Positions 1-35,883 of a stretch of DNA of 35,883 nt are shown piece after piece. Source of the stretch: a virus; IMG/VR virus record IMGVR_UViG_3300027976_000104, positions 1-35,883 of that record. One strand, 5' to 3'. Made by a program: the position numbers and the translations under genes. Each line of letters starts with the position of its first letter. Position 1 is the stretch's first letter. The notes under the pieces are model-generated. The model was not told where the DNA came from, did no database searches, and was given only the letters and a program-made list of their open reading frames with translations.

Positions 1-322
1 TTTGCATGTTAATATCAATTACGTGTGCTTGGAGAGTTGCTTGAGTTGCTTCTTTTTGGGATTTGCATGCAAGGTCATAATTACCTTGTCTAACTGCAAG
101 TATTGTGACATTTCCGCCAGAATCTTTATCTTTGATTCTTGTATACAGTTCAGCATCAAAGTGTTTGTTAATATGTTTACCAAACTTACCGGACCATTTA
201 GTAGCGTCACTTCCTCCTGTGTTACTATTTTCTATTCCAAAGTTAATGTCGGTATAGTATCCTGCTTTTTCTTCTGCGACCACATTTGTGGTTAATAATA
301 AAGCTATTAGGATTTTCTTCAT
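1..322 (-). CDS. Exported hypothetical protein, C-terminus beyond window edge
   Basis: The reading frame is open from an ATG at 322 to the window edge (107 residues visible). The start MKKILIALLLTTNVVA is a clear Sec signal peptide with a likely cleavage before EEKAG. The visible mature part is polar, rich in Gly, Asn and Thr, and has alternating patterns such as YTDINFGIENS, which loosely suggest beta structure. Its ATG overlaps the stop of the upstream gene (ATGA), which supports both genes and translational coupling. I do not recognise the family. A phage-encoded periplasmic or outer-membrane protein is an inference. Confidence 0.65.
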   Translation of the reverse strand, partial: MKKILIALLLTTNVVAEEKAGYYTDINFGIENSNTGGSDATKWSGKFGKHINKHFDAELYTRIKDKDSGGNVTILAVRQGNYDLACKSQKEATQATLQAHVIDINMQ

Positions 323-549
323 TCTAATGAATTCATCTGTTCAATTCTTTCTAATCTAATTTTTTCAAAATCTAACTTTAACTCTTCAGGCGTCATGTTT
401 TCATAATCTATTTCTGACTTTGTGATGTATTCGGATTTTGGTTTTTCACATAAGAAGTTACAACTTATCGTATATATTATTTGATACCATATTGTAACAA
501 ATGTTATGATACAGAACCAAAGTATTATCTTATTGAAAATGCGTTGCAA
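319..549 (-). CDS. Small membrane protein of unknown function
   Basis: A 76-residue protein. A TTG start is preceded by a GGAG ribosome site eight bases upstream. Residues 6-28 (IILWFCIITFVTIWYQIIYT) form one hydrophobic helix, followed by a short polar, Glu/Lys-rich tail. The likely topology is a single-span inner-membrane protein with the charged tail on one side. The stop overlaps the start of the exported protein downstream. I do not recognise the family. A role at the cell envelope is inferred only from the membrane segment and the signal-peptide protein coupled to it. Confidence 0.6.
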   Translation of the reverse strand: MQRIFNKIILWFCIITFVTIWYQIIYTISCNFLCEKPKSEYITKSEIDYENMTPEELKLDFEKIRLERIEQMNSLE

Positions 550-582
550 TTTGACTTCTCCAATATAATTGATGCTACGTTT

Positions 583-590
583 TATTTATT
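583..590 (-). promoter_or_regulatory. Possible late promoter (AATAAATA)
   Basis: AATAAATA lies about 35 bases upstream of the TTG start of the small membrane protein. It matches the NATAAATA pattern found before virion genes in this window. The AT-rich surroundings make a chance match possible. Confidence 0.3.
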
Positions 591-620
591 ATAAAAAATT
601 ATATTGTTAATACTTAATTG

Positions 621-1262
621 TTATTTTGTCATAAAAATGTCATCATTCAACATTCTATGGACTTCAGTTTCTAATTGAGTAATAGTGCCATTATTTTCAA
701 TTGTATAATCAATGTGACATCCAACCCAATCAAATTCGGAAGAATGTATACCAAGGTCTTGCATTTTATATTTGGCAGATGCCCAGCGATAGTTTCTTTT
801 AGTTCCTTTATTGAAAGTTACTGCATCGTCAAACCATTCTACTTCAGGTCCTCTGATTATTCTCACAATTTTACCACCTCGGGCATGAATCATTTCAATT
901 TCATTGCGAAATCTAACATCAGTAACAACGGTGTTGGCGTCTTGAGCTCTTTTCATAAGAGAATGAACCCATATATCTTTATGGAAGACATTACGACAAC
1001 CTTCTGTACCTAATAATTGTAAGGCATCTCTTGGTGTGAATTGGCGACCAAAGGCTTTTGACCAATAGTCATCGGGAAGTTCTCGCCAATTTCTGGACTC
1101 ATCTGAATCGCCCTCAAGCAAACTTCTATCCCATGCAAATATTTCAGCACAAGCATCTTTTAATGGCTTAGCAAAACTGTCTTTGTTGTATCCTTGTTTT
1201 TGGATAATATCGCCAACAGTTCCTTTGCCAGACCCCATGAATCCGACAATGCCAATTAACAT
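621..1262 (-). CDS. 1: Deoxynucleoside monophosphate kinase (T4 gp1-like)
   Basis: A 213-residue P-loop kinase. Residues 7-15 (GFMGSGKGT) are the Walker A loop right at the N-terminus, as in T4 gene 1 dNMP kinase. A lid and substrate region follows (RQFTPRDALQLLG, TVVTDVRFRNE, GGKIVRIIR), a pattern I associate with the gp1 family. The enzyme phosphorylates dNMPs to dNDPs for phage DNA synthesis. Its ATG overlaps the stop of the upstream glycosyltransferase by one base (TAATG), so the two are probably translated together. The length is close to that of T4 gp1. Confidence 0.85.
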   Translation of the reverse strand: MLIGIVGFMGSGKGTVGDIIQKQGYNKDSFAKPLKDACAEIFAWDRSLLEGDSDESRNWRELPDDYWSKAFGRQFTPRDALQLLGTEGCRNVFHKDIWVHSLMKRAQDANTVVTDVRFRNEIEMIHARGGKIVRIIRGPEVEWFDDAVTFNKGTKRNYRWASAKYKMQDLGIHSSEFDWVGCHIDYTIENNGTITQLETEVHRMLNDDIFMTK

Positions 1263-2077
1263 TATAGTTTACCTGTATATTTAGCAACAGAAGCCATATC
1301 GCCAGTAAAGGCATAAGTTCCAATATGTTGCGTTTTCATCCAAGGACATAACCAAATCTTACCGCCAATCTTTCGCCACATCTGGCAGAACATATAATCT
1401 TCTGATAGATATCGTTCAGTACCACCGCCAGTGTAACTATCTTTGGTGTCGATGATAGTATCAAAGTAAGCATGAATATATCTATCGCCATCGAAATGTT
1501 CTTGGCCAACATGGTCTGGTTTATATTTGATTTTAGGAAATTCTTCTTGCATCTTCTCGAACACTTTACGTTTAATCATCATGTGTCCTGTGCCAATTTC
1601 CATTACTTCAATTGGGTCGGTTACTGTAAATTGTTTAGTGCCTTTAACAACATTAAACACATATTCACCAACGAGTTTTGATAGTTCATTTACTGGCATA
1701 TCAGGATGTTTTCTGGCTGCCTCAGCAATATTCTTCCAGTTCATTGACTTTTTAGGATAAGGTCCACCGACAATATCTTTATCTAGTGCTAATAAAGCAA
1801 TGATATCTTGTGGTGTGAAATGAACATCTGCATCAATAAACATCATGTGTGTATATCCTGACCTTAAGAATTCATCTGCAAGGTAGTTTCTAGCACGAGT
1901 GATTAAAGATTCGTTGAATAGAAAAGAAAACTTAACTTCGATTCCATATTTCATCATTTGGGTTTGCAGGTCAAGAGCAGCTTTGGTATAAAGACCAAAA
2001 CATTGTCCGCCATACATTGGTGTTGCTATAAAAAGTTTACACTTTTTTAATTCGTCTACATTAATTTTGAGTTCCAT
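1262..2077 (-). CDS. GT-A-type glycosyltransferase
   Basis: A 271-residue protein. The N-terminal strand KLFIATPMYGG is followed by a Rossmann-like half and MFIDADVHF, whose DAD (82-84) is the metal- and nucleotide-sugar-binding motif of GT-A glycosyltransferases. VGGPYPKK and a late LSEDYMFCQMWRKIGG segment fit the acceptor and catalytic half. Similar family-2-like enzymes are common in marine T4-like phages and may glycosylate DNA or virion and host-surface molecules; the substrate cannot be told. A late-type promoter sits inside the hairpin just upstream (2118-2125), so late expression is likely. Confidence 0.75.
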   Translation of the reverse strand: MELKINVDELKKCKLFIATPMYGGQCFGLYTKAALDLQTQMMKYGIEVKFSFLFNESLITRARNYLADEFLRSGYTHMMFIDADVHFTPQDIIALLALDKDIVGGPYPKKSMNWKNIAEAARKHPDMPVNELSKLVGEYVFNVVKGTKQFTVTDPIEVMEIGTGHMMIKRKVFEKMQEEFPKIKYKPDHVGQEHFDGDRYIHAYFDTIIDTKDSYTGGGTERYLSEDYMFCQMWRKIGGKIWLCPWMKTQHIGTYAFTGDMASVAKYTGKL

Positions 2078-2098
2078 AATATATCCATTAGAGTTAAA

Positions 2099-2131
2099 TA
2101 AAAAAAAGGAGCAATATTATTTATATCGCTC
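2099..2131 (-). terminator. Rho-independent terminator with embedded late promoter
   Basis: On the minus strand GGAGC + GATAT pairs with ATATT + GCTCC (one G-U wobble) across the loop AAATA, followed by a run of eight T. It ends the transcript of the HTH gene, whose stop is at 2155. The loop and inner stem contain TATAAATA. Confidence 0.8.
2118..2125 (-). promoter_or_regulatory. Late promoter TATAAATA
   Basis: Exact T4 late consensus, 41 bases upstream of the glycosyltransferase ATG and wholly inside the terminator hairpin at 2099-2131. gp55, the sigma factor that reads such sites, is encoded in this window. Confidence 0.6.
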
Positions 2132-2154
2132 CAATTTTAAGTCAAAGCTATACT

Positions 2155-2439
2155 CTAAGCGAAAGCTTTTTCGCCACGAAGGCGTAAATACTCAACACCG
2201 GCAGCAACAACTTTTTTAGTTGGTGTACCCATGCGATAGAATGTAACTTTCTTTCCATTTACCGTTTTGGCATTCGTGTAAATAGCATGACCTTCTTTGC
2301 GAAGTTCATCTACTCGGGCTGCAACATTTTTAATACCGAATGTTGATTTAGCCTTAGCTACGGTTAACGTATTGTAACCTGTTGGTTTTGAAAGGTAACC
2401 TAAGATTTTAGCTTTACCTGATTTTGATACTCTAGTCAT
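2155..2439 (-). CDS. Small winged-helix/HTH-like DNA-binding protein
   Basis: A 94-residue basic protein. I chose the ATG at 2439 (MTRVSKSGKAKIL) because GGAG lies six bases upstream; a longer frame upstream has no ribosome site. The sequence ILGYLSKPTGYNTLTVAKAKSTFGIKNVAARVDELRKEGHAIYT reads as helix, helix, recognition helix (VAARVDELRKEG), then a beta wing (IYTNAKTVNGKKVTFYRMG). Similar small HTH proteins occur in cyanophage- and pelagiphage-type genomes. Three copies of CAATCAA/TTGATTG in its leader could be its own operator (see 2459-2507). DNA binding is inferred from the fold pattern. Confidence 0.7.
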   Translation of the reverse strand: MTRVSKSGKAKILGYLSKPTGYNTLTVAKAKSTFGIKNVAARVDELRKEGHAIYTNAKTVNGKKVTFYRMGTPTKKVVAAGVEYLRLRGEKAFA

Positions 2440-2458
2440 AAAAAACTCCATGATGTAT

Positions 2459-2507
2459 TTGATTGCATTACAAAAAACAATCAAGCGTGCAATCTTTCAC
2501 TTGATTG
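2459..2507 (-). promoter_or_regulatory. Inverted-repeat leader: operator or attenuator of the HTH gene
   Basis: On the minus strand CAATCAAG (2507-2500) and CTTGATTG (2485-2478) form a perfect 8-bp inverted repeat followed by six T (2477-2472). A third copy, CAATCAA (2465-2459), could pair with the same CTTGATTG instead. Two mutually exclusive hairpins, the first terminator-like, lie between the -10 box and the ribosome site. Confidence 0.5.
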
Positions 2508-2511
2508 TATA

Positions 2512-2520
2512 ATTATATCA
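2512..2520 (-). promoter_or_regulatory. Extended -10 promoter for the HTH gene
   Basis: The minus strand reads TGATATAAT, an extended -10 (TGnTATAAT), with no good -35 at 17 bases. Transcription would start near 2505, within the first arm of the inverted repeat. Confidence 0.45.
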
Positions 2521-2545
2521 GAAACCTAGACTTAATGAGGCAAAC

Positions 2546-3805
2546 TTAGTTACTATTGCCTTCTTCTTCAATCATATCTCGAAGTTTATCTTCATCCACA
2601 ACTGCATTTTCCAGTGTTGTGGTCATTTCATCTAAAGCTTCTGTTGTTTGACCATCTAAGATATCATCTCCAGCATCGACCTTTGTGTAAAGGTCAAGGA
2701 AAGAAATCTTAGTTTCATCGTCAAATCTATTTAAACATAATTCTAAAGCTTTGGTTTTCTCACCGAAGATACTTAAGGTCTCAACAATCTGAACCAATCT
2801 TCTAGTTGAGATAACTTCATCACAACCGCCTTCAGCGAAAGTTCTTCTAATCGCATCAGCCCAAGTAACAAGTTTAGAGGCAAAGTCATCATCAGTCAAA
2901 CCATTTTTAGCAAGTTCTCCAATGATAATCTTTTTCTCAACAGCAGCAGGTGGCCATTCTTGTTCATAAGTATTTCTAAATCTTTCTAAGAAAGCCTCAT
3001 TAAGAATGTTTGTAAACATATAACGGCCGTCATCAGAACCTTTACCTTTTGTATTCGCAGTGGCGAAGACCGTGAACCCAGGAGAGGGAGCAACCAATTC
3101 GCCTTTTTTCTTAAGCAAAAATGGTTTACCTTCTAGCACACGTTGAAGACATGAAAGATTCTGAGCGCCGTAATCAATTTCATCAATACATAATACCGCA
3201 CCTTGTCTAGCAGCAGTAGTAACAGGACCATCTCTCCATTCCATCTGACCATTGATTAACACATAGTTACCAAGTAGGTCTGATTCGTCAGTCTCAGGAG
3301 TCATTGAAACGATTACACACTTACGCTTTAATTTAGCACAAGCTTGTTCAATAGACATCGTTTTACCATTACCAGAATGGCCTGAAACGAACACAGGAAA
3401 GAATTTACCTGATTTAATAATTGCAACAATATCTGGAAAGTTACCGAACGGCACATAATTATCATAAACATCTGGCACTAAATTTGTAATAGCAAGTTCA
3501 GTCGTAACATTTGAGATACGAGTTCCTGAATCTTCTAACACAATTTTTGTAGGCACAAAAGGAATAATTTTTGCAGAGGAAACTTTCAATCGAGCTCCGC
3601 CTGGTTGTAAGGCAATTAAAATATCTTGTGGCACTTTATACAGGCCTCTAGATAATTTATTTTCATCCTTCTTTGTAAACCAACCGAAACTTTTTAGACC
3701 AACTTCTTGGCCAAGTTTGTTTATTTCTGTTCTCGAAACCGAATCTTTCCCGGTCTCTTTGAGCTTCTCAAGAAACTCTTTTCGTATCACATTTAAATCA
3801 CTCAT
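2546..3805 (-). CDS. cobS: CobS-like MoxR-type AAA+ ATPase
   Basis: A 419-residue protein. An N-terminal region (1-110) precedes an AAA+ core: Walker A GHSGNGKT at 142-149, Walker B AVLCIDEI at 203-210, sensor-like FTVFATANTKGKG, then the Arg-rich segment AFLERFRNTYE and STRRLVQIVE. This matches the cobaltochelatase CobS/MoxR clade that T4-like marine phages carry. In bacteria such ATPases act as rings with VWA partners, and here the VWA protein is the next gene upstream. AAGGAG ten bases before ATG and a TTGACT/TATAAT promoter at 3868-3895 support this start. The name reflects similarity; chelatase activity is not shown. Confidence 0.8.
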   Translation of the reverse strand: MSDLNVIRKEFLEKLKETGKDSVSRTEINKLGQEVGLKSFGWFTKKDENKLSRGLYKVPQDILIALQPGGARLKVSSAKIIPFVPTKIVLEDSGTRISNVTTELAITNLVPDVYDNYVPFGNFPDIVAIIKSGKFFPVFVSGHSGNGKTMSIEQACAKLKRKCVIVSMTPETDESDLLGNYVLINGQMEWRDGPVTTAARQGAVLCIDEIDYGAQNLSCLQRVLEGKPFLLKKKGELVAPSPGFTVFATANTKGKGSDDGRYMFTNILNEAFLERFRNTYEQEWPPAAVEKKIIIGELAKNGLTDDDFASKLVTWADAIRRTFAEGGCDEVISTRRLVQIVETLSIFGEKTKALELCLNRFDDETKISFLDLYTKVDAGDDILDGQTTEALDEMTTTLENAVVDEDKLRDMIEEEGNSN

Positions 3806-3867
3806 AATATACTTTCTCCTTATTTCACGCAGCGGTTTTTCACTGTTATTACTTAATTTCTACAACC

Positions 3868-3895
3868 ATTATAACACAATTGGACCAAAAGTCAA
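3868..3895 (-). promoter_or_regulatory. Sigma70-type promoter for cobS
   Basis: -35 TTGACT (3895-3890), 16-bp spacer, -10 TATAAT (3873-3868). The -35 box lies within a 26-bp element repeated exactly before cobT. It gives a leader of about 55 bases before the cobS ATG. Confidence 0.8.
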
Positions 3896-3911
3896 GCACT
3901 TTCGAGCTTTT
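3886..3911 (-). repeat. 26-bp upstream promoter element, copy 1
   Basis: Identical to 6300-6325. It contains AGCTCGAAAGTGCTTGACTT, so it spans the -35 box and about 15 bases upstream of it, and overlaps the end of the cobT gene region. The twin promoters suggest shared control of cobT and cobS. Confidence 0.85.
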
Positions 3912-3922
3912 ATTTCAGTCAT

Positions 3923-6274
3923 TTAGGCAGCAATCTTATCAATAAATTTGCCAACCAGAACTCTATTCACAACTTTTGTTTTATTCACTTTCATAAATGC
4001 AGTCTTCAGTTTAGATGCCGTAACTTTTCCAGTTACCTCAACTTCAAGGTCAGGAGCATTTAAGTCTTTGCCTCCAAGAATCAAGTAGAAATCATCATAC
4101 TGTGGTTTTTTAGAAACCAATAATTTTTCTTTTCTGAATATTCTAACAATCTCTCTGTGATATTCCCATTTTCCATAACCCATTTCACCCACTGCGACTC
4201 CATCTTCATTTATATATTGTCTCCAAACCGCATCTTTAACTTCTCTAGCTTGAGGAGAAACAATATAAAAACCAATAATTTTAGAACCAGTAAACTTTTT
4301 ATACCAAGCCATAGTTTGTTGGAATATTTCATTCGTGTAAGTTGTTTTAATCTTGGCTGTAAATCTTATTGAATCATCTTTAAGAATTACATTTTCATCA
4401 GTAGGATTAATTCTAGCATTATGTAAATGCTCTGTTTGTTTATCCATAGGAACCAATCCGTTTTCATCACGTTCACGTGAATCTTTACCAAATTTAAAGT
4501 AGTCGTGACAATAATCAGCGTCACCATCATGAATGATTACCAAATTAACAATATCAAGACCTCTAGAAGCTTTGAACTCATTAGTATATTTACCAAGAGC
4601 AACCAATGCTTGAGTCAATGGAGTATTTGTTAATCTTTCAGACCTAGGAGCCTGAGGTCTATTCATAGAACTATATCTAATAGAATGGTCATATGATTTA
4701 GCTAACAGTAACATATTTTGAACTGCTTTTGTGTATTCTGCTTTATTCATATTTGAATTAAGATATTCTCTTAATACCACATTCTCAAGTTTTAAATCAC
4801 CTTTTTTAGATTCGAATGAATCAGGTATTGATTGTTTATTTGATTCATCATCAACATCTCTATCAATATACCATGTTGAACTAGTATCCGAAAATGTTTG
4901 AACTGTAAATGGAATATTTACCTTTCTACAAAAACTTGCAAGTATTAAAACTTGCTCAATAGCACCTGATATATTATCCCACATTGAACCAGAATAATCT
5001 AATAACAGAATCAGTCCGTGAGATTTCCCTTTAGGAATAATCATCATTTTTTTGAAAATGTCATCATTGAATTTATAAGAAGCCAGTTTGTTAATATCTA
5101 AATCGCCAGTGCTTGCTGTTCTTCTTTTGCCATAAACTTTGGCGGCTTTCTTCATTTCAAATTCTTTAGCAAGTAAAGCTACAAACTTATCATTCTTCTT
5201 TTTGAATTCTGTATAATTACTTTCTTTAAAAGTCTTCTCAAAGTATCCTTGTCTTTCTTGTTCAGCAAAAGCTTCAGTCAATAATTCCTGAACTCTTTTA
5301 GCTGGAGTAATAATATTCTTTAAGATTGGTTTAGGAAAAGTAACATAAACATATTCTTTACATTTTTCGTCAACTAATGTATTTTCATTTTCTCTATAAG
5401 CTTCATCAGTTAGACATCTTGGTTCGTTGATATCAATTTCTTCTTCTTCATATCCTGAATCTTTCTCACGATTGATTATCTGAGTTTCGCCATCTTCTTC
5501 TGTATCTTCAGCTTCATCTTCTCGTTCTTGGTCTGAGTCTGATTTATTCTCATTTTCATTTTCATTTTCTTCTTCGGAATCATCGCCAGAATCATTAGTT
5601 TCATAATCATCAGGACCAGTTTCGTCACCATCGGGGTATTCATAGAATTGTTCTTGTTGAGACATCATTTCATCTTCATATTCTAATTGTTCTTCAGTTG
5701 AATACGCATATACATCATTCGTAACTTGAACAACATCTGCCCATGATTCTGTATTTTTAACTCTATCTAATAATTTAGATTCTTCTTCATTAAAATCAAG
5801 AGGCATAGTATATTGTGATTTAGTGAAAAGATTTAGTCTGTCGATAAAAGCTAATTTGTTAGCATCTCTACCTTTAAGACCAAAGAAATCTTTTTCTCTT
5901 AAATCAGCATACGCTGTGTTGAATGATTTTTTTAGACCTGGATATTTTCTTTGTACACGCTTTTCAATTCTTGCATCTTCAATCACATTCAAAAAGTTTT
6001 TATAATTCTTACCTTTATTATTGATTGTGACAGCATCATGCCATCCTTCAGCTGGTGTATACAGAGCATGTCCAACTTCATGTCCGCAAAGCAAGTCATA
6101 AGTTGTACCAACCATATCAGTCCAGATTGGAAGATATAGAATTCTGTTTTTAGGGTCGAACTTTGCAGTAGAAATTTTCTGATGTTCGATTGTTAGATTT
6201 TCATTAGCCATCAGTTTTGCTAACTGAGACTTCTGTTCTTGTAGTACTAAATTGTCTTCTTTTTTCACTATCAT
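3923..6274 (-). CDS. cobT: CobT-like protein with zincin motif and VWA domain
   Basis: About 783 residues from the ATG at 6274. Residues 65-69 are HEVGH (zincin HExxH), followed by NVIEDARIE, a possible third-ligand region. A strongly acidic linker spans roughly 205-285. The C-terminal VWA domain begins LILLLDYSGSM, whose DYSGS (426-430) is a MIDAS metal site, with later TPLTQAL and HDGDAD segments. The VWA/acidic layout matches CobT, partner of the CobS AAA+ ring encoded next. I chose 6274 because the -10 box at 6282-6287 places transcription start at or one base before this ATG. An ATG at 6283 lies against the -10. The zincin part might make it a peptidase; this is inference. Confidence 0.75.
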   Translation of the reverse strand: MIVKKEDNLVLQEQKSQLAKLMANENLTIEHQKISTAKFDPKNRILYLPIWTDMVGTTYDLLCGHEVGHALYTPAEGWHDAVTINNKGKNYKNFLNVIEDARIEKRVQRKYPGLKKSFNTAYADLREKDFFGLKGRDANKLAFIDRLNLFTKSQYTMPLDFNEEESKLLDRVKNTESWADVVQVTNDVYAYSTEEQLEYEDEMMSQQEQFYEYPDGDETGPDDYETNDSGDDSEEENENENENKSDSDQEREDEAEDTEEDGETQIINREKDSGYEEEEIDINEPRCLTDEAYRENENTLVDEKCKEYVYVTFPKPILKNIITPAKRVQELLTEAFAEQERQGYFEKTFKESNYTEFKKKNDKFVALLAKEFEMKKAAKVYGKRRTASTGDLDINKLASYKFNDDIFKKMMIIPKGKSHGLILLLDYSGSMWDNISGAIEQVLILASFCRKVNIPFTVQTFSDTSSTWYIDRDVDDESNKQSIPDSFESKKGDLKLENVVLREYLNSNMNKAEYTKAVQNMLLLAKSYDHSIRYSSMNRPQAPRSERLTNTPLTQALVALGKYTNEFKASRGLDIVNLVIIHDGDADYCHDYFKFGKDSRERDENGLVPMDKQTEHLHNARINPTDENVILKDDSIRFTAKIKTTYTNEIFQQTMAWYKKFTGSKIIGFYIVSPQAREVKDAVWRQYINEDGVAVGEMGYGKWEYHREIVRIFRKEKLLVSKKPQYDDFYLILGGKDLNAPDLEVEVTGKVTASKLKTAFMKVNKTKVVNRVLVGKFIDKIAA

Positions 6275-6281
6275 GTAATCC

Positions 6282-6309
6282 ATTATACAGATTTCCATGC
6301 AAAAGTCAA
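6282..6309 (-). promoter_or_regulatory. Sigma70-type promoter for cobT (leaderless mRNA)
   Basis: -35 TTGACT (6309-6304), 16-bp spacer, -10 TATAAT (6287-6282). The expected start point is 6275-6274, right at the ATG of MIVKKEDN. No Shine-Dalgarno sequence is present, so the message is probably leaderless. Confidence 0.75.
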
Positions 6310-6325
6310 GCACTTTCGAGCTTTT
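6300..6325 (-). repeat. 26-bp upstream promoter element, copy 2
   Basis: Exact copy of 3886-3911, placed the same way around the -35 box of the cobT promoter. Confidence 0.85.
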
Positions 6326-6371
6326 CTTTTTGATTTAATGATAAGTTTTACTTATTAAAGAACTCAATAAG

Positions 6372-6440
6372 TGGAGCGGAGATTAGGATTCGCACCTAAA
6401 GAATTGACTGGACGCCACTTCTGTTCTACTACTTCTCCGC
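6372..6440 (-). tRNA. tRNA-Gly(UCC)-like RNA, second of two, probably non-decoding
   Basis: 69 nt. The acceptor stem GCGGAGA/TCTCCGC is perfect, followed by U73 and an encoded CCA. The T-arm is TTAGG-TGCGAAT-CCTAA: a 5-bp stem and a 7-nt loop with G at position 55 instead of U. The D region (AGTAGTAGAAC) has almost no stem and no GG. The middle arm GAAGT...AATTC has one mismatch and closes a loop containing CGTCCAG, with G rather than U before UCC. The glycine identity elements of bacterial GlyRS (G1-C72, C2-G71, G3-C70, U73, C35, C36) are all present. The architecture is the same as at 6447-6515, six bases upstream. Confidence 0.5.
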
Positions 6441-6446
6441 AAAAAT

Positions 6447-6515
6447 TGGAGCGGTGTGTCAGATTCGCACTGACTGATTAAACGGGAAGAATAATCTGTT
6501 CTATTAACCCACCGC
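6447..6515 (-). tRNA. tRNA-Gly(UCC)-like RNA, first of two, probably non-proteinogenic
   Basis: 69 nt. The acceptor is GCGGTGG/ACACCGC, with six pairs and a G-A mismatch at the last position; U73 and CCA follow. The D region GTT-AATAG-AAC is a 3-bp stem with no G18G19. The middle arm GATTA...TAATC (5 bp) encloses TTCTTCCCGTT; read as a 7-nt loop it is CTTCCCG, with U33 and anticodon UCC. The T-arm GTCAG-TGCGAAT-CTGAC has a 5-bp stem and again G55 for U55. It keeps glycine identity bases but lacks the G18-Psi55 elbow contacts of ordinary tRNA. It is the first product of the promoter at 6528-6555. Confidence 0.55.
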
Positions 6516-6527
6516 AATTAAGTAACC

Positions 6528-6555
6528 ATTATACATGTTTGACGGCCTATGTCAA
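6528..6555 (-). promoter_or_regulatory. Strong sigma70-type promoter for the tRNA-like pair
   Basis: -35 TTGACA (6555-6550), 16-bp spacer, -10 TATAAT (6533-6528). Transcription should start near 6521, about six bases before the first RNA at 6515, as expected for a stable-RNA operon. Confidence 0.8.
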
Positions 6556-6570
6556 GCATTATATTCATTA

Positions 6571-7851
6571 TTACCGACCAACTTGGTCTAGATAATAATC
6601 TTTAGTTTCTTCCCACGATAACACGGTTAAGTTATCGTAGAATAATGTTTCTGTAGAAACTCGGTTTGATTCTTTTAAATTTCTAATTCTCTTTGTTGCA
6701 TATCTTTCTTTCCATAAAGTTACCAGAGATTCAGTTGAAGTGTCAAATGATTTTACTAATTTATCTTCAGTGATATCCCCTCTTAAGAACTCGGCTGAAT
6801 TATTGTATAAAGGAGAAAAGTATATACCTCTGGCATGAGCTGATTGGGTTAATATTTTATCCATTTTCATTTGTGAATAGGCAAACGATAGTGACCTATT
6901 CTTATGGTCTCTTTTGTGTGGTTGTCCACTTGGTTTCTTTGCAACATACCATTCAAAGTATTTTCTGGTATGGTTTTTCTTTATCCAATCATTAATTTTA
7001 TTTCTGGTCACTCTTCTTGGTTCAAACTTAACTGAACCTGCAGTGAAACCCATTTTCTTCCAGTGTGTCAGTCTATCGTATTGTGATAGTCCATGAAGTT
7101 TCGCTTTGCCATATAAGGATGTAGTTGTGACGCCTATTAGCGTGTCACCATACAATTCTTTCCATAGTTTCTGTATCTTATCGTCTAAACATAATAATGC
7201 TAATAATTTACCACCTGTGTAGTTGTAACCTAAAGGTTGCAAAGGAACAATCGTAGAGCCAATCGCTGTATGATTAATCATTGAACCTTGTGTTTTAAGT
7301 TCTCTACTCCATCCAATAAAATTATCTCTAGGAGTTAAGTCTAGAAAGTCTGAAGAAATACAAATAACACCAAGATATTTTTTAGTTGGTTTGTCTCTAA
7401 CAATGAAGTTAAGATTACGACCAATATTAGAATTGTTTTTCATTGTAGATGAGAATGTTCTAATCACATTCCAGAGTTCTGGTAAGTCTTCTTGTTTGTT
7501 TGCATATATGAGTTCAGGTTCTATCTTCATAAACTCGTCTAAATCTTGTGGATTCCAAACATTGTTTTTAACTTCTTCAATAGCTATTCGTTGTTTATCG
7601 TTGGCTAAAACTTTCTTCTCGCCTTCCCATAAATCATTGACTATAGTAAATGGATATTTTTCTTGTACTTCACACCATTTTTGATATAATGTATATTCTT
7701 TTACATCCATCTTTGATACAAATTCAAGGTCTATAATAGTCTCTTGTTTGATTTGTTCAAAGTCGGGGTCATCCATATCCTCTACAGGATTGGCGGCTAA
7801 CCATTTATCCCACTGGACTTCTACATCATCTTTAGTATAATCTATTGCCAT
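6571..7851 (-). CDS. DUF4338-like (DruA-type) protein
   Basis: 426 residues. An acidic N-terminal third is followed by a core with YLGVICISSD, RDNFIGWS, INHTAIGSTIVPLQPLGYNY, TGGKLLALLCLD, KLWKELYGDTLIGVTTTSLYG, and RLTHWKKMGFTAGS. The order (IGWS; a hydrophobic strand ending near P; LL; W..YG; W...G.T.G) resembles DUF4338, the family of Druantia protein DruA, and has the look of a GNAT-type fold. The basic C-terminal part includes KPSGQPHKRDHKN. The ATG directly follows the deformylase stop (7852). It lies immediately before the promoter of the tRNA-like pair. The reaction is unknown; the family call is from memory. Confidence 0.55.
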   Translation of the reverse strand: MAIDYTKDDVEVQWDKWLAANPVEDMDDPDFEQIKQETIIDLEFVSKMDVKEYTLYQKWCEVQEKYPFTIVNDLWEGEKKVLANDKQRIAIEEVKNNVWNPQDLDEFMKIEPELIYANKQEDLPELWNVIRTFSSTMKNNSNIGRNLNFIVRDKPTKKYLGVICISSDFLDLTPRDNFIGWSRELKTQGSMINHTAIGSTIVPLQPLGYNYTGGKLLALLCLDDKIQKLWKELYGDTLIGVTTTSLYGKAKLHGLSQYDRLTHWKKMGFTAGSVKFEPRRVTRNKINDWIKKNHTRKYFEWYVAKKPSGQPHKRDHKNRSLSFAYSQMKMDKILTQSAHARGIYFSPLYNNSAEFLRGDITEDKLVKSFDTSTESLVTLWKERYATKRIRNLKESNRVSTETLFYDNLTVLSWEETKDYYLDQVGR

Positions 7852-8508
7852 TTAAACTTCATTCCACTTAAAATTGTTTTTCTGTTTTCTAGTCGCAGTT
7901 TTCATCATTTTATTTTGTTTCTTCTTCGCTAAGGATAACACAAGAGGAGACACTTTTGCGGTAAACTTTATTCCGTTCATGTGGTCTAGTTCGTGTTGAA
8001 AACATCTCGCTACCATTCCGTCTAAATGTTCAACCACAGTCTTGCCATCTTCGTCTTGGTATTCAACATCAATTTCTTCATGTCTTTTTACATTTAAGAT
8101 TAATCCAGGATAAGATAAACACCCCTCATTGAGTTTAATGTCATTTTGTCCGATTGCAACTATTTTAGGGTTAATACAAACCATCTCTAGACCTTGATGT
8201 GCAATTATAAACACTCTTGCTGGGACATTACATTGGTTGGCTGATAATCCAATACCACCAAACTTTCTCATGGTCATTTTCATTCTTGCTATTAACGTTC
8301 TCATATCTGAATTAGGTAAAGCTTCTTCATAATCAGATAGAGGTTCACTTAATAATGGAAGTTGGTCATCATACAAATCTAATGGTTCTTCTCTGATTTC
8401 TTTTACTTCTTCAGTTGGTGTTTCTTCAACTTCTGGTCCAAGGCCTTCTGCTGTATTATATGTAAACGTCACTCCGTCATCAGAGGTTATTGTTTTATCA
8501 TCACTCAT
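7852..8508 (-). CDS. def: Peptide deformylase with acidic N-terminal extension
   Basis: 218 residues. It has all three deformylase motifs: GGIGLSANQ (84-92; motif 1, GxGxAAxQ), EGCLS (128-132, Cys metal ligand) and QHELDH (171-176, HExxH type). It removes N-formyl groups from nascent proteins; marine T4-like phages often carry one. Residues 1-60 are an acidic extension with many Glu and Pro, which ordinary phage deformylases lack; its role is unknown. The C-terminus is basic (KKKQNKMMKTATRKQ). The start overlaps the end of gp46 by eight bases, so the genes are translationally coupled. Confidence 0.9.
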   Translation of the reverse strand: MSDDKTITSDDGVTFTYNTAEGLGPEVEETPTEEVKEIREEPLDLYDDQLPLLSEPLSDYEEALPNSDMRTLIARMKMTMRKFGGIGLSANQCNVPARVFIIAHQGLEMVCINPKIVAIGQNDIKLNEGCLSYPGLILNVKRHEEIDVEYQDEDGKTVVEHLDGMVARCFQHELDHMNGIKFTAKVSPLVLSLAKKKQNKMMKTATRKQKNNFKWNEV

Positions 8509-10219
8509 GTTTTTCTATCCTTGAAAAGTTCTTCACTTTACTGAATTTAATTATATTTTGAAATTTGTCTTGTAGTATATCGCCTTTATGTGATATCACA
8601 AAAATATTCACATCATCTAGTTCATGTAAAATCTTAAGTAACTCATCAACGCCCGTAGCGTCTAGTGATGAATCAAATGTTTCATCTAGTATGAGTAGAT
8701 TGGTATTAGTAGAATTCTTTAGTCTAGCAACAGCACGCCAAGTTAGCATAAGTGCCATATCGATTCTTTGTTTTTCTCCTTGAGAGAAATTATTATATGT
8801 AAAGTCATCTCTGAATCTGGATTTAATTGATTCTTTAAATGATTCGTCAAGGGTAAAGTTTACAAAGAAATCTAGTTTAGCTAGATAACTATTTACTAAT
8901 TTGTTTATTACAGGTAAGTATTGTTTTATAATTTTTGTTTTGATACCAGTGTCTTTAAGTAAAGCACTTGCTACCTCGAAGTATTCTTTATCATCAAGTA
9001 ATGCTTTAAATTCAGTTTCTTTATCTTCAATCTCTTTTTTGAGTTCACTCAACTTCAGCTCTTCTATATCTGAAACTGTTTTTGTATCTTGTAATTCTTC
9101 TATACTTGTTTTGATTCGAGTGATGTATCTATTAATTTCGGTAATTGATGTTGTATTTGTTGCTGTCTTAATCTGTAATTCTTGTATCTCTATTTGTTTT
9201 CCTGATATGATATTGAGTTTATTCTGTTCTTCGGTTACTTTAGTATCGAGTTCAGTTAAACCATGGTCACAACCAGTAATCTTGCTGGTAAGAGTTACAA
9301 TTTGTTCTGATTTAAATTCAGATTCAATTCCTTGCCTACATGTTGGACAATCATCATTGTGTTCAAAGAAATTAACATCTTTTTTATATTTCGATAGATT
9401 AGTTTCTATTTGAGATTCGAGATGGTGATATTGTTTTACTCGTTGTTCGATTTCGAGTCGGTTTGCAACAACCTTTTGAATTTCAACAACTTGTAATCCA
9501 ATACTCTCAATTTCTTCAGTGAGATTGTTAATATTAGTTTCGTTGGTAGAAATATCTTGTTTGTACTCATCTATTTTGTCTTCATTATTTTGTTTTAAGT
9601 CGCCTATTCGTTTTTCTTCAAATTCATATTTCTGTTGTGTTAATTGAATGTTGTGTCTTTTGTCATTGAGTAAGTCTTTGTTATTACCCAATCGTTCTCT
9701 TGTAAGTTTATTCATTACTGAGAATATTTGTATATCTAATAGGTCTTCGATTATAGCACGTCTATCATTATTTGATAGTTGCATGAACGGAGTAAATGCA
9801 GCTGAACCTAATACCACTATTTGTGTAAATGATTTATAGTTCATTTTTAATATGAACTTCTCAAGTTGTTCTTGATAATCTCTTATAGCCGCATCTTGGT
9901 TTAATAATTCACCATCGATATAGATTTCAAATTTATTGGGTCTGATAGTGCGAACAATTCTATATGACTTATTGTTTGTATCAAACTCCACTTCCACTTC
10001 ACAATTTTTACCATTAATCGAATTCGTAAGGTTGCCTTTTGGAATATTACGAAATGGTTTCCCAAATAACCCAAAGCACAAAGCATCAAGCAAAGTGGAT
10101 TTGCCCGACCCATTAACACCAACAATTAATGTATTAATGTTCTTATCTAAATTAATTTCACTAAAGTGATTGCCAGTGGAAAGTAGGTTCTTCCATTTTA
10201 CTTTTCTAAATATAATCAA
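8501..10219 (-). CDS. 46: Recombination endonuclease large subunit gp46 (SbcC/Rad50-like)
   Basis: 572 residues. Walker A GVNGSGKS at 34-41; long coiled coils broken by the zinc hook CPTC at 291-294; then the ABC signature FSQGEKQR and Walker B LLILDETFDSS near the C-terminus. With gp47 it forms the Mre11/Rad50-type complex that resects DNA ends for recombination-dependent replication and degrades host DNA. Its start overlaps the gp47 stop by four bases (10216-10219), and its stop overlaps the deformylase start. The length is normal for T4 gp46. Confidence 0.95.
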   Translation of the reverse strand: MIIFRKVKWKNLLSTGNHFSEINLDKNINTLIVGVNGSGKSTLLDALCFGLFGKPFRNIPKGNLTNSINGKNCEVEVEFDTNNKSYRIVRTIRPNKFEIYIDGELLNQDAAIRDYQEQLEKFILKMNYKSFTQIVVLGSAAFTPFMQLSNNDRRAIIEDLLDIQIFSVMNKLTRERLGNNKDLLNDKRHNIQLTQQKYEFEEKRIGDLKQNNEDKIDEYKQDISTNETNINNLTEEIESIGLQVVEIQKVVANRLEIEQRVKQYHHLESQIETNLSKYKKDVNFFEHNDDCPTCRQGIESEFKSEQIVTLTSKITGCDHGLTELDTKVTEEQNKLNIISGKQIEIQELQIKTATNTTSITEINRYITRIKTSIEELQDTKTVSDIEELKLSELKKEIEDKETEFKALLDDKEYFEVASALLKDTGIKTKIIKQYLPVINKLVNSYLAKLDFFVNFTLDESFKESIKSRFRDDFTYNNFSQGEKQRIDMALMLTWRAVARLKNSTNTNLLILDETFDSSLDATGVDELLKILHELDDVNIFVISHKGDILQDKFQNIIKFSKVKNFSRIEKHE

Positions 10220-11286
10220 TCGGTTTCTTCCGTGTGTAAGGCTTCAACATATAATTCTCTCATTAATGTTTTAAGTTTTTCATTCTCAACATTGAGAGAT
10301 AATCCATCAATATACTTGGACAATATGGTCATTGTATCTTCAGCTTGATTAATGATATCATCATCATTTAATATAAGGTCTTCATTGAAGTCTTCGACAA
10401 TAGCTATATCAGCCGCTCCCGATTTATATAAGTTATCGGTTAAGTAATCAAACAAAAATGGATTCTGTTTGTGTAGCACAACCACTTTTACATAACTATC
10501 TTGGTATTGTTTAAAATCAAAACTTTTAAAGTCTTCAATGCCTTTATCTCTATCATCATAACTTATCTTATGAAATATTTCAAATGGGTTCTGTATAAAC
10601 TCCAATTCTCTTGTGTTTGTATCGAAGATATGAAACCCTCTTGGGTCTTTATAGTCTGCCCATGTCATTTGACCTGGAGTTCCCACATAAAATATTTGGC
10701 CATCATCTGACTTGTGATGAAAGTGTCCAGATAAAACCATGTCATACTTGGATAAAAGTGATTTGTCGATACCTGTTTGTGAAACAGTGCCTTTGTCCAT
10801 CTCAAATCCTTGTATCTCAAAATGTCCAAAACAGAGCTGTGACCGACTATTCCTTATTGATTCTTTTATATCCTCTTCGTTGTCATCACACAACCAAGGA
10901 ACAATGTCTATTGGAATGCCGTCAAATTCCTTTGTGACAAACTCATCAAAGATTGTGATGTTGTCATATTCGTTTAGTAGTAATTGTGATGAATTAATTT
11001 CTAATGTATTACGATAGGTAATGTCATGATTACCTAGAATAGAATAAAACGTAATGTTGTTTTCTTTTAGTTTATTAAAGAAGTATCTGCGACATAAGAA
11101 TAGGGAGTTGAAATTGATAAACTTTCGGCGGTCAAATAAGTCGCCCATTTGAAATACTGTATCAATATTATTTTCTTTCAGATACGGAAAGAATACTGTG
11201 CTATAAAACTTCTCATAATGTTTATGGAAGATAACAGAATCGCCACGCATACCGAAATGGCTGTCGCCTAATATACACATTTTCAT
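10216..11286 (-). CDS. 47: Recombination endonuclease small subunit gp47 (SbcD/Mre11-like)
   Basis: 356 residues with calcineurin-type phosphoesterase motifs in order: GDSHFG (7-12), GDLFDRR, LGNHD, and SGHFHH. These bind the two catalytic metals. It is the nuclease partner of gp46, and the two genes overlap by four bases. The C-terminal region is acidic and probably contacts gp46. The length matches T4 gp47. The start at 11286 directly follows the DUF465-like gene that ends at 11290. Confidence 0.95.
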   Translation of the reverse strand: MKMCILGDSHFGMRGDSVIFHKHYEKFYSTVFFPYLKENNIDTVFQMGDLFDRRKFINFNSLFLCRRYFFNKLKENNITFYSILGNHDITYRNTLEINSSQLLLNEYDNITIFDEFVTKEFDGIPIDIVPWLCDDNEEDIKESIRNSRSQLCFGHFEIQGFEMDKGTVSQTGIDKSLLSKYDMVLSGHFHHKSDDGQIFYVGTPGQMTWADYKDPRGFHIFDTNTRELEFIQNPFEIFHKISYDDRDKGIEDFKSFDFKQYQDSYVKVVVLHKQNPFLFDYLTDNLYKSGAADIAIVEDFNEDLILNDDDIINQAEDTMTILSKYIDGLSLNVENEKLKTLMRELYVEALHTEETD

Positions 11287-11289
11287 AAT

Positions 11290-11457
11290 CTAGTCTTCTT
11301 TTAGTTTTGCTATCTTATCTTTCAGCTGTAGTTTTTCTTGTTTCATTTTCACCATAAGTTCATCGGAAAGATATTTTGAATATGATTCTTTGATTTTGGC
11401 ATCAAGGTCTTTATGTTTAGCTTCAAGATGTTTAATTTTATCTTCTATCAATTCCAT
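11290..11457 (-). CDS. DUF465/YdcH-like small helical protein
   Basis: 55 residues, beginning MELIEDKIKHLEAKHKDLDA and ending KMKQEKLQLKDKIAKLKED. The spacing of LE..HK.LD and the K..KL.LKDKI tail match the DUF465 (YdcH) pattern of short charged helical-hairpin proteins. It is read from an ATG at 11457 that overlaps the end of the mini-lipoprotein by ten bases. GGAGA sits immediately before this ATG, closer than usual. It lies between gp55 and gp47. The function of the family is unknown. Confidence 0.65.
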   Translation of the reverse strand: MELIEDKIKHLEAKHKDLDAKIKESYSKYLSDELMVKMKQEKLQLKDKIAKLKED

Positions 11458-11588
11458 TCTCCATAAACAAGTTTAACACTGTCATATTTTTCTTCCATGT
11501 CATAGTTGCACTCTTTCAAGAAACCTCCATAACCACATGATGATATTATACAAGAAAACATTATCAATAGAGGCAAATATTTAAGCAT
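11448..11588 (-). CDS. Predicted 46-residue lipoprotein
   Basis: The product starts MLKYLPLLIMFSCIISSCGY: a hydrophobic leader ending in ISSC, an acceptable lipobox, so the Cys would be lipidated and the mature peptide would be about 29 residues. The start overlaps the last codons of gp55 (gp55 stop at 11581), and the end overlaps the DUF465-like gene. It has no clear Shine-Dalgarno and is probably coupled to gp55 translation. It is not Pro-rich, so an Rz1-type spanin is unlikely. I do not recognise it. Confidence 0.5.
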   Translation of the reverse strand: MLKYLPLLIMFSCIISSCGYGGFLKECNYDMEEKYDSVKLVYGEWN

Positions 11589-12207
11589 CTGGTGAAGCTG
11601 CAACATCTGGTTCGATAAACTTTTCTAGGCCTTTTATTTTCTCTTCTTTCTTTTTTCTTTTGGCTTCTTCAAAGTTAAATATAAACTCAGATATGTTTTC
11701 ATAGAGTTCAAATTGTCTTGTATTTCCATCGCTGTCTTCTAACATCTCAAACTCATCTAAAATACCTATTTGCTCAGTAGCTTTATATTTGACATAAAGT
11801 TGTTTTTTCTCTCTAGTAATTCTTCGGAGAAAAGCATAATAGATAATTTGGGTAAAGTAAGCGAATGGATTCTTCGACTTTTCGGGGTTAAAGTTTCTAA
11901 AATACATCATACAATTCTCAATTCCATCGGCAATCATTTCATCTCTAAAAGAGTATGATGCGAAGTTGGGTTTGTGTGATAAATGTTCTGCAATCTTAAG
12001 AAAACACTCACCGATATAATTAGGAACTTGCGGTTGAATCTCTTTAGCTTTATCTGCAACGCCACATAACCGTTTATATTCAACCAGTCCTGCTAAAAAG
12101 TCTGCATTATTTACATAATGTTTTTGACGTTTCTTTGCTGTTGTTTTAGCAACAGTTTTCTTAACTTTCTTTTCTTTTGGCAATTCTTCTTCTTTTTTCA
12201 TATTCAT
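11581..12207 (-). CDS. 55: Late-transcription sigma factor gp55
   Basis: 208 residues with a basic N-terminus (KKVKKTVAKTTAKKRQKHY). The core has YIGECFLKIAEHLSHKPNFASYSFRDEMIADGIENCMMYFRNFNPEKSKNPFAYFTQIIYYAFLRRITREKKQ, which follows the sigma region-2 pattern of T4 gp55. gp55 replaces the host sigma and directs RNA polymerase to TATAAATA late promoters, many of which occur before virion genes here. AAAGG six bases upstream of the ATG supports the start. No strong promoter is seen directly upstream on this strand. Confidence 0.9.
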   Translation of the reverse strand: MNMKKEEELPKEKKVKKTVAKTTAKKRQKHYVNNADFLAGLVEYKRLCGVADKAKEIQPQVPNYIGECFLKIAEHLSHKPNFASYSFRDEMIADGIENCMMYFRNFNPEKSKNPFAYFTQIIYYAFLRRITREKKQLYVKYKATEQIGILDEFEMLEDSDGNTRQFELYENISEFIFNFEEAKRKKKEEKIKGLEKFIEPDVAASPDA

Positions 12208-12243
12208 AATATACCTTTCATTCCAAGTTTGCCTTCATTACGC

Positions 12244-12272
12244 TTGACAAAGTGCTTGACAAGAGTTATGGT
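12244..12272 (+). promoter_or_regulatory. Possible plus-strand (antisense) promoter
   Basis: The plus strand has TTGACA (12244-12249), a 17-bp spacer and TATGGT (12267-12272). A second GCTTGACA lies inside the spacer. The -35 region resembles the cobS/cobT promoters (AAAGTGCTTGAC). It would be read against all genes, into 12312-12713. Confidence 0.3.
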
Positions 12273-12311
12273 AGCGGTGTCCCGTTTAATTAATGAATGA
12301 ATAGCTACTCC

Positions 12312-12713
12312 TTACCATCCTTTCTGAAACCCTAATTCATATGTTACTTTATCTAAAAGTGATAACACTCTTTTTCGATAACCAAATCCTAACATACCCA
12401 TTTTTGTTCCATCTTCATAAGGAGGAGTTCTATTAAAGTTGGTGTATTGTTGCGAAGTTAAATCAATTATCTTTCCATCAGCGTCTACGCACCACCAATG
12501 ATAGATGTTTTCATCATCTAAAGCTCGATTCAATTTTAATGTTTTAGTTCCAAATATTTTCTGTAAACAACCAGAGGCTGTGTGACAATGCCCAAACATT
12601 GGATTAGATTTGTTTCTTTCGACCCACTTCTTCGGTAACAAGTCTTCTGACAAATTATTATATATTGCTTCAGATACCATCTTCAAATTCAATTCATTAT
12701 ATTCTATTGTCAT
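12312..12713 (-). CDS. Hypothetical protein, YunG-like
   Basis: 133 residues. HCHTASGCLQKIFG (Cys/His near the start of a helix), then IYHWWCVDADGKIIDLTSQQY, gives an order of Cys/His, His and Asp, as in papain- or transglutaminase-like folds, and resembles the small YunG family. The C-terminal half has no motif I recognise. Whether it is a peptidase-like enzyme is inference. The ATG lies one base after the stop of the gene at 12715-13182, so the two are translated together. The stop is followed by about 100 bases without a gene before gp55. Confidence 0.5.
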   Translation of the reverse strand: MTIEYNELNLKMVSEAIYNNLSEDLLPKKWVERNKSNPMFGHCHTASGCLQKIFGTKTLKLNRALDDENIYHWWCVDADGKIIDLTSQQYTNFNRTPPYEDGTKMGMLGFGYRKRVLSLLDKVTYELGFQKGW

Positions 12714-12714
12714 A

Positions 12715-13182
12715 TTAATGTAGTTTACTTTTATCCTGGTTATTCATATTATTTAAATATTCATCCATCACTGAAGCGTCATCATCATAGTATTCATCAA
12801 TTTCAGCTCTCGCCTGCATGTTGATATTGGCCTCTGCAGAATTCTGTGCTTGAGTTCTTAAATTGTAATCTTCAAGAAGTCCTTCTGAGTTATTAGCTTC
12901 AAGAGTTACAGTTTCGATTGCATTTAAATAATACTCGATTAGACTGTCTTTAGGGTTGGTAAAGGTAACAATCTCTCTGTTATTTAATGTAGCCATATTA
13001 TCAGATATTATCTCAATTGGCAACCATGGGACCATCATCATTACCGAGCCTTTGGGTGAACGTCTCACCATAAGCACCATAGGTTTGTTTAGTATTGTTG
13101 ATTCCGTATCAGAAGTGATATCGGCAATGACATCTTCGCCAGATTGAAGTCTCACTAATTTAATGTTTAGTTGATTATCCAT
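12715..13182 (-). CDS. Conserved phage protein with possible Sm-like N-terminal domain
   Basis: 155 residues. Residues 1-85 (IKLVRLQSGEDVIADITSD, KPMVLMVRR, VMMMVPWLPIEI) read as short beta strands of the type seen in LSm folds. From memory, an Sm-like protein of cyanophage origin has been solved structurally; I cannot confirm that this is its homologue. The last 60 residues are acidic and probably disordered (DEYYDDDASVMDEYL). The start overlaps the end of the uvsW C-terminal gene by eight bases. The gene sits between uvsW and gp55 in what looks like one operon. Confidence 0.5.
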   Translation of the reverse strand: MDNQLNIKLVRLQSGEDVIADITSDTESTILNKPMVLMVRRSPKGSVMMMVPWLPIEIISDNMATLNNREIVTFTNPKDSLIEYYLNAIETVTLEANNSEGLLEDYNLRTQAQNSAEANINMQARAEIDEYYDDDASVMDEYLNNMNNQDKSKLH

Positions 13183-14089
13183 TTTTCAGCTCGATGTTAT
13201 AGAATTTATATTTAAATTTCTCGTCATCATATATTTTTAATCTTTCAATAAAATGCTTCAATGTAAAATTGGTAAATTTACCAATCCTAAAATCATCCAC
13301 AATATCAAATAATGTTGCTGTTCTTTTGTCATCACCCACTCTAAGTCCTCGACCAATTGATTGTAAATTACGAATACGAGATTTACTTGGTGATGCAAAG
13401 ATAATGTTATGTAAGTTCCTTATATTTATGCCTGTCGAGAAGGTGCCATATGATGCAACAATAATAGCATCTTTTTCTTTTTCTGTAATTCCTCGAATAG
13501 CTTCCCTTGTTTCAGTATCAGTTCCTCCAAATACAAAAAATACTTTTCGTTTTTTTGCATGGTCTTTTATGTTTGCATATAAAGCTTTACCGTGTTTCTC
13601 AACAAACTGAAATAATATAAGTGAATTGCCGTTAAGTGATAATGCTAAGTTTCTTATAAAATCATTTCGGGCATTGTTCTTAACAATAAAATCAATCTCT
13701 TGTTGATAATCCCATGTTTTGCATTGTTTACAAAGTGGTTCAGGATACTTTAACACTAAACACTTTATATTAAAATCAGATAAATGTTTCTTTGCAATTA
13801 AATCTGCAGTAGTTGTTGCACGATAAACAGGACCAAAAAGTCCTTCTAACACCAAACGATGTGTTTGTGTGCCGTCTAATGTGCCTGTTGTTCCTATTCT
13901 ATATCTAGCATTTGTACAAGCAGACATAATTGTTGCCAGTGATTTAGCTTTAAATTGATGTGCCTCATCACCGAGTACAAAATCAAATTGTTCGAAGTAA
14001 TCGGGCCCTAGCTTATAGATGGACTGCCACGTTGAAACTACAAATGGCGAAGGTATCTGTATCGTTTCAATCTGTTTTATTTTCATATT
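13175..14089 (-). CDS. uvsW: UvsW helicase, C-terminal half of a split gene
   Basis: 304 residues from an ATG at 14089, which has GGGGAG eight bases upstream. It carries the second part of an SF2 helicase: DEAH (40-43), GTTGT motif III, then SYGTFSTGINIRNLH and SIGRGLRVG (motifs V and VI). VVSTWQSIYKL aligns with T4 UvsW VVVGTWQTVVKQ. The Walker A half is encoded separately at 14875-15609. The first 13 residues (MKIKQIETIQIPS) are not UvsW-like. The two chains together would rebuild the branch-migrating RNA/DNA helicase used in recombination. The start overlaps the endonuclease gene by 23 bases. Confidence 0.88.
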   Translation of the reverse strand, partial: NMKIKQIETIQIPSPFVVSTWQSIYKLGPDYFEQFDFVLGDEAHQFKAKSLATIMSACTNARYRIGTTGTLDGTQTHRLVLEGLFGPVYRATTTADLIAKKHLSDFNIKCLVLKYPEPLCKQCKTWDYQQEIDFIVKNNARNDFIRNLALSLNGNSLILFQFVEKHGKALYANIKDHAKKRKVFFVFGGTDTETREAIRGITEKEKDAIIVASYGTFSTGINIRNLHNIIFASPSKSRIRNLQSIGRGLRVGDDKRTATLFDIVDDFRIGKFTNFTLKHFIERLKIYDDEKFKYKFYNIELKNG

Positions 14090-14837
14090 TTTTTCTCCCC
14101 ACTGACCATCCACATAATATATTTAACGGCAAAAACAATTTATTTATTGATAATTCATCATTATGACACCATTTCATTCCTTTAGTGTGTCCTAGTTTTG
14201 TTTTTCTTTCCTTTTCTGAAAGACCACCAAAATACTGTTTTTTTGTTTCTGCCATTTTTTTAACTCTATCACAGTTTTCTTTTGTTTTACCTAATCTATC
14301 TAAACTAAGTTTTAATCGCTGTTCAGTAGTAATTTCGTGTCCTAATATTTCTTTTCTTTCACTTTCAGATAGACTTTCTAACCATTTGTTAATTTTAGGT
14401 CTAGCTATTGTTTGATAGTGTCCGTTCTTATCTTTCATGGATTTTGATTGTTTAATAGCAGCCAATCTAATATATTCATGGGACTCTTTTGTTCTTCCTG
14501 TCAACTTAGTCTTTAATGCCAATAGTGAAGCCTCCGGCATTTTACCACCATCCAACCCATTCTCTTCCTTTAAATTTGCCCATGTATCGTCATCAACAAT
14601 GTTATTCTCCTGACAAAAATCATTACAAAATTTAGTTATATGTTCTTCATAATAAAAATATTCTGAAATCCATTCTGTTTTAACGTATTCTATGCCATGT
14701 TTTTTTATGTGTTTTTTCCAATATACACCAGACCCATAATATGATTCTAAGTTTTTTCTTGCTGATTTTCCAAAATACTTTAATCCAGTTTTTGTGTGTG
14801 TTTTTATGTATAATCGTACAGGTGCTATTTTTTTCAT
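14067..14837 (-). CDS. GIY-YIG homing endonuclease inserted in uvsW
   Basis: 256 residues. N-terminal RLYIKTHTKTGLKYFGKSAR, then YYGSGVYWKKHIKKHG, match the GIY-YIG pattern of T4 Seg-type enzymes (LY..K...G..YFGK...YGSG..W..H...HG). It continues with NNIVDDDTWANLKEENGLDGG, a stretch typical of phage Seg-like nucleases, and a basic, probably DNA-binding tail. It separates the two halves of uvsW and would cut uvsW alleles lacking the insert. GGTGGA lies seven bases before the ATG, and a TATAAATA late promoter at 14872-14879 gives it its own expression. Confidence 0.85.
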   Translation of the reverse strand: MKKIAPVRLYIKTHTKTGLKYFGKSARKNLESYYGSGVYWKKHIKKHGIEYVKTEWISEYFYYEEHITKFCNDFCQENNIVDDDTWANLKEENGLDGGKMPEASLLALKTKLTGRTKESHEYIRLAAIKQSKSMKDKNGHYQTIARPKINKWLESLSESERKEILGHEITTEQRLKLSLDRLGKTKENCDRVKKMAETKKQYFGGLSEKERKTKLGHTKGMKWCHNDELSINKLFLPLNILCGWSVGRKKYENKTD

Positions 14838-14871
14838 AATATTTCCACCAAAGAGGTTGTAGGGACATTAG

Positions 14872-14879
14872 TATTTATA
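14872..14879 (-). promoter_or_regulatory. Late promoter TATAAATA of the uvsW endonuclease
   Basis: Exact late consensus 35 bases upstream of the endonuclease ATG. It overlaps the TAA stop of the UvsW N-terminal half (14877-14875). Confidence 0.7.
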
Positions 14880-15609
14880 ATAAATCATCCTCTATGGTTA
14901 AGTTTTTTGCTAATATAACACCCCTTTTTGTATTTACTCTCTGGTTTGGCTTTAAATAACAAATTTTATTATTTTCTAGTGTCACTTTCAATCTATCAAC
15001 CTTAGGATTTTTATCTTTCCCACCCATAATAATTGATACTTCATCCTCAACAATAAATTCATTATCATTGTTGGAGTAGTCTTCGAAGTCAGTGAACATC
15101 TGGTAACAAAGCGATGTTGTTGGAACGATTAGGAGACCTTTCTTCATCTTATTAATTAAGAGATGTCTGACTATCAAGTATAATATTAAAGACTTACCAG
15201 ACGCTGTTGGAGACAACAGGAGAAGTCGTTTATTGCGTATTGCAGTGATGAATGATTTTAGTTGATAGTCTCTAACCACATGAGGGAGTTTTAATGTATC
15301 GACAAACTCTTTAGCCTCAATTACTGCAAATGCATCAGTTGAATTAACATCATCATCTATTAAACACTCATACCCACGTTCAGTACAAAACTCCTTAATA
15401 TAGGGAGTAAGACCGTGATAAATTTGGAAGTTTCTTAAATCCAAGAGTCTTATCTTTCCATCCCAAACTCGACTTTTATATGCAGGAGTATATTGATAAC
15501 CTGGAACATGGAAAGTAAAGTGTTCTGATAACTCTTGAGCAAGTCCTCTTTCACATTCCACCTGTATAAAGGCTTCGTTTACTTTATGTAGTTGTATAGT
15601 TTCAGTCAT
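14875..15609 (-). CDS. uvsW: UvsW helicase, N-terminal half of a split gene
   Basis: 244 residues. Residues 1-110 are the UvsW N-terminal domain (FTFHVPGYQYTPAYKSRVWDGKIRLLD resembles T4 FSFEADGYRFNPRFRYGNWDGRIRLLD). The Q-motif-like RDYQLKSF and Walker A SPTASGKS (133-140) follow, then LLIVPTTSLCYQM. UvsW similarity ends near residue 203 (GGKDKNPK). The remaining 41 residues (KVTLENNK, LKPNQRVNTKRG, ILAKNLTIEDDLL) are foreign and resemble an intein block-B region. The DEAH half is encoded at 13175-14089. ATG directly follows the uvsY stop. Confidence 0.88.
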   Translation of the reverse strand: MTETIQLHKVNEAFIQVECERGLAQELSEHFTFHVPGYQYTPAYKSRVWDGKIRLLDLRNFQIYHGLTPYIKEFCTERGYECLIDDDVNSTDAFAVIEAKEFVDTLKLPHVVRDYQLKSFITAIRNKRLLLLSPTASGKSLILYLIVRHLLINKMKKGLLIVPTTSLCYQMFTDFEDYSNNDNEFIVEDEVSIIMGGKDKNPKVDRLKVTLENNKICYLKPNQRVNTKRGVILAKNLTIEDDLL

Positions 15610-16044
15610 CTATACGCCTTGAATGAATTTTTCCCAATCAATAAACGATTTCAACTGAAACGTTCTGCTATGGAGTTCTTTTAGAATAGCTTCACATACA
15701 GTGACTATTTCCTCATGAAGAGCTTTAGAGGCTTTGTACTTGTTGATATCTTCATCACTATCAAGATAGGTAGTTATCTCAGATTTAAGAACATATGGAA
15801 ATGGTTCCCATCCATGCTTACTTAAATCTTCATCATCTAACTTACCTGTATAATATTCCCACTTTAATCGTTTCATGCGATTTAATTTAAAATCAACATC
15901 TTTAACGAGTAATCTATGGTGAGAAAGTATGTTTAAATATTTACTGTGATGTAGTGGAATCTTTGTGAGTTCTTTACCTGGCTCTGTTCGGTCAAGGTCA
16001 GAATCTTTTCTCCACATCTCAAGTAACTCTTCTAGTTGTTTCAT
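15610..16044 (-). CDS. uvsY: Recombination mediator UvsY
   Basis: 144 residues from the ATG at 16044; a TTG fifteen bases upstream overlaps the Shine-Dalgarno GGAG and is not a credible start. Hydrophilic and mostly helical. LLVKDVDFKLNRMKRLKWEYYTGKLDDEDLSKHGWEPFPYVLKSEITTYLDSDEDINKY follows the UvsY pattern (basic helix, YY.G, DE, then K.E....L..D.D). UvsY loads UvsX recombinase on gp32-coated DNA. The length is close to T4 UvsY (about 137). A consensus sigma70-type promoter at 16069-16097 drives it with uvsW. Confidence 0.85.
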   Translation of the reverse strand: MKQLEELLEMWRKDSDLDRTEPGKELTKIPLHHSKYLNILSHHRLLVKDVDFKLNRMKRLKWEYYTGKLDDEDLSKHGWEPFPYVLKSEITTYLDSDEDINKYKASKALHEEIVTVCEAILKELHSRTFQLKSFIDWEKFIQGV

Positions 16045-16068
16045 AATATAATTCTCCAATTAATTTGG

Positions 16069-16097
16069 ATTATAACAGGATGGTAGTCTGTTGTCAA
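16069..16097 (-). promoter_or_regulatory. Consensus sigma70-type promoter for uvsY-uvsW
   Basis: -35 TTGACA (16097-16092), 17-bp spacer, -10 TATAAT (16074-16069); both boxes are perfect. The leader before the uvsY ATG is about 18 bases and contains GGAG. Confidence 0.85.
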
Positions 16098-16102
16098 GCG
16101 TT

Positions 16103-16642
16103 TTAGTAAAGTTTTTCTATATCGAAGTATGTGTACCGAAAAGTGGCATCTGCGGTTAACAGTTCTTCTGGACCAGAAGCTGATGACATAATAAAAGTGG
16201 AGAGGGTGGTTGGAAAAGCGTCCCTAAAATGAATTTTAACATAAGGAAGATTTGATGAGGATAAAACAGTTAGTGTTGCATCAGAATATTGAGGTGTTTT
16301 AGTTTGTTGTAAACTAGAAGCTTTGTTGAGTCTACTAAGGTCTCGGTAATCTTTAAAATCTACTGGAAATACCATAGAACGAATCCAATCATGAACTTCA
16401 ATCCATGAGCCCATTCTTTCATCAATTAAGAATGTTACGTTGAATATATCATAAATTGCTTTATCGCCAGGAGCAAAGATATCTACAAATGGAGTAGACT
16501 GAGGAGTTTCAGACATTGAGATGCCTGGAACTGAAACCGATTGACAAAAATATGACATATTCGGTAGTCTTGCAAAATTTAAAACATATTTGTTTGGTTG
16601 AAGAAAATTAGGATTAACTGGGTTTCTATCAGTAGCTGCCAT
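16103..16642 (-). CDS. 3: Tail completion and sheath stabilizer gp3
   Basis: 179 residues. FLIDERMGSWIEVHDWIRSMVFP parallels T4 gp3 FIVDEELKSWIGMYEWMLS, and the end RYTYFDIEKLY parallels IPYTYFQVEK. The SVPGIS segment near residue 40 is also shared by gp3/gp19-type tube folds. gp3 caps the tail tube before it joins the head. The length is near that of T4 gp3 (176). Preceded by a CATAAATA late promoter at 16676-16683, and separated from gp23 by a strong terminator. Confidence 0.85.
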   Translation of the reverse strand: MAATDRNPVNPNFLQPNKYVLNFARLPNMSYFCQSVSVPGISMSETPQSTPFVDIFAPGDKAIYDIFNVTFLIDERMGSWIEVHDWIRSMVFPVDFKDYRDLSRLNKASSLQQTKTPQYSDATLTVLSSSNLPYVKIHFRDAFPTTLSTFIMSSASGPEELLTADATFRYTYFDIEKLY

Positions 16643-16675
16643 TTAAATTGTCCATACTATTATTATCATAACCTG

Positions 16676-16683
16676 TATTTATG
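16676..16683 (-). promoter_or_regulatory. Late promoter CATAAATA for gp3
   Basis: One-base variant of the T4 late consensus, 34 bases before the gp3 ATG and downstream of the gp23 terminator. Confidence 0.6.
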
Positions 16684-16732
16684 CTACATGGATTGTTGTT
16701 ATTTTTCGACTGTTTATTAACAACAAATAGCA

Positions 16733-16760
16733 GACAAAAAAATACCCACCGAAGTGGGTA
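16733..16760 (-). terminator. Rho-independent terminator after gp23
   Basis: Minus strand: TACCCAC-TTCG-GTGGGTA followed by a T run. A perfect 7-bp stem with a stable UUCG tetraloop. It ends the capsid operon just after gp23 (stop at 16811). Confidence 0.9.
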
Positions 16761-16810
16761 CCTTTTCGTGAATCTTTATTACTACTCAGAATAAATCTGA
16801 GTCAAAGTGA

Positions 16811-18142
16811 CTACATTAAGTTAGAAACTTTGAATGAACGGTAATAAACATTTGCAACAGCAGCACCGATACCAGCGCCTGAAGCAGCTGTACCAGCAGA
16901 GAATGGATTTCTTTGCATGCCGTAACGAGTTTTGAACCCGATTTTTGGTTGGAATGTACCAGTATCAACTGCACGAACCATTTGTAATGGCACGTAAGGA
17001 CAATAGAACAGACCAGCATCATAAGCATTTGAGCCTTTATAACCAACAACTGCAAATTCTTTAGATGTAGTACTTGTGATAGCATATGGGTCTATATAGA
17101 CTTTAATTCTACCGAATAACATACCTGCATATGTGTTACCTGAATCATCTACAGTTAAGTTAGTTTGTGCTTGTAAAGCAGGATTGTAGTCTAAAAGACC
17201 AGACATTGCAAGAGCAGAAGCTACGTCAGAAGTAACAAGGATGAAATTACCTTTACCTCTACGAGTTTCTTTAGCAATCTGATTAGCTTCTCTTTCTAAT
17301 TGAAAAGCAAGTCCTTTAATTTTTTCTACCATCCAACGACCGTTAGAATCAGTATCTAAATCAAAATTACCAGCAGATGTTGTGCCTACTTGACAACCAA
17401 TTTTAGCAGTCTTGTAGATAGTTCTAACAACTTCTCTGTTAATTTCTGCAAGTATTTCAGCAGAAAGGATATTAGCTAATTCTGTTTCAGCGTCAAGACC
17501 GTGAACTGCTTTTAAGTCCTGTGCTAATTCGATAGAGTATTCTGCTTTAAGTGCTCTTGATACAGCAGTAACAGTTACTTTTTCGATTGTGAATGCCATT
17601 TCTGCAAATGTGTCAGCAGCGATACCAGCTTCTGCCTGAGCAGTAGTCATACCAGTTGGTGCCATACCAGCAGCAGCATTATTTGTAAATGTTAAAGCAT
17701 CTGAACCACCAGCAGCTGCAGTAGCAGATACTTCTAGAGCAGAACCAGCAACACCAGCACCAGAAAAGCCAGGATTAACTTCGTTGTAGAAGTTTTCAGC
17801 GCCACCAGCAGATGTGTAACGTGAGCGCATTGCAAAGATAAGACCAGTAGGTCCTGTCATTGGTTGAACGCCACATATATCATATGCGATTAAGTTAGGT
17901 AAAGAACGTCTAACTAGTGAGATTAAAATTGGGTCAAAGTTTGATACTGAACCTGCTACGTTAGCTGGTGCAGCTTCGTCAAGTTGTTGTAATGAACCTG
18001 ATTGGTCTTTTGACATTTCGTTATACTGATTTTCAAGAATAACAGCGGTAACTGCTTTCTTATATGGGTCAGTTATAGGTGCTAAATCTGGATGATTTAG
18101 TACGCCTTCCCATTTATTTTGTAATGATTCGGACAAATACAT
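16811..18142 (-). CDS. 23: Major capsid protein gp23
   Basis: 443 residues. The N-terminus MYLSESLQNKWEGVLNHPDL and the later RRSLPNLIAYDICGVQPMTGPTGLIFAMRSRY are hallmarks of the gp23 family. LDE-A at residues 54-57 is the expected gp21 cleavage site ((L/I)xE-A/G), so mature gp23 would begin AAPANVAGS. The Ala/Gly-rich middle (130-180) is the insertion-domain region. The C-terminus RSFKVSNLM follows YGMQRNPF. It forms the hexameric capsid shell. Shorter than T4 gp23 (521), as in marine T4-like phages. Confidence 0.95.
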   Translation of the reverse strand: MYLSESLQNKWEGVLNHPDLAPITDPYKKAVTAVILENQYNEMSKDQSGSLQQLDEAAPANVAGSVSNFDPILISLVRRSLPNLIAYDICGVQPMTGPTGLIFAMRSRYTSAGGAENFYNEVNPGFSGAGVAGSALEVSATAAAGGSDALTFTNNAAAGMAPTGMTTAQAEAGIAADTFAEMAFTIEKVTVTAVSRALKAEYSIELAQDLKAVHGLDAETELANILSAEILAEINREVVRTIYKTAKIGCQVGTTSAGNFDLDTDSNGRWMVEKIKGLAFQLEREANQIAKETRRGKGNFILVTSDVASALAMSGLLDYNPALQAQTNLTVDDSGNTYAGMLFGRIKVYIDPYAITSTTSKEFAVVGYKGSNAYDAGLFYCPYVPLQMVRAVDTGTFQPKIGFKTRYGMQRNPFSAGTAASGAGIGAAVANVYYRSFKVSNLM

Positions 18143-18168
18143 TGTGTACTCCTAATTGTTATTAATTA

Positions 18169-19338
18169 TTATTTCTTAGTATTACTAATTGCAGAGGTTA
18201 CAGCATTAACAAATGGGTCAAAAGACTTTTGTTTTGCAGCCGTAGCTTCTTCTGCAGATTCTATTTCTTCATGTAACATTTCTTCACCTGGTTTTTTAAT
18301 TCCTGATGGAAAATAGTTCTCACGGATTGATTCAAGTTTTCCTGTGTATTCGTCCTCTGTGGAGAATTCAACACTCTCTGCGAGCGCTTTAATTTTTGCA
18401 ACTTGAGTATCAATAAGACCTTCTGTCACTTGATGAACAATTTCATTTTTACGAGATTCTATTAAATCTTTTTTGTATTCAATACCTCTCTCGATTTCTT
18501 CGTCAAGTTTGCTTTCAAGTTCTTCAACTTTAGTAGCTAACTCGTCAACTAAATCAACTTTTTCTTCAGGAACATCAATATAATGTTCAGCAAATAGATT
18601 TCTCATTCCTGAGATAAATTCTTCAGTTAGTTCTGAGCGTAAACCAGATTCAATAGCAATTTCATTATCACTCATCCACTGTTCTACAACATATGAAAGA
18701 TATCCATCAACCTTTTCTGTTAAATCCTCTTTAATAGAATCAACAGTTTCTTCTAATTGACCAGCATACTTAGCTTCGATTTCTTCTTCAATTTGAGTAA
18801 CACGGTCATGGACACGAGCCTCAAAGATTGTAGATGCCTTAGCACGGAAATCTTCTGAAATTGTTTTATCATCAGCAAATAGAGCATCGATATCTTCTTT
18901 CATTTTTTCTTTCCTCTTTTTATCTTCTTTTTCATCTTCATCTGATTCGTCTTCTTCTGAGTCATCATCTTCAGATTCGTCTTCGTCTTCATCTTTGTGT
19001 TTAGCTTCAACTACAGGTTCAGCTTCAACTTCAACGGGTTCTAAGACCTCTTCTTCTTCAACAGGTTCTAAAACCTCTTCTTCAGATTCAGCAGATTCGA
19101 GTTTTGCAGATGCAGCCGACGGATGCATTTTGTGTCCTGCTATGTTTTTAGCATAATCACTCTTAGCGCCAGATTTAACTTTGATTGAATCTCCAGGATT
19201 AGTGGCTGTTTTATTATCCATTCCTCCTAAATCTTCGACCTCGTCACCAGCCATTTTTTGCATTGGCATAGAAGCTGCGTTACGCTTGCTTTGAGCAAGA
19301 ATATCTGCAGCCGCTTCCATTAATTTGTTTATTGCCAT
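18169..19338 (-). CDS. 22: Prohead scaffold core protein gp22
   Basis: 389 residues, highly charged and helical with coiled-coil stretches. There is a very acidic segment at about 105-145 (EDEDESEDDDSEEDESDEDEK). The position between the prohead protease and gp23 and the composition match gp22, the main scaffold degraded by gp21 during maturation. LME-A at residues 6-9 is a possible protease site. AAGGAG precedes the ATG, and a TATAAATA late promoter lies at 19364-19371. Confidence 0.85.
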   Translation of the reverse strand: MAINKLMEAAADILAQSKRNAASMPMQKMAGDEVEDLGGMDNKTATNPGDSIKVKSGAKSDYAKNIAGHKMHPSAASAKLESAESEEEVLEPVEEEEVLEPVEVEAEPVVEAKHKDEDEDESEDDDSEEDESDEDEKEDKKRKEKMKEDIDALFADDKTISEDFRAKASTIFEARVHDRVTQIEEEIEAKYAGQLEETVDSIKEDLTEKVDGYLSYVVEQWMSDNEIAIESGLRSELTEEFISGMRNLFAEHYIDVPEEKVDLVDELATKVEELESKLDEEIERGIEYKKDLIESRKNEIVHQVTEGLIDTQVAKIKALAESVEFSTEDEYTGKLESIRENYFPSGIKKPGEEMLHEEIESAEEATAAKQKSFDPFVNAVTSAISNTKK

Positions 19339-19363
19339 TAGAATTTCTCCTTGTGTATTTTTC

Positions 19364-19371
19364 TATTTATA
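19364..19371 (-). promoter_or_regulatory. Late promoter TATAAATA for gp22-gp23
   Basis: Exact late consensus, 26 bases upstream of the gp22 ATG, between gp21 and gp22. Likely the main capsid promoter. Confidence 0.75.
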
Positions 19372-19374
19372 ATT

Positions 19375-20025
19375 TTAAAGTTTTCGTAAATAGGATTCGA
19401 ATAAATTTAAAGCAACCGCTTCGATTTCTCTAGCCGAGGCCCTCTTAATTGTTCGTTTAGCATGGTCAAAATCAGATTCAACAAATCTTCCTTCGACAAA
19501 CATCCATTCTTTATTTTCCATAATGCCATTAACAAAAGCACCTGGAGCTGACGGGTCAGCAACAATATCAGCTGCGGTTGCAAGTTTTAAATCATCTTGC
19601 ACTAAATTATATCCTTCTTTAGACTGTACCACAGAGCCTAAAGCTCTCGATGATACTCCGATACTAACATCATTCTCTATGAAGTTTTTAACAATCTCTC
19701 CATAGGGTGTTTCTAGAATTTGTGCTTTACCGTAAAATGTATTTCCATCTTCTTCCAATTTTACAATTTTATGTGATACTCTTTCAAGATTAATTGTTGG
19801 CGTGTCAGGATGTCCTAGTTCACCTAATGCACGATTAGTTTTAACATACTCTTCGTTATAGCGTTTAACCTCGTTTCGAAGTGTATCCATTTTATACATT
19901 CGATTATTACGATTTACTGTATCTCCAACTAGAAATGTACCTTCAATAAACAACCGTTTCTTACCAGCCTCTGTGGTCTCGGTTAAATATTTGACATTAT
20001 CTAAGGTTTCTGTTATTAGTTTCAT
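19375..20025 (-). CDS. 21: Prohead core protease gp21
   Basis: 216 residues. A serine protease of the herpesvirus-assemblin/T4 gp21 type. Catalytic His72 lies in GELGHPD and Ser125 in SIGVSSRALG; the N-terminus carries IEGTFLVGDTVNRNNRMY, typical of the family. It cleaves scaffold, core proteins and gp23 after (L/I)xE. The length fits T4 gp21 (212). It lies directly before gp22, with four bases after the stop of the upstream gene. Confidence 0.95.
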   Translation of the reverse strand: MKLITETLDNVKYLTETTEAGKKRLFIEGTFLVGDTVNRNNRMYKMDTLRNEVKRYNEEYVKTNRALGELGHPDTPTINLERVSHKIVKLEEDGNTFYGKAQILETPYGEIVKNFIENDVSIGVSSRALGSVVQSKEGYNLVQDDLKLATAADIVADPSAPGAFVNGIMENKEWMFVEGRFVESDFDHAKRTIKRASAREIEAVALNLFESYLRKL

Positions 20026-20029
20026 TCTA

Positions 20030-20596
20030 TTAATCTCCGAAAGCTACTTTAGCTGCATTAACAGTTCCAGCCGCATATACTTTTTCATCTGATTTTTTAA
20101 CAACAAGTTCTGTACTTTTGTCAAGCATAGTGAAAGAACCTGTAGTTTGTCCAAGAGCATTAGTTATAGTAATCAAAGTTGTAGCTGCAACAGTATTATG
20201 AAGTCTCACAATCCTTGCATTATTAATTGTTTGAGGACTGCCATTTGTTCCATATGTTAGACCTGTTGGAGAACCAGCTGTTGTAACAACGGCTGTTCCA
20301 TCTGTATTCTCAAGTTGAGCACCTGTAACTAGTGGCCATGAATCGACATTTGCATTTGTATTAACAACACTTTTAACTCTATATGTTGTTGGGGTTGCAT
20401 AACCCACAATAGTTCCTGTTCCGCCCAAAGTACCAGTTATCACAATCTTATCTCCAACAGCTACCTTATTACCAGTAAATGTTACATTGAAAGTTGTGTC
20501 TGTAATAGCTACTGTAGCTAGAGGAGAAAATGTTGCTATTCCAGCCAGTAAAGGTACTACAACCTCTGAACTTTGTACTTGTATATTATTTGCCAT
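20030..20596 (-). CDS. Hypothetical virion structural protein
   Basis: 188 residues rich in Thr, Val, Gly and Ala, with alternating beta-strand patterns and few charges. It begins MANNIQVQSSEVVVPLLAG. The C-terminal part has NNARIVRLHN, TLITITNALGQTTGSFTMLDK and VKKSDEKVYAAG. It sits in the core/protease cluster between the Arg-rich core protein and gp21, where relatives often carry virion proteins of unknown role. A capsid decoration or tail-associated beta protein is possible. I do not recognise a named family. Confidence 0.6.
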   Translation of the reverse strand: MANNIQVQSSEVVVPLLAGIATFSPLATVAITDTTFNVTFTGNKVAVGDKIVITGTLGGTGTIVGYATPTTYRVKSVVNTNANVDSWPLVTGAQLENTDGTAVVTTAGSPTGLTYGTNGSPQTINNARIVRLHNTVAATTLITITNALGQTTGSFTMLDKSTELVVKKSDEKVYAAGTVNAAKVAFGD

Positions 20597-20597
20597 T

Positions 20598-21047
20598 TTA
20601 TTTCAATCCCATTGCACTTCTCCTACGCAAAGACATCCTTCTTTTAATCAAAGAACGGCGTAGTTTCGCTCTTCGTGTCGTTTTCCAAGCTCTTCTTAAT
20701 AATCTTGCTTTCTTTAATCTGGTTGTTGCGGGTATTCTTCTTACAGTATTTCCAGAAATTCGATAGCCCTTAAGTCTGGACCGCCTTCTATTTTTCTGAA
20801 CCGTAATTCTACCTTTTTTATTACGTCTTATTCTTTTACGAATTCTTCTAACTCGACCCATATTAATTATGTTCGGGTTTCTTCTTTGAGGAGCTTCGTC
20901 TAACTCTTCAATCCATTCAAATCTATCAGCTTCTGCATATTTTTTTGCTTCTTCTAGATACTTAGCTGATATCTCACTTAGTCGAGCATGAATTAATTCT
21001 TTTGCTTCGTCTAGTTTGTTAGCTATAAGTAAGTCTAAAAAACTCAT
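20598..21047 (-). CDS. 68: Arg-rich prohead core protein (gp68-like)
   Basis: 149 residues in two parts. Residues 1-50 are an acidic amphipathic helix (FLDLLIANKLDEAKELIHARLSE). Residues 54-149 are extremely Arg/Lys-rich (RVRRIRKRIRRNKKGR, GYRISGNTVRRI, RRMSLRRRSAMGLK). Similar small core proteins with such tails lie between gp20 and gp21 in T4-like marine phages. Candidate gp21 cleavage sites are LDE-A at 12-15 and 49-52 and LEE-A at 31-34; cleavage at 51 would release the basic tail. The start overlaps the upstream stop by four bases. Confidence 0.6.
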   Translation of the reverse strand: MSFLDLLIANKLDEAKELIHARLSEISAKYLEEAKKYAEADRFEWIEELDEAPQRRNPNIINMGRVRRIRKRIRRNKKGRITVQKNRRRSRLKGYRISGNTVRRIPATTRLKKARLLRRAWKTTRRAKLRRSLIKRRMSLRRRSAMGLK

Positions 21048-21832
21048 TTTGCATCTTTAGCTTTATTACCACCAGCAACACTGTGGGCTTTAAATGCGAA
21101 GTCTGAACCTTTTCTAAAGTGTTCAGGACTTTTATGTATCATGTCTGCATATTTCTTCTTATTAACGTCATTTAAAGATTTATGTACATTTGTCATAGCA
21201 CTTGCTGTATAGTGGTCAACCTTTTGTGATTTTCCATTTGCAAACTTTATACTCTTATGTTGTTTGTTTGCAACAATGTTATGTAAATGGTCCATTGTAC
21301 TTTCTTCAAATGTTCCATTATTTAGTCGGTTTACCTCTTCGGATTGTAAAGGAGTTTGAATGCCTTTAGGACCGTAAGGAACGGTAAAGTATTTGTTTAA
21401 TTTAGCATTATAATATAATGCAACTTTCATGCCATTAGGATATGGTCTGAAAGATTTTCTCTTAAGAAGTAAAACAAAAGGTGGGTCTTTAGGATTATCA
21501 CCTTTCTTTTCTACTACCATTTCTAATTCAATAGGAAGTTCCACATCTTCACGAACAGCTCTTCTTGTTCTTTGAAAAATCTGTGGGTTATCTGTTAAAA
21601 GTCCAACCATTTTACCAAATAAGTCTTGAAGTAACCTTCTCTCATGAGGAGGAAATACAGGACGTTCAGTCTCCATTTTATCTAAGATACGATGAAGCTT
21701 TGCTAACTTAGTTTTATCGGCTAAACCGGCACGAACAAGAACATCAAACTTTTTATAGTCTTTTTTCTCTACAGTTTTCTTATTAGCTTCGAGTAGAGTA
21801 TCTGTGCCTTTAAAATCAAATAAGCTTTTCAT
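21044..21832 (-). CDS. Hypothetical protein in prohead core cluster
   Basis: 262 residues, basic overall. Recognisable stretches are LHRILDKMETERPVFPPHERRLLQDLFGKMVGLL (helical), then KGDNPKDPPFVLLLKRKSFRPYPNGMKVALYYN and FTVPYGPKGIQTPLQSEEV (beta-like), then a His/Lys-rich tail ending GGNKAKDAK. I do not recognise a named family. It lies between two putative core proteins, its stop overlaps the gp68-like start, and it is almost adjacent to the gp67-like gene. A role in head assembly is inferred from position only. Confidence 0.6.
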   Translation of the reverse strand: MKSLFDFKGTDTLLEANKKTVEKKDYKKFDVLVRAGLADKTKLAKLHRILDKMETERPVFPPHERRLLQDLFGKMVGLLTDNPQIFQRTRRAVREDVELPIELEMVVEKKGDNPKDPPFVLLLKRKSFRPYPNGMKVALYYNAKLNKYFTVPYGPKGIQTPLQSEEVNRLNNGTFEESTMDHLHNIVANKQHKSIKFANGKSQKVDHYTASAMTNVHKSLNDVNKKKYADMIHKSPEHFRKGSDFAFKAHSVAGGNKAKDAK

Positions 21833-21844
21833 TGAATCCTTACC

Positions 21845-22156
21845 TTAAAAGTGTTGAGTATCATCTAGGCGATGAATGTGTGAGCCTTCTTCTGGTTCTG
21901 CATCAGCGGTATCTTGTACTTCAACCTCTGGTGCCACATAATCTTGATACCCAGTGTTTTGATTAATTTCATCAGGATTATTAATTTCATCCTGTGTCAT
22001 AGGATTAACATCAGCAAACATATCTTTTGCAATATCAGTCTTCTTGTCATCTAGACTTTGAAACGCTCTTTGTGATAAAAGATTGTCTAGGCTTTCTGTA
22101 GCATCTTTAGCTTGAGCTGAAGCTACTTGGTTTATAAAATCAACTATTTCTGTCAT
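21845..22156 (-). CDS. 67: Putative prohead core protein (gp67-like)
   Basis: 103 residues, acidic. The N-terminal half TEIVDFINQVASAQAKDATESLDNLLSQRAFQSLDDKKTDIAKDMF has the pattern of the small T4-type core proteins that follow the portal (A...S...L......A......KK..IA..MF). The C-terminal half is acidic and disordered, ending HIHRLDDTQHF. It lies directly after gp20, as T4 gp67 does. A CATAAATA late promoter overlaps the end of gp20 just upstream. The assignment rests on a short pattern plus position. Confidence 0.5.
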   Translation of the reverse strand: MTEIVDFINQVASAQAKDATESLDNLLSQRAFQSLDDKKTDIAKDMFADVNPMTQDEINNPDEINQNTGYQDYVAPEVEVQDTADAEPEEGSHIHRLDDTQHF

Positions 22157-22176
22157 AATTTTTCTCCGTTATTCTT

Positions 22177-22184
22177 TATTTATG
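22177..22184 (-). promoter_or_regulatory. Late promoter CATAAATA for head core genes
   Basis: CATAAATA overlaps the last codons and TAA of gp20 (GCA TAA ATA), 21 bases before the gp67-like ATG. Confidence 0.55.
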
Positions 22185-23802
22185 CACCGAACTTAGCCAC
22201 GTCATCATCAAGTTCTGGTGTTTCTGATTCCGTATCGTCAGCATCTTTTGTATTATCTTCTGGTGGAAATTGACTAGCATCTACTTCGCTTTGGCCAAAT
22301 GTAACTCCACTTTCTTGTTCATCTGCAATCTCTGTTTCCATTGTTTCAATTTCTTCGCCAGACATATGCAGAACGTTTTTCTTAACCCACTCTGTTGAGT
22401 AATAACGACCAATATATGGGTCTACAACACTAAGAAGATTAACTCTTTCACGAAGCAATTCAGCTTCTCTTAGTTCTGTAAAGTTATTATCTTTAAGATA
22501 GTCATAGTAAATATGTTCTTGCATGTCGTGCCAATCTTCTAAGGAACAAATACCCTTAAGCACACACTGCGTTTTTAAAGCATGGTCAAATACTTGTGAA
22601 AATTTATTTCTTAATCGAGTTATAAATTTACCAAACTTAACTTCATCTCTTGTTACTTCAGTTGACCGACCGAGACCAATCATACCTCCGCTTGATGGTT
22701 CCATTCTTGAGATTGGAACATTCAAAGATTGCATAAGTTTATTCTTAAAGTATTTTACATCTTCTAGTTCGCCAAGATTTTGACCAGCAGGCAATGTAGT
22801 AATTTCTGTTCCTTTGCCACCTTCTCTACGAGGTAACCAGAAATCTTCTAGCATTGACATATGTTTTCTGTCGTCTCTTAACTCACCAGTTGAAGCATCA
22901 TAAACCATTTTATTTCTATACTTAACCATTACATCTTTTAGATATTGTTCAGCTTTACCTTTTGGTAAGTTGCCCACATCGATGTAAAATATTCTTCTTT
23001 CAGGTGCCCTTGATAATCTATAAATGACAATCGCATCTTCAACCATTCTTAATTGATTAAGTGGTTTAATTGCCTTGTGTAAATATGAAATTACAAAAGT
23101 ATTCTTTGCATCCATTAGTCCAGAATTAACATTAATAATGGATTCGGGAGCTATCTTCAGACCAGAATTTACATTTTGTCCAAAAGATTGTGTTGATTGT
23201 CCTTTATCATTATAAACATAATACTCGGCCATTGATTCTATAATCATTGCACCGGTTTTAGGGTCTTTGATTTTCTTAACTTCACGCACTTTACGAATCT
23301 TGCGTGGGTCAATATATCTTAATTCTTTAATTCCTTCTTTAGGTCTCTTTTCATCGACAACGATGTGATAGTAAATTCTACCATCAATATACCATCTCTT
23401 AAATAAATCATCAGCATAATTATTAAAATTTAACATTGATAATACATTGTTAAACTCATCTCTGATTTTTTTCTTTATTGATTCTGGTTGTCTAAGGTTG
23501 TCTAGACGAACATCGACAGATTTGCCGGACTCATCATGTGTAATTGCTTCGTTGACAATATCGTCAATGGCCATTTCCATTTCTGCATGGTTTGCCATCT
23601 CCCGATATCTGGTAATAAGTTCAATCTCGTTACGAACCGAACCTTCTAAATCAAGATATGTACCATAATGAGCATTACCGCTAACGGTAACAGCACCATC
23701 GTCCATAGTTGTACTTGGTAAAGTAAAGGAAGGCTTAGTGGACGCTGAGGTTTGCTCAATGTCCTTTTTGCCTAAGGTGAACCCGAAAAGCTTAATACTC
23801 AT
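22180..23802 (-). CDS. 20: Portal vertex protein gp20
   Basis: 540 residues. MSIKLFGFTLGKK at the start; HAEMEMAIDDIVNEAI and DDLFKRWYIDGRIYYH, LRYIDPRKIRKVREV, YRLSRAPERRIFYIDVGNLPK, and VPISRMEPSSG are strongly typical of gp20. It forms the dodecameric portal for DNA entry and head-tail joining. The C-terminal 60 residues are acidic. The length agrees with T4 gp20 (524). It follows a terminator, and I see no strong late promoter directly upstream, so it may rely on readthrough from gp18-gp19. Confidence 0.95.
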   Translation of the reverse strand: MSIKLFGFTLGKKDIEQTSASTKPSFTLPSTTMDDGAVTVSGNAHYGTYLDLEGSVRNEIELITRYREMANHAEMEMAIDDIVNEAITHDESGKSVDVRLDNLRQPESIKKKIRDEFNNVLSMLNFNNYADDLFKRWYIDGRIYYHIVVDEKRPKEGIKELRYIDPRKIRKVREVKKIKDPKTGAMIIESMAEYYVYNDKGQSTQSFGQNVNSGLKIAPESIINVNSGLMDAKNTFVISYLHKAIKPLNQLRMVEDAIVIYRLSRAPERRIFYIDVGNLPKGKAEQYLKDVMVKYRNKMVYDASTGELRDDRKHMSMLEDFWLPRREGGKGTEITTLPAGQNLGELEDVKYFKNKLMQSLNVPISRMEPSSGGMIGLGRSTEVTRDEVKFGKFITRLRNKFSQVFDHALKTQCVLKGICSLEDWHDMQEHIYYDYLKDNNFTELREAELLRERVNLLSVVDPYIGRYYSTEWVKKNVLHMSGEEIETMETEIADEQESGVTFGQSEVDASQFPPEDNTKDADDTESETPELDDDVAKFGA

Positions 23803-23811
23803 AATTTATCA

Positions 23812-23848
23812 TCCTATAAAAAAAATAGAGATGGCCAGAGAGGCCATC
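23812..23848 (-). terminator. Rho-independent terminator between gp19 and gp20
   Basis: Minus strand: GATGGCC-TCTCT-GGCCATC, then TCTATTTTTTTT. A perfect 7-bp GC-rich stem immediately after the gp19 stop at 23852. It would limit portal expression relative to tube and sheath. Confidence 0.85.
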
Positions 23849-23851
23849 CTA

Positions 23852-24397
23852 TTACACAACACCGTCTTCGACTGACTCCCACCATTGGTATGATAGAGTA
23901 ACCGAAAATTCTTCCATTGTATCATTTGCACCCCAATCAACATCGATTGGTGTTAAGTCGGTTGGAAATAATCCGATAAACTTATATTTCTTAAGTGCAT
24001 TTCCTGCTTTTCCGTATTGCGTTACCTCACCATCAACGGAATATCCGCCTGGTGATGTAGCAAGTGGATTTCTCACATTAAGATTATGACTGTTAATACC
24101 GTTCATCCATCTTTCGAAGGCGTTACGGACACTAAAGTCTTCATCATTAATAACCGAGATAGTCCAGTCCATGAAGGTTCTATTACCTACAAATTTAAGT
24201 TCACGACCAAAGTATTGAACTGGAACAACACCGAGCGTAGCGCCTGGTAGTTGTGCAGTTTTACACATGAAGGTCATTTTTTGTTGTGCGTTTCCAGCAT
24301 TAGAAAATGCAGGAAAAGGCATAGAGACTTCAAACAGATTGGGACGAGCACCGTCACCAATCATTTGACTTCTAAATTCGTTTACGTTAAATGCCAT
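23852..24397 (-). CDS. 19: Tail tube protein gp19
   Basis: 181 residues. MAFNVNEFRSQMIGDGARPNLFEVSMPFP; FMCKTAQLPGATLG; FVGNRTFMDWTISVINDEDFSVRNAFERWMNGIN match the gp19 tail tube family. The late segment EFSVTLSYQWWE is the typical closing strand. It polymerises into the inner tube inside the gp18 sheath. The length is close to T4 gp19 (163). The gene has an AATAAATA late motif upstream and a terminator right after its stop. Confidence 0.95.
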   Translation of the reverse strand: MAFNVNEFRSQMIGDGARPNLFEVSMPFPAFSNAGNAQQKMTFMCKTAQLPGATLGVVPVQYFGRELKFVGNRTFMDWTISVINDEDFSVRNAFERWMNGINSHNLNVRNPLATSPGGYSVDGEVTQYGKAGNALKKYKFIGLFPTDLTPIDVDWGANDTMEEFSVTLSYQWWESVEDGVV

Positions 24398-24417
24398 TTA
24401 ATTTCTCCTGTTTTATC

Positions 24418-24425
24418 TATTTATT
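24418..24425 (-). promoter_or_regulatory. Late promoter AATAAATA for gp19
   Basis: AATAAATA overlaps the gp18 stop codon (24426-24424), 21 bases before the gp19 ATG, followed by CAGGAG as ribosome site. Confidence 0.5.
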
Positions 24426-26106
24426 AGAACTGTCCAACGACTTCATCGAATGAAACGCCGGTTCTAACTGCAACAAAGTTTAGTTGAATAAAGTTAATTG
24501 ACCTTGCTGGTTTGATGTAAATATCACCAACAAATCTGTTACTATCAATTACTTCGCCTGTATTATTTGATTCATCACAAACTACACGAAAGTCTGTAAT
24601 GCCTCTACGACCTTGAATATCTCTTAGATATGGTTCAACAAGACTCACAAATTGAGCTCTGGTGAACTGGTCATTAAATTCAAACATTGAGAATCTAGCA
24701 GCACGAGCAATTGCTTTTTCAATTACGATAAACAATCTTCGAACATTGATTCTATCAAAGGCTGATGGTTTAAATAACAATGTTTTGTCACCAAACAATT
24801 GTGTACCTTCGCCTGGGAATGTCATGACTGGATTAATACCTTTATTATAAAGGGTATCTCTATCTGCCTTAACAGGATTCCATGCAAGTTTCAATACATT
24901 TCTCATGATGCCTCTGTTAGGACCAGCAGGTGAGAACCAAGGGTCTCTTTCGAGGTCAGTTCTTGCTGTAAGACCAGCAGTATCGCCATTAACTGGCACC
25001 CAACGATATACATCATTGTATTTGTCATATGTATATTTCCAGTTACAATCCATAACTGCATATGAAGATGAAGTCAAAGTATCTCTATAAGCAACAGTGT
25101 TAGTTGTTTCAGAACCAGCAGCGTTTACAACATCTGATTTTTCTGGTGAGATATATGCCATACAATCTTTTCTTGTTTCTGCTAATGTAATAAGTTTTGA
25201 AGCTACTGTTACTTCAGCAGGTCCTGCCATTAGTAAATTAACATCTACTGTATCGCCATTTGCAAATTCATCATAAGCAAGAATGGTATTAGCAGTAGTT
25301 ATTGGTCCGTCTATGCCTAGTCCTAGTGAGTATGTTGATTGGGTTGCTAAGTTTGTAAAAGCTTTAGCAGGTGTAGCAGTATTTCCCCAATTACCAGTAA
25401 CTAGATTAGGTGAAACTGGATGTGACAGGTATCGAATATATTGTGACTGTTTAGTAATAACATCTTTATAGTAGTTTGCATTACCTGAATCGTCTTTAGC
25501 ATCGCTTGCTTTAGACATGAATGGGAATACTTCTAGAACTGTATTAGCAGTTCCTGTGAATTCGCCCTTTTCATCAATAACAACTGCGTGTAGTTCATCA
25601 TATGTTGAACCAAGGTTGGATGCATATGTTGAAGTTAAAGGTTGTGATGTGAAGTTTCCAGAAAAAGCCCAAGCAGCCCATGTGTTAGCATCTGCGATTG
25701 AAACTTGTAATGAATTACCCTTAGTGCCAGGATATTTAGCAGCAAATGCTCCCCATGTAACAACATCAGCTGAATATGAAGATTGCCATTGGTCATCGTT
25801 TTTGATTAATACGCCCGTAGCGCCAGAGACAGCATTAAGCATGCCACCTTGTAGTGTACGAACTACTTTTAAGTTACTTGAATATGCTAAAAAACTTGCA
25901 GCAGTGAACCAGTATTCATAGTTGTCTGAATTGGGTTTGCCAAAAGTACTAACAAGCCTTGTTTCATCCGATATAGTTGTTACTTCAAGAACTGGACCCC
26001 AAGCAAATCTTCCAGCAAAACCACCAATACTAGTGGCGACTGAAGGGACAATTGTAGTCAGGTCGACTTCTGATACATTTACCCCAGGTGAGAGCTGAAA
26101 TGCCAT
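24424..26106 (-). CDS. 18: Tail sheath protein gp18
   Basis: 560 residues. The N-terminus LSPGVNVSEVDLTTIVPSVATSIGGFAGRFAWGPV is the classic sheath start, and the C-terminal half has DPWFSPAGPNRG, LAWNPVKADRDTLYNKGINPV, GEGTQLFGDKTL, RINVRRLFIVIEKAI and QFVSLVEPYLRDIQGRRGI, all conserved in gp18. It forms the contractile sheath around gp19. Shorter than T4 gp18 (659), as expected for a sheath lacking one outer domain. A CTAAATA-type late promoter lies about 60 bases upstream. Confidence 0.95.
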   Translation of the reverse strand: MAFQLSPGVNVSEVDLTTIVPSVATSIGGFAGRFAWGPVLEVTTISDETRLVSTFGKPNSDNYEYWFTAASFLAYSSNLKVVRTLQGGMLNAVSGATGVLIKNDDQWQSSYSADVVTWGAFAAKYPGTKGNSLQVSIADANTWAAWAFSGNFTSQPLTSTYASNLGSTYDELHAVVIDEKGEFTGTANTVLEVFPFMSKASDAKDDSGNANYYKDVITKQSQYIRYLSHPVSPNLVTGNWGNTATPAKAFTNLATQSTYSLGLGIDGPITTANTILAYDEFANGDTVDVNLLMAGPAEVTVASKLITLAETRKDCMAYISPEKSDVVNAAGSETTNTVAYRDTLTSSSYAVMDCNWKYTYDKYNDVYRWVPVNGDTAGLTARTDLERDPWFSPAGPNRGIMRNVLKLAWNPVKADRDTLYNKGINPVMTFPGEGTQLFGDKTLLFKPSAFDRINVRRLFIVIEKAIARAARFSMFEFNDQFTRAQFVSLVEPYLRDIQGRRGITDFRVVCDESNNTGEVIDSNRFVGDIYIKPARSINFIQLNFVAVRTGVSFDEVVGQF

Positions 26107-26155
26107 TTGATTACTCCTCTTATAAATGGGTCAATAATTATTTGAATATATTTTT

Positions 26156-26173
26156 AATTTATACTCTATTTAG
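26156..26173 (-). promoter_or_regulatory. Late promoter CTAAATAGAG for gp18
   Basis: CTAAATAGAGTATAAATT lies between gp17 (stop 26178) and gp18 (ATG 26106). Nearly the same 18 bases, with one change, occur at 35627-35644, which indicates a real conserved promoter. Confidence 0.65.
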
Positions 26174-26177
26174 TGTT

Positions 26178-27836
26178 TTAGAAAGTTGAGGTCGGATAGT
26201 TTTTTATCAAATCACTATTCATCCATCGGTCTCCCTCTGAATCTATCTCACTTTCTGGTTCTCGTCCGTCATCAAATACTCCAACTGGAGTTAATTCTTC
26301 ATTTATTAACATATTAGCTTCTGCCAACATTTGTTTTCTTACATCTACATCTGTTTCTTCTCTAAACAATGTTTGTGCAGTTAGCCAACCAAATAAAACT
26401 AAACCCATAACTAGGTCATCGTTATTGCCTTCTTCAGCACCGTAAGAATCTCTCTGTCGGGCAAAAGTATTTAATTCGGCAATAGTGTCAAAATCATTTA
26501 ATATAAGTTTGTCGTTTTCAATTAATGTCTTTAAGTTAGCACAACCAATTTTCTTAACAGTTTTTGTAGTTCTAACGCCAAATGAAGTTGACCTTTTAAA
26601 ACCACTAGATATAGCCTGTCCTTTTATGTGATGATGCTCTAACTTGTAAATATTTTCATATTCTAGGTCATAGTGTAGAATGTCTACAACTTGTTGACCT
26701 ATATTATTCGTTTCAATTAACGCAAAAGCGTCATTATACATTGTACCTACTTTATAAATTATTGTTGGATAAAACAACAATGGTAACTTATTATTTCGAT
26801 ACTTAGCAACTTGTCTATATGGCGTTTCAGTTACATCTATTACCATGATAGCGGAGTAATCTAAATTAACTCCTTCAGCACAATCAACAGCCGCAATATA
26901 TAAATGGCCTTTAATTGGTTCCTCATATATATCTAAACCGTCATCTGTGCGTATGGGATTATGAAATGCAAGACTTCTCAGTTTAACACCTGAAATTAGA
27001 GTTGCACTTGAACCAACAAATTCTGTTTCAAACTCAACACGGAATTGTTCCTCACTCGTGTTTCGTATCGTCTCATCTTTCCATTCTGCATCTCTACCTG
27101 GTACCATTGACCAGTGGACTTCGAGTGGTATATATGTTGAGCGTTTTTCTTCCGCATCAACCCACATCTTATAGAATAGATTCAAACCATTTGGTGTTGA
27201 GACTATAATTACTTTTGTAGTACTTCCAGATGATATCACAGGATATGTTGACTGGAAAAACTCTAGTGCCATATTATGAGGCACAAAAGCAAACTCATCT
27301 AAAAATACTAAGTTGTAAGTACCTCCACGAACACCAGAAGCTGATGTTGCGTAGGCAAATATCTTAGACCCATTTTCTAATTCTAAATTACCTTTATTCC
27401 AAACTAATATGCCTTGTTGTAACCATAAAGGCAAATATTCATAAGCCTTTTGTAATCTTCCTAAAATTTCCCTTGCAAGAGAACCTTTGTTAGCAAGAAT
27501 ACCTATAGTATACTCTTCTTGGAACAACACACACCATAACATATATGCAACCGATGTTGTTGTTTTACCACACTGCCGTGGCATCTTTGCAATGTTAAAT
27601 CTATTTGTGTGAAACGAATGAACCATATCTTCTTGAAATGGCCACATTTCGAAAGGCACTAGACCTAAATCCACATTAACTATTTGAACATACGATTTAA
27701 TAAAATATACGGGGTCTTTAGAACACTTGACTAATTCAGTCACTTGCTCTTCAGTATAATTTAACTCGACACCTACACGTTTCAACCTACTATTACCCAT
27801 GTACCCGGCGGTTGTACTCAGTTGTTGCTCAGCCAT
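26178..27836 (-). CDS. 17: Terminase large subunit gp17
   Basis: 552 residues. ATPase: Walker A MPRQCGKTT (85-93), Walker B LVFLDEF near 176-182, and the coupling motif VSTPNG. Nuclease: acidic VDCAEGVNLDYSAIMVID, ALIETNNIGQQVVD and EGNNDDLVMGLVL carry the RNaseH-type Asp residues. It pumps and cuts DNA during packaging. The length is near T4 gp17 (610). Unusually, it is separated from gp16 by a Dps-like gene. Confidence 0.95.
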   Translation of the reverse strand: MAEQQLSTTAGYMGNSRLKRVGVELNYTEEQVTELVKCSKDPVYFIKSYVQIVNVDLGLVPFEMWPFQEDMVHSFHTNRFNIAKMPRQCGKTTTSVAYMLWCVLFQEEYTIGILANKGSLAREILGRLQKAYEYLPLWLQQGILVWNKGNLELENGSKIFAYATSASGVRGGTYNLVFLDEFAFVPHNMALEFFQSTYPVISSGSTTKVIIVSTPNGLNLFYKMWVDAEEKRSTYIPLEVHWSMVPGRDAEWKDETIRNTSEEQFRVEFETEFVGSSATLISGVKLRSLAFHNPIRTDDGLDIYEEPIKGHLYIAAVDCAEGVNLDYSAIMVIDVTETPYRQVAKYRNNKLPLLFYPTIIYKVGTMYNDAFALIETNNIGQQVVDILHYDLEYENIYKLEHHHIKGQAISSGFKRSTSFGVRTTKTVKKIGCANLKTLIENDKLILNDFDTIAELNTFARQRDSYGAEEGNNDDLVMGLVLFGWLTAQTLFREETDVDVRKQMLAEANMLINEELTPVGVFDDGREPESEIDSEGDRWMNSDLIKNYPTSTF

Positions 27837-27844
27837 AATATAAT

Positions 27845-28282
27845 TTATTTAATAATACTTCTAAGCATCCAGCGATGTGTGCTATGAACGTCTATGCGAT
27901 TTGCTAAAAAGTTTATTAATCCTTGTTTGTCAAATTCAGTTGCTAATTTTAATGCCATGCTGAGGGAAGCCATAACAACCTCATTATCCTCACTTAATAT
28001 TTTTGCCATCTCAATGCCACCTGGCACTGTTAGTTCGTCTTCAACATCTGTTAGTTCTTGAAAGCGAGAAAATGAACCAGGAGCATAAGCGTCTAAAGCT
28101 CGAATTTGTTCTGCGATTGTATCGACTGATGCGAATAGTTCTAGGTATAGGGTGCCAAAAAAATTGTGGAATTGAGGGAAATTTGAACCTTCTACGTTCC
28201 AATGAAAGTTGTGAGTTTTGAGATACATAGCAAATGTATCAGCAAGAACTTTCTTCATCATATCATTAAGTGTTTCTTCCAT
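27845..28282 (-). CDS. dps: Dps/ferritin-like protein
   Basis: 145 residues. THNFHWNVEGSNFPQFHNFF and SVDTIAEQIRALD give the Dps inter-subunit ferroxidase ligands His27, His39, Asp54 and Glu58, with spacing of 12, 15 and 4 as in E. coli Dps (His51, His63, Asp78, Glu82). The C-terminal helix ends HRWMLRSIIK. Dps dodecamers oxidise and store Fe(II) and limit peroxide damage. There is no Lys-rich N-terminal tail, so DNA binding is doubtful. It lies between the terminase genes with its own late-type promoter at 28308-28315. Confidence 0.85.
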   Translation of the reverse strand: MEETLNDMMKKVLADTFAMYLKTHNFHWNVEGSNFPQFHNFFGTLYLELFASVDTIAEQIRALDAYAPGSFSRFQELTDVEDELTVPGGIEMAKILSEDNEVVMASLSMALKLATEFDKQGLINFLANRIDVHSTHRWMLRSIIK

Positions 28283-28306
28283 ATTATATCCTTTTACTGT
28301 CTTATT

Positions 28307-28780
28307 CTATTTATCTTTCTCAGGAGTGATGTCCTTAGTAACGCCTTTTTCTTTGTCATTCAAAAACTTAACTAACTCCCTTGTAGAACCAACAAAAACA
28401 GCTTTATCTATATTCATATTTTTTGTATTTCCTGCAAATCCATGTTCATTTTTCGTTAAATCTCTTCGGGTTTTTTGTATATTTAACAAATCCTTATTGG
28501 AATCAGATAGATTCTTAATCATAGCTGCAGCTACTTCATATGCTCTAGGGTGTTCAGATTCTTTAGCAACAGCTAAAAGATTATCTAAGGCAACACCGCC
28601 TTTATTAATTAAATCTTTAATATTACCTCGAGCAAATTCAGTATCTTGTTCTGCTACTTCTTCGATAGTAACAATCTCGTGTTTTTTTTCTTGTATTGGT
28701 AAAATTTCCATTGTAGGAACAAATTCTTTCTCATTATCTACATTGAAAAGTTCTGATAACTTATCGTTTGTATTGCTCAT
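28307..28780 (-). CDS. 16: Terminase small subunit gp16
   Basis: 157 residues, acidic at the N-terminus (KLSELFNVDNEKEF). The helical part DTEFARGNIKDLINKGGVALDNLLAVAKESEHPRAYEVAAAMIKNLSDSNKDLLNIQKTRRDL is the conserved gp16 oligomerisation region. It recognises DNA and regulates the gp17 motor. The start overlaps the gp15 stop by one base. The stop TAG is embedded in the late promoter of the dps-like gene. The length is near T4 gp16 (164). Confidence 0.9.
   Translation of the reverse strand: MSNTNDKLSELFNVDNEKEFVPTMEILPIQEKKHEIVTIEEVAEQDTEFARGNIKDLINKGGVALDNLLAVAKESEHPRAYEVAAAMIKNLSDSNKDLLNIQKTRRDLTKNEHGFAGNTKNMNIDKAVFVGSTRELVKFLNDKEKGVTKDITPEKDK
28308..28315 (-). promoter_or_regulatory. 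Late promoter GATAAATA for the dps-like gene
   Basis: GATAAATAG includes the last codons and stop of gp16 (GAT AAA TAG), 26 bases upstream of the dps ATG; AAAGGA precedes the start. Confidence 0.5.
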
Positions 28781-29814
28781 TATGTATTAGGCCACTCATA
28801 TATTGTTTCAGAAAATCCATACTCATCTTCAACGTTAGCTGTAGCTGGGTCTGGTGTTGTAGTAATAATAACGGTCTTAAGTGGTTCACTATCAACACTC
28901 GTTACATTATAAGATGCGTGTGATGTAGCGCCAACAATTATATCGTTTGCTTTCAATAAGGTATTTAGGTTGCTTATAACCACGATTCCAGTGTTAGAAT
29001 TACTGAAGTATGCCATATCACCTGAGATATCTATATTTTTACCATCTGTGGTCTTAGTTGCAAAGATAGTTTCTTCATCAACAAAGTAGTTACTCTCTCC
29101 AGTTGAAACGTTAGAATGATTATTAGCCCAATCAACATAAACTTTTTGAGAACCTTTTGAAGAGGTTTCTATGAAAAGGTTTGTATTTGCTGAACGAATT
29201 ATTTTGCCTGCTTTAACTGGAGGCCACAGATATCCTTTTGCGGTAAACGTTAAATCCCAAATAATCAATCGGGTGGTTGTCATATCACCTTCATAATCTA
29301 CACTTGGTGTAACAGAAGTTAATACAACTGGCATATCATATTTTTGGTCCATATCAGAAATGAAATCTACAGTGACAGTAAAGTCTGGTGTAAAAAATGG
29401 TAATATCTGTTCTAGGATTTGTGTGCCGTCTTCGGTATTTCTTACATAAAGAGACATGTTAAACTGAAAGTTATAAGGAATGGGAACATATTGTGTTTTA
29501 AGATTTGTACTTGTATTAGCTGAAAAGTTCATTACACTAGATAATTGTTTTCTAGTTGTGTCATAATCCAATCCTGATAACTCGAATGAAATACGAGGCA
29601 CCACGGAACTGACAGCTTTTGTTAGATTAGGGTCAGATGTAATTCTTGTAATATATTTTTCTTTGGCACCATAAGACAAAGGAACTTTAAAATGTTCTTT
29701 AGAGGTTACACCATTAGCTGTGTATCTTTGTAATACAATATCATTAAACATTGAGCCGAAAGCTACAATGACTTTTCTCATAGTACGATTATAAAAGTGT
29801 GCGTTACCTAGCAT
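28780..29814 (-). CDS. 15: Tail sheath stabilizer / tail terminator gp15
   Basis: 344 residues. MLGNAHFYNRTMRKVIVAFGSMFNDIVLQRY at the N-terminus, then VPLSYGAKEKYITRI, PRISFELSGLDYDTTRKQL, YVPIPYNFQFNMSLYVRNTEDGTQILEQILPFFTPDFTV, match gp15, which caps the completed tail. T4 gp15 is 272 residues; the extra C-terminal ~80 residues (about 240-340) look like an added beta domain. Its ATG immediately follows the stop of the endonuclease gene. Confidence 0.92.
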   Translation of the reverse strand: MLGNAHFYNRTMRKVIVAFGSMFNDIVLQRYTANGVTSKEHFKVPLSYGAKEKYITRITSDPNLTKAVSSVVPRISFELSGLDYDTTRKQLSSVMNFSANTSTNLKTQYVPIPYNFQFNMSLYVRNTEDGTQILEQILPFFTPDFTVTVDFISDMDQKYDMPVVLTSVTPSVDYEGDMTTTRLIIWDLTFTAKGYLWPPVKAGKIIRSANTNLFIETSSKGSQKVYVDWANNHSNVSTGESNYFVDEETIFATKTTDGKNIDISGDMAYFSNSNTGIVVISNLNTLLKANDIIVGATSHASYNVTSVDSEPLKTVIITTTPDPATANVEDEYGFSETIYEWPNT

Positions 29815-30444
29815 TTATTTTCTCTTTATTAATATCTTGCCGCTTCTTGTTTTATAATTATCAGAACTTATCTTCCAAGCATTTCTTACACCTTCAGAAA
29901 TATTCTTTTTGGTCTCTTCTGAATGATTTGTTTTTCCCATTTCAACTCTTTTTTTCATTCCTAAAGGGGATATTTTCTGTAATTGAGCTTTGCCTTCTGG
30001 CGAATTTGCTCGTCTCTTGGCAGAAATTCTCATCTTTTCTCTTGTTTCTTCTGATAGTATTGGTCTTGTCATTAATTCACCCATTCTTATTTTATCTTTT
30101 GTTTCTTCTGTGTGTTTCCTACCTAATCCCGCTTTACTTATTTTCATTTTTGTTTCATCACTGTGACCAGTGCATACAAATTTACCATCCATATTGTTTC
30201 TATTATAAAAACCATCATCATCAGCTGCGTTTAGTTTCTTTAACAATATTCCTTCTAAATTTCTGCAGTCGTCTGATGAACCCTCTGCTATTATTTGTCT
30301 ACTAAAATCATTTGGCCTCTGTTCATATTCAGGACCCATTATTTTTGATGAACATATATATCCATCATTTTGACGACCTTTATGATAACCCAAATATAGT
30401 TTATTATATTTTTTATCTACCCAACAGTATAAGAAAGCTTCCAT
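29815..30444 (-). CDS. Free-standing GIY-YIG homing endonuclease with NUMOD3 repeats
   Basis: About 209 residues from the ATG at 30444 (MEAFLYCWVDKKYNKLYLGY); a TTG at 30474 is an alternative start. LYCW...YNKLYLGYHKG is the GIY-YIG module. The C-terminal half has repeats of the NUMOD3 type (HSDETKMKISKAGLGRKHTEETKDKI, LSEETREKMRISAKRR, HSEETKKNISEG) that bind DNA in homing nucleases. It lies between gp14 and gp15, which both appear intact, so it is an intergenic mobile endonuclease. A CTAAATA motif at 30450-30456 may be its late promoter. Confidence 0.85.
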   Translation of the reverse strand: MEAFLYCWVDKKYNKLYLGYHKGRQNDGYICSSKIMGPEYEQRPNDFSRQIIAEGSSDDCRNLEGILLKKLNAADDDGFYNRNNMDGKFVCTGHSDETKMKISKAGLGRKHTEETKDKIRMGELMTRPILSEETREKMRISAKRRANSPEGKAQLQKISPLGMKKRVEMGKTNHSEETKKNISEGVRNAWKISSDNYKTRSGKILIKRK

Positions 30445-30449
30445 ACTGT

Positions 30450-30456
30450 TATTTAG
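30450..30456 (-). promoter_or_regulatory. Possible late promoter CTAAATA of the gp14-gp15 endonuclease
   Basis: CTAAATA lies just six bases before the ATG at 30444, which would make the message leaderless or require a later start. It could be chance. Confidence 0.3.
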
Positions 30457-30492
30457 TATTTTAAGGTTCGCCAAACATAACTAAATGGGCAA

Positions 30493-31395
30493 TTATGCCT
30501 CTCCGAAAGGATTTTGCTCGGTGAAGTCTATTATTGAATCAGCTTCTGCTTCAAATCTCATGTTATCATCTATAGCTCCAAACGCTGTATTAGCATAAGC
30601 GTTCTCATCAACAATATTTATTGTTGCGATTGAGTTTGATGTATTACCAATTAAATTAGCTCCGTTTGCAAATGTTCCTTGAAGTCTAATAATATCAATT
30701 GACGTGTTTGGTGCAAAATCAAATACAATTGCACGAGCAGTTGAATTAGCTAAAGTTGTGTCTGATACACTTAAAGGTTGATATACGATTTCATCATCAA
30801 CAAACTTACCTTGATGCATAGTTAAAATAGATTGTTTTGTTCTTGGATAGAACTTTCTTATTACGTTGTCAATATCAGCAACACCTGTACTAACAAGTTC
30901 ATTAGAGAATACAAACTGTTTAAGTTTTAAAGCATAGACATAAACATTACCACCACGGCCACGACCTAATGTGTGATACATTGCTTGGTCATTTTCGTGT
31001 TCAACAAATGTAATTTCAAAAAAGGCATCTACCACAGGAACATAAATTAAATCACCTTCATTAGGCCTTATTTGTGATGCCATCATTTGGAATCTTCTAC
31101 GAGAAGTAAGTAGTGTTATCTCATCTCGTATTTCTAAACCAAATTTAGATATGAAATCGCCATCGCCATCCATACCCGTAATATTTTCTAAATACATCTC
31201 AATCGTAAATGCAGACGTATATTGTTTTAGTGGGTCTTCGCCATATATGTAGTCTACAACGTCACCTGACGTCCGTGGCATATACCAAACGTCCATACCA
31301 TACATCTTCATTGCTTCAATTACAAGGTCTTCAACGAGTAGTTGTTCTTGTGTTATACCCTTAGGAAAATTATTAAAATATAGATTGGTTCCCAT
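30493..31395 (-). CDS. 14: Neck protein gp14
   Basis: 300 residues. GTNLYFNNFPKGITQEQLLVEDLVIEAMKMYGMDVWYMPRTSGDVVDYIYGEDPLKQY is the conserved gp14 start, followed by FGLEIRDEITLLTSRRRF, RPNEGDLIYVPVVDAFFEI and ALKLKQFVFSNE. With gp13 it closes the filled head and joins the tail. The length is near T4 gp14 (256), with an added C-terminal part ending FTEQNPFGEA. It follows gp13 closely. Confidence 0.93.
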   Translation of the reverse strand: MGTNLYFNNFPKGITQEQLLVEDLVIEAMKMYGMDVWYMPRTSGDVVDYIYGEDPLKQYTSAFTIEMYLENITGMDGDGDFISKFGLEIRDEITLLTSRRRFQMMASQIRPNEGDLIYVPVVDAFFEITFVEHENDQAMYHTLGRGRGGNVYVYALKLKQFVFSNELVSTGVADIDNVIRKFYPRTKQSILTMHQGKFVDDEIVYQPLSVSDTTLANSTARAIVFDFAPNTSIDIIRLQGTFANGANLIGNTSNSIATINIVDENAYANTAFGAIDDNMRFEAEADSIIDFTEQNPFGEA

Positions 31396-31401
31396 GTCTA
31401 A

Positions 31402-32355
31402 TTATCCATAAAATATTTCAGATGGAAGAACATTCATTACCTGCATTTCTTCTTCTATCTTATCGATTTCGACTCTAGCTTCTTCCATAATTCGAGGACC
31501 ATCTAAAGTTACTCCGCCAGGCATTTGAATGCCAGCAAACTTACTTAAGTTGCTACCCCATTGATATTTAATCTTGGCAGTTCCATATTGTTTTAAGAAT
31601 CTATCATTCCAAACATCTGATACGCCATTTATAAGAGCAGTTCCGGTAGTTATGTTAGCAACTAAATTTTCTTTTGCCCACAGAACAGTTGGAGAAATTA
31701 TCTTATTAACTTGTGCTGTGTTTCCATCACTCAATGTGAAGAAATCATTTTCAAGAAGTTGTTGGTCAAATGTTGTTGCAGTTCCTGTGACTACGTTTGA
31801 TGTGGTTGTACCACTTACTGTACCAGTTAAATTAATTAAATCTGGTTGTAATGCACGATAACATTCGATAACAACATAAGAACCTGGTGTGACATCTAGA
31901 GTCCAATCAATGTCTAACATAACTCTATTTTGATGTCGGTTAAATCTGAATTGAGGAGTACCAACCATTAACAACTCTAATGTTCTAAGATGTTGCATCG
32001 TAATTTCATAAGAGACATATGATACAGATGTAAAATCAAATAAATCATTTAATCTTAATTGATATCGGATATCGAACATACCCATTCCAGATGTGTCAGT
32101 AAATGGCATAACGCCAGTTACAAATATAACACTATCAGGACAATATATCCATCTTCTAGTAATATCTTCAGCCGTCATTCGATGTTTCATATACATCTTT
32201 TCTACACCATCAAAATGATAGTCTTGGAAAAATTGAATTGAATCATCAATACGGTCTTCTACTTGGTCATCATCTACATTAATCTCAATGACAGGATGTC
32301 CGAGTCTGCGTAAGCAGTAATCTTTAAATTGGTTTCTAGTTGCTGGTTTTGCCAT
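31402..32355 (-). CDS. 13: Neck protein gp13
   Basis: 317 residues. NQFKDYCLRRLGHPVIEINVDDDQVEDRIDDSIQFFQDYHFDGVEKMY is the hallmark gp13 N-terminus; VTGVMPFTDTSGMGMFDIRYQLRLNDLFDF follows. It contains an internal Thr/Val-rich insert near 195-240 and ends with LDGPRIMEEARVEIDKIEEEM. It is the first of the neck genes, in the expected order before gp14. T4 gp13 is 309 residues. Confidence 0.93.
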   Translation of the reverse strand: MAKPATRNQFKDYCLRRLGHPVIEINVDDDQVEDRIDDSIQFFQDYHFDGVEKMYMKHRMTAEDITRRWIYCPDSVIFVTGVMPFTDTSGMGMFDIRYQLRLNDLFDFTSVSYVSYEITMQHLRTLELLMVGTPQFRFNRHQNRVMLDIDWTLDVTPGSYVVIECYRALQPDLINLTGTVSGTTTSNVVTGTATTFDQQLLENDFFTLSDGNTAQVNKIISPTVLWAKENLVANITTGTALINGVSDVWNDRFLKQYGTAKIKYQWGSNLSKFAGIQMPGGVTLDGPRIMEEARVEIDKIEEEMQVMNVLPSEIFYG

Positions 32356-32365
32356 ATTCTACCTT

Positions 32366-32779
32366 TTATCCTAATGCAATTGAGAGAGCGAGTACATCAC
32401 CAATTGAAGCTCCAGTGGAAGCTGCAAATGTAACTACTCCGGCGCCATCCGTTGTCAACACCGCACCGGCAGCACCATCAGCTATCGGTAAAGCATATGC
32501 TCCACGAACGCTAAGTTTTGGTACTGTAAATGTACTTGAAGTCTTATTGAAAGTTACGCTTGAGTTGCCTGAAAATGAACCAGAATCGTTGAATTGAACT
32601 TCTGTATCTAGACCTGCTACTTGTGTGGTTTTAATTGAACCAAGAGTATTAGCAGATGTTTTATAATAGAGAATGCCGTCAGCATAGTTTATAGCTAATT
32701 CGCCAATTGCTATAACACCAAGAGAAGGTTGCCCACTTGCTGTTCCAGAATTTCGTACTTGGATTATGGTATTTGCCAT
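32366..32779 (-). CDS. Small fibre-like structural protein
   Basis: 137 residues. The N-terminus MANTIIQVRNSGTASGQPSLGVIAIGELAINYADGILYYK is the short head domain common on phage fibre proteins (...IQLR...P.L..GELA.N...G.LY.K). The rest is low in charge, Gly/Ser/Thr-rich, and ends SIGDVLALSIALG. The N-terminal domain recurs in the 505-residue protein at 33388-34905, which points to a shared attachment site on the virion. A tail-fibre or whisker component is likely; no enzymatic motif is visible. Confidence 0.65.
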   Translation of the reverse strand: MANTIIQVRNSGTASGQPSLGVIAIGELAINYADGILYYKTSANTLGSIKTTQVAGLDTEVQFNDSGSFSGNSSVTFNKTSSTFTVPKLSVRGAYALPIADGAAGAVLTTDGAGVVTFAASTGASIGDVLALSIALG

Positions 32780-32793
32780 TTAATTCAGGTTGC

Positions 32794-33360
32794 CTAAAAA
32801 GTTCCACCAGAGGAAGTATTTCCTTCTGATTTCATAACTAAATCTAATTTTTCTTCTTTTACTATTATTTTTTCTTTCTTGTTTACTTTTTTCGCAACCA
32901 CTTTTTTTACAACGGTTTCCGCCACTTCAACTTTCTCTTCTTTTGGCAACATATTTTCTAACTTTCGAATCTGTGTTAATTGTTCAGTTATAATTTTCTC
33001 ACTGTTCTTTTTCTCTGTCTCTAAGGTTGTTACTTGAATTTTTTTATCTGCCAAATCTTTCATGTGAGTGTTAAGTGCATTTTGCAAACGATGTGCATCA
33101 GCACTTCCATTTCCGGAGATAGCTAAAAGGTCTTCTTTATCTTTTAGTTCATTTCTTAAATGGGCAAGTTCACTTGATAAATCAACTGCACTTTCTTTTT
33201 CAATCAACCTCTTTTCTAACTGTTCTTTGTCTTTAACCTGGTCTTCAAGTAAATTTATTTGTGTTTGAAAAACTAAATTTTGTTTTAATATCGAGGTAAG
33301 ATTATCTAAAATTACCTCATTATATTTGTTTAAAAAGTTTAACGTTGTGTTGTCTTCCAT
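32794..33360 (-). CDS. Coiled-coil protein of unknown function
   Basis: 188 residues, almost all charged helix. Residues 1-40 begin MEDNTTLNFLNKYNEVILDNLTSIL; 40-145 show heptad repeats (LEDQVKDKEQLEKRLIEKE). A Val/Lys/Glu segment (VVKKVVAKKVNKKEK) follows, and the end is SSGGTF. It sits among fibre-like genes before gp13. The GGTF end is shared with the fibre-like protein at 33388-34905. It could be a trimeric structural or chaperone protein; I do not recognise a family. Confidence 0.6.
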   Translation of the reverse strand: MEDNTTLNFLNKYNEVILDNLTSILKQNLVFQTQINLLEDQVKDKEQLEKRLIEKESAVDLSSELAHLRNELKDKEDLLAISGNGSADAHRLQNALNTHMKDLADKKIQVTTLETEKKNSEKIITEQLTQIRKLENMLPKEEKVEVAETVVKKVVAKKVNKKEKIIVKEEKLDLVMKSEGNTSSGGTF

Positions 33361-33387
33361 AATGTAGACCTCTCATAATATGTTTAA

Positions 33388-34905
33388 TTAAAATGTACCA
33401 CCTTGTAACATTCCAAATGTTGGAACACCAGAAGCGTTTATTGTTAATAAATGACCTTCAGTAGCAGATGATACTAATGAAACAGCAGATGTTCCTGCTC
33501 CCACTAATACTGCGTTTGAAGTTAGTGTTGTTCTTCCTGTACCACCAACACCTACTGCAAATGTACCTGAAGTGATTTGTGAAGCTGCGATTGCAATATC
33601 AGCTGCAGTAGCAGCCGTTGTTCTTCCATAAGAATCAACAGTCAATGAGGTTATAGTTTTAGTTGCACCCAAAGTTCCTGTTAGAGCATATGTTGAATTG
33701 GCTAATGTTGCTAAACTTGTACCATCAAATTGAACTATGCCACTTGTAAAAGATGTTTGGTTTGTACCGCCACGAGCAATTGGTAATGTTCCAGAAGTGA
33801 CCTGGGAAGCTGCAATTGCGATAGAGGTGTCTGTTGCACCTGTAATTTGTCCTTGAGCATTAACAGCGACAACAGGCACAACCGATGCACTACCAAAAGT
33901 ACCAGCAGATACTGCTGTATTAGTGATACTGAATGATGTACCAGTTAATGTTAATCCGGTGCCAGCTGCATATGAACCTGCTCCACTGAATTGAACAAAT
34001 GTAATGGCAGTTACACCTAATGTTCCGCCATCGTCAATCGTACAAGTCCAAGAAGTATCAGCTAAAGTTGAGCCTTCTTCAATAAATAAGTATGCACTAA
34101 CCAATTTAGCGTATGTATCAGCATCAGTTGCTCTTGCCCATGCTCCAGCAGCTGCCACATATATTCCGTTATCAGCTGGTGCTGTTTGATTTTTAACTAA
34201 AACTCTTTCTGTTGCTAATACGGAAACCCCGTCAATTGTTTGAGCGCCAGATAAAGTAAGATTGGCTGTTGATGCAGCTACAACTGAACCTTTGGGGTCA
34301 AGACCTTGAACTAAAGAATCAACATATGTTTTATTTGTAGCATCAGTGCCAGCTGTTGGTGTTGCAAGACCTGTTATTTTATTAGCACCAAAAGCAATAT
34401 CGCCCGTTGGTACAGATAAGTCTGATATTGATGCAGTTGCACCTGCTGTTGCTTGACCTTTAGCATTTATTGTAATCTTAGTGAAAGCGCCTATATTAGA
34501 ATTTACTGTAGCTAGAGTCGCCGTTCCAGTAACACCATCAGCGCCTGTCAATGAAGCAGATGTATATGCTATATCACCTGTGATAGAAATTGTTCTGCCT
34601 GTTGTCCAAGCTGCGGCTGTCGTAGCCGAAGTTGCGTTACCAGCTAAAGCGCCAGTAAATGTAGTAGCTGCAACTTGATTCGAAGAATCTCGTTTCATTA
34701 ATGTACTAGCAGTATCAGCTGCTGTAGCATTATCGATTGTTTCGGTGTAAAGAGCGCCACCAATATTTTGTATTGCTCCGCCTGTTACACCAATATATAA
34801 TGTTTTGGCATTTGCCGAGTAAGCTGATTCGCCTACTGCTAAAGATGCCGGGATTCTTACACTAGTGCTGTCAGAATATTTTAATTGAATTACTGTATTT
34901 GCCAT
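33388..34905 (-). CDS. Large repetitive tail-fibre-like protein
   Basis: 505 residues, Thr/Ala/Gly/Ser-rich. An N-terminal head domain MANTVIQLKYSDSTSVRIPASLAVGESAY is followed by QVAATTFTGALAGNATSA, an adaptor-type domain at about 190-300 (KTYVDSLVQGLDPKGSV, LATERVLVKNQTAPADNGIYV, GAWARATDADT), and then at least two repeats built on IAIAASQ(V/I)TSGT and GGT(N/G). The C-terminus is GMLQGGTF. The LDPKGSV...RVLVKNQT...GIY block is widespread in phage fibre proteins. A trimeric beta-rich fibre is the likely form. It probably contacts the host or decorates the virion. Confidence 0.75.
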   Translation of the reverse strand: MANTVIQLKYSDSTSVRIPASLAVGESAYSANAKTLYIGVTGGAIQNIGGALYTETIDNATAADTASTLMKRDSSNQVAATTFTGALAGNATSATTAAAWTTGRTISITGDIAYTSASLTGADGVTGTATLATVNSNIGAFTKITINAKGQATAGATASISDLSVPTGDIAFGANKITGLATPTAGTDATNKTYVDSLVQGLDPKGSVVAASTANLTLSGAQTIDGVSVLATERVLVKNQTAPADNGIYVAAAGAWARATDADTYAKLVSAYLFIEEGSTLADTSWTCTIDDGGTLGVTAITFVQFSGAGSYAAGTGLTLTGTSFSITNTAVSAGTFGSASVVPVVAVNAQGQITGATDTSIAIAASQVTSGTLPIARGGTNQTSFTSGIVQFDGTSLATLANSTYALTGTLGATKTITSLTVDSYGRTTAATAADIAIAASQITSGTFAVGVGGTGRTTLTSNAVLVGAGTSAVSLVSSATEGHLLTINASGVPTFGMLQGGTF

Positions 34906-34981
34906 TTTCTTTTATCCTAAAATGTATTTTTATTATCTATCTGTTTGGTAACTCATTAAAATATTCTTACTCAAGTGTTAC

Positions 34982-35212
34982 TTAAAATCCGCCGCCTGTA
35001 ATTACTGCAATTTCCGTTTCTGTTGCAACAACAGGTCCTGCTTCCCAAGTCTCTGTTGCTGATTTATATACTAATGTATATGCGTTTTCTATACCTACTG
35101 TTGTCACATCGGTCAGTTGAGGTATGGTCAACGATGGTGTTACTTTAAAATCTGGTGATGAAATAGTAGAGCGACCAGTTGATTTTATGGTAACTTTTCC
35201 TATTGGGTTCAT
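34982..35212 (-). CDS. Small structural protein of unknown function
   Basis: 76 residues: MNPIGKVTIKSTGRSTISSPDFKV, then TLVYKSATETWEAGPVVATETEIAVITGGGF. It is beta-rich with no catalytic motif. AAGGA precedes the ATG, and a GATAAATA late promoter overlaps the upstream stop. The GGGF end resembles the GGTF ends of the two genes downstream. It lies among fibre-like genes and is probably a minor virion or fibre-associated protein. Confidence 0.55.
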   Translation of the reverse strand: MNPIGKVTIKSTGRSTISSPDFKVTPSLTIPQLTDVTTVGIENAYTLVYKSATETWEAGPVVATETEIAVITGGGF

Positions 35213-35238
35213 TTGTATTCCTTTTTATTTAACATGTT

Positions 35239-35246
35239 TATTTATC
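35239..35246 (-). promoter_or_regulatory. Late promoter GATAAATA
   Basis: GATAAATA overlaps the TAA stop of the upstream gene (GGA TAA ATA), 27 bases before the ATG at 35212. Confidence 0.5.
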
Positions 35247-35601
35247 CAGTTGCTGTGGTGCAAGCCGGAGTAACAGTTACAATACCTTCTATAACTCTTG
35301 TTTTTGTATAAGTTGAATCCGAATTTATTACTGTATTTGCAATGACCAAATCATAACAATATCGTCCTGCGGCTAAAGATGCTGTGTTAGCTGCTGGCAT
35401 TGTCATAGTAATTTCACCAAGAGTTGCAGAAGTTACACTCACAGTAAAATTATTAGATGTTGTTGAATCATAAGTCTTTCTTAATACAGCATAAGGATTC
35501 CAACCAGTAAGATTAACTGGGTCTCCCGAAGAATCATCTACAGTTAAGTTACTAGTAAAGGTTGCACCCTGCTCTATTGTTAGTTCTTGGTAAGCGGCGA
35601 T
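35242..35601 (-). CDS. Ig-like virion protein, apparent ATC start
   Basis: 119 residues if read from ATC at 35601: IAAYQELTIEQGATFTSNLT, then VNLTGWNPYAVLRKTYDS, LGEITMTMPAANTASLAAGRYCYDLVI and TRVIEGIVTVTPA. This order (EQG.TF, LTG....A..RK, G.I...., A..L.AGRY.YDL, V.EG.VTV.P) is a common short phage structural beta-domain. The first ATG/GTG/TTG in frame is the GTG at 35442, which would remove half the domain. GAGGAG stands seven bases before the ATC, and the frame is closed by TAA just upstream. So ATC initiation, or a single-base error, is implied. Confidence 0.6.
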   Translation of the reverse strand: MAAYQELTIEQGATFTSNLTVDDSSGDPVNLTGWNPYAVLRKTYDSTTSNNFTVSVTSATLGEITMTMPAANTASLAAGRYCYDLVIANTVINSDSTYTKTRVIEGIVTVTPACTTATG

Positions 35602-35626
35602 TTTGTTTCTCCTCGACTTTAAATTT

Positions 35627-35644
35627 AATTTATGCTCTATTTAG
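35627..35644 (-). promoter_or_regulatory. Late promoter CTAAATAGAG
   Basis: CTAAATAGAGCATAAATT lies 26 bases upstream of the apparent ATC start and differs by one base from the gp18 promoter at 26156-26173. It comes after the terminator at 35662-35692. Confidence 0.65.
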
Positions 35645-35661
35645 TCAATTAAAGGACTGAT

Positions 35662-35692
35662 AGGATAAAAAAAACCCACCTTTAAGGTGGAT
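35662..35692 (-). terminator. Rho-independent terminator
   Basis: Minus strand: TCCACCTT-AAAGGTGG with the palindrome CCACCTTAAAGGTGG, followed by eight T. It ends the transcript of the gene at the right edge (stop at 35748). Confidence 0.85.
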
Positions 35693-35747
35693 TCTTATTT
35701 TGAAAATATGTTAATAAATCTTTATGTTAATAATAATTTAGCTAACA

Positions 35748-35883
35748 CTAGTCAGCTTCCTGTGGTACTCCACCTGCCGCTACCCATGCTAGGTATACTT
35801 GGTAGTCTGTGTTGGCTGGGTCAAAAGGGATATAAGCATTATCTTCTAATCTAATAATTACGTCAGCTTCTTCATTTGTTATT
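35748..35883 (-). CDS. C-terminus of a fibre-associated phage protein (partial)
   Basis: 45 residues are visible, ending in TAG at 35748. The ending includes IPFDPANTDYQVYLAWVAAGG and VPQEAD. This closing pattern (IP.DPANTDYQ.YL.W...G..P) is very common at the C-terminus of small phage fibre or fibre-assembly proteins. The N-terminus lies beyond the window edge. A terminator follows about 55 bases after the stop. The exact role is unknown. Confidence 0.65.
   Translation of the reverse strand, partial: ITNEEADVIIRLEDNAYIPFDPANTDYQVYLAWVAAGGVPQEAD

Follow-up and report, generated by a model that had tools for sequence, protein, structure and literature searches.

Tandem tRNA-Gly-like RNAs beside a DruA-like gene in a T4-like phage, candidate glycyl donors for DNA modification

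Introduction

The Fem-type transferases of Staphylococcus aureus have GNAT-like folds. The product of the DNA-modifying enzyme Mom is N6-(carbamoylmethyl)adenine. In the literature, the donor used by Mom is assumed to be an acyl-CoA such as glycyl-CoA (PMC7824862). Transferases that depend on aminoacyl-tRNA and act on peptidoglycan, lipids or proteins are well known, and in S. aureus some tRNA-Gly species are diverted from translation to such non-ribosomal use (PMC4052509). The glycine identity set measured in bacteria comprises U73, G1-C72, C2-G71, C35 and C36 (PMC9976931). We found no publication tying Mom to a tRNA in the open-access literature, where a recent paper could be missed.

Here we analyse a pair of small tRNA-like RNAs encoded in a 35,883-base IMG/VR virus record (IMGVR_UViG_3300027976_000104), the whole of which we call the window. 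Judging from the PHROGs matched by its genes (capsid, portal, sheath, terminase, SbcCD, late sigma factor), it derives from a T4-like myovirus, and its capsid protein shares ~60% identity with the capsid proteins of Methylophilales and Pelagibacter myophages. This lineage likely has Gram-negative hosts.

Results

The initial annotation of the window had described two 69-nt RNAs six bases apart, with GCGG...CCGC acceptor ends, U73, CCA, UCC in the loop and a UGCGAAU T-loop in both copies, and all of these features are seen in the sequence. Copy A (6447-6515) and copy B (6372-6440) lie on the minus strand, each 69 nt long including the encoded CCA, with a spacer of 6 nt; our family covariance model R2 recognises them with 75.7 bits (E 6e-17) and 72.0 bits (E 6e-16), respectively, and copy A is further backed by covariation. 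In copy A, an acceptor stem of 6 bp plus a G.A (6515-6509 with 6457-6451) is followed by a mini D-arm, GUU-AAUAG-AAC (6508-6498), a middle hairpin (6496-6476) with U33 and the UCC at its apex (6487-6485), a T arm (6474-6458) with the loop UGCGAAU, U73 at 6450 and CCA at 6449-6447. Copy B has an acceptor stem of 7 bp (GCGGAGA/UCUCCGC), a D region devoid of a canonical stem, a middle hairpin (6421-6401) with G33 and the apical UCC at 6412-6410, and a T arm (6399-6383) with the same loop, followed by U73 and CCA. The D-loop had been reported to lack GG; this holds for the D region of both copies, but the change goes further, the whole D arm having collapsed to a mini-hairpin of ~3 bp, and the anticodon stem is longer at the cost of the variable region. 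Neither copy has a full D arm or G18G19, and the elbow positions 54-56 read U-G-C in both. Single-sequence folding gave z values of about -2.7 and -2.9 for the two RNAs. In agreement with the suggestion that these are not ordinary tRNAs, ARAGORN called no tRNA gene in the window, and the pair had no Rfam match at gathering scores, nor any match to the Rfam tRNA model even at E<=10.

The strong promoter announced for the pair is also present: a sigma-70-type TTGACA-16-TATAAT sequence (6555-6528, minus strand), matching the consensus at 12 of 12 positions, reads into the pair from ~13 nt upstream of copy A, and similar promoter-like sequences occur between the DruA stop codon and the RNA in many related loci. 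A further strong promoter, TTGACT-16-TATAAT (6282-6309, minus strand), lies on the downstream side of the pair and either immediately precedes or coincides with the beginning of a PHROG_459 ‘peptidase’ gene (3923-6313).

The pair has relatives in many other phages. A spaced pattern made from copies A and B retrieved 60 IMG/VR stretches in which the element hardly varies in length; 12 of these have two matches in tandem, so that the tandem arrangement, whose presence in related phages had been left to be checked, does recur; a looser pattern brought in more subfamilies. Members are mostly 63-71 nt long and often tandem, single copies being common as well. Their architecture comprises, from the 5' end, an acceptor stem of 6-7 bp (GCG...CGC, U73, CCA), a mini D-arm of ~3 bp, one base, a middle hairpin of 5-8 bp with NCC at its apex, one or two bases and a 5-bp T arm. 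The mini D-arm takes the form GUU-N3-5-AAC or, in other members, GUC-CGA-GAC, GUA-AUAG-UAC or GGU-AUAGA-ACC. Covariation exceeded all 500 shuffles in each of three alignments (15, 33 and 43 distinct sequences) and supports all helices, including the mini D-arm, while slid controls collapse. In the alignment of 15 sequences, a gap-free MAFFT alignment in which the D-arm pairs hardly vary, 98% of cells are paired and 11 pairs show double changes. The two larger alignments are model-fitted and so lean towards the structure; covariation was seen there in 18/22 pairs with 33 sequences and again in 18/22 with 43, and in the larger of the two doubly changed cells number 224, compared with an average of 61 after shuffling. 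BLASTN searches of the RNAs against phage records found no true match, owing to the rapid divergence of the family. A single-pattern scan of bacterial and archaeal genomes yielded nine matches, none with a convincing acceptor stem (the best, L142, at 17.6 bits), and thus no cellular copy was found with that pattern. The family is conserved, covarying and widespread, and it is missed by ARAGORN and Rfam.

What this family keeps and what it loses are very different parts of a tRNA. Among 96 distinct members, U73, G1-C72, C2-G71 and G3-C70 are invariant (96/96), CC can be assigned to positions 35-36 in all 96, and CCA is encoded in 95. The glycine identity bases, said to be kept in the two copies, are thus kept throughout, and the family carries the bacterial glycine identity set, which suggests that its members may be charged with glycine. 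Such strict upkeep argues against a tRNA in decay. Positions 33 and 34, by contrast, are not fixed: at 33 there are 44 members with G, 39 with U and 13 with C (G33 or C33 in 57/96), and at 34 any base occurs, A among them in nine members. The register for positions 33-36 follows from the pairing of the stems and is approximate in the 63-nt subfamily. T-loops are mostly UGCGAAU or UUUAACU. Ordinary tRNA-Gly(UCC) genes called by ARAGORN, with a D-loop GG and a UUCGA T-loop, also occur in phages carrying the stripped RNA (L003, L021, L025, L029, L051, L065, L106 and L109), some of them only 5-7 nt from it; the stripped RNA is therefore no substitute for a missing tRNA-Gly.

Less reduced forms were seen as well. 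On the 4.4-kb contig L062, which has two Mom-family genes, the two tRNA-Gly-like RNAs of a tandem (573-727) form nearly complete cloverleafs; these RNAs are apparent intermediates between tRNA-Gly and the stripped form, and ARAGORN accepts the near-full cloverleafs of both L062 and L121. In L025, ARAGORN calls a tRNA-Gly(GCC) at 901-975 with the T-loop AUCGUUA, unlike its canonical neighbours, which may be another unusual tRNA-Gly.

The initial annotation did not mention any partner enzyme, and two kinds were identified here. In the window, a gene for a DruA/DUF4338-like protein of 426 amino acids (6571..7851, minus strand) ends 55 nt before copy A. It matches PADLOC DruA1 (E 6e-17) and Pfam PF14236 (E 7e-22; 78.3 bits against a cut-off of 27), the latter profile only in part. 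Among the first 105 loci, such a gene was the commonest neighbour (54 loci, with 42 members within 400 nt). Of 50 RNA-bearing records, 30 have DruA, six have Mom and none has both; among the 29 records of at least 16 kb these figures are 27 and one, 28/29 together, and the records devoid of either gene are mostly short fragments. In many RNA records where another gene stands next to the RNA, the DruA-like gene is found elsewhere. As possible partners we also weighed a SprT-like peptidase (cluster c6), a DUF7788/DUF2828 protein (c48) and a phosphoesterase (c53), but discarded them: their adjacency to the RNA resembles local synteny, and in the larger records of this type the DruA-like gene is encoded elsewhere.

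Conversely, we fetched 79 loci by the DruA-like protein alone and scanned them with R2, a model built from matches in these same 79 loci, which found the RNA in 72 of them (87 copies), invariably 3' of the gene and in the same orientation. Its median distance from the DruA-like stop codon is 48 nt, it lies within 200 nt in 68/79 loci, and R2 had no other match in 580 kb. By contig name, 15 of the 79 were already finds of the RNA pattern; among the other 64, the RNA is present in 57 of the 60 with room for it. R1, a model made from RNA-pattern loci only, gave 65 matches in the 79 loci at E<=1, and the sequences are visible by eye. Two Pelagibacter phages, Mosig and HTVC008M, carry the DruA-like gene in the same position with no recognisable RNA. 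Their pre-peptidase gaps (L171:4660-4810 and L172:4110-4260, respectively) hold short RNA-like motifs (AGAACA, GCUGUGCGA), matched by neither R1 nor R2, that are possibly a relic or a different RNA. A DruA search in nine bacterial genomes was uninformative, with no match there and none in the control genomes either.

Other DruA-like proteins also came to light. Besides the ~430-aa protein, many phages encode a second one of ~370 aa with a partial profile match (L063, L029, L059, L027, L047, L011, L085, L070, L113, L055 and L006, the same records as G001, G002, G004-G007, G009, G012, G014, G015 and G020). In Synechococcus phage S-SCSM2R (L176:4824-5945), the depositors labelled the DruA-like protein ‘methylcarbamoylase mom’.

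The 426-aa protein of the window was predicted by AF2 with a pLDDT of 82 and a pTM of 0.80; a model of the GNAT domain alone (residues 100-372) reached a pLDDT of only 58 and was set aside. The best VIA-align match of the full model is phage Mu Mom (8bv8, S124A; Z 9.5, rmsd 4.0, 173/202 residues, model residues 105-359), with other GNATs, including SpeG and many acetyl-CoA-using enzymes, within 1 Z of it, and Foldseek against the PDB returned mostly GNATs with weak E-values. The model thus provides good support for a GNAT fold over about residues 105-370, and is suggestive only of a specific relation between DruA-like proteins and Mom. Pfam found PF14236 and no Mom domain (PF25680) in this protein, and hhalign found no match between the DruA-like and Mom alignments. 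Among predicted viral structures, some of those nearest to the model come from giant eukaryotic viruses (Faunusvirus, Yasminevirus, Dasosvirus), with Foldseek E-values down to 8.5e-17 and 16-23% identity.

The second partner is Mom itself. Genes for Mom (PF25680) adjoin the RNA in unrelated phages, both among loci found through the RNA (L033, L062, L071, L086, L116 and L125; E 1e-32 to 1e-56) and in a search that started from the Mom protein, where 7 of 80 loci have the RNA directly 3' of mom (L260-L262, L274, L275, L277 and L280). The remaining 73 loci, like phage Mu, are without such an RNA, and a dedicated donor is therefore not obligatory. The RNAs of the seven loci include a further type, with the D-loop AAAAGU and the T-loop GGCAGUA. 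In L071 (4610-5416), the mom open reading frame runs through the RNA, and in L033 (5327-5412) the RNA lies just upstream of mom. One case is an isolate: Psychrobacter phage Y8A (OQ059336.1) has tandem RNAs at 7786-7853 and 7858-7926, recovered only with the covariance model R2, which begin 8 nt after WBF05279.1, a protein annotated as hypothetical that is a Mom (E 1.8e-55). The publication describing Y8A reports no tRNA genes by tRNAscan-SE (PMC10434257).

Discussion

Our analyses make it probable that the two RNAs are descendants of tRNA-Gly which, unseen by translation, act as dedicated glycyl donors for DNA-modifying Mom or Mom-like acyltransferases. The initial annotation had proposed non-proteinogenic RNAs providing glycine for a non-ribosomal reaction, and the comparative sequence data favour this idea: the identity bases are invariant, decoding features and elbow are lost, some phages have an intact tRNA-Gly nearby, and a neighbour of acyltransferase fold, true Mom included, is constant. 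With no elbow and often no U33, the RNA is expected to be a poor substrate for both EF-Tu and the ribosome.

A fuller scheme, which we favour with somewhat less assurance, is a tRNA-dependent modification of phage DNA in which a host-charged mini tRNA-Gly feeds Mom and DruA-like enzymes to make a glycine-derived base, glycyl-tRNA being also the donor of the classical Mu Mom reaction. The host glycyl-tRNA synthetase would charge the RNA, and weak EF-Tu binding, together with the lack of U33 in most members, would keep it out of translation. The neighbouring GNAT would then lift glycine off the CCA end and move it to a base of the phage DNA, most simply the N6 of adenine, as in phage Mu. Adenine glycylated at N6 is an isomer of N6-(carbamoylmethyl)adenine (+57 Da), and glycyl transfer followed by an internal N-to-N shift via a five-membered intermediate would therefore explain the Mom product. 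DNA modified in this way would resist host restriction. Tandem copies and a strong promoter would enlarge the donor supply. A dedicated RNA would matter where the donor limits the reaction, and Mu and other phages that do not encode one would draw on host tRNA-Gly.

Alternatively, the glycine could be destined for something other than DNA, the DruA-like enzyme glycylating a protein, an RNA, a lipid or a small molecule. The GNAT fold is generic, the substrate of the DruA-like enzyme could differ from DNA, and aminoacyl-tRNA-dependent transferases with such substrates exist (PMC4052509). We nevertheless regard this as unlikely, given that RNAs of this kind also stand beside Mom, whose family modifies DNA, and that peptidoglycan bridges would make little sense in hosts that are probably Gram-negative. 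The initial annotation had also mentioned a decoy, that is, an RNA that occupies glycyl-tRNA synthetase or absorbs a defence nuclease attacking tRNA-Gly. Phages are known to counter tRNA-cleaving defences by bringing tRNAs of their own, and the strong promoter, the tandem copies and the retained glycine identity would suit such a role. We find it improbable all the same, as it explains neither the fixed place of the RNA behind Mom or DruA-like genes in unrelated phages nor the strictness of U73 (96/96) and of the encoded CCA (95/96). The bases round the anticodon are also variable.

We give even less credit to an unusual but working elongator tRNA-Gly for phage translation, comparable to the armless mitochondrial tRNAs, despite the U33 and the UCC or CCC anticodon of some members and the nearly full, ARAGORN-accepted cloverleafs of L062 and L121; against it stand G33 or C33 in 57/96 members, A34 in nine, the changed T-loop and D arm, the intact tRNA-Gly of the same phages and the constant enzyme neighbour. 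Finally, an antitoxin-like or regulatory RNA of the neighbouring gene is hardly believable: tandem structured RNAs with their own promoter beside one gene do recall type III toxin-antitoxin systems, but in those systems the antitoxin repeats precede the toxin gene and show no conserved tRNA identity bases or CCA, whereas the RNA described here lies 3' of the gene, is commonly single and conserves both.

If these RNAs do act as glycyl donors for DNA modification, they would be the first case, to our knowledge, of DNA modification dependent on aminoacyl-tRNA. Non-proteinogenic tRNA-Gly is already known; proof that DNA modification can depend on a tRNA would establish a new category. An RNA dedicated to Mom and DruA-like enzymes points to glycyl-tRNA as the donor instead of the presumed acyl-CoA (PMC7824862), a question that can now be tested with one isolated phage, Psychrobacter phage Y8A, and it offers a mechanistic lead for DruA-like proteins. 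It would also provide a natural case of how far a tRNA can be stripped down and yet hold its glycine identity. In addition, these sequences add a widespread RNA family that tRNA finders miss, as the Y8A paper illustrates (PMC10434257).

Comparison with known systems

The canonical tRNA-Gly of phages shares with the stripped RNA the acceptor stem, U73, CCA and C35C36; it differs in having a full D arm with GG, a UUCGA T-loop and U33, and in being called by ARAGORN. Likeness to DruA of Druantia (PF14236, DUF4338) lies in the matches of the window protein to the Pfam and PADLOC DruA models; unlike the Druantia gene, that of the window matches the profile in part, is paired with the RNA and sits among ordinary T4-like phage genes (PHROGs). 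As for Mu Mom (PF25680; adenine N6-carbamoylmethylation), it is a GNAT, like the predicted fold of the DruA-like protein, for which 8bv8 is nominally the best match, and in several phages an RNA of this kind comes directly after a true Mom gene, Mu itself being without it. A close parallel for the RNA is the non-proteinogenic tRNA-Gly that serves FemXAB in the pentaglycine bridge of S. aureus: G18G19 is replaced there as it is in both copies and in the family, and the staphylococcal tRNA has features of its own that are expected to weaken EF-Tu binding, leaving its glycine to non-ribosomal transferases (PMC4052509). That system is chromosomal and linked to Fem, whereas the RNA described here is phage-borne, linked to Mom and DruA-like genes and often tandem, with a D arm of ~3 bp and a free position 33.
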